NCBI GenBank assembly: GCA_947492995.1
Contig: CANLOU010000004.1
Location: forward strand, 62,001-126,000
Direction of reading: 5' to 3'
DNA length: 64,000 nt
Source: an uncultured Litoreibacter sp.
GTDB taxonomy: Bacteria; Pseudomonadota; Alphaproteobacteria; Rhodobacterales; Rhodobacteraceae
The notes beneath the pieces are model-generated. The model worked only from the letters and a program-made list of their open reading frames with translations. It made no database searches and was not told the origin of the DNA. Positions 1 through 64,000 of the stretch are shown here, in pieces; the stretch's first letter is position 1; the number at the start of each line of letters is the position of its first letter. The translations under genes and the position numbers were made by a program.

Positions 1-717
1 GAAGACCGGAGCCGCGCAATCGACATCACCGTTACAGGTATGGCCTTCTGCGTTGTACTCTGGAACTTTGACCTGAACCATCGGGTATTTGCCCAACACG
101 GCGGTCGGTGCCCAGTAATAGCCAAACCAAGGCTCTTTGTCGGCATAGGCCGCGGCGATGGATGTTTGCAACGTCTCACCGGAACCGTGCTGGAAGCGCT
201 CAAGGCCACTGGCCTCAGCTTCTGCAGCGATCAGGTTATTGTTGTTGATAATATCGCAGGCCCAGCCCGATGGGCAGTCGTGGAATTTGCCGCCAACAGC
301 GGCAGGGTTGGCCATGATGCCTTCCCATGTGGTCAGCTCCGGGTTGCTTTCGGCCAGATAGGCCGGGATCCACCAGGCCTCGACGCCGCCGTCGGACAAG
401 ACGTCGGCCACTTCAACCAATTTGCCCTCATCAACAAGACCTTGATAGGACGGTGTCGAGTTCACCCATACCTCGGTCAGGATGTCAGGCTCGCCGGTTT
501 CGGCCAATGACGTAAGGGCCGGGACCGTGGAGGACGGCACTTTTTGTACGTCGCATCCGTAGCCCTGCTCCATGAGGAACGTTGCAACAGCGGTAACAAC
601 GGCTGAAGAGGCCCAGTCCATTTCTGTGATCGAAACTTCGCCGCAATCGGCATAAGCGGCGCTTGCGCCCATTGTGAAAGACACAGCAACGGCCGCGCCA
701 GCAAATACTTTTTTCAT
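1..717 (-). CDS. Glycine betaine/proline-type ABC transporter substrate-binding protein (ProX/OpuAC family), C-terminus cut by window edge
   Basis: About 239 residues are visible. The gene starts at an ATG at 717 and runs off the left edge. The N-terminus is a classic signal peptide (MKKVFAGAAVAVSFTMGASAAYA), followed by a mature start with CGEVSITEMDWASSA. Aromatic-rich segments such as EAWWIPAYLAE and EPWFGYYWAPTAVLGKY are typical of the OpuAC/ProX fold, in which Trp and Tyr residues cage a quaternary ammonium group. The protein would bind a betaine- or choline-like compatible solute in the periplasm and deliver it to a permease lying outside the window. The leader TTTTTTCAT, read on the minus strand, is preceded by a GGGAGAAA-type ribosome site. 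The substrate is inferred from the family only. Confidence 0.88.
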   Translation of the reverse strand, partial: MKKVFAGAAVAVSFTMGASAAYADCGEVSITEMDWASSAVVTAVATFLMEQGYGCDVQKVPSSTVPALTSLAETGEPDILTEVWVNSTPSYQGLVDEGKLVEVADVLSDGGVEAWWIPAYLAESNPELTTWEGIMANPAAVGGKFHDCPSGWACDIINNNNLIAAEAEASGLERFQHGSGETLQTSIAAAYADKEPWFGYYWAPTAVLGKYPMVQVKVPEYNAEGHTCNGDVDCAAPVF

Positions 718-861
718 TCTTTTCTCCCTGTTTTTCCCCGCGCAAGGAGCGCCTTGGGAAAGTGTGCGGGATTAGAAACATAATTCCGGAATGGGTGCGA
801 GCAGAAATATGTGGGCTTTGCTTGGTTTCGCCAGATCACGTGAAAGGCCTGATTTTGGGCC

Positions 862-887
862 GTTACCCATCCCTGCCGATGGGATAA
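862..887. other. Hairpin between the lactonase gene and the ProX-like gene
   Basis: GTTACCCATC and GATGGGATAAC form a stem around a 6-nt CCTGCC loop. It lies 25 nt beyond the lactonase stop and could end or protect that transcript. No T-tract follows on either strand, so intrinsic termination is not supported. Confidence 0.35.
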
Positions 888-911
888 CAGGCTTGACCCA
901 CGTGAAGGTTG

Positions 912-1811
912 TTAGGGCCGCTGTGCCCCCTGGCGGTTTAGCTTGATCGCGTAAACGCTTGTGGTTGCTGTGATAAACAGCTGCTGCTTGCCCCGCCCAC
1001 CAAAACACACATTCGACACCAATTCCGGCACCAAGATTTTGCCCATCAATGCGCCCTTGGGCGAAATGCAATGGACGCCGTCAGCCGCCGACGACCAGAT
1101 ATTGCCGTCAGTGTCCAGCCGAATCCCGTCGGACGCGCCGGGGTTGATTTCATGGAAGACATCGCCGCCAGACAAAGCGCCGTCGGCCGCTACGTCAAAG
1201 CGACGAATATGTTGCGGGTCGTCACTGAACATGCGCCCTGTGTCGGCCAAAAAGAGCGCCGTTTCATCTGGTGAGAAAGCCAGGCCGTTCGGACAGTTCC
1301 CGTCCCCGATCATGACGTCGATGTCCTGGGTATCGGGGGTCACGCGATACAGGTTGCAGGGCAGTTCCTGTTTCGCCTTGTACCCCTCGTAATTGGTCAT
1401 GATGCCGTAATGGGGATCGGTGAACCAAATCGTCCCGTCTGATTTCACCACGACATCGTTGGGGGAATTCAACGGTTTGCCGTCATACTGATCGGCGATT
1501 ACAGTAATCGTCCCGTCATGTTCAGTGCGCGTCACGCGACGCAGACCGTGTTCGCACGAAATGAGGCGACCTTGCAGGTCCCGGGTATGCCCGTTCGAAT
1601 AATTCGAGGGCGCCCGATATGTGCTGACACCTGTATCCGGGGACCAGCGCATGATGCGGTTGTTCGGGATGTCGGAAAACAGCAGGCAATTTGCGTCGCC
1701 AAACCAGACCGGGCCTTCAACCCAGTCAAACCCCGTGGCCAGCTGTTTGACCGGCGCGTTAAAGAGAACGTATTCGCCAAATTTCGGGTCAATCACTTCG
1801 TAGAACGACAT
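912..1811 (-). CDS. SMP-30/gluconolactonase/LRE family lactonase
   Basis: The 299-residue beta-propeller lactonase belongs to the SMP-30/regucalcin family. The expected metal ligands are visible: the Glu of WVEGPVW near residue 32, the Asn of NSPNDVVV near 117, and the Asp of ASDGIRLD near 220. There is no signal peptide, so it is probably cytosolic. It would hydrolyse a sugar lactone such as D-glucono-1,5-lactone to the free acid, feeding the gluconate/idonate genes that follow. It is divergent from the GlcG-like gene, and the 79-bp gap holds a TGTTATCGATACCA operator. The exact lactone cannot be read from the sequence. Confidence 0.88.
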   Translation of the reverse strand: MSFYEVIDPKFGEYVLFNAPVKQLATGFDWVEGPVWFGDANCLLFSDIPNNRIMRWSPDTGVSTYRAPSNYSNGHTRDLQGRLISCEHGLRRVTRTEHDGTITVIADQYDGKPLNSPNDVVVKSDGTIWFTDPHYGIMTNYEGYKAKQELPCNLYRVTPDTQDIDVMIGDGNCPNGLAFSPDETALFLADTGRMFSDDPQHIRRFDVAADGALSGGDVFHEINPGASDGIRLDTDGNIWSSAADGVHCISPKGALMGKILVPELVSNVCFGGRGKQQLFITATTSVYAIKLNRQGAQRP

Positions 1812-1846
1812 AGGTCTCTTTCCTCAAACGACAGTTTGCGCGATGG

Positions 1847-1860
1847 TGTTATCGATACCA
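1847..1860. promoter_or_regulatory. LacI/GntR-type operator O1 (TGTTATCGATACCA)
   Basis: The site differs at one position from the perfect palindrome TGTTATCGATAACA at 3364-3377. It lies between the divergent lactonase (start 1811) and GlcG-like gene (start 1891), where it could control both. It probably binds the LacI-family regulator at 12232, whose own promoter carries the same motif. Confidence 0.75.
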
Positions 1861-1890
1861 TTTATTCGCATCAACTGGGAAGGCAATCTT

Positions 1891-2307
1891 ATGGCCTACA
1901 CTGTTTCCACGCATAATCTCACCCATTCAGGCGCTATGGCAATGCTCCAAGCGGCAATTTCGAAAGCCGAGGAGATCGGGCAACCGCAATGCATCGTCAT
2001 AGTCGACGCGAGCGGCGAACTTCTCGCAGAGATTCGCATGACAGGCGCAAAGTTTCTGAGCAGAAAGAGCGCCTTGTCGAAGGCGCTGACGGCATCGTCC
2101 ATCCGGGCCGGTTCGGAGACGGTTCCCGAACACGTGCGCCCGTTCATTGCGATGGCGACAGGTGGATTGGTGACCGGGCTTCCCGGTGGTTTGCCGATCA
2201 TTATTGACGGTGTCTGCGTCGGAGGTATCGGCGTCGGGTCTGGCAGCGGCGATCAGGATTTAGCCGTCGCATCGGCGGCCCTGCGGGCAGTTGATACTGA
2301 TGTCTAG
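1891..2307 (+). CDS. GlcG/HbpS family protein (heme-binding-like, DUF336)
   Basis: The protein has 138 residues. The ATG at 1891 was chosen over the in-frame 1843 start because GGGAAGG sits a few bases upstream and the operator lies before it. The sequence has the GlcG pattern: an N-terminal helix with a tHSGAMAMLQAAISKAEE region, a VIVDASGELLAEIRM strand, and a Gly-rich C-terminus (GGLPIIIDGVCVGGIGVGSG). Family members occur beside glycolate, sugar-acid and diol catabolic genes, and some bind heme, but their biochemical role is mostly unknown. Its TAG stop overlaps the idonate dehydrogenase stop in a shared CTAG. Confidence 0.85.
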   Translation: MAYTVSTHNLTHSGAMAMLQAAISKAEEIGQPQCIVIVDASGELLAEIRMTGAKFLSRKSALSKALTASSIRAGSETVPEHVRPFIAMATGGLVTGLPGGLPIIIDGVCVGGIGVGSGSGDQDLAVASAALRAVDTDV

Positions 2308-3335
2308 GAGAACACAATTTGCGCTTTCACGACTTGGCTGCGGTCCCCGGCCAATTCAAAGGCCGCTACGGCGTCATCCATTGGCAGGCTGTGCGTTATG
2401 AGTGGCTTTACGTCGATCAGCCCCTTTTGCATCAATGACACGCCGGTGAAGAACTCTTCGTGAAACCGAAAGGAGCCTCTAAGCTCAAGCTCCTTGGCGG
2501 TTATGGCCATCATCGGCAGTGACATGTCACCGCCGAGGCCCAATTGCATAATGACGCCGCTCGGTCGCATGGCAGGGATCGCAGCAGCCAATGCCGCGCC
2601 AACGCCTGAACATTCATAGAGCACGTCGAACGTGCCCTTGTTTGCGGAAAACTCTGTAAGGCCGTCTGGCGTGGCCGCCATGTTTACAACGGCATCCGCC
2701 CCCACAATGCGCGCCATTTCAAGGGTGAAATCTGAAATGTCGGTTGCGACGACCTGATCCGCGCCCGCACGGCGCGCCGCAATAATTGACAGCAGCCCGA
2801 TAGGGCCGCAGCCGGTCACCAGCACCGACTTTCCAAGCATCGGGCCTGCACGACGGGTTGCATGCAAACAGACCGCCAAGGGCTCTGCCATTGCGGCTTC
2901 GCCGGCGCTCAGCCCGTCGGCGATTGCACATTGCGCGGCGTTCGCCACCAAGGTCTGACGAAACGCGCCCTGGATATGGGGAAAGGGCATGGCCGATCCA
3001 TAGAACCTCATGTTCAGGCACTGGTTGTGGCTGCCTTCGTTACAAAAGCGGCACTCCCCGCAGGGCCGCGACGGGGAGACCGCAACCAACTGACCGACCT
3101 CTAGCCCGTCAACGCCGGGACCCAATTCAGCGATATGGCCAGACACTTCGTGGCCCAGCACCATCGGCTCTTTCAGGGTGATTGGGCCAAAGCCGCCATG
3201 GTTGTAGTAATGAAGATCCGATCCGCAAATTCCGCCAGCCGCCATTTGTATCACGACTTCGCCATGACCGGGCTTTTGGGGCTCCTGATGCTCAATTCGT
3301 AAGTCCTTGGCGGCGTGGATGACGATGGATTTCAT
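2304..3335 (-). CDS. idnD: Zinc-dependent MDR alcohol dehydrogenase, L-idonate 5-dehydrogenase type
   Basis: The zinc-containing medium-chain dehydrogenase has 343 residues from the ATG at 3335. A GTG at 3359 would add 8 residues. Catalytic zinc ligands are suggested by CGSDLHYYN and GHEVSG, and a structural zinc loop is clear in CGECRFCNEGSHNQC. The nucleotide-binding motif is VTGCGPIGLL. Length and local motifs fit L-idonate 5-dehydrogenase, which interconverts L-idonate and 5-keto-D-gluconate. Its partner, an SDR like 5-ketogluconate reductase, is divergently transcribed next door with gluconokinase, as in the E. coli GntII (idn) pathway. The shared promoter holds a perfect LacI-type operator. 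Sorbitol- or threonine-type specificity is not excluded. Confidence 0.8.
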   Translation of the reverse strand: MKSIVIHAAKDLRIEHQEPQKPGHGEVVIQMAAGGICGSDLHYYNHGGFGPITLKEPMVLGHEVSGHIAELGPGVDGLEVGQLVAVSPSRPCGECRFCNEGSHNQCLNMRFYGSAMPFPHIQGAFRQTLVANAAQCAIADGLSAGEAAMAEPLAVCLHATRRAGPMLGKSVLVTGCGPIGLLSIIAARRAGADQVVATDISDFTLEMARIVGADAVVNMAATPDGLTEFSANKGTFDVLYECSGVGAALAAAIPAMRPSGVIMQLGLGGDMSLPMMAITAKELELRGSFRFHEEFFTGVSLMQKGLIDVKPLITHSLPMDDAVAAFELAGDRSQVVKAQIVFS

Positions 3336-3362
3336 GGGTGTGGCCTGTTTGCTTGACACGGA

Positions 3363-3378
3363 ATGTTATCGATAACAT
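3363..3378. promoter_or_regulatory. LacI/GntR-type operator O2 (perfect 16-bp palindrome ATGTTATCGATAACAT)
   Basis: The perfect inverted repeat lies in the divergent promoter between the idonate dehydrogenase gene (start 3335) and the SDR-gluconokinase operon (start 3422). It has the half-site spacing of LacI-family operators and resembles the TGTTA..TAACA form known for gluconate regulators. The same core recurs at 1847 and 12201. Confidence 0.85.
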
Positions 3379-3421
3379 AAATTGAAGTGACGCAAGAAGT
3401 CGAGACCCAAAGGGGATGCAC

Positions 3422-4195
3422 ATGAGCACCAATACGTCACTCTTCGATCTTACAGGCAAACGTGCCCTTATCACCGGATCATCGCAAGGCATTGGCTATG
3501 CTTTGGCGACTGGATTGGCGCATGCGGGCGCGGAAATCGTCCTGAATGGTCGCGACGGCGCCAAGCTGGACAAGGCCGCCGAGACGCTGCGCGCAGACGG
3601 GGCGACGGTACATAGCGTGGTCTTCGACGCCACCGAGCATGACACCGTCCGGTCAGCCGTTGACGCATTCGAGGCCGAAACGGGAGCCATCGACATTTTG
3701 GTCAACAATGCAGGCATGCAGCACCGCACAGAGCTGGAGAATTTCCCCGCCGACGCATTTGAAAAGCTGCTGCAAACCAATATCGCCAGCGTCTTTCATG
3801 TGGGCCAGGCCGTCGCACGCCACATGATCGGGCGCGGCGCGGGCAAGATCATCAACATCGCATCGGTGCAGACGGCCTTGGCGCGTCCGTGCATCGCGCC
3901 TTATACGGCGACCAAGGGTGCTGTGGGCAACCTGACCAAGGGCATGGCAACCGACTGGGCCAAGCACGGGCTGCAATGCAATGCCATCGCGCCGGGCTAT
4001 TTCGACACGCCGCTTAATGCAGCCTTGGTGGCTGATCCTGAATTCTCGGCATGGCTGGAAAAACGCACCCCAGCGGGTCGGTGGGGGCAGGTTGAAGAGC
4101 TGGTCGGGGCATGCGTCTTCCTGTCCTCGCCTGCGTCGAGCTTTGTAAACGGGCACACGCTTTATGTGGACGGTGGGATCACGGCGTCGCTGTGA
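3422..4195 (+). CDS. idnO: SDR-family oxidoreductase, gluconate 5-dehydrogenase (5-ketogluconate reductase) type
   Basis: This classical short-chain dehydrogenase has 257 residues. The cofactor motif is TGSSQGIGYALA near residue 20, the NAG motif is ILVNNAGMQH near 100, and the catalytic Ser is in IASVQTALA. The Tyr-Lys pair is YTATKGAV, and the C-terminal VNGHTLYVDGG is typical. The ATG at 3422 has AAAGGGG spaced 6-7 nt upstream; the ATG at 3416 sits directly on that site. It would reduce 5-keto-D-gluconate to D-gluconate, which the overlapping gluconokinase then phosphorylates. It is the first gene of a tightly overlapped operon (3422-5908). Confidence 0.83.
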   Translation: MSTNTSLFDLTGKRALITGSSQGIGYALATGLAHAGAEIVLNGRDGAKLDKAAETLRADGATVHSVVFDATEHDTVRSAVDAFEAETGAIDILVNNAGMQHRTELENFPADAFEKLLQTNIASVFHVGQAVARHMIGRGAGKIINIASVQTALARPCIAPYTATKGAVGNLTKGMATDWAKHGLQCNAIAPGYFDTPLNAALVADPEFSAWLEKRTPAGRWGQVEELVGACVFLSSPASSFVNGHTLYVDGGITASL

Positions 4196-4695
4196 CGCTG
4201 CGTGTCGTCGTCATGGGCGTCGCGGGGTGCGGCAAGTCTTCCGTGGGGGAGGCGGTCGCCGCTAAACTGGCAGCCTCATATCTGGATGGCGACGATCTAC
4301 ATCCAGCCGCAAACATCGCCAAGATGTCCGCGGGAACGCCGTTGAATGACGCGGACCGCGCGCCATGGTTGGACCTTATCGGTGCAAAGCTGGGGTCAAC
4401 GCGCACGCCGTTGCTGATTGGGTGTTCGGCGCTGAAGCAAGCGTACCGTGACCGGATTCGGGCCGGTGCCAACGCAGATGTCTGGTTCCTGCATCTGGCC
4501 GGAGACCGCGCCGTGATTGAAAACCGCATGTCGCAGCGCACAGGCCACTTCATGCCTGTCAGCTTGCTCGACAGCCAGTTCGCAGCACTCGAACCGCTTT
4601 CGCGCAATGAGCAGGGGGCCGCCATTGATATCGACCAAACATTTGACCGCGTCGTGGCATCGGCTGTCGCGGCGTTAGAAAGGGATTTCTCATGA
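4192..4695 (+). CDS. gntK: Gluconokinase (GntK/IdnK family)
   Basis: The protein has 167 residues. The GTG start at 4192 overlaps the SDR stop in GTGA, which avoids an implausible 27-residue upstream extension. The P-loop GVAGCGKS is at residues 9-16, followed by the family-typical YLDGDDLHP and KMSAGTPLNDADRAPWL blocks, then GCSALKQAYRDRIR and RTGHFMPVSLLDSQ. It phosphorylates D-gluconate to 6-phosphogluconate with ATP in the cytosol, for entry into the Entner-Doudoroff or pentose phosphate pathway. Length and motif order match the family, so the call is firm. Confidence 0.93.
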   Translation: MTLRVVVMGVAGCGKSSVGEAVAAKLAASYLDGDDLHPAANIAKMSAGTPLNDADRAPWLDLIGAKLGSTRTPLLIGCSALKQAYRDRIRAGANADVWFLHLAGDRAVIENRMSQRTGHFMPVSLLDSQFAALEPLSRNEQGAAIDIDQTFDRVVASAVAALERDFS

Positions 4696-5579
4696 CCAAA
4701 ACAGTTGCACTTATCGGGGCAGGTGCCATGGGCGGGGCCATTGGCACGCGACTTTTGGAAACCGGCCACACCTTGCGGGTGTTTGATCTGAATGCAGACG
4801 CCGTAGCGGCCCTTGTAACAAAAGGGGCAATAGCGGCCGAAAGCGCGGCGGATGCGGCCAAGGGCGCATATGCCGCAATCACAAGCCTGAACGCGCCCCG
4901 CATCGTTGACCTCGCAATCTTCGGGAAAGACGGTGCGGCGGAGGGCGCGGACACGGGCATGCTTGTCATCGACATGTCGTCCATCGACCCCGAAGCCACC
5001 AAAGAGCTTGCCATGAGAGCCAAAGACCACGGGCTGCGCTGGGTTGATAGCCCGCTGTCGGGCGGCGCCCCCAAGGCGCTGACGGGTGAGTTGACCTTGA
5101 TGGCAGGTGGTGAAGATCAGGACGTCAAAGACGCCCATGAGGTGCTGAAACATGTTTCGGCCAACTACACGCATATGGGGCCTGCCGGCGCTGGTCAGAC
5201 GACCAAGCTTATCAATCAGGTGTTGTGTGGTTTGGGCTTTCTGGCGGTTGCGGAGGCCACGCAACTGGCGCTCGACGCGGGCGTCGACGCCGCCAAAATC
5301 CCGCAAGCCTTGAAAGGTGGCCGCGCCGACAGCGCGCTGTTGCAGGAATATATGCCACGCTATGTGGCCAAGGATTACCGACGCACAGGCCGCATCGACA
5401 ACATGGTCAAAGACCTCAACGGCGCGCAGGATCTGGCGCGGCTGACCAACACCGCCATGCCCATGACCGCCGTCTGCCAGGAGGTACACCGCATGCTGAC
5501 CGCCGCAGGTTTGGGCGGCGAGGATCAGGCCGCCCTGATGGAATACTTCCAAGGGATCAATAAGGAGAATTTCGCATGA
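4692..5579 (+). CDS. NAD(P)-dependent beta-hydroxyacid dehydrogenase (HIBADH / 6-phosphogluconate dehydrogenase-like)
   Basis: The 295-residue dehydrogenase overlaps the kinase stop in ATGA. The Rossmann motif is LIGAGAMGGAIGTRLLETGH near residues 7-25. The substrate-binding block is DSPLSGGAPKALTGELTLMAGG near 118, and the catalytic Lys lies in GAGQTTKLINQVL near 168. This family covers 3-hydroxyisobutyrate dehydrogenase, tartronate semialdehyde reductase and short 6-phosphogluconate dehydrogenases. Its place after gluconokinase suggests an aldonate or aldonate-derived substrate. Full-length Gnd is about 470 residues, so this is not a classical Gnd. The substrate is not assignable from sequence alone. 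Confidence 0.82.
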   Translation: MTKTVALIGAGAMGGAIGTRLLETGHTLRVFDLNADAVAALVTKGAIAAESAADAAKGAYAAITSLNAPRIVDLAIFGKDGAAEGADTGMLVIDMSSIDPEATKELAMRAKDHGLRWVDSPLSGGAPKALTGELTLMAGGEDQDVKDAHEVLKHVSANYTHMGPAGAGQTTKLINQVLCGLGFLAVAEATQLALDAGVDAAKIPQALKGGRADSALLQEYMPRYVAKDYRRTGRIDNMVKDLNGAQDLARLTNTAMPMTAVCQEVHRMLTAAGLGGEDQAALMEYFQGINKENFA

Positions 5580-5908
5580 TTACCCGATTTGCTTTGTTCG
5601 AAGGGGCGGTGAAACCCGGCCACCAGGACGCGTTCCGCGCAGCTGTCAAAGACCGGCTCGTGCCGCTTTGGACGCAATTCCCGGGGGCTACGAATGTCGA
5701 CGTGATGTTTGGCGACGACCGCGACGAGGGCGCGCCGGAATTTCCGCTGATGTTGGCGATCACCTATGAAAACGAGGCTGGTATGGAAAGCGCGTTGGCC
5801 TCGCCCTTCCGGTCGCAGTCGCGCGACGTCACGGGCGAGATCGTCGCCGAACATTTCGACGGTCGCATCCATCACCACGTGACCGAGCTGAACCGCTACC
5901 CGACTTAA
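5576..5908 (+). CDS. Small dimeric alpha/beta-barrel-like protein of unknown function
   Basis: The 110-residue protein is the last gene of the sugar-acid operon and starts in an ATGA overlap at 5576. It opens MITRFALFEGAVKPGHQDAF and has a beta-alpha-beta pattern with a regularly spaced acidic FGDDRDEGAPEFPL segment, then an ITYENEAGMESAL helix and a His-rich IHHHVTEL end. This is like EthD/Dabb/ABM ferredoxin-like proteins, which act as mutarotases, monooxygenases or stress proteins. A sugar-acid mutarotase role would suit the operon but is speculation. Confidence 0.65.
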   Translation: MITRFALFEGAVKPGHQDAFRAAVKDRLVPLWTQFPGATNVDVMFGDDRDEGAPEFPLMLAITYENEAGMESALASPFRSQSRDVTGEIVAEHFDGRIHHHVTELNRYPT

Positions 5909-5911
5909 GTG

Positions 5912-6643
5912 CTACTCACCCGCCTGTGGGCTTTTGCCCGAATGGCGGGTGATCCCCAGCCCAATGGGCCTGCGTTGATTGCCGGGGAGGGACGGGTCGG
6001 GTCCCCAGATTGCCTGATAGGTGTCCAGCACCATCCCGCGCCGCTGCATCGCAACGGATGCCACAATAAGGCACCCCCACCACAACACCAAACTCAGCCA
6101 CATCCAGTTGTACCCATTGGCCTGCCAAAGGCCGGATATGAGTGTTGCAGCAGAGAGCGCCAGGGCGACATATCCCGCCGATTTGTGGATATACTCAAAG
6201 GCCAAGCGGCGCGGTGTCATGTCGAAATGGTCGCCGTTCAAGGACCCGTCTGCGGCCGGCTCCGTGGGGCCGCCTTTGGTTCCGCGCAGGATGCCTCCGG
6301 CGATTTGCAACACGGCCAAGGCCACCACGGTCCAGCCCATCCACCAATGCGGGCCGGGCATGGCGCCACGTTCAAACGGGGCGTTCAGGATAAGCCACAA
6401 CCCCACCAGCATCAGCACAAAGGCGCTGTATTGGCAGATGCGATGCGTGTTCCACCAAAACCGGCTGTCCAGCCGTGTGGGCCAATCCTGCCCCGGGGTG
6501 ACTTTGAAATAGCGCGCAATGAAAATGCCGGATGGGACCAGAATGCCCCACGCCGCGACCATGATCCTTGCGTGCCAGCTGAGATGCCACCCGACATCGT
6601 GCACGCGGGCCGTATCCATCGGGGATAGCAGCCACTCCAGCAT
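5912..6643 (-). CDS. Cytochrome b561-domain membrane protein
   Basis: The 243-residue integral membrane protein has about six hydrophobic segments. Four conserved-looking histidines occur in the order expected for a two-heme b561 core: WHARIM near residue 23, NTHRICQY near 64, PHWWMGW near 97, and IHKSAGY near 150. Such proteins move electrons across the membrane, for example from ascorbate or to ferric iron. The start overlaps the stop of the upstream sugar-transporter permease in TGATG, so the two are translationally coupled. No DOMON domain is present in the reading frame. Why it is paired with a carbohydrate importer is not clear. Confidence 0.82.
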   Translation of the reverse strand: MLEWLLSPMDTARVHDVGWHLSWHARIMVAAWGILVPSGIFIARYFKVTPGQDWPTRLDSRFWWNTHRICQYSAFVLMLVGLWLILNAPFERGAMPGPHWWMGWTVVALAVLQIAGGILRGTKGGPTEPAADGSLNGDHFDMTPRRLAFEYIHKSAGYVALALSAATLISGLWQANGYNWMWLSLVLWWGCLIVASVAMQRRGMVLDTYQAIWGPDPSLPGNQRRPIGLGITRHSGKSPQAGE

Positions 6644-7515
6644 CAGCCTTTGACCGCGCCGGCTGTCATCCCCGTGATAATCTGGCGCGAAGCCACGAAG
6701 GTGAAGATGATCGGGGGGATCGCCAGCAGCATGCCGGTCGCCATGATGACACCCCAGTCTATGTCAAACTCGGTGATCGAATTCACAATCGTCACGGGCA
6801 CAGTGCGCGAGTTTCGATCCGCCAGCGCGTTGGCCAGCAGGAACTCGTTCCAAGCAACACGGAAGGTGAAGATCGCGGCGGCGGCAAGGCCCGGCTTGAT
6901 AAGCGGCAGCACCACAAGAAAGAAAACCTGAAAGGGACCGGCACCGTCCATACGGGCGGCCTCTTCCAGCTGGATCGGAACTTGGACAATGAAACTCTGC
7001 AAGATCCAGATCACGAAGGGGAGGTTCATCGCGACATATACCAAGATGATGCCTGCGCGCGTACCGTCGATCTGGAACTGGAAGGTCCAGATGCCAAACA
7101 CCGGCACCAGCAGCACCGCAGGCGGCACCATGCGCATGGTCAAGGTAGACAACGACACCGTGTCGCGCCCCATAAAGCGGAATCGCACCAGCGCATAGGC
7201 CGCCATGCAGCCAATCACCAATGTCAGCACGGTCGAGACCAAAGCAATAATCAACGAGTTGACCAGCGCCCGCCCGAAGGTCTTGTCGCAGTAGTCAATA
7301 TGCGCGGCCTCGTACCATAGGAAGTCGCACAAGGCGGTCTCGTAGTTGCGGATGGTCGGCATGAAGAACAGCGACGAGGTCGAAGACATGATGTCCACAT
7401 TCAGCTTCAGCGACGTCATCAGCATCATCAGGATCGGGCCAACGGCCATCACCACCAAGGCGACCAGAAGCGCGTAATAGGCGGGGTTCTGTTTGTCGTA
7501 TATCTTCTCGGCCAT
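6643..7515 (-). CDS. Carbohydrate ABC transporter permease (MalG/UgpE-like)
   Basis: The 290-residue protein has six predicted membrane helices. The EAA cytoplasmic loop reads QLEEAARMDGAGPFQVFFLVVLP near residues 185-205, where the ATPase docks. The C-terminal region (FTFVASRQIITGMTAGAVKG) is typical of MalG-type carbohydrate permeases. It overlaps the preceding permease by one base and the following b561 gene by one base. It forms the second half of the membrane channel of the importer encoded at 6643-10983. Confidence 0.92.
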   Translation of the reverse strand: MAEKIYDKQNPAYYALLVALVVMAVGPILMMLMTSLKLNVDIMSSTSSLFFMPTIRNYETALCDFLWYEAAHIDYCDKTFGRALVNSLIIALVSTVLTLVIGCMAAYALVRFRFMGRDTVSLSTLTMRMVPPAVLLVPVFGIWTFQFQIDGTRAGIILVYVAMNLPFVIWILQSFIVQVPIQLEEAARMDGAGPFQVFFLVVLPLIKPGLAAAAIFTFRVAWNEFLLANALADRNSRTVPVTIVNSITEFDIDWGVIMATGMLLAIPPIIFTFVASRQIITGMTAGAVKG

Positions 7516-8432
7516 TACAGGTCCTCCTCGGCGGCTTTGCGCAGTCTTGCGGCGCGGAGTTCAACCGCCTTGTTGTAGAGGAACATGGCGAAGGTCAGGA
7601 TCATCAAGAGGATCAGCAGATAGTTCGACATGGCCGCCGCTTCGCCAAGCTCGCGGAATTCGGATGCCGTGCGCGAGATGCGCAGCGACAGGATTTCCGT
7701 CGACAGCCCCGGCCCGCCATTGGTCAGCACCAGGATCACCTCCAGCACTTTGAAAGCGTCGATGAGGCGCAGAAGCAGCGTCACAATCAGCACCGGCATC
7801 ATCAGCGGCAGCTTGATGTGGATGATCTGCTGCCAACCGGTGGCACCGTCAATTTTGGCGGCCTCCATGGCCGACTGAGGCAAGGATTGCAGCGCGGCGA
7901 GCGACAGGATGAAGATGAACGGCGTCCACTGCCAAACGTCGGCAATAACGACGGAGGCAAACGCCCAGTTGCCGTCAGATAGCCACGGGATTGGATCGAA
8001 GCCCATGGACTTCAACGTGCGGTTAAAGATGCCCACGGTTGGGTGGTACATGTAGCGCCACATCAGGCCGACCACGATAGGGGCGATCATCATAGGCAGG
8101 ATGAACAAGGTGCGCAGCACCGACATGCCGCGGATGTTGCGGTCCAGCAGCAGGGCAAGGCCTACGCCCAGGAACATCTCCAAGGACACGACGACCATCG
8201 CGAATTTCATGGTCACCCAAAAGCTCTCGCGGAAGCTCGCGTCGCCCAGCAGGTTGATGTAGTTGCGCAGGCCCACAAACTCGGCCTCGCCGATGCGCTG
8301 GCTGGGGTTCCAGTCCAGGAAGCTGGCGTAGACCATGTAGCCAATGGGGTAGAGCAGGGCGACTGCCATAATCACCGCCGCAGGGGCGAGGAACAAGTAA
8401 GGCGTCAGCCGATTTACATTTGCGGTTTGCAT
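7515..8432 (-). CDS. Carbohydrate ABC transporter permease (MalF/UgpA-like)
   Basis: The 305-residue inner-membrane permease has the N-terminal LTPYLFLAPAAVIMAVALLYP helix and a MalF-family EAA loop SAMEAAKIDGATGWQQIIHIKLP near residues 195-215. It ends in a basic tail (ELRAARLRKAAEEDL). It is the first permease after the binding protein and is coupled to the second permease by overlap at 7515. The ATG at 8432 is the natural start. Confidence 0.92.
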   Translation of the reverse strand: MQTANVNRLTPYLFLAPAAVIMAVALLYPIGYMVYASFLDWNPSQRIGEAEFVGLRNYINLLGDASFRESFWVTMKFAMVVVSLEMFLGVGLALLLDRNIRGMSVLRTLFILPMMIAPIVVGLMWRYMYHPTVGIFNRTLKSMGFDPIPWLSDGNWAFASVVIADVWQWTPFIFILSLAALQSLPQSAMEAAKIDGATGWQQIIHIKLPLMMPVLIVTLLLRLIDAFKVLEVILVLTNGGPGLSTEILSLRISRTASEFRELGEAAAMSNYLLILLMILTFAMFLYNKAVELRAARLRKAAEEDL

Positions 8433-8471
8433 CTGCGCGTACCCGTTAGGCGAAAAAGGGAGGGGGGGGTG

Positions 8472-8501
8472 GTCAGGCCGCCAAGGGAGCAGCGGCCCGA
8501 C
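8472..8501 (-). other. Intercistronic hairpin between binding-protein and permease genes
   Basis: GTCGGGCCGC and GCGGCCTGAC pair around a 10-nt loop in the transcript, with one mismatch. It sits just after the binding-protein stop. Such hairpins commonly stop 3' decay so that the binding protein is made in excess over the membrane subunits. Confidence 0.55.
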
Positions 8502-8519
8502 CCGTCTTAGACTGCTAGC

Positions 8520-9857
8520 TTACTGCCAGGTGTAGTAGCCAGCTTCAGCCATGATGTCCTTGGCCCGTGCGGCCACGCCGTCCAGCGCTTCCTGCGGGTC
8601 CAGACCTTCGGTCAGAACTTGGCTCATGGTGGTGCCGATATCGGCGTTGATCTTACCCCATGTCGGGATGATCGGACGCCAGTCAGGGTCTGCATATTTA
8701 AGCGCTTCACCAAAGGTAGCCGAATAAGGGTACTTCTCGTTCAGAGCAGCGTCTTGATAGGTCGAGAACCGCGACGGGTTGCCGCCAGCCATCGCCGTCA
8801 TCAGGTCGCCCTTCTTGGAGGTCAGCCATTGCATCAACAGGAACGCGGCTTCTTTGTTCTGCGCGTTCTTGGGGATGGCGATGCCAAAGCCACCGGTTTG
8901 CGAGCCACGACGCACACCTTCAGGGTGCAGCGCGTAGCCAACTTTGCCGGCCACGGTCGACTTGCTTGGGTCCTCAAAGCCAGCAGCGAAGGCGATCGAG
9001 TCCATGAACATGGCCGCTTGACCCTGTTGGAACGCGGCTGCCGCTTCTGCGGGACCGAATGTTTGCGAACCCTCTGGGCCGCAATCAACGATTGTCTTCA
9101 AAGCGTTTGCCGCAGCGACACCCGCTTCGTTGTTGATGATCGGGTTCCATGCGTCGTCAAACACGCGACCGCCAAGCGGGGCGAGGTGCAGCAAGAATGC
9201 GTGCGAGGCTTGGTGGCCAGAGGCCGCCCGCGATGCCATGCCGCCCATGCCGTCTTCCAGCTCAGGAATTTTGCAGGCTGCGTCGAGCAGTTGGTCATAG
9301 GTTTCCGGCGTGGCGATGCCGTGCTTTTCAAAGATGTCCTTGCGGTAGGCCAGCACGGACGTCTCGGACCCGTAAGGGATACCGTATAGCGAGCCGGTCG
9401 GCCCCGGCAAGTAACCCTTCTTGCCGCCCGCGATGCCGATATTGGCCACGTAGCCGTCAATCAGGTCGCCCGCGTCATATGCGGGGTCAGAAAGCTTGGG
9501 GTTCATGAAATACTTGGCCAGGTTTTCCAGCTGGTCAGCAAAGACGTAATCCGCCTTCGAGAACACCACGTAGGAAATCAGGTCATAGTCGCCTTCGTCC
9601 TTGGTCAGCTCAAGCGTCTGGCGCTCGCGCATTTTGAGGTATTGCAGCTGGTCCACTTCGACCTCGATGCCGGTTTCCTCTGTAAAGGCTGGCAGCACTT
9701 TCATCATCGCGTTGTAGTGGGGGTGGGCCGGTACGTTAATCACCAATGTGGTGCCAGCGTAGGGCGCGTATGGGCCCCCATGCCCGTCGGCCATAGCGAT
9801 GCCCGCCATGGAAACTGAGACGGCGGTTCCCGTCAGGATTGTCTTAAGTGATAGCAT
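8520..9857 (-). CDS. Extracellular solute-binding protein, family 1 (carbohydrate ABC transporter)
   Basis: The 445-residue protein has a Sec signal peptide ending MAGIAMA, so it is periplasmic. The body has the family-1 binding-protein pattern: FTEETGIEVEVDQLQYLKMRERQ, the hinge GSLYGIPYGSETSVLAYRKDIFEKHG, and the GGFGIAIPKNAQNKEAAFLLMQWL lobe switch. It delivers the substrate to the permeases at 7515 and 6643. The substrate is not known. The divergent LacI regulator at 11162 suggests a sugar, polyol or sugar acid. Confidence 0.9.
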   Translation of the reverse strand: MLSLKTILTGTAVSVSMAGIAMADGHGGPYAPYAGTTLVINVPAHPHYNAMMKVLPAFTEETGIEVEVDQLQYLKMRERQTLELTKDEGDYDLISYVVFSKADYVFADQLENLAKYFMNPKLSDPAYDAGDLIDGYVANIGIAGGKKGYLPGPTGSLYGIPYGSETSVLAYRKDIFEKHGIATPETYDQLLDAACKIPELEDGMGGMASRAASGHQASHAFLLHLAPLGGRVFDDAWNPIINNEAGVAAANALKTIVDCGPEGSQTFGPAEAAAAFQQGQAAMFMDSIAFAAGFEDPSKSTVAGKVGYALHPEGVRRGSQTGGFGIAIPKNAQNKEAAFLLMQWLTSKKGDLMTAMAGGNPSRFSTYQDAALNEKYPYSATFGEALKYADPDWRPIIPTWGKINADIGTTMSQVLTEGLDPQEALDGVAARAKDIMAEAGYYTWQ

Positions 9858-9900
9858 TCTTGGTTCCTCCCTGATGCCATTTTCTTTGGTTATTGAGACG

Positions 9901-10983
9901 TTAGAGCCGCAGCCCGGACGCCTTGTCGAAAATCATGATCTCGTCGGTCAGCACTCCGAATGTCTGTATTGTGCCGGCGCGAATTGGGCTGGTGCTTTGG
10001 GTCTCCACCAGCACGTCGGCATCCCCGCAGCGGGTGACGAGCACGGATTGCGCTCCCAGATATTCGGCCACGACGACCTTCAATTCGATGGCCGCGCCTC
10101 TGTCGGTGTCGGTCACAAAGCTGGACGGCCTGATGCCAACGGTCACGTCTTTTGAAGCCGCTGATTGCAGGCGCTTACCTAGGTCCGCGTCCAGCGGCAG
10201 CATGAAGCCGTCGCCGCGTACCCATGTGACGCCTTTTTCCTCAGTCAATGCGCCGTCGATAAAGTTCATTGTTGGTGAGCCGATGAAGCCCGCCACAAAC
10301 TTGTTCACCGGCGATTTGAACAGCTCTTCGGGTGTGCCTTGTTGCTGGATCAGCCCGTCAGACATCACCACGATCCGGTCGCCCAGCGTCATGGCCTCCA
10401 CCTGATCGTGGGTCACGTAGACCATATTCTTGTCAATCGTGTCGCGCATCTCCGCAAGCTCGGCGCGCATCTTGCCGCGCAGTTTGGCGTCGAGATTGGA
10501 CAGCGGCTCGTCAAACAGGAACGTTCCCGCGTCGCGCACCAGGGCGCGGCCCATCGCGACGCGTTGGCGCTGACCACCAGACAACTCAGCCGGTTTGCGG
10601 TCCAGCAGGTGGGCGATGTTCAGCATTGTGGCGACCCGTGTCACCTTTTCCTCAATCTCGGATTTGGAGGCCTTGGCCAGCCGCAACGCGAAGGACATGT
10701 TCTTGGCAATATTCATGTGCGGGTAGAGCGCGTAGTCTTGGAACACCATCGCCAGGTCGCGGTCTTTGGGGTCCAGCTTGCTGATCGGGCGGTCGTCGAA
10801 ATAAATCTCGCCGCCAGACAGCGTCTCAAGCCCAGCCAGCATCCGTAGCGTGGTGGATTTGCCGCAGCCCGACGGGCCAACAAGAACGGTAAACTCGCTG
10901 TCCTCAAGCGTCAGATCGAAAGGAGGCAGCACCTCCACGGACCCATAACTTTTCGACACTTTGTCAAAGACAATCTTCGGCAC
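9901..10983 (-). CDS. Carbohydrate ABC transporter ATP-binding protein (UgpC/MsmK-like)
   Basis: The 360-residue protein starts at a GTG at 10983 (translated MPKIVFDKVSKSYGS), with GGAGGAC upstream. The longer in-frame extension to 11304 would cross the promoter and the divergent gene. Walker A is GPSGCGKST near residue 38, the Q-loop lies in MVFQDYALYPHM, the signature is LSGGQRQR, and Walker B is FLFDEPLSNLDAKLR. The C-terminal TOBE/regulatory region holds GIRPSSF. It is the first gene of the minus-strand importer operon (10983 to 5912) and powers uptake from the cytoplasmic face. Confidence 0.93.
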   Translation of the reverse strand: MPKIVFDKVSKSYGSVEVLPPFDLTLEDSEFTVLVGPSGCGKSTTLRMLAGLETLSGGEIYFDDRPISKLDPKDRDLAMVFQDYALYPHMNIAKNMSFALRLAKASKSEIEEKVTRVATMLNIAHLLDRKPAELSGGQRQRVAMGRALVRDAGTFLFDEPLSNLDAKLRGKMRAELAEMRDTIDKNMVYVTHDQVEAMTLGDRIVVMSDGLIQQQGTPEELFKSPVNKFVAGFIGSPTMNFIDGALTEEKGVTWVRGDGFMLPLDADLGKRLQSAASKDVTVGIRPSSFVTDTDRGAAIELKVVVAEYLGAQSVLVTRCGDADVLVETQSTSPIRAGTIQTFGVLTDEIMIFDKASGLRL

Positions 10984-11088
10984 GCCGTCCTCCCAGCAAC
11001 ACGCGGTGGCAAGCGCAATAACGCGGCTCGCCTTTGCAGTCACAGTGACGCGGTGCGGGCCCTGCGGGAAGATTGAAAAACTCCTAAC

Positions 11089-11106
11089 TACGTTAGCGTT
11101 AACGTA
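11089..11106. promoter_or_regulatory. LacI-type operator (TACGTTA-N4-TAACGTA)
   Basis: This perfect 7-4-7 inverted repeat sits in the divergent promoter between the transporter operon (start 10983) and the LacI-family gene (start 11162). Its sequence differs from the TGTTATCGATAACA set, so it is the likely operator of the regulator at 11162, giving local control of transporter and autoregulation. Confidence 0.75.
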
Positions 11107-11161
11107 AATGTTGGTGTATAGGACTGTAAAAATTGAAGAATTCGACGTTAAGGTGTTCCCC

Positions 11162-12202
11162 ATGCCACGTTCCACCAAGCCCGGAAAAATCGAAGATGTC
11201 GCCGCGGTGGCCGAAACCAGCATTATGACCGTGTCGCGTGCGATCCGCGGGGTGGAAGGTGTGTCAGAGAAAAAGCGCGTCGAAATTCTGAAAATAGCGC
11301 GCAAGCTGAACTACGTTCCCAACTCCAATGCGCGCTCGCTCGCGGTGGCCAACTCCAACCTTATCGGCATCTCGCTGCCCACTTTCGCGGGGGAGGTGTT
11401 TGCCGAAATCCTCGACGGCATGCGCGGCACGTTCGATCAGGCAGGCTATTCGTCGGTGATCGACACCACACAGTACAACAAGGACACAGAGCTGGCGTGG
11501 ATTAGGCGCCTTTTGTCATGGCAGCCAGCGGCCATCATTCTGACCGGAATCGACCATCACCCTGAAACGCGCACCCTGCTGGCATCGTCTCGCATCCCTG
11601 TGCTGGAAATCTGGGATCACACCAACACGCCGATTGATACATCTGTTGGTATCGACCATCGCATGGCCGGGCGGGTGATGGCCGAACATGCCAAGGCACA
11701 GGGCTACGGCGCACCGGCTTTTGTCAGCACGCCGCGTGGCTACGACATTCGTGCCGACGCACGATTGGCAGGCATTCGCGATGTGTTTGGCGATCAGGAG
11801 GGCAGCGAGGTTTTGACCGCAAGGCCGTCGCTTGAAAACGCGTTTTCGACCGGCTTTGACGGGACGCTCGATATTTTGTCGCGCCGGGATACGGACATCA
11901 TATTCTATCTGAACGACAATATGGCGTTTGGCGGAATTATGGCCTGTCAGTCCAAAGGCATGACGGTGCCCAGGGATATGGGCATCGTGGGGTTCAACGG
12001 CCTTGATCTGACACGGGTGCTGCCGGTGCAATTGACCACAGTCAAGACGCCGCGACGGCAAATGGGGGTCGTGGGCGCGCGGTTGTTACTGGCGCGTATC
12101 AATGGCGTTAAGGTCGCAAAATCGACCGTCATGCCGGTGCAATTTGTCGAAGGCGAAACCACTGTATTGCAATCTGGCGCGCAAGGCGGCTCTATAGGAT
12201 AG
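11162..12202 (+). CDS. LacI-family transcriptional regulator (transporter-linked)
   Basis: The 346-residue protein has an N-terminal helix-turn-helix (IEDVAAVAETSIMTVSRAIRG, residues about 9-29) and hinge KLNYVPNSNARSLA, followed by a periplasmic-binding-protein-like effector domain. The ATG at 11162 follows AAGGTG. An ATG at 11108 lies directly against the operator and lacks a ribosome site. It probably represses the divergent carbohydrate transporter. The effector domain keeps the N-terminal NLIGISLPTF strand and the MGIVGFNGLDLT strand expected of the family. The inducer is unknown. Confidence 0.9.
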   Translation: MPRSTKPGKIEDVAAVAETSIMTVSRAIRGVEGVSEKKRVEILKIARKLNYVPNSNARSLAVANSNLIGISLPTFAGEVFAEILDGMRGTFDQAGYSSVIDTTQYNKDTELAWIRRLLSWQPAAIILTGIDHHPETRTLLASSRIPVLEIWDHTNTPIDTSVGIDHRMAGRVMAEHAKAQGYGAPAFVSTPRGYDIRADARLAGIRDVFGDQEGSEVLTARPSLENAFSTGFDGTLDILSRRDTDIIFYLNDNMAFGGIMACQSKGMTVPRDMGIVGFNGLDLTRVLPVQLTTVKTPRRQMGVVGARLLLARINGVKVAKSTVMPVQFVEGETTVLQSGAQGGSIG

Positions 12203-12214
12203 TTATCGATAACA
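12201..12214. promoter_or_regulatory. LacI/GntR-type operator O3 (AGTTATCGATAACA)
   Basis: The site lies 18 bp upstream of the second LacI gene and overlaps the stop of the first. It has the same GTTATCGATAAC core as O2 and differs from it at one outer base. It implies autoregulation of the gene at 12232 and links it to the sugar-acid genes at 912-5908. Confidence 0.75.
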
Positions 12215-12231
12215 TTACCTGAGGCCCTTGC

Positions 12232-13254
12232 GTGCAGAACCCTCCCAAAATGAAGGATGTCGCCAAAGCGGCGGGGGTGTCGCCGATGACGGTGTCTCGG
12301 GCCTTCAAAAAGCATGCCTCCGTCAGCCAAGAGACGCGCAGCCGCATTCTGGCCAAGGCGCGCGAGCTTGGCTATGTGTTTGACAGCACGGCGTCCAACC
12401 TGCGCTCAAAACGGACTGGCTTTATCGCCGTCACAATCCCCTCGCTCAACAATGCCAACTTTGCCGATACGGTCACAGCGCTGACGGCGGAATTGGCAGA
12501 GGACGATCTTCAGGTCCTTTTGGGGTACACAAATTACAATCCCGACGACGAGCAGCGCCTTGTCGAACAATTGCTCCGTCGCCGCCCGGACGCCATTGTG
12601 CTGACCGGCGGCACGCATACGGCACAGACGCGCATGCTTCTGTCGCAGACCAATATCCCCGTGATAGAGATTTGGGATATTCCCGAAGACCCGATCCAAC
12701 ACGTCGTGGGGTTTTCTAACGCCAAGGCGATGGAGGGGGTCGTGGACCACCTTGTGGCCCAAGGCCATCGCGCGATCGGCCTCATTGGGGGCGAGGGCAG
12801 CACTGACACCCGGGGCGCGGATCGTCGCGCCGGCTTCGTCGCTGCAATGACGCGGCACGGATTATCGGCTGATGCACTTGTCGCGGCGGGGGATGCGCCC
12901 GTGTCAATGCAACCCGGGGCAGATGCCATGGCGCAGTTGCTGGCAACCAAAAGGTCGCTAGATGCGGTGGTTGGCGTGTCTGACCTGTCCGCCTTTGGGG
13001 CGATGAGCGAATGCCAAAGGCATGGCATGAAGGTTCCAAAGGACATCGCCGTGGCGGGCTTTGGCAACTTTGAGATATCGAGCACCTGCAATCCGGGCCT
13101 GACAACCGTTGACGCATGTTCTTCAGAAATCGGGCTCAAAGCCGGGCGACTCCTCAGACGCCTGCTGCTGGACAGCGCCGAGACCGCACCGCCCCAGCTG
13201 ATTGAGGTGCAGCCAAAGCTCATTGTGCGACCTTCCACGGCAGGGCCGCTTTAA
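12232..13254 (+). CDS. gntR: LacI-family transcriptional regulator, GntR-like (sugar-acid regulon)
   Basis: The 340-residue protein starts at GTG 12232; the ATG at 12250 is a shorter option. The helix-turn-helix is MKDVAKAAGVSPMTVSRAFK near residues 7-26, and the hinge is ELGYVFDSTASNLRS. The effector domain resembles gluconate repressors, with IPVIEIWDIPEDPIQHVVGFSN and VAGFGNFEISSTCNP segments. The operator matching this protein's promoter also lies at 1847 and 3363, so it is the likely regulator of the lactonase, idonate dehydrogenase, SDR and gluconokinase genes. The identification as GntR rests on this operator set plus general similarity. Confidence 0.82.
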   Translation: MQNPPKMKDVAKAAGVSPMTVSRAFKKHASVSQETRSRILAKARELGYVFDSTASNLRSKRTGFIAVTIPSLNNANFADTVTALTAELAEDDLQVLLGYTNYNPDDEQRLVEQLLRRRPDAIVLTGGTHTAQTRMLLSQTNIPVIEIWDIPEDPIQHVVGFSNAKAMEGVVDHLVAQGHRAIGLIGGEGSTDTRGADRRAGFVAAMTRHGLSADALVAAGDAPVSMQPGADAMAQLLATKRSLDAVVGVSDLSAFGAMSECQRHGMKVPKDIAVAGFGNFEISSTCNPGLTTVDACSSEIGLKAGRLLRRLLLDSAETAPPQLIEVQPKLIVRPSTAGPL

Positions 13255-13315
13255 TGAATGCGGCAGAGGAACGCTTAGCCAGGGCCAGTGCGGCTCAAGG
13301 GCAAATAGTGGCCCT

Positions 13316-14332
13316 ATGATTGCGCGCATCCTCATAGCCCTGCTTATCGCGGCGGTCGGGGTGGCGGTCTTCGTGTTTCTCGATCTGCCCCTTCCTTGGC
13401 TTCTTGGGCCGATGTTTGCCTGCCTTATCGCCGCGCTCGCAGGGGCAAAACTCAAAGGCCCGCCGCTTTTGGGGGACGCCATGCGCACCATTCTGGGCGT
13501 CGCGGTTGGCGCGTCGATCACGCCCGACGTGGTGACGCGGCTCCCCGACATGGCCGCCTCCATTGCGTTTATACCGCCCTTCATCTTGCTGATCGGCCTC
13601 GTCGGCTATCCCTATTTCCGGAAGGTCTGCAAATTTGACCCCGCCACCAGTTACTACGGGGCCATGCCCGGCGGGCTGCAGGACATGCTCATCTTTGGCG
13701 AGGAGGCCGGCGGCAATGTCCGCCAGCTGTCGCTGATCCATGCCACCCGCGTGCTGATCGTGGTGTCGCTGCTGCCCGTGGTGCTGACCTACATCCTTGG
13801 CCTGAGCCTCGATCAGCCCATCGGTGCGCCCGCGTCGGAAATCCCGCCGCTGGAATTGCTCTACATGGTGCTTATCGCGCTGATCGGTTGGCAGGTGGCA
13901 AAAAAGATCGGCCTTTTCGGGGCCTCCATCCTCGGCCCGCTGATCCTTGCGACGATTGCAAGTCTGACAGGCCTCATCCATTCCCGCCCGCCGATGGAGG
14001 CGATTCTTGCGGCGCAGTTCTTTATCGGCCTGTCGGTCGGCGTCAAATATGTGGGCATCACATGGTCCGAGCTGCGCCGCGTCGTTCTTGCGGCCATCGG
14101 CTACACGGCCCTCATCATGGCGCTGTCTTTGGCGGTGGCGGAACTGGTGGTCGTGCTGGGTCTCGCCCCGCAGGCCGAGGCGTTGCTTGCCTTTTCTCCG
14201 GGCGGGCAGGCGGAAATGACGGTGCTTGCCATCGTGGCGGGGGCCGATATCGCCTATGTGGTGACCCATCATTTGACCCGCATCGTGGTGGTCATTATCG
14301 GCGCGCCGATTGTGAAGAAATGGCTCACGTAA
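13316..14332 (+). CDS. AbrB-family inner-membrane protein (putative transporter/regulator)
   Basis: The protein has 338 residues from the ATG at 13316; an upstream in-frame start at 13202 would overlap the regulator gene. It is strongly hydrophobic with about ten membrane segments. It shows the duplicated AbrB pattern (PWLLGPMFACLIAALAGAKL near residue 28 and LFGASILGPLILATIASLTG near 200), with Gly-rich MPGGLQDMLIFGEEAGG and SPGGQAEMTVLAIVAGAD near the halves' ends. Members are often misannotated as ammonia monooxygenase. The transported substrate is not known. It is followed directly by the glycine riboswitch of the next operon. Confidence 0.85.
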   Translation: MIARILIALLIAAVGVAVFVFLDLPLPWLLGPMFACLIAALAGAKLKGPPLLGDAMRTILGVAVGASITPDVVTRLPDMAASIAFIPPFILLIGLVGYPYFRKVCKFDPATSYYGAMPGGLQDMLIFGEEAGGNVRQLSLIHATRVLIVVSLLPVVLTYILGLSLDQPIGAPASEIPPLELLYMVLIALIGWQVAKKIGLFGASILGPLILATIASLTGLIHSRPPMEAILAAQFFIGLSVGVKYVGITWSELRRVVLAAIGYTALIMALSLAVAELVVVLGLAPQAEALLAFSPGGQAEMTVLAIVAGADIAYVVTHHLTRIVVVIIGAPIVKKWLT

Positions 14333-14377
14333 ATCTGGCTTGTTTCGTATCGGGAACCTGCTAAGCATACCTTTGTA

Positions 14378-14534
14378 CACGTCGGGAGAACCAGCCAAGC
14401 TGGTGCCGAAGGAGCAACCGCCCCGGAAACTCTCAGGCCCAAGGGACCGCCGTGCGACCGAACGAACTCTGGAGAGAGACGCAAGACGCGTCCGCCGAAG
14501 GGATAACGATCTCAGGCGAAAGGACAGAGGGGGC
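14378..14534 (+). ncRNA. Tandem glycine riboswitch (gcvT element)
   Basis: Two successive glycine aptamers are recognisable. The first (about 14378-14454) has CGGGAGAACC, GCCGAAGGAGCAA and AACTCTCAGGCCCAAGGGACCG. The second (about 14467-14534) has CTGGAGAG, CGCCGAAGGGATAA and ATCTCAGGCGAAAGGACAGAG. The short linker between them is normal for the cooperative tandem form. The element lies about 90 nt upstream of gcvT and should turn the glycine-cleavage operon on when glycine is abundant. Confidence 0.95.
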
Positions 14535-14571
14535 ACCAACCCGCGGGCAACGCCCGTGACCCTATGGTGCC
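14532..14571 (+). promoter_or_regulatory. Riboswitch expression-platform hairpin
   Basis: GGCACCA (14532-14538) pairs with TGGTGCC (14565-14571), enclosing an inner GCGGGC/GCCCGT stem. It starts at the 3' edge of the second aptamer, so formation may depend on glycine. No T-run follows, so control could be by a different structure or at translation. Confidence 0.5.
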
Positions 14572-14575
14572 TGCG

Positions 14576-14596
14576 CGATTTTTCGACGAAAAATCG
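14576..14596. repeat. Perfect inverted repeat CGATTTTTCG-A-CGAAAAATCG
   Basis: The 10-1-10 palindrome lies between the riboswitch and gcvT. It shares the TTTTCG..CGAAAA core with the palindromes at 26555 and 34233. It may be a regulatory hairpin in the leader or a dispersed element. Confidence 0.6.
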
Positions 14597-14622
14597 GCCC
14601 GGCTAGCAAAAGGCGGCGCTTC

Positions 14623-15744
14623 ATGTCTGACCTCTACAAGACCCCGCTGCATGCGCTCCATCTGGAGCTTGGTGCAAAAATGGTGCCCTTTGCGGGGTAT
14701 GACATGCCTGTGCAATACCCGCTTGGCGTCATGAAAGAACACCAGCACACACGCGAAAAGGCGGGGCTGTTTGACGTCAGCCATATGGGGCAGGTGATCG
14801 TGCGCGGGGCCTCCTACAAAGAGGCCGCGCTTGGCTTGGAAACGATGATCCCTGTCGATATTTTGAGCCTGCCCGAATACCGCCAGCGCTACGGCTATTT
14901 CACCAATGACCAAGGCGGCATCGAAGATGATCTTATGCTGGCCAATCGCGGCGATCATGTCTTTGTCGTGGTCAACGCCGCCTGCAAAGCAGCCGATATC
15001 GCGCGGTTGAAAGCCGCGTTGGAGCCCGCGATCCAAGTCACCGAAATCACCGATCGCGCCCTCCTTGCGCTGCAAGGACCCGCGTCAGAAACCGTCCTCA
15101 GCGCGCTTGACCCCCATGCTGCCACCCTGCGGTTCATGGATGTCGCCACGCTTGATCTGGACGGCGTCGAGGCATGGGTCTCCCGCTCCGGCTATACTGG
15201 CGAGGATGGCTATGAGATCTCCGTCCCGGCGGAGCAAGCCGATCATATTGCGCGCGCGCTCCTTTCACACGCCGACGTCGAACCCATCGGTCTTGGCGCA
15301 CGGGACTCGCTCCGTCTTGAAGCGGGGCTATGCCTTTACGGCCATGACATCGACACCACCACGACCCCAGGCGAGGCCGCGCTGACATGGGCCATCCAAA
15401 AGTCCCGCCGCGCAGGCGACAGGGCAGGCGGCTTCCCCGGCGCGGACGTCATTCTCTCTCAACTTGAAAACGGCGCGTCCCGCAAACGCGTGGGCCTGAT
15501 CCCCGAAGGCCGTGCCCCCATGCGCGAAGGCGTAGCGCTGTATGCCTCCGAAGATAGCAACACGCCCATCGGCACCATCACCTCTGGTGGTTTCGGCCCC
15601 ACGGTCGGGCACCCTGTTGCAATGGGATATGTTACCACGGACCACGCCACAAAAGGCACCACCGTCTATGGCGAGCTGCGCGGCAAGCGCCTGCCGCTCA
15701 CCGTGGCGGCCATGCCGTTCACACCCGCAAAATTCAAACGCTAA
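14623..15744 (+). CDS. gcvT: Aminomethyltransferase, glycine cleavage system T protein
   Basis: The 373-residue T protein opens with YKTPLHALHLELGAKMVPFAGYDMPVQY. It carries the GLFDVSHMGQ motif near residue 50, the folate-site region and SRSGYTGEDGYEISVP near 186. GLGARDSLRLEAGLCLYGHD near 225 and the C-terminal GGFGPTVGHPVAMGYV complete the fold. It transfers the methylene group from aminomethylated GcvH to tetrahydrofolate and releases ammonia. It is the first gene of the riboswitch-controlled gcvT-gcvH-VOC-gcvP operon and is of usual length. Confidence 0.97.
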   Translation: MSDLYKTPLHALHLELGAKMVPFAGYDMPVQYPLGVMKEHQHTREKAGLFDVSHMGQVIVRGASYKEAALGLETMIPVDILSLPEYRQRYGYFTNDQGGIEDDLMLANRGDHVFVVVNAACKAADIARLKAALEPAIQVTEITDRALLALQGPASETVLSALDPHAATLRFMDVATLDLDGVEAWVSRSGYTGEDGYEISVPAEQADHIARALLSHADVEPIGLGARDSLRLEAGLCLYGHDIDTTTTPGEAALTWAIQKSRRAGDRAGGFPGADVILSQLENGASRKRVGLIPEGRAPMREGVALYASEDSNTPIGTITSGGFGPTVGHPVAMGYVTTDHATKGTTVYGELRGKRLPLTVAAMPFTPAKFKR

Positions 15745-15771
15745 GCCAAGATCACGAAAGGGAGACAAGAC

Positions 15772-16131
15772 ATGAAATTCACCGAAGAGCACGAGTGGCT
15801 GAAAGAAGAAGGCGACCTGATCGTTGTGGGCATCACCGAACACGCGGCGACCCAGCTGGGCGACGTCGTTTTCGTCGAATTGCCCGATGCAGGCACGACC
15901 GTCAGCAAGGATGACGAGGTCGTGGTGATCGAATCTGTCAAGGCCGCGTCAGACATCCTGGCCCCGCTCGACGGCGAAATTGTCGAGGTGAACGAGGCGC
16001 TGGCCGACAGCCCGTCAACCGTCAATGACGACGCCATGGAGGGCGGCTGGTTTTTCAAAATGAAGCCGTCTGACCTCAGCCCGATGGACGACTATATGGA
16101 CGAGGCCGCGTACAAAAAGCTCATCGACTGA
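15772..16131 (+). CDS. gcvH: Glycine cleavage system H protein
   Basis: The 119-residue lipoyl carrier begins [20 protein letters not shown]. The lipoylation site is the Lys of [20 protein letters not shown] near residue 60. It shuttles the aminomethyl intermediate between GcvP, GcvT and lipoamide dehydrogenase. AAAGGGAGACAAGAC upstream is a good ribosome site. Its stop overlaps the next ATG by one base in TGATG. Confidence 0.97.
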
Positions 16132-16484
16132 TGGCTATCCTTCGCATCGTCGCAGACCTTGAAACGCCAGACCCTCAGGCAACCGCCGATTGGTACGCCG
16201 CCCTGTTCGGGATGGAAGTCCTGATGGATCAAGGCTTCATCGTCACGCTCGGTGCAGGGGGCACAGCCCCCATCCAACTTAGCCTCGCCAGCGAAGGTGG
16301 GGCCGGCACGCCGGTCCCCCACCTGTCCATCGAGGTCGATGATCTTGATGACACGCATGCCCGCGCCATGATGCTCAGGCTCGACGAGGTTTACCCCCTC
16401 ACAACCGAGCCTTGGGGCGTCCGCCGCTTCTTTCTGCGCGACCCACAAGGCCGCATCCTCAACATCCTGTCTCACGCCGACTAG
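16131..16484 (+). CDS. VOC-superfamily (glyoxalase/bleomycin resistance-like) protein inside the gcv operon
   Basis: The 117-residue protein has one VOC-type beta-alpha-beta-beta-beta pair. It starts [27 protein letters not shown], with metal-site-like His in [13 protein letters not shown] near residue 64 and Glu/Arg in [20 protein letters not shown] near the C-terminus. It is translationally coupled to gcvH (TGATG overlap) and sits just before gcvP. It is not a known part of the glycine cleavage system. It could be an accessory dioxygenase, isomerase or aldehyde-detoxifying enzyme, but the substrate is unknown. Confidence 0.82.
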
Positions 16485-16501
16485 CCATCCCGGAGCCCGC
16501 C

Positions 16502-19345
16502 ATGACCTTCACCCCCACCGAATACTTGCCCTATGACTTTGCCAATCGCCGCCATATCGGGCCGTCACCCGCTGAAATGGCCCAGATGCTGGACGTGGTT
16601 GGGGCCAAGGATCTTGACGCATTGATCGACGACACGCTGCCCAAGATGATCCGCCAAAAGGCCCCTCTGGATTTCGGCAAAGCCAAATCCGAGCGCGAGC
16701 TGCTGCATCACATGCGGCAAACGGCCGATAAGAACAAAGTTCTGACTTCGCTGATCGGGCAGGGCTACCACGGCACCGTGACGCCGCCCGCGATCCAGCG
16801 CAATATCCTCGAAAACCCCGCGTGGTACACCGCCTACACGCCCTACCAGCCCGAGATCAGTCAGGGCCGGCTTGAGGCGTTGCTGAACTTCCAAACCATG
16901 GTCTCCGATCTGACCGGTCTGGAGATTGCCAACGCCTCCTTGCTGGACGAGGCAACCGCCTGCGCCGAGGCGATGACCATGGCCCAGCGCGTTGGCAAAT
17001 CCAAAGCCACCGGCTTTTTTGTGGACGAAAACTGCCACCCGCAAAACATCGCGGTGATGAAAACCCGCGCCCAGCCCTTGGGCATCAAGGTCATCGTCGG
17101 CAATCCTGACGATCTGGACGCGGGCGAAGTTTTCGGCGCGATCTTTCAATACCCCGGCACCCACGGCCACATCCGCGACTTCACCCCCGAAATGGCCAAG
17201 CTCCATGAACACCAAGCCATCGGCATCATCTCAGCCGACCCGCTGTCGCTGACCCTGCTTAAGGAACCGGGCGCCATGGGCGCGGACATTGCCGTCGGCA
17301 CCACCCAACGCTTCGGCGTGCCCATCGGCTATGGGGGCCCGCATGCGGCCTATATGGCCACCAAGGTCAACTACGCCCGCAACATGCCGGGCCGCATCGT
17401 CGGGGTCTCCATCGACAGCCACGGCAACCGCGCCTACCGGCTGTCCCTGCAAACGCGGGAACAACATATCCGCCGCGAGAAAGCCACCTCCAACGTCTGC
17501 ACGGCCCAAGCGCTGCTCGCCGTTATGGCCGGGTTCTACGCGGTGTTTCACGGCCCCGAAGGCTTGAAAGCCATCGCCCAGCGCATCCACCGCAAAACCG
17601 CACGGCTGGCCGAGGGGCTTAAGCAATCCGGCTTCGACGTCCGCCCTGCGACATTCTTTGACACCATCACCGTCGATGTCGGCCCGCTGCAATCGGCGGT
17701 CATGAAATCCGCTGTCGATGAGGACATCAACCTCCGCCGGGTGGGGGGCAGCAAGGTGGGCATCACGCTGGACGAACGCACCCGCCCCGACACGATCGAG
17801 GCCGTCTGGCGCGCCTTCGGCATCACCCGTGAGGACAAGGACTACACCCCGCATTACAACATGCCTGAGAAGCTGATCCGCAAGACCGATTACCTGACCC
17901 ACCCGGTCTTCCACATGAACCGTGCGGAGACCGAGATGATGCGCTACATGCGCCGTCTCGCTGACCGCGACCTTGCGCTGGACCGTGCCATGATCCCGCT
18001 TGGGTCATGTACGATGAAGCTGAATTCAGCCGCCGAGATGATGCCTGTCACGTGGGACGAGTTCTCGCTGCTCCACCCGTTCTGCCCCAAGGACCAAGCG
18101 GCGGGTTACCATGACATGATCGACGATCTGTCGTCCAAGCTGTGCGATGTCACGGGCTATGACGCGATCTCGATGCAGCCGAACTCTGGGGCGCAAGGCG
18201 AATATGCGGGGCTGCTGACCATCGCGGCCTATCACCGCGCCAATGGGGACGAACACCGCGACATCTGCCTCATCCCGATGAGCGCGCATGGCACCAATCC
18301 CGCCTCCGCCCAAATGGTCGGCTGGAAAGTGGTGCCGGTGAAATCGGCGGACAATGGCGACATCGACCTTGATGACTTCCGCGCCAAGGTCGCGCAGCAC
18401 AAGGACGCCCTTGCCGGTTGCATGATTACCTATCCCTCGACCCATGGCGTGTTCGAGGAAACCGTCATCGACGTCTGCCAGATCACCCATGAGGCGGGCG
18501 GGCAGGTCTATATCGACGGTGCCAATATGAATGCCATGGTGGGCCTGTCCCGCCCCGGCGATCTCGGCGGCGATGTGTCCCACCTGAACCTGCACAAAAC
18601 CTTCTGCATCCCGCATGGCGGCGGCGGTCCGGGTATGGGGCCAATTGGCGTCAAATCCCACCTCGTCGAACACCTGCCCGGTGATCCCAACACCGGCGAT
18701 GGCGCGGTCTCTGCCGCGCCCTTCGGCTCGCCCTCGCTGCTGCCCATTTCATGGGCCTATTGCCTGATGATGGGCGGGGAGGGCCTGACCCAGGCCACCC
18801 GCGTGGCCATTCTCAATGCCAACTACATCGCCAAGCGCCTCGAAGGCGCGTTCGACGTGCTCTACAAAGGGCCTTCGGGGCGGGTCGCGCATGAGTGCAT
18901 CATTGACACAAGGCCCTTTGCCGACAGCGCCCATGTCACCGTTGATGACATTGCCAAACGGCTCTCCGACTGCGGCTTCCATGCGCCGACCATGTCTTGG
19001 CCGGTGGCGGGGACGCTGATGGTTGAGCCCACAGAGTCGGAAACCAAGGCGGAGCTTGACCGCTTCTGCGACGCCATGCTGGGCATCCGCGCCGAGATCA
19101 AGGCTATCGAAGACGGCGCGATGGACCCGGACAACAACCCGCTCAAAAACGCGCCGCACACGATGGAAGACCTCGTCAAAGACTGGGACCGGCCCTACAC
19201 GCGCGAGACCGGTTGCTTCCCCGCAGGGGCGTTTCGCGTCGACAAATACTGGCCGCCGGTGAACCGCGTCGACAATGTCTGGGGCGACCGCAACCTGACC
19301 TGCACCTGTCCGCCCATGGAGGACTACGCGGAGGCGGCCGAATAA
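16502..19345 (+). CDS. gcvP: Glycine dehydrogenase (decarboxylating), P protein, single-chain form
   Basis: The 947-residue one-chain P protein starts at the ATG at 16502, after GGAGCCCGCC. The N-terminal half holds [18 protein letters not shown] and [20 protein letters not shown]. The C-terminal half holds [31 protein letters not shown] and the PLP lysine motif [21 protein letters not shown]. It decarboxylates glycine and loads the aminomethyl group on GcvH. Length is as expected for the fused alpha-beta form of Proteobacteria, and no frameshift was seen. Confidence 0.97.
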
Positions 19346-19428
19346 CGCCATGGCACAAAATTTGGGCAATGCGAATCCAGAGGTTTGGCTAAGCCTGCGT
19401 GACGTAACGGAAAATGGACAGTTGATTA

Positions 19429-19446
19429 TGTCAATTAAACCTTACA
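19429..19446. promoter_or_regulatory. PpsR/CrtJ-type site (TGT-N12-ACA) in the puc promoter
   Basis: TGTCAATTAAACCTTACA fits TGT-N12-ACA exactly. It lies 128 bp upstream of pucB. PpsR (CrtJ) represses photosynthesis genes in oxygen and light in purple bacteria. A weaker second box (TGT at 19470, AGA at 19485) has one mismatch and would give the usual paired arrangement. Confidence 0.7.
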
Positions 19447-19573
19447 TACTTAGGGTATGACACTACCGATGTAAGTCGAGTTGTAGAGGTGGAGCCATAT
19501 TTCCCCGTCGGGGACTAAGTCTTGGGAAACCAGGGCAGGCCCCGGCATACACACTTGGATACGGAGGGACGTT

Positions 19574-19732
19574 ATGTCTTCAAATGATCCTGATAAGGTC
19601 TGGCCAACAGGCCTGAACCTTCGCGAAGCTGAAGAGCTTCATAGCTATCTTATCGACGGCACACGTGTCTTCGGCGGGATTGCGCTTCTGGCACATATTC
19701 TCGTGGCGATTTCGACGCCGTGGCTCGGTTAG
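19574..19732 (+). CDS. pucB: Light-harvesting 2 (LH2) beta subunit
   Basis: The 52-residue protein aligns along its length with LH2 beta polypeptides: [20 protein letters not shown], then [18 protein letters not shown] and the end STPWLG. The membrane His of LAHIL ligates the B850-type bacteriochlorophyll, and the His of ELHSYL lies at the cytoplasmic side. It starts with ATG after GGAGGGACGTT. With PucA it builds the peripheral antenna ring in the inner membrane. It is 228 bp from gcvP and has its own promoter region. Confidence 0.96.
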
Positions 19733-19744
19733 GGAGGGTACACA

Positions 19745-20068
19745 ATGAACAATTCAAAGATTTGGCTCGTCGTGAAACCAACCGTTGGTGTTCCGCTGTT
19801 CCTGTCGGCTGTCGCCGTGGGCTCATTCGCGGTGCACGTGGCCGTGCTGTCGAACACCACTTGGGTGTCTGACTTCCTGTCTGGCAACGAGCTTGGCGCA
19901 ATGTCGTCCGCAGCCGTCATCATTGACGACCCGGACACGAACACGGCCAACGCGTCTTTCGTGGCGCCTGAAACGGTCAGTGCGACCGGTTTCCAGGAAG
20001 TTCTGGTCACCATGCCGGACGGCACCCAAAGGCGTGCTGTGCTGCAGCCATCTGGCGAGTCTCTTTAG
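19745..20068 (+). CDS. pucA: LH2 alpha subunit with a long C-terminal extension
   Basis: Residues 1-48 match LH2 alpha chains: KIWLVVKPTVGVPLFLSA, the bacteriochlorophyll ligand His31 in FAVHVAVL, and TTWVSDFLSGN. Positions 44-45, equivalent to the Tyr-Tyr of Rhodobacter sphaeroides, are Phe-Leu. The protein has 107 residues rather than about 54. The extra part runs from about 50 to 107 and ends VTMPDGTQRRAVLQPSGESL. Long C-terminal extensions are known, for example R. sphaeroides Puc2A. The reading frame is intact to a TAG inside a hairpin at 20058-20076. The Phe-Leu pair implies a blue-shifted antenna. Confidence 0.95.
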   Translation: MNNSKIWLVVKPTVGVPLFLSAVAVGSFAVHVAVLSNTTWVSDFLSGNELGAMSSAAVIIDDPDTNTANASFVAPETVSATGFQEVLVTMPDGTQRRAVLQPSGESL

Positions 20069-20076
20069 CTGAGACT
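20058..20076 (+). other. Hairpin at the pucA stop
   Basis: AGTCTC and GAGACT pair around a 7-nt loop that contains the pucA stop codon. It is followed by a second weaker GC hairpin near 20090-20110 and no T-run. Such structures in puc and puf operons limit readthrough and protect the pucBA message, which is needed in excess over pucC. Confidence 0.5.
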
Positions 20077-20200
20077 GCCAACAAAATCGCCGATCCCTCA
20101 AGGGGCCGGTTTGTCGGGTGCCGTTCTCTAGCGGCATAGCCAAGGGGACGGCCCCGACGAAACATTCACGGCGGCCCGCTTTTGACGCGTGGGCTGTGCC

Positions 20201-21643
20201 ATGAAGGCGCAGATGATGAACAATTATCGAAAATTTGCCATTGGCAAGCTGGCGCAAATTGGACCCCGCTATCTGCCATTCGCGGATGTGGCGTCAGAAA
20301 ATGTGCCGCTGTCGCGCCTGCTGCGTCTCTCCCTGTTTCAAGTCACGGTCGGTATGGCTTTGGTGCTGCTGGTCGGCACGCTGAACCGCGTGATGATCGT
20401 GGAGCTCGACGTCTCCGCCGCCCTTGTGGGCATCATGATTTCCCTACCGCTGCTGTTCGCGCCGTTCCGCACGCTCATCGGCTTCAAATCCGACACGTTC
20501 GGCTCCGCCTTCGGGTGGCGACGGGTCCCGTTCATCTTCAAAGGCACAATGCTGCAATTCGGCGGCTTCGCGATCATGCCCTTCGCGCTGCTGGTGCTGT
20601 CTGGCTACGGCGAGGCCGTGGACGCGCCGCGCTGGATTGGCCATGCCGCCGCGGGTCTCGCATTCCTGCTGGTCGGCGCGGGCGTGCATATGGTGCAAAC
20701 CGTGGGGCTGGCTTTGGCCACCGACCTGGTCCCCGAAGAGGACCAACCCAACGTCGTCGGTCTGATGTATGTGATGCTGCTCGTCGGCATGATCGTCAGC
20801 GCCTTCATCTTCGGTGCGCTGCTGGAAAACTACACCCCGGGCCGGCTGATCCAATGTATCCAAGGGGCGGCTGTCGTGACCATCGTGCTGAACGCGGTGG
20901 CGATGTGGAAGCAGGAAGGCCGCAACTGGGACCGCGCGCAGGCCCATATCAGGGGCGACGCAAAACCCGAATTCTCAGCCAGCTGGCGCAAGTTCATCGA
21001 AGGGGTGGGGGCCAAGCAGCTGCTGACCGTGATCGCCTTCGGCACGCTTGGCTTCGGCATGGCTGATGTGTTGCTGGAGCCTTACGGCGGCCAAGTGCTG
21101 GGCATGACGGTTGCGCAAACCACCAAGCTGACGGCCGTGCTTGCCGCAGGCAGCCTGATTGGCTTCGCGCTGGCGTCTCGCGTGCTCAGCAAGGGCGGCA
21201 GCCCGGTCAACATGTCCTTTTACGGCGCTGCCATTGGCCTGCCCGCATTCGCGGCCATCATCGCCTCGGCCCAAATGAACGCGCCGATGGTCTTTGTGCT
21301 GGGCACGCTTGGCGCAGGCTTCGGGGCAGGGCTGTTCAGCCACGGCACATTGACCGCGACAATGCGCTCTGCGCCCAAAGAACAAATCGGCCTCAGCCTT
21401 GGCGCATGGGGCGCAGTGCAGGCCACAGCCGCCGGGATCGGCGTCGCCGCAGGCGGCATCATCCGCGACATTATGGTCAGCCTGCCAAGCGCCGCCACAG
21501 CGCCGCCGGAGGCAGCCTACACACCTGTCTTCGTGTTGGAGATTATATTCCTGACAGCCGCCCTGATCGCCATCGTGCCGCTCATGAAAAAATTAACTCG
21601 AACCCGTTCGTCCAAGACCTATGTTCCAATAGAAGAACACTGA
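20201..21643 (+). CDS. pucC: PucC-type light-harvesting complex assembly protein (BCH/MFS family)
   Basis: The 480-residue protein has twelve predicted membrane helices. It carries the PucC-family blocks LSRLLRLSLFQVTVGMALVL, LNRVMIVELDVSAALVGIM and GFKSDTFGSAFGWRRVPFIFKG. The ATG at 20201 is used; GTG 20189 and ATG 20213/20216 are alternatives, the last two preceded by GAAGGCG. PucC is required for LH2 assembly and acts in the inner membrane, probably in bacteriochlorophyll handling. It follows pucBA after about 130 nt with hairpins and should be expressed at a lower level. Confidence 0.93.
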   Translation: MKAQMMNNYRKFAIGKLAQIGPRYLPFADVASENVPLSRLLRLSLFQVTVGMALVLLVGTLNRVMIVELDVSAALVGIMISLPLLFAPFRTLIGFKSDTFGSAFGWRRVPFIFKGTMLQFGGFAIMPFALLVLSGYGEAVDAPRWIGHAAAGLAFLLVGAGVHMVQTVGLALATDLVPEEDQPNVVGLMYVMLLVGMIVSAFIFGALLENYTPGRLIQCIQGAAVVTIVLNAVAMWKQEGRNWDRAQAHIRGDAKPEFSASWRKFIEGVGAKQLLTVIAFGTLGFGMADVLLEPYGGQVLGMTVAQTTKLTAVLAAGSLIGFALASRVLSKGGSPVNMSFYGAAIGLPAFAAIIASAQMNAPMVFVLGTLGAGFGAGLFSHGTLTATMRSAPKEQIGLSLGAWGAVQATAAGIGVAAGGIIRDIMVSLPSAATAPPEAAYTPVFVLEIIFLTAALIAIVPLMKKLTRTRSSKTYVPIEEH

Positions 21644-21699
21644 CCAAGGACGGCCAATATGCTGCCGCGCAACGGCGGTAAGACACCACTGGAGGACCT

Positions 21700-22335
21700 A
21701 TGACCACAGTCATCACACGGCTCTACGCCGACACCAAAACCGCCAACGCGGCGGTCTCTGACCTGAAAAAGGCTGGCTTCACCGGCGACATGGTCGACGT
21801 GGTCAAGCCCGGCCCAAGCGCGCATGAGGCCATGTCCGACGCGCATGTGGGCGACGCGCAAGCCGCCAAATACGCCGAGCACCTGAAAGGCAACACCGCG
21901 CTGGTTGTCGCGCGGGTGCCGTTCATGCCGATGGGGGCCGCGCAACGGGCGATGGAAATCGTCGACGCGCATCCGTCCCTCAAGGTGGGCGTTGCGGACG
22001 AAAACGCCTATGTGCGTCAAAGCATCGACAACAGCCAGTTCCTCAGCGTGCTGACCAGCCACCCGCACATGATCGGCCACGACCTGACCCCCGGCTATAG
22101 CGATCGCTACGGTCTGGTGACGGAAGCCTTCGGCCTCAAGCATCTCAAGCCGCATCGCTCCAAGCGGTCGGCCATCTCCGGTGGTGGCTTCAAGTCCCGC
22201 ATGTTCTGGCCCATGCCGCTCCTGAAGAAGAAGGAGGGGTCCAGCTCCGCCATCTCCGGCGGGGCGCATATGTCCAAACTGTTCTGGCCCATGCCGCTGA
22301 TTTCGCGGTCCGGCGGGCGCGCAAACGTCAGCTGA
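21700..22335 (+). CDS. Unknown puc-operon protein with two SAISGG...FWPMPL repeats
   Basis: The 211-residue protein lies 56 bp downstream of pucC and ahead of a terminator, so it is probably the last puc gene. Residues 1-85 look like a small alpha/beta domain (VITRLYADTKTANAAVSDLKK, then a NTALVVARVPF strand), like stress-protein domains that track a general alpha-beta fold. The C-terminal part carries two 18-residue copies at 157-174 and 183-200, identical at 13 positions: SAISGG, then Ser, then FWPMPL. No signal peptide or clear membrane span is visible. The function is not known. Context suggests a role in LH2 assembly or stability. Confidence 0.8.
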   Translation: MTTVITRLYADTKTANAAVSDLKKAGFTGDMVDVVKPGPSAHEAMSDAHVGDAQAAKYAEHLKGNTALVVARVPFMPMGAAQRAMEIVDAHPSLKVGVADENAYVRQSIDNSQFLSVLTSHPHMIGHDLTPGYSDRYGLVTEAFGLKHLKPHRSKRSAISGGGFKSRMFWPMPLLKKKEGSSSAISGGAHMSKLFWPMPLISRSGGRANVS

Positions 22336-22359
22336 TCGGACCAATCCTTCGCGCTTTCA

Positions 22360-22386
22360 CGCCGCTCCATTCGGGGCGGCGTTTTT
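22360..22386 (+). terminator. Rho-independent terminator of the puc operon
   Basis: A 9-bp GC-rich stem (CGCCGCTCC with GGGGCGGCG, one G-U pair) with an ATTC loop is followed by TTTTT. It lies 25 nt after the stop of the repeat-containing puc gene. Confidence 0.85.
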
Positions 22387-22475
22387 CGTTTCATGCCTCG
22401 CAGGAATCAAGGAAAGCGCAAGACGGGGAGCTAAGCGTTTGTTATAAATCGCTAAAATACTACTAAAGTTTTAGT

Positions 22476-22505
22476 TTGACAGATTTGAAGCTTCCTGCCT
22501 AACGT
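22476..22505 (+). promoter_or_regulatory. Candidate promoter of the glycerol transporter operon
   Basis: TTGACA at 22476-22481 is followed, after 18 bp, by TAACGT at 22500-22505 as a weak -10. An inverted repeat CTAAAA (22452-22457) and TTTTAG (22469-22474) sits just upstream and could be a regulator site. A small hairpin, CTGCCT/AGGCAG, lies at 22495-22513. Confidence 0.4.
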
Positions 22506-22556
22506 AAAGGCAGTCGGCAAAAACCGGCTCACAGAAAAATCTAGGGAGGAGACAAG

Positions 22557-24290
22557 ATGCGCAAGTATCTACTCTCCGCAGTAGCGGCGTCTGCCGTGAT
22601 TGCGGGGCATGGAACTGCTTTTGCCGACGCGGCAGCAGCCCAAAAATGGATTGATTCAGAATTCCAGCCATCGACCTTGTCGAAAGACGAGCAGATGTCC
22701 GAGATGGAATGGTTCATCGGCGCGGCCGAGCCATACAAGGGCATGGAAATCAATGTGCTGTCGGAAGGCATTCCGACCCACGGCTACGAGTCGGAAGTCT
22801 TGACCAAAGCCTTTGAAGAAATCACTGGCATCAAGGTCAACCACCAGATCCTCGGCGAGGGCGAAGTGGTCCAAGCCGTGCAAACGCAGATGCAGACCAA
22901 GCGGAACCTCTATGATGGCTACGTCAACGACAGCGACCTGATCGGCACCCATTCGCGCCTGCAGCTGGCCTATAACCTGACCGACCAAATGGCGGGCGAC
23001 TGGGCGGGGACGACGTCCCCGACGCTGGACCTTGATGACTTCATGGGCATCCAGTTCACAACCGGCCCCGATGGCGACATCTACCAGCTGCCTGACCAGC
23101 AATTTGCCAACCTCTACTGGTTCCGCAAAGACTGGTTCGATGACCAGGCCAACAAGGACGCGTTCAAGGCCAAATACGGCTACGAGCTAGGCGTTCCGGT
23201 CAACTGGTCGGCCTATGAAGACATTGCCGACTTCTTCTCCAATGACGTCAAAGAAATCGACGGCGTCGAGATTTTCGGCCACATGGATTACGGCAAACGC
23301 GCGCCGGACCTTGGCTGGCGCATGACCGATGCTTGGCTGTCCATGGCGGGCACCGGGTCGAAGGGCGAACCAAACGGGGTGCCCATCGACGAATGGGGCA
23401 TCCGCATGGAGGCGGGCAGCTGTAACCCGGCGGGCGCAAGTGTCACGCGCGGTGGGGCGGCCAACGGCCCGGCCGCGGTCTATGCGATCCGCAAATGGGA
23501 TGAATGGCTGCGCAGCTACGCGCCACCGGCCGCCGCATCCTACGACTTCTACCAGTCGCTGCCGGCGCTCAGCCAAGGCAACGTGGCCCAGCAAATCTTC
23601 TGGTACACGGCCTTTACCGCCGACTTGGTGAAGCCGAAGTCCGAGGGCAACAACACGGTCGATGATGCCGGCAACCCATTGTGGCGCATGGCACCTTCAC
23701 CGCATGGCCCGTATTGGGAAGAAGGCCAGAAGGTTGGCTATCAGGATGTGGGGTCCTGGACCTTCCTGAAATCCACGCCGTCTGATCGTGCGCAGGCCGC
23801 ATGGCTCTATGCTCAATTCGTGACCTCCAAAACGGTCGACGTGAAGAAGTCCCATGTGGGCCTGACCTTCATGCGCGACTCGACGGTGAACCACGAGTCG
23901 TTCACGGAACGGGCGCCCAAACTTGGCGGATTGGTGGAATTCTACCGCTCGCCTGACCGCGTCGCATGGTCGCCAACCGGCATCAACGTGCCTGACTACC
24001 CAAAGCTCGCTCAAATCTGGTGGCAGCAAATCGGTGACGTCAACTCTGGCGCGTTCACGCCCCAGGAAGCGATGGACCGTCTCGCTGGCGAGATGGACAT
24101 CACCATGGCCCGGATGCAGCAAGCGGACGAGGCTGCCAATGTCTACGGCGGCTGTGGCCCACGTCTGAACGAGGAAAAAGACCCCTCGGAATGGCTCGGC
24201 AAAGGTGGCGCGAAGGCCAAGCTGGACAACGAAAAGCCGCAAGGCGAGACCGTCAACTACGACGAGCTTGTGGCCCGCTGGAACCAGTAA
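22557..24290 (+). CDS. glpV: Glycerol ABC transporter substrate-binding protein (GlpV type)
   Basis: The 577-residue periplasmic protein has a signal peptide (MRKYLLSAVAASAVIAG...AFA) and is larger than usual family-1 binding proteins. GGAGGAGACAAG gives a strong ribosome site. Segments such as EINVLSEGIPTHGYESEVL and YQLPDQQFANLYWFRKDWFD fit the large polyol-type binding proteins of the Rhizobium leguminosarum glpSTPQUV system. The five genes that follow match that system in type and order, including the small DUF2160 protein. It should capture glycerol for import. It is the first gene of the operon, separated from glpS by a hairpin. Confidence 0.87.
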   Translation: MRKYLLSAVAASAVIAGHGTAFADAAAAQKWIDSEFQPSTLSKDEQMSEMEWFIGAAEPYKGMEINVLSEGIPTHGYESEVLTKAFEEITGIKVNHQILGEGEVVQAVQTQMQTKRNLYDGYVNDSDLIGTHSRLQLAYNLTDQMAGDWAGTTSPTLDLDDFMGIQFTTGPDGDIYQLPDQQFANLYWFRKDWFDDQANKDAFKAKYGYELGVPVNWSAYEDIADFFSNDVKEIDGVEIFGHMDYGKRAPDLGWRMTDAWLSMAGTGSKGEPNGVPIDEWGIRMEAGSCNPAGASVTRGGAANGPAAVYAIRKWDEWLRSYAPPAAASYDFYQSLPALSQGNVAQQIFWYTAFTADLVKPKSEGNNTVDDAGNPLWRMAPSPHGPYWEEGQKVGYQDVGSWTFLKSTPSDRAQAAWLYAQFVTSKTVDVKKSHVGLTFMRDSTVNHESFTERAPKLGGLVEFYRSPDRVAWSPTGINVPDYPKLAQIWWQQIGDVNSGAFTPQEAMDRLAGEMDITMARMQQADEAANVYGGCGPRLNEEKDPSEWLGKGGAKAKLDNEKPQGETVNYDELVARWNQ

Positions 24291-24329
24291 ACCTCCCCGT
24301 TGGCCTCTTCATCTGAGGGGGCCGACTTT

Positions 24330-24362
24330 GGCCGGGGCAATGGGCCAATCAATGCCCCGGCC
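24330..24362 (+). other. Strong intercistronic hairpin between glpV and glpS
   Basis: GGCCGGGGCA (24330-24339) pairs perfectly with TGCCCCGGCC (24353-24362) around a 13-nt loop. There is no T-tract. It likely protects the binding-protein mRNA and lowers expression of the downstream genes. Confidence 0.65.
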
Positions 24363-24407
24363 ATAATAATCTACCCGCGTCATGCGGGCACTACAGGGTA
24401 ACGGAAA

Positions 24408-25457
24408 ATGACAATCGAGCTGAAAGCCGCAAGTAAAGTCACGCGCGGCATCACCCATATCAAGCCAACATCGCTGGTCTTGGAAACGGGGCATTTCAAT
24501 GTGCTGCTGGGCCAGACCGGGTCGGGGAAAACGTCGCTCATCAAGCTGATGGCGGGGCTGGATCAATTGGCGTCTGGCCAGATATTCATGGACGGTGTCG
24601 ACGTCTCGAAACTGTCCACCCAGAAACGCAACATCTCGCTCGTCCACCAATTCTTCGTGAACTATCCGCAAATGAGCGTCTTCGACAACATCGCCTCCCC
24701 CTTGCGGGTCGCAGGCATGGCCAAGTCCGAGATCTCGGACCGCGTGGCCGAGGCTGCCAAGATCCTGCAGCTTGAACCGATGCTGAAACGCCGCCCCCAG
24801 GAACTGTCCGGCGGTCAGCAACAACGCTGCGCGCTTGCGCGCGCCATCGCCAAGGAAAGCCGCGCTGTCTTCCTCGACGAACCCCTCGCGAACCTTGACT
24901 ACAAACTCCGCGAAGAACTGCGCGAACAACTGCCCGAGCTGTTCGCGGGCAGGGGGGCCGTCGTGGTCTACGCCACCTCGGAGCCGGAAGAGGCGCTGCT
25001 TTTGGGCGGCAAAACCGCCCTTATGGATGACGGTGTGGTCACGCAATTCGGCCCCACGGCCGAGATTTACCGCAACCCCGCCAACTTGACGGCGGCCGCC
25101 GTGTTCTCCGACCCTCCTATAAATGTGGTCGAGGTCATGTCGGAGAAAGGCAGCATCTGGGGAGGCGGCAACCTGACATGGGACGCCGACGCCCGCAGCG
25201 CGTCGGAGGGGCAATATCAATTTGCGATCCGCCCGCATTACGTGACGCCCAACCGGCAAAGCGATGCCGATGTGCCTGTCACTGGCCGCATCGCGGTCAC
25301 CGAATTGTCCGGGTCTGAAACCAGCGCGCATTTCGAGGTTGAAGGCCGCTCATGGGTCAGCCTCGCGCATGGCGTTCACCCCTACAAGGTGGGCGAAGAC
25401 CACACGTTCTATATGAATCCGGCCAACGGCCTCTACTTCCGCAAGGACGCTGCATAA
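24408..25457 (+). CDS. glpS: Glycerol ABC transporter ATP-binding protein (GlpS type)
   Basis: The 349-residue ATPase has a P-loop GQTGSGKT at residues 35-42. The Q-loop region LVHQFFVNYPQMSVFDNIASP, the intact signature LSGGQQQRCALARAI and Walker B FLDEPLANLDYKLREELR follow, with a C-terminal TOBE-like domain (FAIRPHYVTP). It forms a heterodimer with the adjacent second ATPase. Its stop overlaps the glpT ATG by one base (TAATG). Walker A starts GQTG where the more usual form is GPSG, as is seen in this subfamily. Confidence 0.87.
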   Translation: MTIELKAASKVTRGITHIKPTSLVLETGHFNVLLGQTGSGKTSLIKLMAGLDQLASGQIFMDGVDVSKLSTQKRNISLVHQFFVNYPQMSVFDNIASPLRVAGMAKSEISDRVAEAAKILQLEPMLKRRPQELSGGQQQRCALARAIAKESRAVFLDEPLANLDYKLREELREQLPELFAGRGAVVVYATSEPEEALLLGGKTALMDDGVVTQFGPTAEIYRNPANLTAAAVFSDPPINVVEVMSEKGSIWGGGNLTWDADARSASEGQYQFAIRPHYVTPNRQSDADVPVTGRIAVTELSGSETSAHFEVEGRSWVSLAHGVHPYKVGEDHTFYMNPANGLYFRKDAA

Positions 25458-26530
25458 TGGCCAAAATCACTCTTAAAAACCTGCGCCATTCCTATCTGCC
25501 GAACCCGAAAGGGCGCGAAGATTTTGCGCTGAAAGAAATCGACCTCGACTGGCAGGATGGCGGCGCCTACGCATTGCTCGGCCCGTCTGGCTGCGGCAAG
25601 TCAACGCTGCTCAACATCATTTCCGGCCTGCTGCATCCGTCCGAGGGCGCGATACTGTTCGACGACAAGGACGTCACGCATCTGCCCCCCGACCAACGCA
25701 ACATTGCGCAGGTGTTCCAGTTCCCGGTCATCTACGACACCATGACCGTCTACGACAATCTGGCCTTCCCCCTGCGCAATCGCGGTGTCGCCGCCGCACG
25801 CGTTGATGAAAGGGTCCGCGAAATCGCCGAGATGCTTGAGGTCACCGAGATGCTGGGGACCCGTGCCTCGCATCTCTCCCCCGATAACAAGCAAAAGATC
25901 TCCATGGGCCGTGGTCTCGTGCGCGACGACGTCAATGTCGTCATGTTTGACGAGCCGTTGACCGTGATCGACCCACACCTGAAATGGAAACTCCGCTCCA
26001 AGCTCAAAGAGCTGCACCAGCGGGTCAAAGCCACCATGATCTATGTGACCCATGACCAGACCGAGGCGCTGACCTTCGCCGACCAGGTCGTCGTCATGCA
26101 AGACGGCGAGGTCGTGCAAATCGGCACGCCAGTGGAACTGTTCGAGCGCCCGCAACACACTTTTGTGGGCCACTTCATCGGCTCGCCGGGTATGAACGTG
26201 CTGCCCGCAGCCGAGGACAAAGGCAAAGTCAGCCTCAACGGCCAAGCCATTGCGGTTGAAGGAAAAGTCATGGGGGCAGGGGGCAACATCCAGCTGGGCA
26301 TCCGTCCCGAATTCGTGTCCCTCAGCGATGCAGGGCTGCAAGCCCGCGTGCGCAAAGTTTCCGACATCGGCCGCCATTGCGTGGTGGAGGCCATGGTCGG
26401 GGATACCTCCATCAAAGCCGTCGTCGAAGGCGAGGTCCCACCCCAAGGCGCGGAGATCCATCTCGCCTTCCGCCAGGATCAAACCCGCCTTTACCGCGAC
26501 GGCTGGCTCGCGACGGAGGTCACTCCATGA
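25457..26530 (+). CDS. glpT: Glycerol ABC transporter ATP-binding protein (GlpT type), degenerate signature motif
   Basis: The 357-residue ATPase has Walker A GPSGCGKS at residues 42-49, the Q-loop region VFQFPVIYDTMTVYDNLAFP and Walker B VVMFDEPLTVIDPHLKWKLR. The ABC signature is degenerate: LSPDNKQKISMGRGL in place of LSGGQ. The D-loop is also changed (TVIDPHL). In an ABC heterodimer this gives one normal and one altered catalytic site. The start at 25457 overlaps the glpS stop. A longer in-frame start at 25352 would lie inside glpS. Confidence 0.88.
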   Translation: MAKITLKNLRHSYLPNPKGREDFALKEIDLDWQDGGAYALLGPSGCGKSTLLNIISGLLHPSEGAILFDDKDVTHLPPDQRNIAQVFQFPVIYDTMTVYDNLAFPLRNRGVAAARVDERVREIAEMLEVTEMLGTRASHLSPDNKQKISMGRGLVRDDVNVVMFDEPLTVIDPHLKWKLRSKLKELHQRVKATMIYVTHDQTEALTFADQVVVMQDGEVVQIGTPVELFERPQHTFVGHFIGSPGMNVLPAAEDKGKVSLNGQAIAVEGKVMGAGGNIQLGIRPEFVSLSDAGLQARVRKVSDIGRHCVVEAMVGDTSIKAVVEGEVPPQGAEIHLAFRQDQTRLYRDGWLATEVTP

Positions 26531-26554
26531 CGCACCAACCGACATTTGAGGCGC

Positions 26555-26578
26555 AAGAATTTTCGATCGAAAATTCTT
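26555..26578. repeat. Perfect 24-bp palindrome with TTTTCGATCGAAAA core
   Basis: The arms are AAGAATTTTCGA and TCGAAAATTCTT. It sits in the glpT-glpP junction. It belongs to the same family as the palindromes at 34233 and 34264. Confidence 0.75.
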
Positions 26579-26609
26579 ACCGCAGCGCATCTGAAATCTG
26601 GAACGCCCA

Positions 26610-27473
26610 ATGAAAACCGAAAACCAAAAAGCGTGGCTCTTCGTCCTGCCAGTTCTCTTGCTGGTCGCCTTTAACGCGCTGATCCCGATCATGACGGTGG
26701 TCAATTACTCCGTGCAAGAAACCTTTGGCGACAACCTGTTCTTCTGGGAAGGCCTCGGCTGGTTCGAGCAAATCCTGCGCTCAGACCGCTTCCACAGCGC
26801 TTTAGGCCGCCAATTCCTCTTCACCTTCCTGATCCTCATCATCGAGGTCCCCTTGGGCATCATCATCGCGCTGTCCATGCCCAAAAAGGGCATCTGGGTT
26901 CCCGTCTGTCTTGTCACCATGGCGCTGCCGATGCTGATCCCGTGGAATGTGGTTGGGGCCATGTGGAACATCTTCACGCTGCCCGACATTGGCCTGCTGG
27001 GCTACTTCATCAACAACACGCTGGGCATCGAATATAACATGACCCGCAGCCCAATTGCGGCATGGATCACTATCGTGACCATGGATGTGTGGCACTGGAC
27101 GTCGCTGGTGGTGTTGCTCAGCTATGCGGGGCTGGTCTCAATCCCCGACGCCTATTACCAAGCCGCCAAAATCGACGGCGCGTCTCCCTGGAAGGTGTTT
27201 CGCTATATCCAGCTGCCCAAGATGAAAACCGTGCTAACCATCGCAATCCTGCTCAGGTTCATGGACAGCTTCAACATCTACACCGAACCCTTTGTGCTGA
27301 CAGGCGGGGGGCCGGGCAATTCCACCACGTTGCTGTCGATTGACCTTGTCAAAATCGCGCTTGGCCAGTTCGACCTCGGCCCTGCGGCGGCGATGTCGCT
27401 GATCTACTTCGCGATCACGCTGCTGGTCTCGTGGCTTTTCTACACCCTCATGACCAAGGACGACGCGAAATGA
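26610..27473 (+). CDS. glpP: Glycerol ABC transporter permease (GlpP type)
   Basis: The 287-residue permease begins MKTENQKAWLFVLPVLLLVA and has six membrane segments. The EAA loop is DAYYQAAKIDGASPWKVFRYIQLP near residue 180, followed by FVLTGGGPGNSTTLLSIDL. It forms the membrane pore with GlpQ. It is preceded by an intergenic palindrome and followed by two more before glpQ. Confidence 0.88.
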   Translation: MKTENQKAWLFVLPVLLLVAFNALIPIMTVVNYSVQETFGDNLFFWEGLGWFEQILRSDRFHSALGRQFLFTFLILIIEVPLGIIIALSMPKKGIWVPVCLVTMALPMLIPWNVVGAMWNIFTLPDIGLLGYFINNTLGIEYNMTRSPIAAWITIVTMDVWHWTSLVVLLSYAGLVSIPDAYYQAAKIDGASPWKVFRYIQLPKMKTVLTIAILLRFMDSFNIYTEPFVLTGGGPGNSTTLLSIDLVKIALGQFDLGPAAAMSLIYFAITLLVSWLFYTLMTKDDAK

Positions 27474-27486
27474 ACGAATTGACGAA

Positions 27487-27530
27487 AAAGGCGTTTCAAA
27501 ACGCCTTTCAAAGCGGCTTCGAAGCCGCTT
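27487..27530. repeat. Two adjacent palindromes in the glpP-glpQ junction
   Basis: The first is AAAGGCGTTT-CA-AAACGCCTTT (27487-27508). The second is the perfect 20-bp palindrome AAGCGGCTTCGAAGCCGCTT (27511-27530). Together they form two stacked hairpins in the transcript. Confidence 0.75.
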
Positions 27531-27557
27531 CCACGTTGCACGCAGAAAGAACGTGAC

Positions 27558-28355
27558 ATGAGTAAAAGATCAATAATCCCTATTCTCTACATCCTGTTCC
27601 TGATGCTGCCGATCTACTGGCTGGTGGCGATGAGCTTCAAAACCACTAACGAGATCCTCTCGGGCTTCTCCCTGTTCCCGCAGACCTTCACCCTGGAAAA
27701 CTACAAGGTCATCTTCACCGACCCGTCATGGTATTGGGGCTACATCAACTCCATCATCTATGTCTCTCTGAACACGGTGATTTCGATCACCGTCGCGCTG
27801 CCCGCTGCCTACGCGTTTTCGCGCTACAGCTTCCTTGGCGACAAGACCCTGTTCTTCTGGCTGCTGACCAATCGCATGGCCCCGGCGGCGGTCTTCGCGC
27901 TGCCCTTCTTCCAGCTCTATTCCTCGGTCGGGCTGTTCGACACGCATCTCGCCGTGGCCTTGGCGCATTGCCTGTTCAACATCCCGCTGGCGGTCTGGAT
28001 CCTCGAAGGCTTCATGGGCGGCGTCCCCAAGGAGCTGGATGAGACGGCCTATGTCGACGGCTACTCCTTCCCGCGCTTTTTCGTGACCATCTTCCTGCCC
28101 ACGATCAAAGCCGGTGTCGGCGTCGCCGCCTTCTTCTGTTTCATGTTCTCATGGGTCGAGCTGCTGCTGGCCAAAACGCTCACCGCCGTGGCCGCCAAAC
28201 CAATCGCCGCCACCATGACCAAAACAGCCTCGTCCGCGGGCTATGAACTTGGCCTTTTGGCCGCCGCCGGGACGTTGACCATCATCCCCGGCGCAATCGT
28301 CATCTACTTTGTGCGAAACTACATCGCCAAGGGCTTCGCCCTCGGTCGGGTCTGA
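27558..28355 (+). CDS. glpQ: Glycerol ABC transporter permease (GlpQ type)
   Basis: The 265-residue permease starts MSKRSIIPILYILFLMLPIYW. The EAA loop is GVPKELDETAYVDGYSFPRFFVTIFLP near residue 155, and the last helix and tail end FVRNYIAKGFALGRV. It lacks the MalG-like GMTAGAVKG end and instead keeps the polyol-type FARNYIAKGF-like ending. It pairs with GlpP. It is followed closely by glpU after 32 nt. Confidence 0.88.
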   Translation: MSKRSIIPILYILFLMLPIYWLVAMSFKTTNEILSGFSLFPQTFTLENYKVIFTDPSWYWGYINSIIYVSLNTVISITVALPAAYAFSRYSFLGDKTLFFWLLTNRMAPAAVFALPFFQLYSSVGLFDTHLAVALAHCLFNIPLAVWILEGFMGGVPKELDETAYVDGYSFPRFFVTIFLPTIKAGVGVAAFFCFMFSWVELLLAKTLTAVAAKPIAATMTKTASSAGYELGLLAAAGTLTIIPGAIVIYFVRNYIAKGFALGRV

Positions 28356-28387
28356 GGTCGGGAAAATGAAAGTAAGGAGAGTGTAAT

Positions 28388-28666
28388 ATGCTCAGCTGGA
28401 TGGCCTGGACCTGGCCCACAGGTCTGTTCTTCATCGGTCTCTTCACGGCCATGGCACTCATCACCGTGATCGAGATCAAAAAGCCAGGCACGTCCGAGCG
28501 CAAAGGCGCATTGGGCCTTACAACAACCCGCGGCGACCGCCTGTTTCTGAGCCTCTTGGGATCCGCCTATATCTTCCTCGCATGGCTCGGCCTGATAGGG
28601 GAGCCGCTCTGGTGGCCGCTTGCCATCAGCCTTGCATGGGGCGTGTTCTGTTTCTGGAAAGTGTAA
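28388..28666 (+). CDS. glpU: Small integral membrane protein, DUF2160 (GlpU type)
   Basis: The 92-residue protein has two hydrophobic stretches (SWMAWTWPTGLFFIGLFTAM and LGSAYIFLAWLGL...LWWPLAISLAWG), joined by a charged linker with TTTRGDRLFLSLLGS. The size, composition and place at the end of the glycerol transporter operon match the GlpU protein of rhizobial glpSTPQUV. Its function is not established; it could be an accessory subunit. The ATG follows AAGGAGAGTGTAAT. Confidence 0.85.
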   Translation: MLSWMAWTWPTGLFFIGLFTAMALITVIEIKKPGTSERKGALGLTTTRGDRLFLSLLGSAYIFLAWLGLIGEPLWWPLAISLAWGVFCFWKV

Positions 28667-28701
28667 AAACCATTTTGAAAAACGAAACTCTTAGTATTTA
28701 C

Positions 28702-28725
28702 TCGCTCAGCATAACGAGTGAGCGA
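28702..28725. promoter_or_regulatory. Inverted repeat upstream of the BlaI-type regulator (TCGCTCA-N10-TGAGCGA)
   Basis: TCGCTCA (28702-28708) and TGAGCGA (28719-28725) form an inverted repeat 21 bp before the regulator ATG. An alternative ACTCG/CGAGT pairing overlaps it. It is the likely operator for autoregulation by the BlaI/MecI/CopY-family protein. It does not match the classical TACA-N-TGTA BlaI site. Confidence 0.5.
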
Positions 28726-28746
28726 TAAGCGCGCGATTGGGATGGT

Positions 28747-29142
28747 ATGAGACAGAAGAAGAAAAGCGAGCTGCTGACGGAAGTTGAGCTCGAATTTATG
28801 ACCCAGCTTTGGGACTTGGGCGAGGCGACGGTGCGTGATGTGCTGGACCAGCTGCCCGAGGGCCGCAATCTGGCCTATACCTCTGGCGCCACCATCCTGA
28901 AAATCCTTGAAACCAAGGAATTCGTGACCAGCCGCAAAGACGGCAAGCGCCATATCTTCAAGCCAACTCTGGCCAAAGACGCGTATCAGACCCGCTCACT
29001 GAAAGACCTCTCCGTAAAGCTCTTTGACGACACGCCCGCCTCGCTGGTGGCGCGTCTGGTCAATGATGACGCGCTGACGGAAGAGGCGTTGGGGCAAATC
29101 CGGGCACTTGTGGATCGGAGGTTGAAAAATGATACCGGGTGA
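28747..29142 (+). CDS. BlaI/MecI/CopY-family transcriptional repressor
   Basis: The 131-residue protein has the winged-helix pattern of the family: LTEVELEFMTQLWDLGEATVRDVLDQL at residues 10-36, then LAYTSGATILKILETKEFV and RKDGKRHIFKPT. The C-terminal half should dimerise. It overlaps the M56 peptidase gene by 14 bp, which forms the classic repressor-sensor pair. In known systems the sensor cuts the repressor to induce target genes; here no beta-lactamase is adjacent, so the target may be the pair itself or a distant gene. Confidence 0.88.
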   Translation: MRQKKKSELLTEVELEFMTQLWDLGEATVRDVLDQLPEGRNLAYTSGATILKILETKEFVTSRKDGKRHIFKPTLAKDAYQTRSLKDLSVKLFDDTPASLVARLVNDDALTEEALGQIRALVDRRLKNDTG

Positions 29143-30271
29143 CGCCATTCTCGACGCTTTCATCAATGCCAACATTTTGTTCGTGGTGGCCTTCGCGCTC
29201 TGGCGCGCCGCCCGTTTTGCACTGGACCACGCAGGGCTGAAACACGCCTACGCCACGCAGCTGAAGCTGCTGAACACGGTGTTTGTGGCGATTGTCTTTT
29301 CGCCCTTCCTCATCCTCGCCATGACCAGTTTGCAATCGGCCATGGGGCAGGGGGTCAGCGTGAACCTGTCTGACATGGTCGTGGCCTTCTACCTCAATGG
29401 CGGGTTCGAAATGCGGGCCACGGAATTTGAACGCATCATGCTGATGCGCGACACCTTCACCGCCGATGTGATGCGCGCCGGCAGCTGGGTTGCATGGGCC
29501 GCCATCGCCGCCTTCTTCGCGGGTCTGGCCATCGGCACCGTGCGCCTCGTGTTTTCGATGTTCTGCCTGCACAAGATCGTGTCGGCAAGCTACGCATGGC
29601 GCCGCTTTGGCCGTCTGCGCATCCGCCTGTCCGACAAGACGCTGGTCCCGTTTTCCACCCGCGGCCTGCGCAATTACTACGTGGTCATCCCGTCCCATAT
29701 GTTGGGCAACGCGGATGAGCTGAAGGTCTCGCTCGCGCATGAATTCCAGCACCTGCGCCAGGGCGATATCGAATGGGAAATCCTGCTCGAAGCGCTCAAG
29801 CCCTTTTTCTTCCTCAACCCCGCCTATCACGCGTGGAAACGTCAGGTCGAAGACCTGCGCGAACTCAGCTGCGACAGTCAGGTCCTTGCCTCGGGCCGCG
29901 TCTCCGTCAAAGCCTATTGCGAAACGCTGCTTTCAGTCTGCCAGCAAACCCTGCGCCGCGACCGCGTCTTCGTGGTCGCCGTTCCCAAGGTCACGCTGGT
30001 TACCGCCGACCGCTCGGCGCTGCGCGATGGCAAAATGACCTTCCTCGAGCAGCGCATCACCACGCTCTTTGACGCCCGCAGCCTGCGCTATCCAAAGCTG
30101 GTCTATGCCGCGCTGGTCCTGCCGCTCATGGCCGCGATCATGCTCACCGCCATGGCCATCCAAAGCCCCGGCGATTGGAGCCAGGATCGCTTGATGCTCT
30201 CCACCGTGGTCAACCTCGAACGCCTTGAAGAGATCAACCGCCTCTCCACATTCGGGCGTGTGCGTAACTAA
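29129..30271 (+). CDS. M56-family (BlaR1-like) membrane metallopeptidase
   Basis: The 380-residue protein has three or more N-terminal membrane segments (residues about 7-125) and the zinc motif HEFQH in LAHEFQHLRQGDIEWE near residue 208. A downstream LRELSCDSQVLASG block carries the likely third ligand. After one more membrane span near 320-340 (LVYAALVLPLMAAIMLTAMAI) it ends, with no penicillin-binding sensor domain. The ligand it senses is therefore unknown. It overlaps the upstream repressor gene, and the two likely work as one signalling unit. Confidence 0.88.
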   Translation: MIPGDAILDAFINANILFVVAFALWRAARFALDHAGLKHAYATQLKLLNTVFVAIVFSPFLILAMTSLQSAMGQGVSVNLSDMVVAFYLNGGFEMRATEFERIMLMRDTFTADVMRAGSWVAWAAIAAFFAGLAIGTVRLVFSMFCLHKIVSASYAWRRFGRLRIRLSDKTLVPFSTRGLRNYYVVIPSHMLGNADELKVSLAHEFQHLRQGDIEWEILLEALKPFFFLNPAYHAWKRQVEDLRELSCDSQVLASGRVSVKAYCETLLSVCQQTLRRDRVFVVAVPKVTLVTADRSALRDGKMTFLEQRITTLFDARSLRYPKLVYAALVLPLMAAIMLTAMAIQSPGDWSQDRLMLSTVVNLERLEEINRLSTFGRVRN

Positions 30272-30344
30272 CGTATACATTACCTGCTTGCCCTCGGCCC
30301 CCGTTCCGCGTTCACTGCGTCGACACAAACGCAAAGGGCCAACC

Positions 30345-30635
30345 ATGTTCGCAGTCACCGTCACCTTTACCATTGCCGAGGGGCAGATGCACGCCTTCCT
30401 GCCGCTCATCAACACCAACGCTCGGTCCTCTGTCCGCGACGAACCCGGCTGCCGCCAGTTCGACGTCTGCACGGACCCTGACCAGCCCGACACGGTCTTC
30501 CTTTACGAGCTTTACGACGACGAAGCCGCCTTTGAGGCCCACCAGCAAATGCCCCACTACAAGGCCATGGGCCCCGCGGTCGCGGGCATGATCGCGGACA
30601 AGCAGCTCCGCACTTTTGCGACGGTCACGCGATGA
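30345..30635 (+). CDS. Antibiotic biosynthesis monooxygenase (ABM)-domain protein
   Basis: The 96-residue protein starts at the ATG at 30345, with AAAGGG upstream; an in-frame start at 30225 would overlap the peptidase gene. The fold pattern is typical of ABM: VTVTFTIAEGQMHAFLPLINTNA, then DEPGCRQFDVCTDPDQPDTVFLYELYDDEAAFEAHQQMPHY. Such proteins act as dimeric quinol or small aromatic monooxygenases. Its stop overlaps the start of the MBL-fold gene in ATGA. The substrate is not known. Confidence 0.88.
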   Translation: MFAVTVTFTIAEGQMHAFLPLINTNARSSVRDEPGCRQFDVCTDPDQPDTVFLYELYDDEAAFEAHQQMPHYKAMGPAVAGMIADKQLRTFATVTR

Positions 30636-31426
30636 CAACCTGGCAGGTCCACGCCGTCAAATATGCCGACCGCAACGCCCGCACGCGGGCCGACAGCTTC
30701 ATCTTTGATGACAATCACGACGCCCCCCACGCGATGGATTACTTCATGTGGGTGCTCACCAATGGCGATCAAACCATCCTGGTCGACACAGGCTACGACC
30801 AGCCGGAGGCCGCCGCCCGCGACCGCCCCATCACGCTCGACCCGCGCGAGGCGCTCAAACCCCTCGGCGTTAAGGCCGAAACCATCACGCAGCTCATTGT
30901 CACCCACCTGCATTACGACCACGCAGGCGGGCTGCACCTGTTTCCCAACGCCACAATCCACCTGCAGCAAGCCGAAATGGCCTACGCCACCGGCCCCTGC
31001 ATGTGCCACGGCACGCTGCAAATGCCCTTCACGGCGGATCATGTCTGCGAGGCCGTCAAACGCGTTTATTCAGGCCGCTGCGTCTTCCATGACGGTGACG
31101 GTCAGGTCGCCGATGGCGTCACGGTCCACTGCTTGGGTGGCCATTCGCGCGGGCTGCAGGCGGTCCGGGTGCGCACCGATGCAGGCTGGTTGTGCCTCGC
31201 CTCGGACGCCACGCATTATTATGAAAATGTCTTTGAAAAGAAGCCGTTCCCCATCGTCGTTGATCTTGAGGATATGCTTGCAGGGTTCGACACTCTGCAC
31301 AGGCTCGCATCCGATCCCAAACTCATCATCCCCGGCCATGACCCGCTGATCCGTGAGCTGTTCCCACAGGACAGAGCGGACCACATCTTCCGTCTCGACA
31401 AGGGCCCGTCAAGCTGGGTTTTCTGA
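30632..31426 (+). CDS. MBL-fold metallo-hydrolase (AHL-lactonase-like)
   Basis: The 264-residue hydrolase has the metal motif HLHYDHAGG near residue 91, with later ligands in LGGHSRG near 169, a SDATHYY block near 190 and PGHDPL near 236. The pattern is that of AttM/AiiA-type N-acyl homoserine lactonases rather than beta-lactamases, but related MBL proteins hydrolyse many lactones and esters. It is coupled to the ABM gene by a 4-bp overlap. Quenching of acyl-homoserine lactones is possible but not proven by the sequence. Confidence 0.85.
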   Translation: MTTWQVHAVKYADRNARTRADSFIFDDNHDAPHAMDYFMWVLTNGDQTILVDTGYDQPEAAARDRPITLDPREALKPLGVKAETITQLIVTHLHYDHAGGLHLFPNATIHLQQAEMAYATGPCMCHGTLQMPFTADHVCEAVKRVYSGRCVFHDGDGQVADGVTVHCLGGHSRGLQAVRVRTDAGWLCLASDATHYYENVFEKKPFPIVVDLEDMLAGFDTLHRLASDPKLIIPGHDPLIRELFPQDRADHIFRLDKGPSSWVF

Positions 31427-31586
31427 CCTCCCAAGGCTTCCCATGTTCAAAAATATCCTCGCCGAAGGCTGTCGCAATGGTCTGGGCAGGCACGACGTTT
31501 CTTTTCCCAAACTGCTTAAAATTTACCGTTTGATAAAAAATAAATCTGTGCCAAGCTGAAGACATCGTTCAGCAAGGGGAGGCGTC

Positions 31587-32921
31587 ATGCCCAACAGCCA
31601 GATGACACCGGGTATTGTGCCGGGCAGGGTGCCTGCCGAAGACTTGGCCGAAAATTTCGACGACCTGCATCCGGCCTATACCGGCCACGAGGCCACCGTC
31701 GCCGCCGACCGCTGCTATTTCTGCCACGACGCGCCCTGCGTGACGGCCTGTCCCACCGATATCGACATCCCGCTGTTCATTCGCCAGATTCAAACCGGCA
31801 CGCCTGACGCTGCCGCCAAGACCATCCTCTCCCAAAACATCCTCGGCGGCATGTGCGCGCGGGTTTGCCCCACGGAAACGCTCTGCGAACAGGTCTGTGT
31901 GCGCGAGGTTGCCGAAGGCAAGCCGGTCGAAATTGGCCGGTTGCAACGCCACGCCACCGACACGCTGATGGCCAAGAACATCCACCCGTTCACCCGCGCG
32001 GCCTCCACTGGCAAAACCGTGGCTGTGGTTGGGGCAGGGCCTGCAGGCCTTGCCTGCGCCCACCGCCTTGCCATGCATGGTCACGACGTCACTCTTTATG
32101 ATGGGCGCGCGAAAGCTGGCGGCCTGAACGAGTTCGGTATCGCCGCCTACAAAACCACTGATGATTTCGCCGCGCGCGAGGTCAATTGGCTGATGCAAAT
32201 CGGTGGCATCACGCTCGAGTTGGGCAAACGCCTTGGCGACGGGCTGAACCTTGATGATCTGAAGACCACGCATGATGCCGTGTTTCTCGGCATCGGTCTT
32301 GGCGGCGTGAACTCCCTGCGCGCCGCCGGTGAAGAGAGAGACGGCGTGAGCGACGCCGTCTCTTTCATCGCCGATCTGCGTCAGGCGGATGATCTCGCCA
32401 AACTGCCCGTGGGCCGCAATGTCGTCGTCATTGGCGGCGGCATGACCGCCGTGGACGCCGCCGTGCAATGCAAGTTGCTCGGTGCCGAAAGCGTCACCAT
32501 CGCCTACCGCAGAGGCCAGGACGCGATGAGCGCCTCACCGTTTGAACAAGACCTCGCCGCCGCGAACGGCGTGCGGTTGCTGTTCAATGCGCAACCCATA
32601 GCCATTCATGGCAACGGTGCCGCCGCAGAGGTCGAGTTTGAATATACGGCCACCAAATCCGGCAAGCTCAAAGGCACCGGCGAGACGTTCCGCCTCAAAG
32701 CCGATCAGGTCTTCAAGGCCATCGGCCAAACACTGGAAGGTGCGCCGGAGACATTGAAACTCAAGGGCGGCAAAATCGCCGTCAAAGGCGCGGGCCAGAC
32801 CTCGCAAAAAGGCATCTGGGCCGGCGGTGATTGCGCCACTGGCGGCGATGACCTGACCGTCACAGCCGTCGCCGAAGGCCGCGACGCGGCCGAAGACATT
32901 CACACCACCTTGATGGCGTAA
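31587..32921 (+). CDS. preT: NAD-dependent dihydropyrimidine dehydrogenase subunit PreT
   Basis: The 444-residue flavoprotein has N-terminal Cys motifs for Fe-S clusters: CYFCHDAPCVTACP near residue 37 and CARVCPTETLCEQVC near 88. The FAD motif is VVGAGPAGLACAHRL near 145 and the pyridine-nucleotide motif is VIGGGMTAVDAAV near 280. It supplies electrons from NADH to PreA, and together they reduce uracil and thymine. The ATG follows AAGGGGAGGCGTC. It is the first of the pair and 10 bp from preA. Confidence 0.93.
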   Translation: MPNSQMTPGIVPGRVPAEDLAENFDDLHPAYTGHEATVAADRCYFCHDAPCVTACPTDIDIPLFIRQIQTGTPDAAAKTILSQNILGGMCARVCPTETLCEQVCVREVAEGKPVEIGRLQRHATDTLMAKNIHPFTRAASTGKTVAVVGAGPAGLACAHRLAMHGHDVTLYDGRAKAGGLNEFGIAAYKTTDDFAAREVNWLMQIGGITLELGKRLGDGLNLDDLKTTHDAVFLGIGLGGVNSLRAAGEERDGVSDAVSFIADLRQADDLAKLPVGRNVVVIGGGMTAVDAAVQCKLLGAESVTIAYRRGQDAMSASPFEQDLAAANGVRLLFNAQPIAIHGNGAAAEVEFEYTATKSGKLKGTGETFRLKADQVFKAIGQTLEGAPETLKLKGGKIAVKGAGQTSQKGIWAGGDCATGGDDLTVTAVAEGRDAAEDIHTTLMA

Positions 32922-32931
32922 GGAGAGCATA

Positions 32932-34236
32932 ATGGCAGACCTGACAAGCACCTTCATCGGCATCAAAAGCCCCAACCCCTTCTGGCTGGCCTCAGCGCCA
33001 CCCACCGACAAGGAATACAACGTCCGCCGCGCCTTTGAAGCAGGCTGGGGCGGCGTCGTCTGGAAGACACTCGGCGAAGAAGGCCCGCCCGTCGTCAACG
33101 TCAACGGCCCGCGCTACGGGGCCATCTACGGTGCCGATCGCAGGCTTCTGGGCCTCAACAATATCGAATTGATCACCGACCGACCGCTCCAGCAGAACTT
33201 GCGCGAAATCAAGGCGGTCAAGCGCGACTACCCTGACCGCGCCATGATCGTCTCGCTTATGGTGCCTTGCGAGGAACATGCATGGAAAGCCATCCTCCCC
33301 GTGGTCGAGGAAACCGGCGCCGACGGCATCGAGCTCAACTTCGGCTGCCCACACGGCATGTCGGAACGCGGCATGGGCGCGGCTGTGGGCCAAGTGCCCG
33401 AATATATCGAGATGGTCGCCCGCTGGTGCAAGCAAAACACCCGTATGCCGGTCATCGTGAAACTGACCCCCAACATCACCGACATCCGCAAACCGGCAGA
33501 GGCCGCCCTGCGCGGCGGAGCGGATGCGGTGTCGCTTATCAACACCATCAACTCCATCACTTCCGTCAATCTCGACACCATGTCGCCCGAGCCTTCCATC
33601 GACGGCAAAGGCTCCCATGGCGGCTATTGCGGCCCGGCGGTCAAGCCCATCGCCATGTCGATGGTGTCGGAAATTGCCCGCAATGTGGAAACCCGCGACC
33701 TGCCCATCTCCGGCATTGGCGGCATCACCACATGGCGCGACGCGGCAGAATTCATGAGCCTTGGCTGTGGCAATGTGCAGGTCTGCACCGCCGTGATGAC
33801 CTATGGCTTCAAGATCGTGTCCGAGATGATATCCGGCCTGTCGGACTGGATGGACGAAAAGGGCCACAGCTCCACCGCCGATTTCATCGGCCAAGCGGTT
33901 CCCAATGTCACCGACTGGCAGTACCTCAATCTCAACTACGTCGCCAAAGCCAAGATCGACCAAGATGCCTGCATCTCTTGCGGGCGATGCTATGCGGCGT
34001 GCGAAGACACGTCGCATCAGGCAATCGCCATGTCAAAGGATCGCAGCTTCAGTGTGATCGACGAAGAATGTGTGGCTTGCAACCTCTGCGTCGATGTCTG
34101 CCCGGTGGAGAACTGCATCTCCATGGTGCCGATGGAGCCGGGGCAAACAGATCCACGCACTGGCAAGGTCGTTGAAAAGGAATATGCCAACTGGACCACC
34201 CATCCCAACAATCCGGGCGCGGTGGCTGCCGAGTAA
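32932..34236 (+). CDS. preA: NAD-dependent dihydropyrimidine dehydrogenase subunit PreA
   Basis: The 434-residue subunit has the dihydroorotate-dehydrogenase-like barrel (LTSTFIGIKSPNPFWLASAP...; FGCPHGMSERGMG near residue 138; LTPNITDIRKPAEAALRGGA). Two 4Fe-4S motifs lie at the C-terminus, CISCGRCYAACE near 344 and CVACNLCVDVCPVENC near 380. It catalyses uracil or thymine reduction to the dihydro form, the first step of reductive pyrimidine breakdown. Its TAA stop is inside the left arm of a 28-bp palindrome. Confidence 0.95.
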   Translation: MADLTSTFIGIKSPNPFWLASAPPTDKEYNVRRAFEAGWGGVVWKTLGEEGPPVVNVNGPRYGAIYGADRRLLGLNNIELITDRPLQQNLREIKAVKRDYPDRAMIVSLMVPCEEHAWKAILPVVEETGADGIELNFGCPHGMSERGMGAAVGQVPEYIEMVARWCKQNTRMPVIVKLTPNITDIRKPAEAALRGGADAVSLINTINSITSVNLDTMSPEPSIDGKGSHGGYCGPAVKPIAMSMVSEIARNVETRDLPISGIGGITTWRDAAEFMSLGCGNVQVCTAVMTYGFKIVSEMISGLSDWMDEKGHSSTADFIGQAVPNVTDWQYLNLNYVAKAKIDQDACISCGRCYAACEDTSHQAIAMSKDRSFSVIDEECVACNLCVDVCPVENCISMVPMEPGQTDPRTGKVVEKEYANWTTHPNNPGAVAAE

Positions 34237-34287
34237 GAGTTTTCGATCGAAAACTCTTACCACAAAACTCTTCGATCGAAGAGTTTT
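34233..34287. repeat. Two tandem perfect palindromes with TTCGATCGAA-type core after preA
   Basis: The first is 28 bp (34233-34260, core GTTTTCGATCGAAAAC) and overlaps the preA stop. The second is 24 bp (34264-34287, arms AAAACTCTTCGA and TCGAAGAGTTTT). They lie between preA and the convergent small gene at 34304, where they could act as a bidirectional terminator. They are related to the elements at 26555 and 14576. Confidence 0.8.
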
Positions 34288-34303
34288 CCCGTGCTCAAAA
34301 AGT

Positions 34304-34549
34304 TCAGAAATGAACTTTTAGCGGCGTGTTACGGCAAATCACAACGAATTGGCCGCCGCATTCCATCACATGAAAGTCTCGCCGCTTCACCTCGGCAAAG
34401 AACGCGTCGCGTCCGATTTCGCGTTCAACGTCTTGCACTGCGCGGCGGACGATGCCGCCGCTTCGCGCGGCTTTCGAATTGAAGATCTGCATCACCCATC
34501 TGGGATGGTAGGGATGTGACGGGGCTGGCTGATGGTGCTGTGTCTGCAT
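34304..34549 (-). CDS. Small conserved-looking protein of unknown function
   Basis: The 81-residue protein reads HPRWVMQIFNSKAARSGGIV near residues 15-34, then VQDVEREIGRDAFFAEVKRR and GGQFVVICRNTPLKVHF. This pattern looks like the small Rhodobacteraceae proteins often labelled N-(5'-phosphoribosyl)anthranilate isomerase, but they are far too short for TrpF, and the label is doubtful. The start at 34549 has no strong ribosome site. It is convergent with preA and in the same direction as the RutR-type gene, 34 bp beyond that gene's stop. Apart from this gene and the tandem palindromes, 34237-34583 holds nothing I recognise. Confidence 0.6.
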   Translation of the reverse strand: MQTQHHQPAPSHPYHPRWVMQIFNSKAARSGGIVRRAVQDVEREIGRDAFFAEVKRRDFHVMECGGQFVVICRNTPLKVHF

Positions 34550-34583
34550 GCCGCAGGTGTCGGCGCTTTGGGTAAAATTTGCC

Positions 34584-35201
34584 TTAAGGGGTCAGCAATT
34601 TTGTAAAAACCTGCGTCAAATAGGCCTCCGCCGCTTCAAACGGGTCCTGGCCGCCCAATACGGCGTTCACCTGCACCTCGAAATCGGCGTAGTGCTGGGT
34701 CAGCGACCAGATCGAAAAGATCAGGTGATGCGGGTCGACATCGGCAATCTTGCCGGATGCAATCCAGCCCTGGATCACGGCGGCCTTGCCGTCGACCATC
34801 TCTTTCAGGCTACCCGACAGCTCTTGGCCTATCTGCGGCGCGCCTTGCAAAATCTCGTTGGCAAACAGGCGGCTTTCGCGCGGGAATTTCTGGCTCATCT
34901 CCAGCTTGTGGCGGACGTAGCGCATGATCTCGGACACCGGGTCGCCGCCCGGGTCCATTTCCTTCAACGGGTCCAGCCAGTTCTCCAGCAGGTCTTCCAG
35001 AAGCTCGCGGTAAATCGCCTCCTTTGACGGGAAGTAGTACAGCAGGTTTGGTTTGGACAGTCCCGCCTCGGAGGCAATCTGGTCCAAGGTGGAGCCGCGA
35101 AAGCCGTAGGTGGAAAACACCTGCAGCGCGGCGGTGCGGATCACGGCGCGGTTGCGGGCTTGTATCTTGGTCTCTGGGCGGGAATTGGACATGGGTGTCA
35201 T
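34584..35201 (-). CDS. rutR: TetR-family regulator, RutR type
   Basis: The 205-residue protein starts at the ATG at 35201, with AGGCAG upstream. The helix-turn-helix region is IRTAALQVFSTYGFRGSTLDQIASEAGLSKPNLLYYFPSKEAIY at residues about 21-64, typical of RutR. The effector half is RutR-like (DFEVQVNAVLGG). RutR senses uracil or thymine and controls pyrimidine catabolism. The gene is divergent from the amidohydrolase gene, and a near-consensus RutR operator sits in the promoter at 35293. A longer frame to 35465 crosses that operator and is unlikely. Confidence 0.9.
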   Translation of the reverse strand: MTPMSNSRPETKIQARNRAVIRTAALQVFSTYGFRGSTLDQIASEAGLSKPNLLYYFPSKEAIYRELLEDLLENWLDPLKEMDPGGDPVSEIMRYVRHKLEMSQKFPRESRLFANEILQGAPQIGQELSGSLKEMVDGKAAVIQGWIASGKIADVDPHHLIFSIWSLTQHYADFEVQVNAVLGGQDPFEAAEAYLTQVFTKLLTP

Positions 35202-35292
35202 TCGACTGCCTAACAATGCGGCACAAGGGGAGAAAACCAGCAAATAGCCATGCGTTTTTCTTGACGCAAGTGAAACCTCTGATAGCCTACCT

Positions 35293-35308
35293 TTGACCAG
35301 TCGGTCAA
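35293..35308. promoter_or_regulatory. RutR operator (TTGACCAGTCGGTCAA)
   Basis: It matches the known RutR consensus TTGACCA-N2-TGGTCAA with one mismatch (C for T at position 10). It lies between rutR and the amidohydrolase gene, 45 bp before that gene's ATG. Confidence 0.88.
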
Positions 35309-35352
35309 ATAATGATCGGCCTTGCAACCAAAACATCGGACTGGGGGATGTC

Positions 35353-36615
35353 ATGGCAGCAGATGTATCGGCGCCGGGTGAAAACCTGAAAATTGATGGT
35401 GCGCGGCTGTGGGACAGCCTCATGGAGATGGCCAAGATCGGCCCCGGCGTCGCCGGAGGCAACAACCGCCAGACTCTGACGGATGAGGATGGCGAGGGCC
35501 GTGCGCTGTTTCAAAGCTGGTGCGAGGCCGCAGGCTGCACGATGGGGCTCGACCAGATGGGCAACATGTTCGCCCGGCGCGAGGGCACGGACGCAGATGC
35601 GCTGCCCGTCTATGTGGGCTCGCATCTCGACACCCAGCCGACGGGGGGCAAATATGACGGCGTGCTGGGTGTGCTCGGCGGGCTGGAAATCCTGCGCTCC
35701 CTCAATGATCTGGGCATCAAGACCAAACATCCCATCGTGGTGACGAATTTTACCAATGAGGAAGGCACGCGCTACGCGCCCGCCATGCTGTCCTCGGGCG
35801 TTTTCGCAGGGATCCACACGCAAGACTGGGCTTACAATCGCGAAGATGCCGACGGCAAACCCTTCGGCGAGGAGCTCAAACGCATCGGCTGGCGCGGCGA
35901 CGAAGAGGTCGGCGCCCGCAAGATGCACGCCTTTTTCGAACTGCATATCGAACAGGGCCCGATCCTTGAGGCCGAGCAGAAAGACATCGGCGTCGTCACC
36001 CACGGGCAGGGCCTCAGCTGGATGCAGTTCACCCTCACTGGCAAGGACGCGCATACCGGCTCCACGCCGATGCCGATGCGCAAAAATGCAGGGCTTGGCA
36101 TGGCGCATATCCTGCAAAAGGTCGACGAGATCGCGCTCAGCCACGCCCCACATGCGGTGGGGGCGGCGGGCCATATCGACGTCTATCCAAACTCGCGCAA
36201 CGTGATCCCCGGCAAGGTGGTCTTCACGGTTGATTTCCGCTCGCCGGACATTGCCGTCATCGAGGATATGGAGGACCGCCTCGCCGCTGCCGCCAAACAA
36301 ATCTGCGACGACATGGGCTTGCAGCTGGAGATGGAGAAGGTCGGCGGTTTCGACCCCGTCACCTTTGACGAGGGCTGCGTCACCGCCGTGCGCAACGCCG
36401 CCGAGCGGCTTGGCTATTCGCATATGAACCTGATTTCCGGCGCGGGCCATGATGCGTGCTGGATCAACCGGGTGGCCCCTACGGCCATGGTGATGTGTCC
36501 CTGCGTCGATGGTCTCAGCCATAACGAGGCCGAAGAAATCAGCCCGGAATGGGCGGCCGCCGGGGTCAATGTGTTGTTCCATGCGGTCGTTGAAACGGCG
36601 GAGATCGTCGGGTGA
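35353..36615 (+). CDS. pydC: N-carbamoyl-beta-alanine amidohydrolase / Zn-dependent M20-family hydrolase (PydC type)
   Basis: The 420-residue enzyme starts at ATG 35353, with GGGGGA upstream. The metal motifs of the M20 amidohydrolases are visible: VGSHLDTQPTGGKYDGVLGV near residue 93, TNFTNEEGTRYAPAML near 132 and ELHIEQGP near 195. The C-terminal SGAGHDACWIN and SHNEAEEISPEW follow. It hydrolyses N-carbamoyl-beta-alanine to beta-alanine, CO2 and ammonia, the last step of reductive uracil breakdown. L-carbamoylase or allantoate hydrolase activity is a lesser possibility, but the RutR site and dihydropyrimidinase support the pyrimidine role. Confidence 0.9.
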   Translation: MAADVSAPGENLKIDGARLWDSLMEMAKIGPGVAGGNNRQTLTDEDGEGRALFQSWCEAAGCTMGLDQMGNMFARREGTDADALPVYVGSHLDTQPTGGKYDGVLGVLGGLEILRSLNDLGIKTKHPIVVTNFTNEEGTRYAPAMLSSGVFAGIHTQDWAYNREDADGKPFGEELKRIGWRGDEEVGARKMHAFFELHIEQGPILEAEQKDIGVVTHGQGLSWMQFTLTGKDAHTGSTPMPMRKNAGLGMAHILQKVDEIALSHAPHAVGAAGHIDVYPNSRNVIPGKVVFTVDFRSPDIAVIEDMEDRLAAAAKQICDDMGLQLEMEKVGGFDPVTFDEGCVTAVRNAAERLGYSHMNLISGAGHDACWINRVAPTAMVMCPCVDGLSHNEAEEISPEWAAAGVNVLFHAVVETAEIVG

Positions 36616-36724
36616 TCCCCACGCCGTCACACCCTTTTGCCGCCCCGCTCAAAAAACGCGATGGTATCGCGGCCCGGATTGGCCAATCATGGGCCAACCC
36701 TGATCCCAGCCGGAGCCCGTCCAC

Positions 36725-37426
36725 ATGACATTCTTGCCCAAATTCATTGCCTTCGCGTTGCTTGGCGCAGTTCTGTCCGCCTGCGCGGCGCCGGGACCGG
36801 CGATCTCGATCCGGTCCGGGGTGGGGCAGGCGGCTGATCTGGACGCCATCCGTCCACCATCGGGCGCGACATACCGCTATGTGATGGAGGCCGAAGGCGC
36901 GCCGGTTCCGGCCCTGCTGACCCTGACCTCCAAGCGCCGCTCGGCTACGCGCTACGACTATAGTGGCACCATGACCCTCGCCCTGCCACAGAGCGAGAAC
37001 CTCGAAGAGATCGGCAAAATTGTAACCCAGGCCCTCAAGCTGGAAGAAACCAAAATCCGCATCGAAGGCAACAAGCTGATTGTCCCGGTGGGGCTGCTTG
37101 CCGACAATCGCTTCCGCTCCGTGTCCTCCAACCTGGCCCTGCAGGAAAGCAGCTACACCCCGCATGACTGTTTCGCGGTTATCGGCACGTGCCGCTATGT
37201 GGCCAAGCAGGGCAATCAAACCATTGCGCTGATTGCCAAGACCTCCGAGAAAGACGGCGTCTGGCGGACGCGCACCAGACCTGATCCCGCCAAGCGGCAA
37301 GCTGGCCAACAGCAGGGGACGCAAACGCTCACCTATTCCATCGACAAAAACGCCGTGTTCATCGACATGGTGCTTAGCCAATCGCAAGGCGGGCAACGCT
37401 CAACCGTTGTGCTGCGCCGAAAGTAA
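36725..37426 (+). CDS. Putative lipoprotein of unknown function
   Basis: The 233-residue protein has a lipoprotein signal with lipobox LSAC (FIAFALLGAVLSACAAPGP), so Cys20 would be lipidated. The mature part is mixed beta-rich sequence: RYVMEAEGAPVPALLTLTSKRRSATRYDY, then an IRIEGNKLIVPVGLLAD segment and a basic tail. A Cys pair (HDCFAVIGTCRYV) may form a disulphide. It lies between the two hydrolase genes of pyrimidine breakdown with no plausible enzymatic role. I do not recognise the family. Confidence 0.75.
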   Translation: MTFLPKFIAFALLGAVLSACAAPGPAISIRSGVGQAADLDAIRPPSGATYRYVMEAEGAPVPALLTLTSKRRSATRYDYSGTMTLALPQSENLEEIGKIVTQALKLEETKIRIEGNKLIVPVGLLADNRFRSVSSNLALQESSYTPHDCFAVIGTCRYVAKQGNQTIALIAKTSEKDGVWRTRTRPDPAKRQAGQQQGTQTLTYSIDKNAVFIDMVLSQSQGGQRSTVVLRRK

Positions 37427-37448
37427 ACGACACCCCAAGGAGACCCTC

Positions 37449-38912
37449 ATGAGCAAAGTCATCAAAGGCGGCACGATCGTCACCGCCGACCGCAGCTGGC
37501 AGGCCGATGTGCTGATCGAGGGCGAAAAAATCGCCCAAATCGGGGAGAACCTCAAAGGCGACGAGGTGATCGACGCGGACGGGGCCTATGTCATCCCCGG
37601 CGGCATCGACCCGCACACGCATCTGGAAATGCCCTTCATGGGCACCACGGCGGCCGAAACATTCGAGTCCGGCACATTCGCCGCCGCCGCGGGCGGCACC
37701 ACGATGCTGGTCGATTTCTGCCTGCCCGGCGAGGACGGAAGCCTGCTGAACGCCATCGACAGCTGGGACGCCAAGTCCAAGGACCAGATTTGCTGCGACA
37801 TCTCCTATCACATGGCCATCACCGGCTGGAATGAGAGCGTTTTCAACGAGATGCAGGATGTTGTTGAGAAACGCGGCATCAACACGTTCAAGCATTTCAT
37901 GGCCTATAAGGGCGCGTTGATGGTCGAAGACGACGAGATGTACGCCTCCTTCAAGCGCTGCGCCGACCTTGGCGCGCTGCCGCTGGTCCACGCTGAGAAC
38001 GGCGACATTGTGCAGGAGCTGCAGCAGAAATATCTTGCCCAAGGCATCACCGGCCCCGAGGGCCACGCCTATTCCCGCCCGCCCGAAGTTGAGGGCGAGG
38101 CCGCCAACCGCGCCATCATGATCGCCGATGCCGCCGGAACCCCCCTCTACATCGTGCATGTCTCCTGCGAGCAGGCCCATGAGGCCATCCGCCGCGCCCG
38201 CCAAAAGGGGATGCGCGTCTACGGCGAGCCGCTGATCCAGCACCTGACGCTGGATGAAAGCGAGTATTTCGACAAAGACTGGCAATACGCCGCCCGCCGC
38301 GTGATGTCGCCGCCCTTCCGGTCCAAAGACCATCAGGCGTCGCTCTGGGCGGGGCTGTCATCGGGTTCCTTGCAGGTGGTCGCAACCGACCACGCGGCCT
38401 TCACCGATAAACAAAAGCAAATGGGGCTCGACAATTTCACCACCATCCCCAACGGCACTGGCGGGCTGGAGGAACGCATGGCAATGCTGTGGACCAAGGG
38501 CGTCGAAACGGGTCGCCTAACGCCCGAGGAATTCGTCGCTGCCACCTCCACCAACATCGCCAAAATTCTCAACATCTACCCGCTCAAAGGCGGCATCAAT
38601 GTGGGCGGGGACGCCGATATCGTGGTCTGGGATCCCAAAATCAGCAAAGAAATCGCGGTCTCCACTCAGAAATCCATCATTGATTACAATGTGTTTGAGG
38701 GCATGACCGTCACCGCCCAGCCGCGTTTCACCCTGTCGCGCGGCGACGTGATCTGGGCGCATGGTCAGAACTCGCAGCCCCAGCCCGGGCGCGGCAAGTT
38801 CGTCCGCCGCCCGGCCTTCGCGTCGGCCTCAAAGGCGCTTGGCAAATGGAAGGCGCTCAACACGCCCCGCAAGATCGAGCGCAACCCGATGAACATCCCG
38901 TCCGGTGTCTGA
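37449..38912 (+). CDS. hydA: Dihydropyrimidinase (hydantoinase family, PydB)
   Basis: The 487-residue enzyme has the amidohydrolase metal motif GGIDPHTHLEMPFMGT near residue 53. The carbamylated Lys is in NTFKHFMAYKGALMV near 145-155, and the later metal-site segments PLVHAENGD and YIVHVSCEQAHEAI are present. It ends GRGKFVRRPAFASASKAL. It opens dihydrouracil to N-carbamoyl-beta-alanine, linking PreTA to PydC. The ATG follows AAGGAGACCCTC. All three steps of the reductive pathway are thus encoded within 31587-38912. Confidence 0.94.
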   Translation: MSKVIKGGTIVTADRSWQADVLIEGEKIAQIGENLKGDEVIDADGAYVIPGGIDPHTHLEMPFMGTTAAETFESGTFAAAAGGTTMLVDFCLPGEDGSLLNAIDSWDAKSKDQICCDISYHMAITGWNESVFNEMQDVVEKRGINTFKHFMAYKGALMVEDDEMYASFKRCADLGALPLVHAENGDIVQELQQKYLAQGITGPEGHAYSRPPEVEGEAANRAIMIADAAGTPLYIVHVSCEQAHEAIRRARQKGMRVYGEPLIQHLTLDESEYFDKDWQYAARRVMSPPFRSKDHQASLWAGLSSGSLQVVATDHAAFTDKQKQMGLDNFTTIPNGTGGLEERMAMLWTKGVETGRLTPEEFVAATSTNIAKILNIYPLKGGINVGGDADIVVWDPKISKEIAVSTQKSIIDYNVFEGMTVTAQPRFTLSRGDVIWAHGQNSQPQPGRGKFVRRPAFASASKALGKWKALNTPRKIERNPMNIPSGV

Positions 38913-38993
38913 CCCAAGATGAAAAGGCCACTTAATCCTGCCGCAAACGCCCAAAACGGGTCACAGATTTGCCCAATTGCGCTGCGACACACG

Positions 38994-39019
38994 CCCTCGG
39001 AAAGATATTTTGACGAGGG
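38994..39019. repeat. Hairpin around GATATTTT (CCCTCG...CGAGGG)
   Basis: CCCTCG (38994-38999) and CGAGGG (39014-39019) pair around a loop with GATATTTT. It precedes the 54-residue membrane gene by nine bases and overlaps its ribosome site. The GATATTTT loop recalls elements at 40687 and 55173. Confidence 0.5.
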
Positions 39020-39027
39020 AATTCATC

Positions 39028-39192
39028 ATGAGTCCGAAACTCATTCGCGCGATGCTGGTCATCGCACTGGCATTTCTGGCGCTGGCCACGTTGGTCAACG
39101 ACATCGCGCTGGCCGACGCCATGTTCATCTTCGCGGCCTTCTCCATTGGCGGCGTCTGGGCCAAATACAGTCAGGCCGCCGACCCGGCTTAG
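39028..39192 (+). CDS. Small membrane protein of unknown function
   Basis: The 54-residue protein starts at ATG 39028, with GAGGG about 9 nt upstream. Two hydrophobic runs are visible: IRAMLVIALAFLALATLV (residues about 6-23) and ALADAMFIFAAFSIGGVWA (about 28-46), with a short polar end. It sits 27 bp before the transporter ATPase gene. No function is known. It may be an accessory of the pyrimidine transporter, or a stand-alone small protein. Confidence 0.6.
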   Translation: MSPKLIRAMLVIALAFLALATLVNDIALADAMFIFAAFSIGGVWAKYSQAADPA

Positions 39193-39218
39193 CGGCCCAG
39201 ACCGTTGGGGGGCTATAA

Positions 39219-40013
39219 ATGGCCCCCGAACAGGACACCGTCATATCGGCGCAAAACCTTGATCTGACCTTTCAAACCGGGGACGGGCCGGTCCATGCCC
39301 TCAAGGACGTGTCGCTGGACATCCAAAAAGGTGATTTCGTCAGCTTCATCGGCCCGTCGGGATGTGGCAAAACCACCTTTTTGCGTTGCATTGCGGGGCT
39401 GGAGCAGCCCACCGGGGGCACGCTCACCGTCAACAACATGACCCCGGACGAGGCGCGCCGCGCCCGCGCGTATGGCTATGTGTTTCAGGCCGCAGGCCTG
39501 TATCCGTGGCGCTCCATTGCGCGTAATATCTCGCTACCGCTTGAAATCATGGGCTATTCCAAGGTCGATCAGAAGACCCGGGTCGACCGCGTCCTGGATC
39601 TGGTGGAGCTGACTGGATTTGGCGGAAAATTCCCGTGGCAATTGTCCGGCGGCATGCAGCAACGCGCCTCGATCGCCCGCGCGCTAGCCTTTGACGCCGA
39701 CATCTTGCTGATGGATGAGCCCTTCGGCGCGTTGGACGAAATTGTGCGCGACCACCTCAACGAACAGCTCTTGGCCCTTTGGGCCCGCACCCAGAAAACC
39801 ATCGGCTTCGTGACGCATTCCATCCCCGAGGCAGTCTATCTTTCCACCAAAATCGTGGTCATGAGTCCGCGCCCGGGCCGTATTGCGGATGTGATCGACA
39901 GCCCGTTGCCAAAGGAGCGCCCGCTCGATATCCGCGACAGCAAGGATTTCATCGACATTGCCCACCGCGTCCGCGACGGGCTGCGGGCCGGCCATAGCGA
40001 CGGGGTCAGCTGA
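39219..40013 (+). CDS. ABC transporter ATP-binding protein (nitrate/taurine/THI5-type)
   Basis: The 264-residue ATPase has the P-loop GPSGCGKTT near residue 44, the Q-loop region VFQAAGLYPWRSIARNISLP, signature LSGGMQQRASIARAL and Walker B LLMDEPFGALDEIVRD. The motifs and length fit the SsuB/TauB/ThiZ group. It energises the two permeases at 40719 and 41627, and with the THI5-like binding protein forms an importer. Within the RutR-linked region the substrate is probably a pyrimidine or its precursor. Its stop (TGA) is followed directly by the next ATG. Confidence 0.92.
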   Translation: MAPEQDTVISAQNLDLTFQTGDGPVHALKDVSLDIQKGDFVSFIGPSGCGKTTFLRCIAGLEQPTGGTLTVNNMTPDEARRARAYGYVFQAAGLYPWRSIARNISLPLEIMGYSKVDQKTRVDRVLDLVELTGFGGKFPWQLSGGMQQRASIARALAFDADILLMDEPFGALDEIVRDHLNEQLLALWARTQKTIGFVTHSIPEAVYLSTKIVVMSPRPGRIADVIDSPLPKERPLDIRDSKDFIDIAHRVRDGLRAGHSDGVS

Positions 40014-40451
40014 ATGGCGACGGTAATTTCCTTTGGCGAGCGCCACATACAGCTGAGCAACCGCCACTTTTCCAACCTGTTGGAGTTCACCTTCGCATCC
40101 GCTGATGTGGCGTCCCTGACGAGCGCCGAGGCCCAAGAGGTGCACAGGTTTGAGGAAGGCTTAGAAAGCGGCCAGATATTTCCGGGGCAGTGTTTCGAAA
40201 TCGAAGAAGACTTCCCCGCGACCGATCAGCAAAAACTCTGGGCGCGCCTCTTCGCAGACACGGCGCGGGCCATTTTCCGCAGAGAGGTCGGCGCGCAAAG
40301 CAACACGTGCTGGCAGGCGCGGGCAATCACGCAGGCGATGCAGCTTTCCGATCTGTTTGTCCATGCGGCACAACACTCGGAAAAAGGCTGGTATCCGCAG
40401 ACAAAAGACCAGATCGAACGCGCAGGCCTGTCAAAGAGTGGGGCATGCTGA
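40014..40451 (+). CDS. Protein of unknown function between the ABC ATPase and permease genes
   Basis: The 145-residue protein starts immediately after the ATPase stop (TGAATG), so translation is coupled. It opens MATVISFGERHIQLSNRHFS and contains LTSAEAQEVHRFEEGLESGQIFPGQCFEI and KLWARLFADTARAIFRREVG. It ends KGWYPQTKDQIERAGLSKSGAC. No signal peptide, membrane span or motif is recognised. It is absent from typical transporter operons of this type. The coding bias matches its neighbours. Confidence 0.7.
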   Translation: MATVISFGERHIQLSNRHFSNLLEFTFASADVASLTSAEAQEVHRFEEGLESGQIFPGQCFEIEEDFPATDQQKLWARLFADTARAIFRREVGAQSNTCWQARAITQAMQLSDLFVHAAQHSEKGWYPQTKDQIERAGLSKSGAC

Positions 40452-40611
40452 AGATGCTTAAACACTATATTAAGGTTAACGCGCCCCGACCACAGAGGAG
40501 GCCAGGGCGCAAGGAATGTGGCCTCAGGCCCCATCACCGTTCACGGCCATCGGCTTCCCAGCCTGTACCGCAAATCCACTCTAACGCGGAAATGGTGAAC
40601 AACGCGTTACC

Positions 40612-40707
40612 ATCATTGTTCCAAAAATATCCAAATCCAAGGCTGGCCAAATCTCACTGTGACACATGTTGGGGTGCCTCCGGCGGGGATATTTTTGGAA
40701 CAATGAT
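40612..40707. repeat. Perfect 21-bp inverted repeat with GGATATTTTTGGAACAAT arm
   Basis: The left arm is 40612-40632, and the right arm 40687-40707 is its exact reverse complement, starting GGATATTTTTGGAACAATG. The loop is 54 nt. It fills most of the gap between the unknown gene (ends 40451) and the permease (starts 40719). The same GGATATTTTTG motif lies at 55173. No gene is seen in 40452-40718. Confidence 0.7.
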
Positions 40708-40718
40708 AGGGGGGTGTC

Positions 40719-41630
40719 ATGCGTAACATCGTCCCCGTCCTGACAGTTATTGGTGCCATCATTGCGCTTTGGTATGCGGCGGCGGTGCCCATGAATATCA
40801 AAGAAACCCTTACCCAGCTGGAACGCGGCGGGGCAGAGGTCACACCACCATCCGCCAAAGACCGCCGCAACCTTGGCCATATCGGACTGATCGCCGCCAA
40901 CAGCTTTGCAGCACGGGCCGCACTTTCCCAAGATCGCCCGCGCTTACCGGCACCCCATCAGGTGGCGGCGGAACTTTGGGATGGGACGGTTGACAAGAAA
41001 ATCACCTCCAAACGCAGCCTCGTCTATCACGGCTGGATCACGCTGAGCGCCACTTTGATGGGGTTTGCCATTGGCACCGGGCTTGGGATATTGCTGGCCG
41101 TCGGCATTGTGCATAGCCGGGTCATGGACAAATCTGTCATGCCTTGGGCCATTGTCAGCCAGACCATCCCGATCATCGCGCTGGCCCCGATGATCGTTGT
41201 GGTGCTCTATTCTGTAGGGCTGCAGGGGCTGTTTCCGAAAGCTGTCATCTCAGCCTATCTCAGTTTTTTCCCGGTGGTCGTGGGTATGGTCAAAGGCCTG
41301 CGTTCCCCCGACCAGATGCAGCTGGACCTTTTGAAAACCTACAATGCCAATACCAATCAGGGCTTCTGGAAGCTGCGCCTGCCAGCCTCCATGCCCTATC
41401 TTTTTGCGTCGCTCAAGATCGGCATCGCGGCGGCTATGGTGGGGGCCATCGTGGGCGAGCTGCCCGTGCAGGGCGGCGGCCTTGGCAACCGGATGCTTAC
41501 GGGCAGCTATTACGGGCAAACCATCCAAATCTGGTCCGCGCTTTTCGCCGCGGCCATCCTGGCGGCGACGCTTGTTGCCATCATCGCGCTGATCCAGCGC
41601 GGCACGCTGAAAAAGATGGGGCTGGCATGA
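40719..41630 (+). CDS. ABC transporter permease (SsuC/ThiX-like), first
   Basis: The 303-residue permease has an N-terminal membrane segment (IVPVLTVIGAIIALWYAAAV), a long periplasmic-facing region and five further helices. The cytoplasmic EAA-type loop is QLDLLKTYNANTNQGFWKLRLPAS near residue 207. It pairs with the second permease at 41627, with a 4-bp ATGA overlap. It follows a 21-bp inverted repeat at 40612-40707, so it may be separately expressed from the ATPase gene. Confidence 0.87.
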   Translation: MRNIVPVLTVIGAIIALWYAAAVPMNIKETLTQLERGGAEVTPPSAKDRRNLGHIGLIAANSFAARAALSQDRPRLPAPHQVAAELWDGTVDKKITSKRSLVYHGWITLSATLMGFAIGTGLGILLAVGIVHSRVMDKSVMPWAIVSQTIPIIALAPMIVVVLYSVGLQGLFPKAVISAYLSFFPVVVGMVKGLRSPDQMQLDLLKTYNANTNQGFWKLRLPASMPYLFASLKIGIAAAMVGAIVGELPVQGGGLGNRMLTGSYYGQTIQIWSALFAAAILAATLVAIIALIQRGTLKKMGLA

Positions 41631-42472
41631 CTTATCTCGTTGCAGGGGTCGCCATCTGGCTCGCTCTTTGGGCGCTGAATGCAAGGCTTGCCAATGGCCC
41701 GCATGCCGAGACCCGCGCCGTTTCCCTCGCCATCCCGCTGATCTTTGGCGCAACCCTGCTGACCCTGTGGGAGCTTGCGGTCCGGGGCCTTGACGTGCCG
41801 CTTGTCATCCTGCCGCCCCCAAGCCTGATCGCGGCGAAGGTCGCCGCCGAGGTGCCGACGCTTTGGGCCGATTTTCAGCAAACGTTCCTCAAAGGGGCGC
41901 TTAGTGGCTACATCATTGGCGCGCTGGCGGCCTTCCTGACCGCCGTCCTGGTGGATCGCTACGACTTCCTCAAACGCGGCCTTTTGCCTGTCGGGAACTT
42001 CATGGCGGCCCTTCCCATCGTCGGCACCGCGCCCATTTTGGTGATGTGGTTCGGCTTTGACTGGCAGTCCAAATCGGCCGTGGTCGTGGTGATGGTGTTC
42101 TTCCCGATCCTTGTGAACACCGTCGCGGGGCTGGGCGAAACAACCCAAATGCAGCGTGACCTGATGCGCACCTACGGAGCCAGCTACGCGCAAGGGCTCA
42201 TCAAGCTGCGGCTGCCCGCCGCCATGCCCTTCATCTTCAACGGCCTCAAAATATCCACAACGCTGGCGCTGGTCGGCGCCATCGTGGCCGAGTTCTTCGG
42301 CTCGCCTACCCTGGGCATGGGCTTCCGCATCTCCACATCGGTGGGCCAACTGGCGCTCGACATGGTGTGGGCCGAAATTGTCGTCGCTGCTTTGGCGGGC
42401 AGCGCATTTTATGGCATCATCGCCGCAATCGAAAAGGGCGTCACCTTCTGGCACCCCTCGCAACGCACATAA
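41627..42472 (+). CDS. ABC transporter permease (SsuC/ThiX-like), second
   Basis: The 281-residue permease starts at ATG 41627, overlapping the first permease stop; a longer frame from 41144 is antiphase to it and not used. It has six membrane segments, the pore-side RGLDVPLVILPPPSLIAAKV block and the EAA-type loop QRDLMRTYGASYAQGLIKLRLPAA near residue 175. It makes the second half of the membrane channel. Two distinct permease genes in this family suggest a heterodimeric pore. Confidence 0.9.
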   Translation: MTYLVAGVAIWLALWALNARLANGPHAETRAVSLAIPLIFGATLLTLWELAVRGLDVPLVILPPPSLIAAKVAAEVPTLWADFQQTFLKGALSGYIIGALAAFLTAVLVDRYDFLKRGLLPVGNFMAALPIVGTAPILVMWFGFDWQSKSAVVVVMVFFPILVNTVAGLGETTQMQRDLMRTYGASYAQGLIKLRLPAAMPFIFNGLKISTTLALVGAIVAEFFGSPTLGMGFRISTSVGQLALDMVWAEIVVAALAGSAFYGIIAAIEKGVTFWHPSQRT

Positions 42473-42506
42473 AGACCAACACGATAACCAACCTGGGAGA
42501 CTACCA

Positions 42507-43499
42507 ATGAAAAAGCTACTCGCCTCCGCCGCTCTGGCGCTCACCCTCGCAACGCCCGCGCTGGCAGATGGCCACGCCAATTCGGTCAAGCTGCAGCTGC
42601 AATGGGTGACCCAAGCCCAGTTCGCGGGCTATTATGTGGCGCTCGACAAAGGCTTCTACACCGACGAAAACCTCGAGGTCGAAATCCTCGCTGGCGGTCC
42701 CGACATCGCGCCCCCGCAGGTGCTGGCCGGGGGCGGCGCTGACGTCATGCTGAACTGGATGCCATCCGCCTTGGCCGCCCGCGAAAAGGGCCTGCCGGTG
42801 GTCAACATCGCGCAGCCGTTCAAATCCTCCGGCCTCATGCTCACTTGCTGGAAAGACACCGGCATCACCGGCCCGCAGGACTTCAAGGGCAAAACCATCG
42901 GCGTCTGGTTCTTCGGCAACGAATACCCGTTCCTCAGCTGGATGTCCCAAGAAGGCATCTCAACTGACGGCGGCGAAGACGGGGTCACCGTCCTCAAACA
43001 GGGCTTCAATGTCGACCCGCTGCTGCAACGCCAGGCCGACTGCATCTCGACCATGACCTACAACGAATACGGTCAGGTGCTCGACGCGGGCGTCTCCGAG
43101 GATGAGCTCGTCACCTTCAAATACGAAGAACAAGGCGTTGCCACCTTGGAGGACGGCATCTACGCCCTCGAAGAAAACCTTGCCGATCCGGTCTTCAAAG
43201 ACAAAATGGTCCGCTTCGTGCGCGCCTCCATGAAGGGCTGGAAATATGCCGAGGCCAACCCCGAAGAGGCCGCTGGCATCGTGCTCGACAATGACGAAAC
43301 CGGCGCGCAAACCGAGGCGCATCAGGTCCGCATGATGGGCGAGATCGCCAAGCTGACCGCAGGCTCCAACGGGGCGCTTGACGAGGCAGATTTCCAACGC
43401 ACCGTCGACACGCTCTTGGCCGGTGGCTCGGACCCCGTGATCTCCAAACAGCCCGAAGGCGCCTGGACGTCCGAGATCACCGATGCCGCGTTGAACTAA
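42507..43499 (+). CDS. NMT1/THI5-like ABC transporter substrate-binding protein
   Basis: The 330-residue protein has a signal peptide ending PALADG and a THI5/NMT1-type core. LQLQWVTQAQFAGYYVALDKGFY near residue 26 is the family hallmark, with GGADVMLNWMPSALAAREKG and the FKGKTIGVWFFGNEYP lobe. These bind pyrimidine-like thiamine precursors or nitrogen compounds. Given the RutR-linked neighbourhood, a pyrimidine is the best guess. GGGAGACTACC provides the ribosome site. A terminator follows at 43547. Confidence 0.9.
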   Translation: MKKLLASAALALTLATPALADGHANSVKLQLQWVTQAQFAGYYVALDKGFYTDENLEVEILAGGPDIAPPQVLAGGGADVMLNWMPSALAAREKGLPVVNIAQPFKSSGLMLTCWKDTGITGPQDFKGKTIGVWFFGNEYPFLSWMSQEGISTDGGEDGVTVLKQGFNVDPLLQRQADCISTMTYNEYGQVLDAGVSEDELVTFKYEEQGVATLEDGIYALEENLADPVFKDKMVRFVRASMKGWKYAEANPEEAAGIVLDNDETGAQTEAHQVRMMGEIAKLTAGSNGALDEADFQRTVDTLLAGGSDPVISKQPEGAWTSEITDAALN

Positions 43500-43546
43500 A
43501 TGGCAGGGCGCGGCTCAGCCCGCCACTGTCCCGTAAACTCTCAAAG

Positions 43547-43574
43547 CGCGCCTCCTTCATGGGGGCGCGTTTTT
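43547..43574 (+). terminator. Rho-independent terminator of the transporter operon
   Basis: A GC-rich stem (CGCGCCTCC with GGGGGCGCG, one G-U pair) with a TTCAT loop is followed by TTTTT. It lies 48 nt after the binding-protein stop. Confidence 0.87.
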
Positions 43575-43675
43575 CGTCGCCGGCGATAGCGTTTCCAATT
43601 CACCCCAAGACACCAGCCCTGCGGTCGCGCCAATGCAGACGCCGCGTAGACCTCACCCAAGGGTCACACGCGCCA

Positions 43676-44329
43676 CTAACGCGGCTCCGCCCAGAAGTCA
43701 TGCAGCCGCTGGACCATCTCCAAACTCTCCAATCCCGTCGCATCGGGATCCGTATCGCCGCGCGGCCATGCGGCATTGGCGCTCACCCACGCGTCAACTT
43801 GCAAAAACGGCATCTCACAGGTCTTGGCCGTGCAGTAGACCACTGGCGCGGGACGGCCTGCATAGGGTGACACGACTTGGCAGCTCAAACGGCCGTCCGC
43901 GGGTCCTGTTGCACATAGATAGGCCTCGCCACGGGCTGCGGGCCCTGCCTGTGCCACAGCCTGCACATGTGGCGTGGCGATTTTTTCCGCCATTTTTTCC
44001 GCCATGCCCAAATCGTTCATAAAGGTTAACGCCAGCGCCGTTACGCCAATGTCGATCTTGGCCGGATCGTAGGCTGCAAAAGTGACCACGGGGATCGGAT
44101 GCCCATGCCCATCCGTCGCCAAGGAAGCCACCTTACGGCACACAGTCCGCTCAGCCAGCAGCTGGTTGCGATTGGCCAGACTGACCGCCCGAAACACCGG
44201 CCCGCCGCGCCGGATGACGCCATCGCGGTCTTCAAGCCCGAATTCGACGAACCTGTAATAGTCGGGGCAGCTTTGCGCGCCCACCGCCGTGGTCATAAAG
44301 GCCAAAAAGAATGCGACTAGAAATTTCAG
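43676..44329 (-). CDS. Secreted protein of unknown function, probable CTG start
   Basis: From CTG 44329 the protein has 217 residues and a full signal peptide (LKFLVAFFLAFMTTAVGAQS). GGAGGG lies 7 nt upstream of this CTG, and no ATG lies between it and an upstream in-frame TAA. The ATG at 44296 would cut off most of the signal. The mature part has six cysteines (CPDYY, VCRK, YLCATG, SCQVV, YCTAKTCEM), consistent with disulphides in the periplasm. No enzymatic motif was recognised. Upstream lie three TTGTACAA boxes. Confidence 0.7.
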   Translation of the reverse strand: MKFLVAFFLAFMTTAVGAQSCPDYYRFVEFGLEDRDGVIRRGGPVFRAVSLANRNQLLAERTVCRKVASLATDGHGHPIPVVTFAAYDPAKIDIGVTALALTFMNDLGMAEKMAEKIATPHVQAVAQAGPAARGEAYLCATGPADGRLSCQVVSPYAGRPAPVVYCTAKTCEMPFLQVDAWVSANAAWPRGDTDPDATGLESLEMVQRLHDFWAEPR

Positions 44330-44407
44330 CTCAAGGCCCTCCGGGTCGATTTATGCGTTGCTGTCTCAGAAACCCTACATAGCAGAGGTAACGCATACGT
44401 TAAAATC

Positions 44408-44469
44408 TTGTACAATTTGGGTTTGAGGCCCGGAAATTCATCCCCAATTTGTACAAAATTTTGTACAAA
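44408..44469. promoter_or_regulatory. Cluster of three TTGTACAA boxes
   Basis: A single TTGTACAA lies at 44408-44415. Two more are fused into a perfect 22-bp palindrome at 44448-44469 (TTTGTACAAAA followed by its reverse complement). They sit 79-140 bp upstream of the CTG start at 44329. The arrangement suggests a cooperative dimer-binding regulator site. The regulator is unknown. Confidence 0.6.
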
Positions 44470-44525
44470 ACCTGATTTGCGCCATTGTGCGGTCCCGCTG
44501 CGTTAACTTTTGGGGCGTTTACCAG

Positions 44526-45494
44526 TTAACCTTGATGGATCATGATCTGTTTCCAGATCGCAACCTCGTCAAACAGGGTAAATTCATACCGCAAACCATG
44601 CGGCCCAAACTCTGCATGGGTCATCCCCATCACATGCACATCCGCCCCTGACGGCGCCCCAAACAGCCCGTATCCATCATGCTTTCCCGTCAGCGACCAA
44701 CGCACCGCAGCCCGTGGCGGCATCATCGGATCTTCGCGGCCAATCACATGGTGAACTTCAAATTTTGCAGACGGAAAGGACGACCGCAAAGGCAGCCAGG
44801 CGCGGTCGGCACCTTGATGCGAAATACTGTCACGCGCGCCGGGGTGGTAGATGTGACAGGCCCGGTCATATTCCGCCGGAATGACCGCAAAATCCTTGTC
44901 CATGATACGGGCCAAAACATCCTTAAGTCGTTGACCCCATTCATTATCATTGCCATCGGACCTGTATCCGCCATCCACGTCCTGATCCGGTGTGAAGGGC
45001 CTTACACAGGCCTCGACGCCGCCCTCTCGCGCGATCATTTTGCGGGTAAATTTGCGGACATCTTTGCCCAGCTGTTTCACAATCCCCGACACGTCGCGGA
45101 TCAGCCATTCATCGTAAATCGCGTTGTCTTTTGCGGCGCAATCGGCGATCGCGCGGATGGTGAACCGCTTGCCCGTAGGCTTGCCAAACGCGCCATGCCC
45201 CAAATGCGTACCGGTGGTCAGAATGCGATGCGATGACAGAAAACCAGCGTCCTCGTCGCCCGACCAAATCACGTCTTCGCCCAGCAGTTCACGGTCCGGA
45301 AATTCGGCAATTGTGGCCATGGTCCCGTTAATCACGTTTTCATTGCCCGTCACCAGCCCGGACGGAAACCGCATGGGCAGGTCCTTGGCATAGTAATGGT
45401 GCAGCGTCGCCAGCCCGCGATCTTCCCAAATCTCCCGTGTGATTTTAAGAATATAGTCCGGCAGGTCTTTGAATTCGTTCGAGAAACCTCTCAT
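44526..45494 (-). CDS. SnoaL/NTF2-like protein, two-domain
   Basis: The 322-residue protein starts at ATG 45494, overlapping the LacI stop in ATGA. An N-terminal region (FKDLPDYILKITREIWEDRG, YYAKDLPMRFPSG) and a repeat-like C-terminal region (YDRACHIYHPGARDSISHQG, WSLTGKHDGYGLF) both have the SnoaL/NTF2 pattern. Such folds include ester cyclases, dehydratases and isomerases. It is the third gene of the histidinol-dehydrogenase-like operon. Its reaction is not known. Confidence 0.75.
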   Translation of the reverse strand: MRGFSNEFKDLPDYILKITREIWEDRGLATLHHYYAKDLPMRFPSGLVTGNENVINGTMATIAEFPDRELLGEDVIWSGDEDAGFLSSHRILTTGTHLGHGAFGKPTGKRFTIRAIADCAAKDNAIYDEWLIRDVSGIVKQLGKDVRKFTRKMIAREGGVEACVRPFTPDQDVDGGYRSDGNDNEWGQRLKDVLARIMDKDFAVIPAEYDRACHIYHPGARDSISHQGADRAWLPLRSSFPSAKFEVHHVIGREDPMMPPRAAVRWSLTGKHDGYGLFGAPSGADVHVMGMTHAEFGPHGLRYEFTLFDEVAIWKQIMIHQG

Positions 45495-46513
45495 GCGCTC
45501 CACCCCTTTGGTATGCGTGCGGACCCTCTGATAATCAGCGGCCCGTCTATTTCTATGTGCCGCGCGTCGGGGGCATTCCCTTCGATCTGCGCGATCAATT
45601 GCTCGACCACCGCGTCCACCATTCGGTTCGCCGGTTGCCGCACCGTGGTTAATTCAAACGTGCTCCACGCCGACATCGCGACGTCATCATAGCCCACAAT
45701 CGACACGTCTTTTCCCGGCTCTAACCCCAACTCATTACGCAGCACTTCGATCACCGCAAAGGCCATGTGGTCGTTGCCCACAAAGATCGCATCGGGGGCA
45801 GGGCCGCCCGAAAAAAGCCCGCGCGCCGCCGCTGCCGCCGCTTCACGCGAGAACAACCCGTCCACGATGGCATGTGGCGTAAGCCCATGATCTGCAAGGC
45901 CTTCTTTGAGTCCCTCGCAGCGGTCAAACCCGGTCGATGCGCCTTGCCAGCCGGAAATATGCGCGATCCGCTCATGACCTCCGGCCACCAGAAATTCCGC
46001 GACTTTCTTGCCGCCTGCATGGTTGGCAGAGGTCACCGAACTGAGCGTTTTGTCGCTATGGCCGCGGTTGAACAGGATCAAAGGCACCGCCTCTTCCAGC
46101 AGCCGTTCCGTCAGCGCCGAGGAGGCCGAGACCGAGGCCAAAATGATCCCGTCCACCTGATGGTCCAGCAGGTCATGGACAACCCCGTCCACGTCGCTTG
46201 CATGGTTGGCGGCCATGAAGATCATGATGTTATAGCCGCGCTCCTTCAGCGTTTTACTAAGTTTTTCAAGGGCTTCGGTGTAGAATGGATTGTCCAGATA
46301 GGCCACGATCAGCCCGATGGTCATCGACTGCCCTGTGATTAGCGAGCGCGCCAAAGTGTTGGGCCGATACCCCAATTCCCGCGCCGCCGTCTTAACCTTA
46401 TCCTCCAAGGCCGCCGAAACCTTAACGCCCGGCGTAAACACCCGGCTCACAGTCGGCTGCGAAACCCCCGCCGCCCGAGCAACATCTTGAGAGGTGACCT
46501 TGGTGTTTGGCAC
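45491..46513 (-). CDS. LacI-family transcriptional regulator
   Basis: The 340-residue protein starts at GTG 46513, 2 nt after the upstream gene's stop, with GGAG upstream. The helix-turn-helix is SQDVARAAGVSQPTVSRVFT near residues 8-27 and the hinge is ELGYRPNTLARSL. The effector domain shows IGLIVAYLDNPFYTEALEKL and VSIVGYDDVAMS. It is part of the operon it likely controls, through the palindrome at 47890-47905. The inducer is unknown but is presumably the substrate of the upstream dehydrogenase. Confidence 0.9.
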   Translation of the reverse strand: MPNTKVTSQDVARAAGVSQPTVSRVFTPGVKVSAALEDKVKTAARELGYRPNTLARSLITGQSMTIGLIVAYLDNPFYTEALEKLSKTLKERGYNIMIFMAANHASDVDGVVHDLLDHQVDGIILASVSASSALTERLLEEAVPLILFNRGHSDKTLSSVTSANHAGGKKVAEFLVAGGHERIAHISGWQGASTGFDRCEGLKEGLADHGLTPHAIVDGLFSREAAAAAARGLFSGGPAPDAIFVGNDHMAFAVIEVLRNELGLEPGKDVSIVGYDDVAMSAWSTFELTTVRQPANRMVDAVVEQLIAQIEGNAPDARHIEIDGPLIIRGSARIPKGWSA

Positions 46514-46515
46514 GG

Positions 46516-47844
46516 CTACTCCGCCGCGTCCTTGTATGGCGCGGGGCCGCCGTAGGGGATGTTCACCCCGCCATAGCGCCGCACCCGCAGGTTGCATTGC
46601 TCGGCATGGCCCACAAAGCCTTCCAGCAGGCAAAGACGGGATCCGTAGGCGCCAATATCGGCGGCCGCCTCATCCGTCGTGATTTTTTGATAGCTATGCG
46701 TTTTCAGGTACTTACCGACCCAAAGACCGCCCGTATACCGGCCCGCCTTCTTGGTTGGCAGCGTGTGGTTGGTCCCGATCACCTTGTCGCCATTCGCCAC
46801 ATTCGTGCGCGGCCCAAGGAACAATGCGCCGTAGCAGGTCATCTTTTCAAGGAACCAATCGTCACGATCTGTCATGACCTGAACATGCTCCGAGGCGATG
46901 TCGTCGGCCACCTCCAGCATCTCGTCATAGGTGTCGCACAAGATCACCTCGCCATAGTCTTCCCAGGATGTCGAGGCCGTATCTGCTGTCGGAATAATGG
47001 TTAATATCCGCTCGATCTCGGTTAACGTGTCCTCCGCCAATTTGCGCGAATTGGTTAACAACACCGCTGGCGAATTGTACCCATGCTCCGCCTGACCCAG
47101 CAAATCTGTCGCGCATAATTCGCCGTCAACGGTGTCATCCGCAATGACCATGGTCTCGGTCGGCCCTGCAAACAGATCAATTCCGACCCGTCCGAACAAT
47201 TGCCGCTTGGCCTCGGCCACAAAGGCATTTCCGGGGCCAACCAGCATATGTACGGGGTCAATCGTTTCGGTCCCAATGGCCATGGCCCCGATACCTTGAA
47301 TGCCGCCGAGCACGTAAATCTCATGGGCGCCGCCCAGATGCATCGCGGCAATAACGGCAGGGTTTGGCTCGCCTTTGAACGGCGGGGTGCAGGCGATGAT
47401 GCGCGGCACCCCAGCGACCGAGGCGGTCGCGACAGACATATGTGCCGAGGCCACCATCGGGAACTTGCCCCCCGGCACATAACAGCCAACCGATTGAACT
47501 GGAATGTTTTTATGCCCCAGGATCACGCCGGGCATCGGTTCGACTTCGATGTCTAGCATCGAGTCTCGCTGCGCCTGCGCAAAGGCCCGAACCTGGGCTT
47601 GCGCGAATTTCAAATCGGCCATGTCGCGGTCAGATACTTTGGCCATCAACGCGTCAATGTCGCCCTCGGACAGTTTGAAATGTTCGGGGGAATAGCCATC
47701 GAATTTCTCCGACAATTCACGGACAGCCACGTCGCCGCGGGTTTCGATGTCTTTCAATGTGGTTTCGACAACCTGGCGCACTTGGGCGTCGTCATCTTGC
47801 CGGTCAGCTTCGGATTTCCCGCGCTTGAGATATTCAATTGCCAT
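46516..47844 (-). CDS. Histidinol dehydrogenase-family NAD-dependent dehydrogenase (possible sulfopropanediol dehydrogenase, HpsN-like)
   Basis: The 442-residue protein retains the HisD catalytic scaffold. Zn/substrate residues are suggested by [11 protein letters not shown], the catalytic Glu-His by [19 protein letters not shown], and the last His by [11 protein letters not shown]. It is in an operon with a LacI regulator and a SnoaL-like protein, not with histidine biosynthesis genes. That pattern fits catabolic relatives such as HpsN (2,3-dihydroxypropane-1-sulfonate oxidation), known in marine Rhodobacteraceae. The substrate cannot be proven from sequence. Confidence 0.78.
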
Positions 47845-47889
47845 GTTCGGTCCTTCGCTGACGGCGGTGCTCGCGAAATCTTATCACCC

Positions 47890-47905
47890 TTGAATACGTA
47901 TTCAA
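47890..47905. promoter_or_regulatory. Palindromic LacI-type operator TTGAATACGTATTCAA
   Basis: The perfect 16-bp palindrome lies 45 bp upstream of the histidinol-dehydrogenase-like ATG. The operon downstream encodes a LacI regulator, so autoregulation is the simplest reading. It differs from the operators at 3363 and 11089. Confidence 0.75.
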
Positions 47906-48052
47906 CCCTATTCATGGCGCAGGTAACCATCTGCAAACCGGTCCTAATTTCAACGGTTTTGTGAACTTGGATGGGCAACGGGTCGCACCTCAACGGCTTG
48001 ACGTTTCCCACCGTAAAACCGCATTAGTAGGCCCTAACCTGAAGGTATGCTG

Positions 48053-50032
48053 ATGATCCCCGAGCTTGGCCAATTTGCACTGTCCCTCGCGCTGATGGCT
48101 GCGTTGGTGCAGTCCGTCTTGCCGATCGTGGGGGCCGCACGCGGCAACACCACTTGGATGGCCAGCGCGCAAACCACAGCAGTCACGCAGGCGTTGTTAA
48201 CCGCTTTTGCGTTTGGCGCGTTGATGCACAGTTTCATCGTAAGCGATTTCACCGTGGTCAACGTGGTAGAGAACTCTAACTCACTGAAACCAATGCTTTA
48301 CAAGGTTGCGGGCACATGGGGCAGCCACGAAGGCTCTTTGCTGCTTTGGGTGCTGATCCTCGCCGTCTTCGGCGCAGCGGTTGCAGTTCTGGGTGGCAAC
48401 ATACCCTTGGCCTTGAAAGCGCGAACGCTGTCGGTGCAGGCTTGGATTTCTGTCGGGTTTCTGAGCTTTCTGATCCTGACATCGAACCCGTTCGACCGCA
48501 TCTTCCCGCCGCCTTTGGACGGTCAGGACCTTAACCCGTTGTTGCAGGACTTCGGATTGGCGATCCATCCGCCGCTGCTTTACATCGGCTATGTCGGCTT
48601 CTCGATCGTCTTTTCCTTCGCCGTTGCCGCATTGATCGAGGGCAGGGTAGATCCTGCATGGGCCCGTTGGGTGCGCCCTTGGACATTGGCCGCTTGGATG
48701 GCGCTGACGGGCGGCATAGCGCTTGGCTCATGGTGGGCCTATTACGAGCTTGGCTGGGGCGGCTGGTGGTTCTGGGACCCCGTTGAAAACGTGTCGTTTA
48801 TGCCGTGGCTCGCGGGGACTGCTTTGCTGCACTCCGCCATCGTGACCGAAAAGCGCGATACATTCAAAGCGTGGACTATCCTGTTGGCAATCCTGACGTT
48901 TTCGCTGTCCCTGTTGGGCACATTCATCGTCCGCTCAGGGCTTCTGACATCGGTGCACGCCTTCGCCGTCGACCCCGAGCGAGGCGTCTATATCCTTGGT
49001 CTGCTGGCGGTGTCGATCCTTGGCTCGCTGGCGCTTTTCGCATGGCGCGCGCCCGCGATGGAGGGGGGCGGGCTGTTCGCCCCGATCTCTCGTGAGGCGG
49101 GGTTGCTCATTAATAACCTGCTGATCGCGACAGCCTGCGCGACTGTGCTGTTTGGAACGCTCTACCCGCTGTTTCTGGAGGCGATCACGGACGAGAAAAT
49201 CTCTGTCGGGCCGCCGTTCTTTAATGCGTCCTTCATCCCCATAACGCTGCCATTGATTATCGTGATGGGCATCGGCCCGCATCTCAGCTGGAAGCGGGCC
49301 GATCTGGCCGGCGTCTTGGCCCGCCTCAAATGGCTTGGGGTTATCGTTTTGCTGGCCATTTTGGTGACGGCTTGGATTGCCAATGGGGGACCGCTTTTGG
49401 CGGTCATCTCGATGGGCATCGCCGTTTGGCTGGTTGGGGCCACGGTGCAGGATTGGGCACGGCGCGCCAAGCTGTTCCAGCCGGGCGCATGGGCGCGCAT
49501 CAAGCGTCAACCGCGCGCAAGCCACGGCATGACGCTGGCCCATCTTGGCCTCGGCGTCGTCATGATGGGCGCCATTGGTGCAAGTGCCTGGAAAACCGAC
49601 AATGTCAGCTTCGCAGAGGAAGGGACGCAGGTTCCAATCGCCGGGTTCGAGGTGACATTTGAAGGCATCAACGAGGTGCAGGGCCCCAACTACATCGCAC
49701 AGGTCGCCACGTTGAACGTGACCAAAGGGGGCGAATTCGTCACCTATCTTTATCCCGAACGCCGCGTCTATCCGGTGGCTCAAACCACCACCACGGAAAG
49801 CGCCATCCGCCAAACCTTGGCGGGTGATTTGTATGTCTCCATCGCCGAGCCGGCCTCCACCAGCGCATCGGGGCTGTGGACCCTGCGCCTGATTTACGAG
49901 CCGTTGGTGAACTTCCTTTGGATCGGGTCGGTCATGTTGGTGTTGGGCGGCGGCCTGTCACTGTCTGATCGCAGATTGCGCGTCGGGGCCCCGCGCCGCG
50001 CCGCGCCGACCAACGCAACCCCTGCAGAGTAG
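48053..50032 (+). CDS. ccmF: Cytochrome c maturation heme lyase CcmF
   Basis: The protein has 659 residues from ATG 48053 (an ATG at 48047 gives 661); GAAGG lies 7 nt upstream of 48053. It has many membrane helices. The hallmark WWD region is WGGWWFWDPVENVSFMPWL near residue 232, with HEGSLLLWVLIL and HPPLLYIGYVGF carrying candidate heme His. It works with CcmH and CcmI to attach heme to apocytochrome c in the periplasm. It is the first of four ccm genes in this direction. CcmA-E lie outside the window. Confidence 0.95.
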   Translation: MIPELGQFALSLALMAALVQSVLPIVGAARGNTTWMASAQTTAVTQALLTAFAFGALMHSFIVSDFTVVNVVENSNSLKPMLYKVAGTWGSHEGSLLLWVLILAVFGAAVAVLGGNIPLALKARTLSVQAWISVGFLSFLILTSNPFDRIFPPPLDGQDLNPLLQDFGLAIHPPLLYIGYVGFSIVFSFAVAALIEGRVDPAWARWVRPWTLAAWMALTGGIALGSWWAYYELGWGGWWFWDPVENVSFMPWLAGTALLHSAIVTEKRDTFKAWTILLAILTFSLSLLGTFIVRSGLLTSVHAFAVDPERGVYILGLLAVSILGSLALFAWRAPAMEGGGLFAPISREAGLLINNLLIATACATVLFGTLYPLFLEAITDEKISVGPPFFNASFIPITLPLIIVMGIGPHLSWKRADLAGVLARLKWLGVIVLLAILVTAWIANGGPLLAVISMGIAVWLVGATVQDWARRAKLFQPGAWARIKRQPRASHGMTLAHLGLGVVMMGAIGASAWKTDNVSFAEEGTQVPIAGFEVTFEGINEVQGPNYIAQVATLNVTKGGEFVTYLYPERRVYPVAQTTTTESAIRQTLAGDLYVSIAEPASTSASGLWTLRLIYEPLVNFLWIGSVMLVLGGGLSLSDRRLRVGAPRRAAPTNATPAE

Positions 50033-50035
50033 CCC

Positions 50036-50581
50036 ATGAACCGTCTTATCTTCGCCCTTCCGCTGGTTGTCGCAGCACTCATCGGTGCCTTTGCCCTTTG
50101 GGGGCTGTCGGGGGGGCGCGACCCAAATGCCATCCCGTCCGCTCTGATCTCTAAGCCGGTGCCTGACTTCGAGCTGCCGCCCATTGAGGGCGTCGCGTCG
50201 CCGGGGCTGAAGACGGCGGACCTGCAAGGGCAGGGGCTGACGCTGGTTAATGTCTTCGCCAGCTGGTGTGGCCCGTGCCGCGCGGAACATCCCGTCCTGA
50301 CCCGCCTTGCGCGGGAGGAAGATGTCCGGCTGGTGGCGATAAATTACAAGGACAAGCCCGAAGCCGCCGCCGCGTGGTTGGAGGAGCTGGGCAACCCGTA
50401 TGAGCGTATCGGGTCCGACTACTCGGGGCGCGCGGGCATTGAATGGGGCGTCACCGGCGTGCCGGAAACGTTCATCATCGACGCGAACGGGCTTGTCGTG
50501 CACCGCTTTCCCGGACCCGTCGTGGGCGACGGGTTGCGCCGCTTCCAAGAGGCGCTGGATCAGGCGCGGTCAGCGCAATGA
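50036..50581 (+). CDS. ccmG: Thiol:disulfide interchange protein CcmG (DsbE)
   Basis: The 181-residue protein is anchored by an N-terminal membrane segment (LIFALPLVVAALIGAFALWGL). The thioredoxin domain carries the WCGPC active site in NVFASWCGPCRAEHP near residue 74, and the cis-Pro loop is GVTGVPETFIIDANG near 138. It reduces the apocytochrome or CcmH thiols for heme attachment. It starts 4 nt after ccmF and overlaps ccmH by 4 bp. Confidence 0.95.
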   Translation: MNRLIFALPLVVAALIGAFALWGLSGGRDPNAIPSALISKPVPDFELPPIEGVASPGLKTADLQGQGLTLVNVFASWCGPCRAEHPVLTRLAREEDVRLVAINYKDKPEAAAAWLEELGNPYERIGSDYSGRAGIEWGVTGVPETFIIDANGLVVHRFPGPVVGDGLRRFQEALDQARSAQ

Positions 50582-51027
50582 AGCGGCTGCTGTTGATCCT
50601 GTGCCTGCTGGCCAGCCCGCTGATGGCCGTTGAGCCGGACGAGGTGCTGGACGATCCGGTGCTTGAGGAACGCGCCCGGGCGATTTCTGCCGATGTGCGT
50701 TGCGTGGTGTGCCAGAACGAGCCGATTGACAGCTCCAACGCAGGCGTGGCGCGTGATTTGCGGATGATTATCCGGGAACGGTTGGTCGCGGGCGACACGG
50801 ATCAGGAAGTGTTTGATTTTCTTGTCCTGCGTTACGGCGACTATGTGCTGTTTAACCCGCCTTGGAAGCCGTCGACCTACGCGCTTTGGCTTGGGCCATT
50901 CGTCATCTTGTTTGGCGGGTTTGCCTGCGTGGTGGTGGCGTTGATGCGCCGCCGGACCCCGGTAGCGGTGCCTTTGTCGGCGGAAGACGAAGCCCGCCTT
51001 GATGCGATGCGCGAGGGCAAAAAATGA
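50578..51027 (+). CDS. ccmH: Cytochrome c maturation protein CcmH (CcmL)
   Basis: The 149-residue protein starts in an ATGA overlap with ccmG. It has a signal peptide (RLLLILCLLASPLMAVEP), the redox motif VRCVVCQNEPI near residue 40, and a C-terminal membrane anchor (LWLGPFVILFGGFACVVVAL). It is a component of the heme ligation complex with CcmF and CcmI. Its length matches the short form of alphaproteobacteria, in which CcmI is separate. Confidence 0.95.
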   Translation: MKRLLLILCLLASPLMAVEPDEVLDDPVLEERARAISADVRCVVCQNEPIDSSNAGVARDLRMIIRERLVAGDTDQEVFDFLVLRYGDYVLFNPPWKPSTYALWLGPFVILFGGFACVVVALMRRRTPVAVPLSAEDEARLDAMREGKK

Positions 51028-52169
51028 TCTGGGTGCTTGCCGCGCTGATGGCGCTCACTGTTGGGGTGGGGCTGCTTTGGCCCTTGGGCACAGGTGCTGC
51101 GCCGCGCGGGGGCAGGGCGGCGAAAGCCATGGCCATCTACGAAGACCAACTGACCGAAGTTGACCGTGATGCGGAACGCGGCCTTATCACGCCTGAAGAA
51201 GCACGCGCGGCGCAGGTCGAGATAAAGCGTCGTATGCTGGGCGTTGCGGACATGAGCGATGGAACGTCTGACGGCTCTGGCAGGGCCGCAATCTTGATTG
51301 CGGCTGTGTTTGTGCCGCTCGCGGGGTTTGGGTTGTATAGCTACGTCGGCGCGCCGGATGTGCCGGCGGTCCCTTTTGCCGAACGCGCCGTAGAACAGGA
51401 CGACGCGGCCCAGCTAAACCGGTTGATTGCCGAGCTGGTCAGCCGGCTAGAAAGCGATCCCGATGGCGGCGAAACGCGTGGATGGGAGCTGCTGGCGACC
51501 ACCTATATGAACCAGGGCAGGCCATCTGATGCGGCAGCCGCCTATGCGCGGATCATTGACCGCCCTGATGCGACCTCGGCCACGTTTTCTCAATATGCCG
51601 AGGCCTTGATAACCGCAGAGCGGGGCACCGTAACGCCATTGGCAAGCCGGGTGATCGCCCGTGCAGAGCAACTGGACCCGGACAATCCGGCAGCCAGCTA
51701 TTACCGCGCGATCGAGCGGGATCAGGCGGGTGAAACAGCCATGGCCCGCAGCCTGTTGCTGGACCGCATCGCACGGGAAGGCCAGCCCGCGCCGTGGATG
51801 CCGACATTCTTGCAGACAGCCAATCAGATGGGGGCCTCCATAGGGTTGGAGCCTGCTCAATTGCCGGAATTTTCCGGGCCACGAGGCCCGTCTCAGGAAG
51901 ACATTGCTGCCGCCTCGGATATGACGGTCGAAGAACGGCAGGATTTCATCCGGTCAATGGTCGACGGGCTTGAGGCGCGCTTGCAAGATGAGCCCGACAA
52001 TCTTGATGGGTGGCTGCAATTGGCGCGGGCTTTGACGGTTCTGGAAGAAACAGATCGCGCCCTGAAGGCCTTTCAGGGGGCGCAGCCTTTGGTTGCTGAA
52101 TTGCCCGCCGATGATCCGCGCCGCCAAGCGGTGGAACAAGGCCTTGCGCGGCTTGGCAGTGGCGACTAG
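51024..52169 (+). CDS. ccmI: Cytochrome c maturation protein CcmI (TPR-containing)
   Basis: The 381-residue protein has two N-terminal membrane spans (residues about 2-20 and 90-105). A central cytoplasmic-type segment carries RGGRAAKAMAIYEDQLTEVDRD, and the C-terminal periplasmic region has TPR-like helices (GWELLATTYMNQGRPSDAAAAYARI, LAVLEETDRALKAFQG-like). It chaperones apocytochrome to CcmFH. It overlaps ccmH in ATGA. Its TAG stop overlaps the convergent DsbD-like stop in CTAG. Confidence 0.93.
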   Translation: MIWVLAALMALTVGVGLLWPLGTGAAPRGGRAAKAMAIYEDQLTEVDRDAERGLITPEEARAAQVEIKRRMLGVADMSDGTSDGSGRAAILIAAVFVPLAGFGLYSYVGAPDVPAVPFAERAVEQDDAAQLNRLIAELVSRLESDPDGGETRGWELLATTYMNQGRPSDAAAAYARIIDRPDATSATFSQYAEALITAERGTVTPLASRVIARAEQLDPDNPAASYYRAIERDQAGETAMARSLLLDRIAREGQPAPWMPTFLQTANQMGASIGLEPAQLPEFSGPRGPSQEDIAAASDMTVEERQDFIRSMVDGLEARLQDEPDNLDGWLQLARALTVLEETDRALKAFQGAQPLVAELPADDPRRQAVEQGLARLGSGD

Positions 52170-54205
52170 CCGCCCGCGCGGTTAACGGCCTTTATCACGG
52201 CGTCTTTCGTCAGCAGTTCCGGCAAGGCGATCCCATTCGGGGCTCCGGGGCCGTAAACGATGTTGAACGGAATGCCGTACCGCCCATTCTTTTTGAGATA
52301 GGCAAGAATGGTGTCATCGGGGCGCGTCCAGTCCCCGCGCATGGCAATGATGTGGTCCGAGGACAGCATATCGACAATCGGCTTACGATCGAGAACCAGC
52401 GCCTTGTTGGCCTTACAGCTGAGGCACCAGTCGGCGGTCACGTCAACAAACACCACGCGGCCCTCAACCACCCACCCAGAGATACTGTTGGGGCTCAGGC
52501 CGCGCCATGTCGAAGACACCTCTGGGATGGGCGGTGCTGGCCGTTCCATGACAGCGGGGACGATCAATGCAAAGGCAATCAGCGCGGCAACAGCGCCCGC
52601 TTTGAACTTCGGGGCGAAGGCAATGACGGCCACAGCACCCGCCAGGAACGCGGCGATAAGAAGCGTAGCGGTCCACCCAATGACGCCTATGAGCACCGAA
52701 ATCAGCCACAACGCAGTTGCGGCCAGAAGCAGCCCCATAATCCATCTGACGGTATTCATCCAAGCGCCGGGCTTTGGCAGGGCGCGCACGGTTTGTGGCC
52801 AGAAGGCGACCGCCAAATAGGGCAGGGCAAGCCCAAGCCCCAGCGCTGTAAAGATTGCCAATGTTTGCCCCGCCGTGCCTGCCAGCGCGAAGGTGACCGC
52901 TGTGCCAAGGAAAGGCGCGGAACAGGGCGTCGCAAGAACGGCCGCCAGCGCGCCGATGGCGAAATCGCCGCCCAAGCTGCCTTCCTTGCCTGTCTCGGCC
53001 AGTTTGGTGTTCCAGGATTGTGGCAGGGCGATCTCGAACTGCCCGAACATATTGGCGGCAAACAGGGTGATGATGGTGGCCATCACGGTCAGGAAATAGG
53101 GGTTCTGGAACTGGATGCCCCATCCGATTGAGCCGCCGCCTGCGCGGATCGCGATCAGGATGATCGCCAGCGACCACATGAAGGCCATGACCCCCAGCGC
53201 CGACATCACAAAGCCAGACCGCACGCGGGCGGCGGATTGATCGCCCGCTTTCAAAACAGATGAGAATTTGATGCTCAGCACTGGCAGCACGCAAGGCATG
53301 ACGTTCAGGATAACCCCGCCAATGAAGGCCAGCAGAAAGAACCACGCCAGTTCAGCCAGCTTTGACGCGGCGGTGGGGACGGTGCCGGTGGTGTCGGGGG
53401 CGAAGGCCGCCGCTCGCGTGTCGTCTGTGATGACAAGCTCCAACGGCGGCGGCGCATCTGGTGCGGACAGAATGTCAAAGCCCACAGCCGCAGCCAGACC
53501 ACCGTCAGACAGGGTGATCTGCGGCGGGCCAAAGGCGGCATCCGGACCAAGGTCCGGGATCACGCTGAGATCAGAGAACGGGCTGGCCGTGGTCAGCGAT
53601 ATATCCAGCCGGTTGTCGTCGAGGCTCAGCGCGGCGGCGCTCACCGTTATGTCGGATTGCACGCCCGCCACGGGCAGCTTGTTGGCCGCCTCTGCAATCA
53701 GGGCGGCAGAGGCGCGGTCGATGGCCGACCCCGCAGGCAATACGAGGCTCAGGTTGAAGTCTTCGGGCACGCAAAGCTCCGCGCAGACCAGCATGTTGAC
53801 ATGGGCCGACAGCACCAACACGTCACCGGGCGATTGCACCTGCAGCCTGATGGGGAAGGTGACGGCCTTCTCATAGCCGTAGTTTTCAATGTCAAAGGCC
53901 TCAAAGCGGGTCGGTGCGGGCCACAGCAATTCGTGGTCGTTTAGGTTGGCGGAGCCGTCCCACTCAATTGAGACCGGGTAGCCGACGGCGCCCGGCGATT
54001 TCCAATAGGTCTTCCAGCCCTCGGCCAGCGTCACCTCCAGCGCTGCCGAAATCACCTTGCCCTGCGGCGGCACGCCGTTTTCTGCGGTGATAAGCCGCGC
54101 GGTGATGCGGTCGCTGACATAGGCGGGGGAGCTGCCCGCGACGGCCGGGTTGCACAAGGCCGCCAGTGCGAACAGGCAGATCAAAAAGGGGCGCAGCAAG
54201 GGCAT
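52166..54205 (-). CDS. scsB: DsbD/ScsB-type thiol:disulfide interchange protein
   Basis: The 679-residue protein has a signal peptide and an N-terminal periplasmic domain with a Cys pair (MLVCAELCVPED near residue 140). Eight membrane segments follow, with conserved Cys in NVMPCVLPVLSIKF near 305 and LATPCSAPFLGTA near 425, and the C-terminal thioredoxin-like domain has WCLSCK near 595. It transfers electrons from the cytosol to periplasmic thiols. The N-terminal domain is larger and different from E. coli DsbD alpha, which fits ScsB. The divergent gene at 54403 is a DsbA/ScsC-like protein. Confidence 0.9.
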   Translation of the reverse strand: MPLLRPFLICLFALAALCNPAVAGSSPAYVSDRITARLITAENGVPPQGKVISAALEVTLAEGWKTYWKSPGAVGYPVSIEWDGSANLNDHELLWPAPTRFEAFDIENYGYEKAVTFPIRLQVQSPGDVLVLSAHVNMLVCAELCVPEDFNLSLVLPAGSAIDRASAALIAEAANKLPVAGVQSDITVSAAALSLDDNRLDISLTTASPFSDLSVIPDLGPDAAFGPPQITLSDGGLAAAVGFDILSAPDAPPPLELVITDDTRAAAFAPDTTGTVPTAASKLAELAWFFLLAFIGGVILNVMPCVLPVLSIKFSSVLKAGDQSAARVRSGFVMSALGVMAFMWSLAIILIAIRAGGGSIGWGIQFQNPYFLTVMATIITLFAANMFGQFEIALPQSWNTKLAETGKEGSLGGDFAIGALAAVLATPCSAPFLGTAVTFALAGTAGQTLAIFTALGLGLALPYLAVAFWPQTVRALPKPGAWMNTVRWIMGLLLAATALWLISVLIGVIGWTATLLIAAFLAGAVAVIAFAPKFKAGAVAALIAFALIVPAVMERPAPPIPEVSSTWRGLSPNSISGWVVEGRVVFVDVTADWCLSCKANKALVLDRKPIVDMLSSDHIIAMRGDWTRPDDTILAYLKKNGRYGIPFNIVYGPGAPNGIALPELLTKDAVIKAVNRAGG

Positions 54206-54402
54206 GTGGTGGCTTCCGGCGGGGGCTGTTAAGGGCCTCTTTTGGCCGATATCGGGGCAGGTTCAATCAACAACACCGTGATGGCAAGCGTGAGGGCGCT
54301 GTTTTCACCGGTCTGTGAACGCGTCTCGTTTGACAATCGCGGGGCCAGACAGCAGGGTCGGACAAGATTTCCCAAGCGCTTGCGCCAAAAGGTAGGCCCC
54401 AA

Positions 54403-55119
54403 ATGTTCCGACTGACATCCGCCGCTGTGACAGCCCTTGCTTTGGCGGTCCCCGCCTCCGCGCAAACCATGGATGAGGAGGCGATCAAGGCTCTTATTCT
54501 GGAAACCATTCGGACAAACCCCGAGATCGTGATGGAAGCCATCGAGATTTTGCAAGCGCGTGAAGGCGAGGCGCAGGCGGCGGCGTCGGCGGCGGCCCTG
54601 GCGGCCCAGCAGGGGGCGCTTCAAAACGACCCCAATGCGCCGGTTATGGGCAATCCCGACGGCGATATCACCATCGTCGAGTTTTTTGACTACAATTGCG
54701 GCTATTGCCGCAGGGTTTTTCCAGCCGTCAAAGAGCTGATCGCCGATGACAGCAATATCCGCGTTGTGATGCGCGAATGGCCGATTTTGGGCGAGGAAAG
54801 CGTCTTTGCGGCGCGGGCGGCTTTGGCGTCCCGCAAGCAAGGCAAATACGCGGAGTTTCACGACGCGCTTATGGAAAACCAAGGGCGCGCCTCTCAGGCC
54901 AATGTGCTGAGCATCGCGCAGGATCTGGGGCTTGATATAGATCAGTTGCGCGCTGACATGGAGGGCGCAGAGGTCGACGCCCATATCGCAACCAGCCGCC
55001 AGCTGACCCAGGCGTTGGGGCTGAATGGGACACCTGCTTTTGTGTTTGGCGATCAACTGGTGCCGGGGGCGATTGAGCTGGGCCAGATGAAAGAGCTGAT
55101 CGAGCAGCTGCGCGGCTAG
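54403..55119 (+). CDS. scsC: DsbA/ScsC-family periplasmic thiol:disulfide oxidoreductase
   Basis: The 238-residue protein has a signal peptide ending VPASAQ. A helical N-terminal segment follows (EEAIKALILETIRTNPEIV...AREGEAQAA, coiled-coil-like, which in ScsC proteins mediates trimerisation). The active site is FFDYNCGYCRRVFP near residue 105 and the cis-Pro is GTPAFVFG near 205. It isomerises or oxidises disulphides and is kept reduced by the divergent ScsB-type protein. The 197-bp promoter region is shared and holds no obvious site. Confidence 0.9.
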   Translation: MFRLTSAAVTALALAVPASAQTMDEEAIKALILETIRTNPEIVMEAIEILQAREGEAQAAASAAALAAQQGALQNDPNAPVMGNPDGDITIVEFFDYNCGYCRRVFPAVKELIADDSNIRVVMREWPILGEESVFAARAALASRKQGKYAEFHDALMENQGRASQANVLSIAQDLGLDIDQLRADMEGAEVDAHIATSRQLTQALGLNGTPAFVFGDQLVPGAIELGQMKELIEQLRG

Positions 55120-55124
55120 GGTTT

Positions 55125-55186
55125 CGCCGCCTTTGGCGGCGATCCGCTGGGGGTTTCACCCCCAGACCCCCAGGATATTTTTGAAC
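55125..55186. repeat. Intergenic hairpins and GGATATTTTTG element between convergent genes
   Basis: CGCCGCC-TTT-GGCGGCG (55125-55141) is followed by CTGGGGGT-TTC-ACCCCCAG (55147-55165), then AGGATATTTTTGAAC (55172-55186). It fills the gap between the convergent dsbA-like and phosphomannomutase genes and may act as a bidirectional terminator. The GGATATTTTTG motif recurs at 40687. Confidence 0.7.
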
Positions 55187-55197
55187 ATGGGAAGCGG

Positions 55198-56559
55198 CTA
55201 GGCGCTTTCGATGAGCGTGCTTATCTCTGCAACCTTTTCGGCAAGCAGGGCGGTGTCACCTTTCGCCTCGACGTTGAGGCGCAGGACAGGTTCGGTGTTG
55301 GACTGACGCAGGTTCACCCGCCACGCCCCCATATCCAGCGACACGCCGTCCAACCGGTCCACCTGCAGGGCCTGTGGCGTGTAGGTCGCCTCAAAGGCGT
55401 CGATGGCCGGCTGCTTGTCGGCCAGCTTGAAGTTGATTTCGCCCGATGAGGGGAAGCGCGCTTTCATATCCGCGACCAGCGCCGAGAGCGGTTGCCCTGT
55501 GCGGCACATATGCTCAGCCACCAGCAACCATGGGATCATGCCGCTATCGCAATACATGAAGTCGCGGAAATAATGATGCGCTGACATCTCCCCGCCATAA
55601 ACGGCGTCCACGTCGCGCATTTTGGCCTTGATATGGGAGTGGCCGGATTGGGAGGCCACAGCCTCCCCGCCGCCGGAGTAAACGAGGTCGAGCAAAGCCC
55701 ATACGACCCGAGGGTCATGGATGATTTTCGCGCCGGGGTTTTTGGGCAAAAAGGCGGAGGCCAGCAGCCCCACCACATATTCCCCGTCCACAAACGCCCC
55801 TGTTTCGTCAAAGAAGAAGCATCGGTCAAAATCGCCGTCCCACGCCACGCCCAGATCGGCCCCCTCCGCAAGGACGCGTTCTGCGGTCATGGCGCGGTTT
55901 TCTTCCAGCAACGGGTTGGGGATGCCATTTGGGAATGTGCCGTCAGGGTCGTGGTTGTGGCGGATGAATTCCAGCGGGGCACCTGCCTTGGCCAGCCTGT
56001 CGGCGATGACATCGAAGGAGGGGCCTGCGACGCCGTTGCCCGCGTTTACAACGATTTTCAGCGGTGTCAGGGCCGCGAGATCTGCGAAGCCCACCACCTT
56101 GTCGGCATAGGCGTCGCGCGGATTGCGCGTCTCATATGTGCCGCGCGGCTTGGCCGGGCCAAATGCATCGGCGCTGGCCAGCGCGTTGATCTCTGCCAGC
56201 CCGTCAGCCGCCGAGATCGGGCGCGAGCCTTCGCGCACCATCTTGATGCCGTTATAGTCGATCGGGTTATGGGAGGCGGTGACCATCAATCCGCCGCCAA
56301 CGCGGAGATGGGACGTGGCAAAATACACCTCTTCCGTGCCGCATAGGCCCAGATCAATGACATGGACGCCCTCGTCTTGCAGCCCTTCGGTCAGCGCCGC
56401 TGCCAGATCGGGGGAGGTGGGTCGGATGTCATGCCCGATCACCACGGTGCCGGGCGTCATCGCCACGGCAAAGCCACGCCCAATGCGGTAGGCGATCTCG
56501 ACATTCAGCTCGTCGCCAAGTTTTCCGCGCACATCGTAGCTTTTGAAACAGGTCAGCAT
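55198..56559 (-). CDS. manB: Phosphomannomutase/phosphoglucomutase
   Basis: The 453-residue alpha-D-phosphohexomutase starts at ATG 56559. The active-site Ser is in TASHNPIDYNGIKMV near residue 100, and the metal loop is DGDFDRCFFFDE near 245. The sugar loop is GGEMSAHHYFRD near 330 and the phosphate loop RQSNTEPVLRLNVE near 425. It interconverts mannose-6-phosphate and mannose-1-phosphate, or the glucose pair, for GDP-mannose and polysaccharide synthesis. An N-terminal extension to 56766 would overlap the next gene. Confidence 0.93.
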   Translation of the reverse strand: MLTCFKSYDVRGKLGDELNVEIAYRIGRGFAVAMTPGTVVIGHDIRPTSPDLAAALTEGLQDEGVHVIDLGLCGTEEVYFATSHLRVGGGLMVTASHNPIDYNGIKMVREGSRPISAADGLAEINALASADAFGPAKPRGTYETRNPRDAYADKVVGFADLAALTPLKIVVNAGNGVAGPSFDVIADRLAKAGAPLEFIRHNHDPDGTFPNGIPNPLLEENRAMTAERVLAEGADLGVAWDGDFDRCFFFDETGAFVDGEYVVGLLASAFLPKNPGAKIIHDPRVVWALLDLVYSGGGEAVASQSGHSHIKAKMRDVDAVYGGEMSAHHYFRDFMYCDSGMIPWLLVAEHMCRTGQPLSALVADMKARFPSSGEINFKLADKQPAIDAFEATYTPQALQVDRLDGVSLDMGAWRVNLRQSNTEPVLRLNVEAKGDTALLAEKVAEISTLIESA

Positions 56560-56636
56560 GGGCCTTGCCCCTCCGTTTTGGGATGCCACCTTGCTACAGC
56601 GACGCCGGGGCCAGTTCAACGCGATGATGGCGGCGG

Positions 56637-57446
56637 CTACAGCGCCGCATGACGGTTGACGTCCTTGTAAAGCAGGTAGCGGAACGGCCCAGTGCCGGTG
56701 GCGCGGCAGGCTTGCGGGCAGAAGGCGCGCAGCCACATGAAATCGCCGGGGCCGACGCTGACCCAATCGCGGTTCAACAGGTAGTCTGCGGTGCCCTCCA
56801 ACACGAACAGCCCGTGCTCCATCACATGGGTTTCCTCAAAGGGGATCACCCCGCCGGGCTGGAAATTCACGATATTGACGTGAAAATCGTGGCGCAGGTC
56901 GGCCGGGTCGACAAAGCGGGTCGTGGACCATTTGCCACCTGTTTCGGGCATTTCGACAATCGGGGCCTCGTCGTCATGGGTCACGAAACAGTCGGGCGCC
57001 GCGACATTGGCCGCAGCTTGGTAGGCCTTGCGGATCCAGTGGAAGGTGGCAGGGTCGTCGCCCGTGTTGCGCAGCCGCCAGCCGCTGCCCGCGGGCAGAA
57101 ACACATAGCTTCCGGCGCGCAGATCGAACCGGCCAAGCGGGCAGTCCAGCGCCATGGTCCCAGAGGTGACAAACAGCACCGCTTGCGCGTGCGGGTTGCT
57201 TTCCGGATCGTCCGACCCGCCGCCGGGCTGCAGTTCCACGATATATTGCGAGAAGGTCTCCGCGAAGCCGGACAGGGGGCGGGCAATCATCCACATGCGC
57301 ATCCCGTCCCAGCCGGGCAGGTAGGACGTCACAATATCGCGCATCGTGCCGGCCGGCAGGAGGGCGTAGGCCTCTGTGAAAATGGCGGTGCCGGTCAGGT
57401 CATCGGTTTGTTTGGGCAGGCCGCCCATGGGCGTTGCATAGGCCAT
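56637..57446 (-). CDS. allE: (S)-ureidoglycine aminohydrolase (bicupin)
   Basis: The 269-residue protein has two cupin domains. The N-terminal one has RDIVTSYLPGWDGMRMWMIARPL and FLPAGSGWRLRNTG. The C-terminal one has NIVNFQPGGVIPFEETHVMEHGLFVLEGTADYLL near residues 182-215, with the metal residues Glu/His in EETHVMEH. Length and ends (LRAFCPQACRATG) fit AllE/UGHY, which releases ammonia from (S)-ureidoglycine in allantoin breakdown. The start overlaps the stop of the upstream allantoinase-UraD gene in TGATG. Confidence 0.85.
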   Translation of the reverse strand: MAYATPMGGLPKQTDDLTGTAIFTEAYALLPAGTMRDIVTSYLPGWDGMRMWMIARPLSGFAETFSQYIVELQPGGGSDDPESNPHAQAVLFVTSGTMALDCPLGRFDLRAGSYVFLPAGSGWRLRNTGDDPATFHWIRKAYQAAANVAAPDCFVTHDDEAPIVEMPETGGKWSTTRFVDPADLRHDFHVNIVNFQPGGVIPFEETHVMEHGLFVLEGTADYLLNRDWVSVGPGDFMWLRAFCPQACRATGTGPFRYLLYKDVNRHAAL

Positions 57447-58864
57447 CAGGAGGTCTCCGGCAGCATGTCGGTGAGGCGGTGGAAGGCGATGCGTTCCACT
57501 TGTTTGCACGCCTCGTCGAACTCGGCCTCGCTGGTGTTGCCGATACGGCGGTCGAATGCGGCCATGATGGAGGCCTTGTCATGGTCCTTCACCGCAATGA
57601 TGAAGGGGAACCCGTGCTTTGCGGTGTAGTCCTCGTTCATCTGGGTGAAGGCCACGCGGTCCTCGTCGGTCAACGCGTCCAGCCCGGCGGAGGCCTGCTC
57701 GGCGGTGCTTTCCGCAGTCAAACGCTTTGCCGCGGCCAGCTTGCCCGCCAAGTCGGGATGCGCATCCAACACATCGAGCCGTTGCGCGGGCGAAGCGGCC
57801 CTAAAGGCCCTCACCAATGCCCCGTGCAGCCCGGTGGCGCTGTCATGGGCGGGGCCCAGTTCCAGATGCCAGGCGGCCTCCGCGACCCAGGGCGAATGCT
57901 CGAAAACGCTGCCATAGGTGTTTGCGAAGGTGGTTTTGTCCATCAGGCTGGGCCGCGTTTTGGGGGCGGCGGGGTGGACCCGCGCCCAGTGGTCGGCAAT
58001 CTGTTCGCGGGTGGCGAACCACACGCCGTCATGGCTGTTGGCGTAGTCAAGGAACCGCCGCAGCGCCTGCACGCGGCCGGGTCGGCCCACCAGGCGGCAA
58101 TGCAGCCCGATCGACATCATCTTGGCGGCGCCCTCGGCCCCCTCGGCGTAAAGCGCGTCAAAGGTGTCGCGCAGATAGGCCTCGAACTGGTCGCCCGCGT
58201 TGAAGCCTTGCGGGGTGGCGAACCGCATGTCGTTGCAGTCCAGCGTGTAGGGCACCACCAGCTGGTCGCGGCCGTCAAAGCGGGCGTAGTAGGGCAGGTC
58301 GTCGGCGTAGCTGTCGGCGCAGTAGGCAAACCCGCCTTCCTCTGCCACCAGGCGCAAGGTGTTTTCGGAGCAGCGCCCCGTGTACCAGCCGCGCGGGCGC
58401 TCCCCCACCACTTCGGTGTGCAAGGCGATGGCGTCACGCAAATGGTCGCGCTCTTCGTCCTCGGTGAAGTCCTTGTATTCGATCCATTTCAGCCCGTGCG
58501 ATGCAATCTCCCAGCCCGCGTCTTTCATGGCGGCCAGTTGCTCGGGCGAGCGCGCCAATGCGGTCGCCACGCCGTAGACGGTCACGGGCAGGTCCTGCAG
58601 CAGGCGGTGCAGCCGCCAGAACCCGGCGCGCGCGCCGTATTCGTAGATCGATTCCATGTTCCAGTGCCGCTGCGCGTCCCACGCGCTGGCGCCCACGATC
58701 TCGGACAAAAACGCCTCCGACGCTTTGTCGCCATGCAGGATGTTGTTTTCCCCGCCTTCCTCGTAGTTCAGCACGATCTGCACCGCGATCTTGGCGTCAT
58801 TTGGCCACTGAGGGTCGGGCGAGCGCGGCCCGTAGCCGCGCATGTCTCTGGGGTATCTGTTCAT
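57446..58864 (-). CDS. puuE-uraD: Fused allantoinase (PuuE type) and OHCU decarboxylase (UraD)
   Basis: The 472-residue protein has an N-terminal polysaccharide-deacetylase-like domain (residues 1-305) of the PuuE type, with YPRDMRGYGPRSPDPQWPNDAKIAVQ, the metal-site EIASHGLKW and RPRGWYTGR. The C-terminal UraD domain (306-472) begins SLMDKTTFANTYG and keeps AHPDLAGKLA and KHGFPFIIAVK. One chain thus makes (S)-allantoin from OHCU and opens it to allantoate. Fused forms exist in bacteria. ATG 58864 is chosen over TTG 58900. The stop overlaps allE in TGATG. Confidence 0.9.
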   Translation of the reverse strand: MNRYPRDMRGYGPRSPDPQWPNDAKIAVQIVLNYEEGGENNILHGDKASEAFLSEIVGASAWDAQRHWNMESIYEYGARAGFWRLHRLLQDLPVTVYGVATALARSPEQLAAMKDAGWEIASHGLKWIEYKDFTEDEERDHLRDAIALHTEVVGERPRGWYTGRCSENTLRLVAEEGGFAYCADSYADDLPYYARFDGRDQLVVPYTLDCNDMRFATPQGFNAGDQFEAYLRDTFDALYAEGAEGAAKMMSIGLHCRLVGRPGRVQALRRFLDYANSHDGVWFATREQIADHWARVHPAAPKTRPSLMDKTTFANTYGSVFEHSPWVAEAAWHLELGPAHDSATGLHGALVRAFRAASPAQRLDVLDAHPDLAGKLAAAKRLTAESTAEQASAGLDALTDEDRVAFTQMNEDYTAKHGFPFIIAVKDHDKASIMAAFDRRIGNTSEAEFDEACKQVERIAFHRLTDMLPETS

Positions 58865-58903
58865 ACGCCAAGCATTAGGCAAAAGGGGCAGGTCCGCCAA
58901 GGA

Positions 58904-59722
58904 CTATACCGTTCGGGTTTTCCTGATGGTGTTTAAGAAAGCCAAGACAAATAGCGCGGACAGGATCAAAACGATGGTCGGCGCGGGGGCGCTGTCTATG
59001 AAGAAGCTCAGGTAAACGCCTGCAATGCTTGAAAAAACGGCAACTGCGACGGCCACCATCAACATCTGGCCAAATTGACGCGTCACCAGGAAGGCCACGG
59101 CGCCGGGGCCAACCAGAAATGCAATCGCCAAGATGATCCCAACCGCTTTCAGCGCCGCCACCACGGTTAACGAGATGACCGCCAGAAGCCCAAAATGCAG
59201 CCAACGCACGTTGAGCCCCAGGGCGCGGGCTTGCTGCTCGTCAAAGGCATGCAGCAGCAGGTCGCGCCAAAACACCAGCAGCAACACGGTCACGCCCACG
59301 GCAATCACGCCGGTCAGCCACAAATCAGACGGCCCCACGCCCAGCATGTTGCCAAACAGGATGTGGTCCAGATGCACGTCGCTCTCGATCTTGGTGTACA
59401 GCACAATCCCAAGCCCAAACATGGCCGAGAACACCACGCCCATCACCGTATCGCGCTTCACGCGGCTGTTTTCATCAATCCACCCCGTCAGCAAGGCGCA
59501 GGCCATGCCTGCCACAAAAGCCCCTATAACCAAGGGGATACCCACGACATAGGCCAGCACCACGCCGGGCAGAACCGCATGGGAAATCGCGTCGCCCATC
59601 AGGGACCAGCCCTTTAGGACCAGAAAGCACGACAGCAGCGCCGCAGGCATCGCAAGCATCACGGTGATCAAAAACGCGTCCCGCATGAACGGGAACTGAA
59701 ATGGCAATAACAGCTCCTCCAT
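58904..59722 (-). CDS. sitD: Metal ABC transporter permease (SitD/MntD-type)
   Basis: The 272-residue permease starts at ATG 59722, in a TGATG overlap with the upstream permease; longer frames overlap it. The family blocks KGWSLMGDAISHAVLPGVVLAYVVG near residue 42, ILFGNMLGVGPSDLW near 140 and AVGIILAIAFLVGPGAVAFLVT near 210 are clear. It is one of two permeases of a Mn/Fe/Zn importer, last in the operon. SitCD, MntCD and ZnuB cannot be fully separated by sequence, but two permease genes favour the Sit/Mnt type. Confidence 0.88.
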   Translation of the reverse strand: MEELLLPFQFPFMRDAFLITVMLAMPAALLSCFLVLKGWSLMGDAISHAVLPGVVLAYVVGIPLVIGAFVAGMACALLTGWIDENSRVKRDTVMGVVFSAMFGLGIVLYTKIESDVHLDHILFGNMLGVGPSDLWLTGVIAVGVTVLLLVFWRDLLLHAFDEQQARALGLNVRWLHFGLLAVISLTVVAALKAVGIILAIAFLVGPGAVAFLVTRQFGQMLMVAVAVAVFSSIAGVYLSFFIDSAPAPTIVLILSALFVLAFLNTIRKTRTV

Positions 59723-60558
59723 CACAGCGCCTTCGTGGCGCGGCGGCGAGACGCCAGCATTCCGTGTTTCGGCGCAAACAGGAAGGCCAAACCAAACACC
59801 GTCGCCTGCAAGCAGACGATCACGCCGCCGGTCGCGCCGTCCAGAAAATAGCTGATATAAGCCCCGAAAAACGAGGTTAACGCCCCAATCGCCACCGACA
59901 CGACCAGCAATCGCGGGAAGCGGTCGGTCAGCAGATAGGCCGTGGCGCCCGGCGTCACCACCATGGCAATCACCAAAAACGCGCCCACCGTCTGCAAAGC
60001 GGCCACGGTGCAAGCGCTCAAAAGCACGAAAAACAGCAGCTTCAGCCTGTCGGGGTTCAACCCGATGGACCGCGCATGGCTTTCGTCAAAGAAGGTGACC
60101 ATCAGGTCCTTCCACTTCACCAGCAGGATCGCCAGCGACACGAAGCCGATAATTGCCAATTGCAAAATATCGGACGGCGATATTGCCAGTACATTGCCCA
60201 AAATGATCGTCTGAATGTTGATCGAGGTCGGCGACAGCGACACCATGAACAGGCCCAGCCCAAAGAAGCTGGTGAAGATCAGCCCGATAATGGCGTCCTC
60301 CTTCAGCCCCGTGCGCTGGTTCAAAAACAGCATCGCGCCGCCCGCCAGACCGCCCGCAAAAAACGCGCCCAACGCGAAGGGCAGCCCCAGCATGTAGGCA
60401 CCCGCAACGCCCGGCACGATGGAATGCGACAGCGCATCGCCGATCAAGGACCAGCCCTTAAGCATCAGATATGCCGACAGAAAAGCGCAGACACCGCCCA
60501 CCAAGGCCGACACCCACATCGCGTTCAGCATGTAGGTATAGGCGAAGGGCTCAAGCAT
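59722..60558 (-). CDS. sitC: Metal ABC transporter permease (SitC/MntC-type)
   Basis: The 278-residue permease starts at ATG 60558 ([10 protein letters not shown]), overlapping the ATPase stop by 8 bp, with GGGGA upstream. It has [27 protein letters not shown] near residue 37 and [20 protein letters not shown], with nine membrane helices expected. It pairs with the following permease to form the channel. The longer frame to 60588 would extend inside the ATPase. Confidence 0.9.
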
Positions 60559-61402
60559 CGCTGTGATCCCCGTCGTCGTGGTCCTCATAGATCACGAAAG
60601 GCCGCTCATCGTCTGAAATCACGGTCAGGCGGCGCTTATCCTCGTCATCATCATGCAGGTCTGCGCCTTGCATCACGAAATGTCTCAGAACGCCGCCAAA
60701 GGCGCGTTCCAGATTTTTAGAAGTAAAAATCGTCTCCGTCGGGCCGTAATCCAGCACCGTCCCCTTGATAAGGATGGTGCGGTCACAAAATTCCGGCACC
60801 GAGCCAAGGTTATGGGTCGACACCAGCATGACGCGGCCCTCATCGCGCATCTCGCGCAGCAGCTTGATGATCTCGTCCTCGGTCTGCACATCGACGCCGG
60901 TGAACGGCTCATCCAGCAAAATAACCTTGGAATCCTGTGCAAGCGCGCGGGCCAGAAACACGCGTTTCTTTTGCCCGCCGGACAATTCGCCAATTTGGCG
61001 TTTGCGGTAGTCGATCATGCCCACGCGCGTCAGCGCGTCTTCTACCGCGCGGTGATCGGCGGGTTTGGCAATCCGCAAAAACCCCATATGCCCGTAGCGG
61101 CCCATCATCACCACATCCTCGACCAGAACGGGGAAGGACCAATCCACCTCTTCCGCTTGAGGAACGTAGGCTACAAGGTTGCTTTTCAACGCATCTTTGA
61201 CGCTGCCGCCCAGCACGGATATCTCGCCCGCAGCCGTTGGAACGAAGCCCATAATCGCCTTGAACAAGGTCGATTTGCCGGACCCGTTGACGCCCACGAG
61301 CGCCGCAATCGTGCCTGTCGGCAACTCGAATGACGCATCCCGCAACGCGGTATGCCCGTTGCGGTAGGTGACCGTGATACCCGCCGCCGACAGGCCCGTC
61401 AC
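60551..61402 (-). CDS. sitB: Metal ABC transporter ATP-binding protein (SitB/MntB-type)
   Basis: The 283-residue ATPase has Walker [10 protein letters not shown] near residue 37 and the Q-loop [12 protein letters not shown] near 80. The signature is [15 protein letters not shown] and Walker [13 protein letters not shown], typical of metal-type (FecE/SitB) ATPases. The C-terminal tail is rich in Asp (DDDEDKRRL...DDGDHSDA). It starts in an ATGA overlap with the binding-protein gene. Confidence 0.92.
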
Positions 61403-62274
61403 TTGGTCAAACCCGCCGCAATGATGCTGACCGTCTCGCGCAGCAGGTCAATATAGGTGGGCACTGGCCCATCCTCACCGCTTAATGAATCCACATAGAG
61501 CGCGCCCCCATAGGCCGCGCCGGTCTCCCGCGCGACTTGCTCTGCCGGGGCCGAGGACACCGTCGATTCCGAGAACACCACCTTGATGCCCTGCGCCCGC
61601 ACCGTATCAATCACAGTGCGCACCTGGCTCGGCGTGCCTTGCTGGTCCGCGTTGATCGGCCACAGATACAGCTCTTTCAGCCCCAGATCCCGCGCCAGAT
61701 AGGAAAACGCGCCCTCGGATGTCACCAGCCAGCGATCCGCCTCAGGCACCGCCTCAATCTGCGCCTTCAACGGCCCAAGCTCCGCCAAAATCCGCGCCTT
61801 GTAGGCCTCGCCGTTGGCGGCATAAACATCCGCGTGTTCAGGGTCATGCTCTGAGAACGCCGCCACGATGTTGTCCACGTAGATCACCGCCGCGTCCACC
61901 GACATCCACGCATGCGGGTTCGGCTTGCCGCTGTAGGGCCCTTGGGTGATCCCCATCGGCTCAATGCCCTCCGACACCACCGCTGAGGGCACGTCGCGCA
62001 GATTGCGGAAGAACTGCTCGAACCAAAGCTCCAGGTTCAGCCCGTTCCACAGCACCAGGTCGGCGTCCTGCGCCTTCAGGATGTCGCGCGGGGTGGGGGC
62101 GTAGTTGTGAATTTCGGCGCCCGGCTTGGTGATGCTCTCCACCACGGCCGTGTCGCCCGCCACGTTGCGGGCCATGTCGGCGATCACGGTGAAGGTGGTC
62201 ACGGCCTTGAACCGGTCGTCGGCCATGGCGGGCAGGCCGGCCCATAAAAGCGCGCATGTCAGCAGCAGTCGCAT
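61399..62274 (-). CDS. sitA: Metal ABC transporter substrate-binding protein (SitA/MntC/ZnuA family)
   Basis: The 291-residue periplasmic protein starts at ATG 62274, with AGGTG about 8 nt upstream; a start at 62301 would fall near the metal box. The signal peptide is [18 protein letters not shown]. Metal ligands are suggested by His in [13 protein letters not shown] near residue 60, His in [13 protein letters not shown] near 122, Glu in VFSESTVSS near 240 and Asp near the end. The lack of a His-rich loop favours Mn or Fe over Zn. It is first in the operon, behind a Fur-family box. Confidence 0.88.
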
Positions 62275-62310
62275 CGTAAACACCTCATATCTCAGGGACA
62301 TGAGACAATA

Positions 62311-62325
62311 TGAGAACGATTCTCA
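62311..62325. promoter_or_regulatory. Fur-family (Mur/Fur) box TGAGAACGATTCTCA
   Basis: The perfect TGAGAA-N3-TTCTCA inverted repeat lies 37 bp upstream of sitA. It resembles Fur-family sites. In alphaproteobacteria Mur responds to manganese and controls sitABCD, which fits the operon; iron-responsive Fur or Irr cannot be excluded. Confidence 0.75.
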
Positions 62326-62345
62326 ATAAGTCAATCTAGTTGCGA

Positions 62346-62939
62346 TCAATTCTCAGCTTCGGAGCGCGCCCGCAGGTATTTCGGCCCGCCCGCGCCCTTG
62401 CGCTTGGTCAGTTCGCGCCGGGTCAGGGTCTTGGGGATGTCGCCGGCAACGCCCGGCTTGAAGTTGGGGTCGGAAGGCAGGCAGCCAAGGCCGCAGACCT
62501 GCGTCACGGTTCTGTTGTGGAAGTTGGTGATCCACAGCCGCCCGCCGGGGGTGGCCACAAATCCGAACACCTGTTCGGCGTAATCCATGTCCAGATCCAT
62601 CACCGAGGGGACCTCCGCGTCCGCGTCCGGATGAAACGCGCCATGGGTGTGGTAGGAGGCGACCGTTTTGATGGTGCGGTCGGTGAAGCCACGCGGGTCG
62701 CAGCCGCTTCGGCTGCCGCGCCGTGCGGGGGTGACCACAAGCTCGCCGGCCGCGGTTTCGCCGATCATGCCGCAGTATTCGCGGTCATTGGCGAAGGATT
62801 GGTGTTGCAGGGACTTCAGGCTTTTGCGCGCAACCGACGTCATGTCGTAGATGTCGGGTGCTGCGGCTGCGGCACTTATCGAAGCCGCGCCAAAAGCTGC
62901 GGCAAGTGTCAGTCTTATCATCGCTTTGCTCATCCCCAT
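62346..62939 (-). CDS. Secreted JAMM-like protein (DUF4329-like), first of a tandem pair
   Basis: The protein has 197 residues from ATG 62939 (62933 is a shorter option). A signal peptide ([25 protein letters not shown]) precedes [24 protein letters not shown], with a Glu two residues from a Cys. The metal-site-like motif is [21 protein letters not shown], i.e. His-X-His, then Ser-X2-Asp, as in JAB/JAMM metallopeptidases but with a 12-residue spacer. The end is basic ([11 protein letters not shown]). It is paralogous to the next gene upstream. Function unknown; a periplasmic metallohydrolase is the likeliest reading. Confidence 0.7.
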
Positions 62940-62970
62940 AATCACTGGAACAACCTCGCCCAACAGGGGC

Positions 62971-63507
62971 TTAGTCGTCAATACCTTCCTCTCGATCAAG
63001 CAGTTGTGCCGCAGTGTATCGTTGTCTCACGCGGCCTTCATCTGCGGCGTTGTAATCCGCGTCCATTGGCAGGCATCCCGTATTACATAGCATACGAACG
63101 GCGTCTTTGTCAGGCTCGGTCACCCAGAATTTACCTCCCGGGGTGGAGACGAAGCCGATCACCCCCTCGCTTTGGTCGGCGCGCAGGTCGTCAAGGGACG
63201 GCACTTCGGCGTCGGCGCCCGGGTCATGGCTGCCATGGGTGTGGTAAGACGCAAGCACGTCGACGTCATTGGTGCGGAACGGGCGGGGCAAGCAGCTGTC
63301 GCGGCGGCCTTTGCGGGGCCGGGTTATCACGATATGGCCCTGTCGGTTGCGCCCGATCATGCCGCAATACTCACGATCCGCGGCAAAGGAATTGCTCTGG
63401 ATGCCGGCCAATGTGGTGCGCGCCGCCTCAATCAGCTCCGCATCTTGCGGCTGCGCGGGGGAGGCCAGGCACAGGGCCAGCCCGATCCAGAGAATGCGTT
63501 TGGTCAT
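62971..63507 (-). CDS. Secreted JAMM-like protein (DUF4329-like), second of a tandem pair
   Basis: The 178-residue protein has a signal peptide ([21 protein letters not shown]) and then [57 protein letters not shown] and [13 protein letters not shown]. It shares the [21 protein letters not shown]-type and TGCLP-type blocks with its neighbour, so it arose by duplication. The His-X-His...Ser-X2-Asp spacing is the same. It is 32 bp from the paralogue and probably in the same operon. Not recognised beyond the family. Confidence 0.7.
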
Positions 63508-63599
63508 GGGCTGCTCTTTCTTTCGCTCCTGTCTTCAAAAAATCCTATGCGCCGCCGGGCGGGTCTGTCAAAACCTCTCACATCTCCCAGGGATCAGAC

Positions 63600-64000
63600 A
63601 TGAAGGCCCGCATGACCCAATATGTGATTGAACCAGCCCCGCAAGCCAGCCTCTCGGTCTTTGGCGATGACACAGATTTCCCGATCCGGCGCATTTTCTG
63701 TGTTGGCCGCAATTACGAGGCCCATATCGTCGAGATGGGCAATGACCTGCGCGAGCCGCCGTTTTTCTTTTGCAAGCCCGCCGATGCGGTGGTGCCAAAC
63801 CATGCGTCTGTGAGCTATCCCAAAGCCACGTCCGACCTGCATCACGAGGTTGAATTGGTCGTCGCACTCGGGGCAGGGGGCAGCGATGTGGCATCTGAGG
63901 ATGCGCTTGATCTGATTTGGGGGGCGGCTGTCGGCATCGACCTGACCCGCCGTGACATACAGGGCGAGGCCAAAAAGCGGGGCCGGCCTTGGGATATGGG
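63600..64000 (+). CDS. Fumarylacetoacetate hydrolase-family protein, C-terminus cut by window edge
   Basis: About 133 residues are visible from ATG 63600 (ATG 63612 is an alternative, with AAGG 5 nt upstream). The FAH fold start is clear: [21 protein letters not shown], then [23 protein letters not shown]. The metal-binding [13 protein letters not shown] and [24 protein letters not shown] follow. FAH proteins hydrolyse fumarylacetoacetate, fumarylpyruvate or related dioxo acids. The specific substrate needs the missing half and neighbours. It is divergent from the JAMM-like pair. Confidence 0.9.

Follow-up and report, generated by a model that had tools for sequence, protein, structure and literature searches.

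In the LH2 of R. sphaeroides, Tyr44 and Tyr45 are reported to bond the C3-acetyl groups of the B850 pair, and Ser27 the C13-1 keto group of a B850 bacteriochlorophyll (BChl); in the same excerpts, the Tyr44Phe/Tyr45Leu mutant is described as a B800-826 complex (PMC8775250). In the 820-nm complex of Rhodoblastus (Rbl.) acidophilus 7050, Tyr41 supplies one substitute hydrogen bond to alpha-B850, according to passages of two papers (PMC9618040, PMC9897067). PucD-LH2 of Rhodopseudomonas palustris is presented in excerpts of the former as having zero hydrogen bonds to B850 and a single peak at 803 nm (PMC9618040). This text gives two residue orders, between which the PucD chain of structure 7ze3 decides, with Val41, Phe44 and Met45. 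Among aerobic phototrophs, a review passage lists a single antenna peak near 800 nm for Roseicyclus mahoneyensis (806 nm), Roseobacter denitrificans, R. litoralis (806 nm), Rubrimonas cliftonensis and Dinoroseobacter shibae (804 nm), and names F44L45 as a motif common to such single-peak antennas (PMC12654162). The same review gives Roseicyclus elongatum 802 nm with an 850 shoulder (PMC12654162). Two loci of uncultured Roseicyclus (L064 and L068) carry V41-F44-L45, and Roseicyclus is a possible exception to the rule that F44L45 goes with a single peak. Our full-text literature search returned no paper joining R. denitrificans LH2 to 806 nm. The terms LH2, 804, 800 nm and puc were all absent from the D. 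shibae RC-LH1 paper, as were photosynthesis, bacteriochlorophyll, puf and light-harvesting from the Litoreibacter arenae genome paper, and by title no publication was found on spectra of cultured strains carrying the loci compared here.

We analysed a stretch of 64,000 nucleotides (the window) from an uncultured Litoreibacter sp., which carries a pucB-pucA-pucC cluster followed by a fourth gene, all on the + strand. pucB (19574..19732) encodes an LH2 beta subunit of 52 aa (PF00556, 38.8 bits, cut-off 23). With the NCBIfam LH1 beta model it scored 60.2, slightly below the cut-off of 61, and it is called LH2 rather than LH1 because its neighbours are pucA and pucC. pucA (19745..20068) encodes an LH2 alpha subunit of 107 aa, and pucC (20201..21643) a PUCC/MFS-family factor for LH2 assembly (PF03209, 486.2 bits, E 1.1e-145 when read from 20189); the ATG at 20201 was kept as its start, the upstream GTG at 20189 being also possible. 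This cluster lies on contig C4 of a 13-contig assembly (99.14% complete), which we searched for light-harvesting complex (LHC) proteins. Four matches were above the cut-off, namely pucBA in the window and a pair on contig C1, where the reaction-centre genes are also found; the latter pair is taken to be pufBA, since it is followed by two reaction-centre genes. A fifth match reached 12.8 bits, below the cut-off of 23. The search for other PucA paralogues proposed in the earlier note thus returned none above the LHC cut-off, and with a single pucBA a coexisting normal PucA is ruled out for this assembly; its product appears to be the sole peripheral antenna. In plasmid records, there were no relatives at E 1e-5.

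PucA scored 49.6 bits with the Pfam LHC model PF00556 (cut-off 23), as an LH2 alpha chain with its BChl-ligand histidine should, and 18.8 with the NCBIfam LH1 alpha model (cut-off 35). It matched 16 distinct PDB sequences with E no greater than 1; the names of 13 identify them as B800-8xx chains, three have unspecific names and none is named LH1. By these comparisons PucA is nearer to LH2 than to LH1 chains. Its residues 1-48 align to the R. sphaeroides B800-850 alpha chain 7pbw with zero gaps (phmmer), in agreement with the gapless alignment and the numbering of the earlier note. His31 (codon 19835..19837) and Trp40 are common to both chains, and Leu41, Tyr44 and Tyr45 of 7pbw correspond to Val41 (19865..19867), Phe44 (19874-19876) and Leu45 (19877-19879), so that the hydrogen-bonding Tyr44-Tyr45 pair is replaced over 19874..19879. 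Alignment to solved LH2 chains likewise placed Phe44 and Leu45, and no Tyr or Trp, at the bonding positions. His31, which we take to be the BChl ligand, and Ser27 (19823..19825) are invariant in an alignment of 79 sequences. In this alignment, drawn from a contig scan with six peptide patterns of which one includes Phe44, V41, D43, F44 and L45 are each conserved at 90% or more, which argues that Phe44-Leu45 is more than a chance feature; the 80 loci of the scan are biased toward the Phe44 motif, and the family sample described below, queried with the whole protein, is fairer.

With Phe44, Leu45 and Val41, the alpha chain would offer no side chain known to donate a hydrogen bond to the C3-acetyl groups of B850. 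The B850 absorption would then become bluer until nearly merged with the B800 band, and in the near infrared a single strong peak would be expected at ~800-810 nm, next to an LH1 band at about 870 nm. We consider it quite probable that the window PucA is the alpha chain of such an LH2, of the High-800 or LH4-like kind. A single band at this position is predicted because PucA combines PucD-like residues (41, 44 and a non-bonding 45) with the F44L45 precedent of roseobacters. It shares with the antennas of R. denitrificans, R. litoralis, D. shibae and R. mahoneyensis the F44L45 pair, aerobic-roseobacter kinship and an apparently sole peripheral antenna, as far as the review passage describes them (PMC12654162). 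For the window antenna we infer assembly into LH2, hydrogen-bond pattern and peak position; F44L45 is attributed to R. denitrificans and its kin on the word of the review passage (PMC12654162). PucD-LH2 (7ze3) and the window PucA agree in having Val41 and Phe44 and in the non-bonding character of residue 45. They differ at residues 45 (Met in PucD, Leu in the window) and 27 (Val in PucD, Ser in the window), and PucD is one of several paralogues, belongs to a low-light form and is accompanied by a gamma polypeptide.

The same pair is open to another reading, in which the two lost bonds would move B850 only to ~820-826 nm and two peaks would be kept. Phe44-Leu45 is indeed shared with the B800-820 (LH3) alpha chain of Rbl. 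acidophilus 7050 (1ijd), and the B800-826 mutant made in R. sphaeroides has this pair too, in a chain that likewise lacks Tyr41 (Leu41 in 7pbw). Nevertheless, we regard this reading as unlikely. The substitute donor Tyr41 described for 1ijd in the excerpts cited above is Val41 in the window PucA, and the roseobacters said to have F44L45 show one peak at 804-806 nm in the review passage (PMC12654162). The 1ijd chain differs further by Ala27, its length of 53 residues and its low-light character. The R. sphaeroides chain has the 47-residue core and Ser27 in common with the window PucA, and it differs by Leu41, wild-type Tyr44-Tyr45 and a length of ~50 residues. That its Tyr44Phe/Tyr45Leu mutant is reported to reach only 826 nm counts against a band at 800-810 nm, and for this reason F44 and L45 cannot by themselves dictate 805 nm. 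Val41 is a candidate cause of the shift from 826 to 806 nm, position 41 being Leu in R. sphaeroides; Ser27 cannot be the whole answer, because R. sphaeroides has Ser27 and PucD Val27. The earlier note, which had called the antenna blue-shifted and B800-820-like, was borne out as to the effect of losing these bonds in R. sphaeroides (PMC8775250, in excerpts) and as to the blue shift to be expected when both C3-acetyl donors are lost. The 820-nm label, in contrast, agrees neither with Val41 in place of the Tyr41 of 1ijd, an alignment that the note had itself suggested, nor with the roseobacter precedent. The same pair is reported at 826 nm in the mutant and at 804-806 nm in roseobacters; residue 41 and lineage matter.

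One could also imagine a normal B800-850 antenna in which the acetyl groups are bonded by other donors, from the beta subunit, Asp43 or the C-terminal tail of PucA. The near invariance of Asp43 and the conservation of the tail would be compatible with this, as would the 850 shoulder reported for R. elongatum (PMC12654162). However, the five aerobic phototrophs assigned to the single-peak class in the same review passage peak near 800 nm, and in the literature covered by our non-systematic search, partly as excerpts, no Phe44-Leu45 LH2 had a main 850-nm band. This explanation is the least credible of those considered and has hardly any chance of being right. The preferred reading thus remains a single band at ~800-810 nm.

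Within the genus, LHC matches were found in 12 of 21 genomes, with four matches in 7 of the 12. The puc genes look dispensable in this genus, because LHC matches are lacking in the other nine genomes (of which two have a completeness of only 57% and 79%) and five of the 12 LHC-bearing genomes have two matches only, consistent with pufBA alone. It could be, then, that the LH2 genes of the window are intact and little expressed, and that the cell shows LH1 only. This seems very improbable, as all four genes of the cluster have an open reading frame, the PucA columns are strongly conserved and a TGT-N12-ACA sequence, which we take to be a PpsR/CrtJ site, is present upstream. It lies 145 bases 5′ of pucB (19429..19446, + strand, by pattern match). 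Across the whole window, this pattern occurs 11 times for 8.1 expected, which is not above chance. Among 77 distinct pucB upstream regions of 300 bases each, 73 have at least one site, and the total is 136 for 5.1 expected from mononucleotide shuffles. Paired sites 25-26 bases apart occur in 61 of the 77 regions; the window has a single site. The puc genes may thus be under the control of a PpsR/CrtJ-type repressor.

We examined how widely Val41-Phe44-Leu45 occurs among relatives by querying 394 genomes of the family with the whole PucA protein. Matches were found in 55 genomes, of which 46 have a long-tailed PucA like that of the window. Where the tailed chain could be read from residue 1 (n = 45), 42 were Val41-Phe44-Leu45 and three Tyr41-Tyr44-Leu45; one further tailed chain, read from residue 22, is Val-Phe-Leu, making 43 of 46 genomes in all. 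The remaining nine genomes carry 14 untailed PucA, with Tyr44 in 13 and Phe44-Leu45 in none; one of these untailed chains (L173) is identical to 7pbw across the first 48 residues. All seven puc-bearing genomes of the same genus have Ser27, Phe28, Val41, Phe44 and Leu45. Over all loci, the 104 distinct tailed PucA comprise 93 Val-Phe-Leu, five Phe-Phe-Ala, four Tyr-Tyr-Leu and two Val-Tyr-Leu, and in no chain do residues 44 and 45 both offer a donor (the counts of 104 tailed and 26 other PucA omit the partial chains L164 and L175). In a sample of the class, 11 of 385 genomes besides that of the window had a PucA match and one of them (G507, L134) a tailed Val-Phe-Leu chain; the other PucA are shorter and untailed, with Phe-Phe, Phe-Ile, Phe-Val, Phe-Leu or Tyr-Trp at 44-45. 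Phe44-Leu45 is the near-fixed, usual state of the tailed PucA type, and the idea that it is an unusual variant was rejected on the 79-sequence alignment and on the family and distinct-chain counts.

Some chains depart from this picture. Two of the 46 tailed-PucA genomes have a chain that looks broken. In L161 (genome G207), pucA contains an internal stop and the tail is visible only in a read-through match, and in L164 (genome G296) PucA is in two pieces in different frames; these may reflect gene decay or assembly error. Five distinct PucA of one branch (L063, L065, L069, L075 and L076) read WFEDFA at residues 40-45 (Phe41, Phe44 and Ala45), which would amount to another solution without bonding residues.

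The rarer chains with tyrosines were placed on a FastTree phylogeny of PucB, the PucA core (minus positions 41, 44 and 45) and PucC, with 146 rows. Several PucC rows are fragments, nine loci without a PucC match and two partial chains are omitted, and many forks are weak. On this tree, the Tyr41-Tyr44-Leu45 chains (L158, L160, L052 with its copy L111, and L083) are dispersed over the tailed clade; of the Val41-Tyr44-Leu45 chains, L081 adjoins L083 and L009 lies elsewhere. The residue pair 44-45 changes 15 times on the whole tree. Tyr41-Tyr44-Leu45 thus appears on at least three branches, the tree being silent on the direction of change. L052 is from Thetidibacter halocola KMU-90, whose LH2, if made, is predicted to absorb closest to 850 nm, and L009 is from Tateyamaria pelophila DSM 17270, for which an intermediate position is predicted. 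These chains (L052, 5001-5354; L158; L160; L083, 3471-3785) have a common altered block around residues 37-46, for which L158 with SKTNWYNNYLVG is an example; the block may have arisen by convergent change or by short-tract exchange.

PucA extends ~60 residues past position 47, an extension on which the earlier note was silent; the whole 7pbw chain has 50 residues. The tail (residues 48-107, 19886..20065, + strand) consists, as judged by conservation and AlphaFold, of a flexible linker and a weakly predicted beta-hairpin at 84-100. The model has strands at 84-89 and 95-100 (block pLDDT 67 and 72), a linker mostly below 50 and a well-predicted membrane helix, for a mean pLDDT of 65.7 and a pTM of 0.29. 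Asp92-Gly93 in the tail is invariant in the 79 sequences, and tailed PucA range from 94 to 123 residues (104 chains). From the orientation of the chain, the tail presumably lies in the periplasm. It had no Pfam match up to E 5. Among the mostly open-access papers searched, no title described a roseobacter PucA tail.

The fourth gene of the cluster (21700..22335, + strand) encodes a protein of 211 aa, with a folded N-terminal domain of ~105 residues followed by two FWPMPL repeats 26 residues apart. In the predicted structure, the N-terminal domain is confident (pLDDT >90 over about residues 1-100). The protein matched no Pfam family up to E 5; its only NCBIfam match (E 0.067) fell far short of the cut-off, and a PDB fold search gave nothing at E 0.001 or better (best 0.039). 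When PDB sequences were searched with a profile, three designed TIM barrels came up (best E 0.00091 over 29 positions), which we ascribe to chance. One relative touches Pfam YflT below the cut-off (E 0.0014). In this protein and its relatives, the repeats read, for example, FWPMPLLS or MANFPIPLLSRRKP, with a spacing of mostly 25 or 26 residues. The distinct relatives adjoining pucA (n = 72) reach up to 364 residues, with 14 of at least 340. Extra repeats in L071 (6871-7962), L077 (7016-8062) and L062 (6893-7951) give 349-364 residues, with a period of 25 and also, in L071, of 15.

With the single window protein as query, relatives were found at 73 of the 80 scan loci, mostly right 3′ of pucC. 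Five of the seven loci without a match have ~5 kb of sequence past pucA, and at these the protein is truly absent or diverged. We then built a profile from the genes adjoining pucA and scored at most seven candidates per genome, so that weaker relatives elsewhere may be missed. It matched in 50 of the 394 family genomes: all 46 with a tailed PucA, one of the nine with other PucA (G360) and three of the 339 without PucA (G058, G126 and G356). In 45 of the 46 tailed-PucA genomes, the gene lies within 2.5 kb of pucA on the same contig, the exception being G022. In the class sample, the profile matched in 18 of 384 genomes besides that of the window. These included 8 of the 11 PucA genomes, in which a weaker relative lies less than 1 kb from pucA, and 10 genomes without PucA, at E 5.8e-8 to 4.6e-4. 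This distribution in the two samples links the repeat protein to LH2 outside the Rhodobacter type and not to Phe44-Leu45 itself. Its N-terminal domain probably also occurs in other proteins, and a role in LH2 assembly or ring organisation is our guess.

Taken together, these results indicate that the blue shift of Phe44-Leu45 is not in itself new: the residues are near-fixed in a known antenna type and have been tied in print to ~805 nm, at least in a review passage (PMC12654162). More novel than the residue pair are the conserved PucA tail and the repeat protein 3′ of pucC. We tentatively propose, at somewhat less than even chances, that the hydrogen-bond-free LH2 of this lineage is a distinct design with two accessories. 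One would be the conserved tail, a beta-hairpin in the periplasm that most alpha chains carry, and the other the repeat protein linked to LH2, which would aid ring assembly or arrangement. In this design, bonding residues would have returned in a few species (Tyr41-Tyr44-Leu45, on at least three branches), so that one scaffold would offer a natural tuning series from ~805 back toward 840-850 nm. The repeat protein is a target for work on LH2 assembly. Phe44-Leu45 alone does not mean 820 nm, as residue 41 and lineage count, and since the pair is nearly fixed (93 of the 104 distinct chains), antenna colour should be predictable from sequence for genomes of the tailed type. Nature has in effect varied the number of hydrogen bonds in the rarer Tyr41/Tyr44 chains, which could show how this number sets LH2 colour and bear on why F44-L45 would give 826 nm in the R. 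sphaeroides mutant and ~806 nm in roseobacters.
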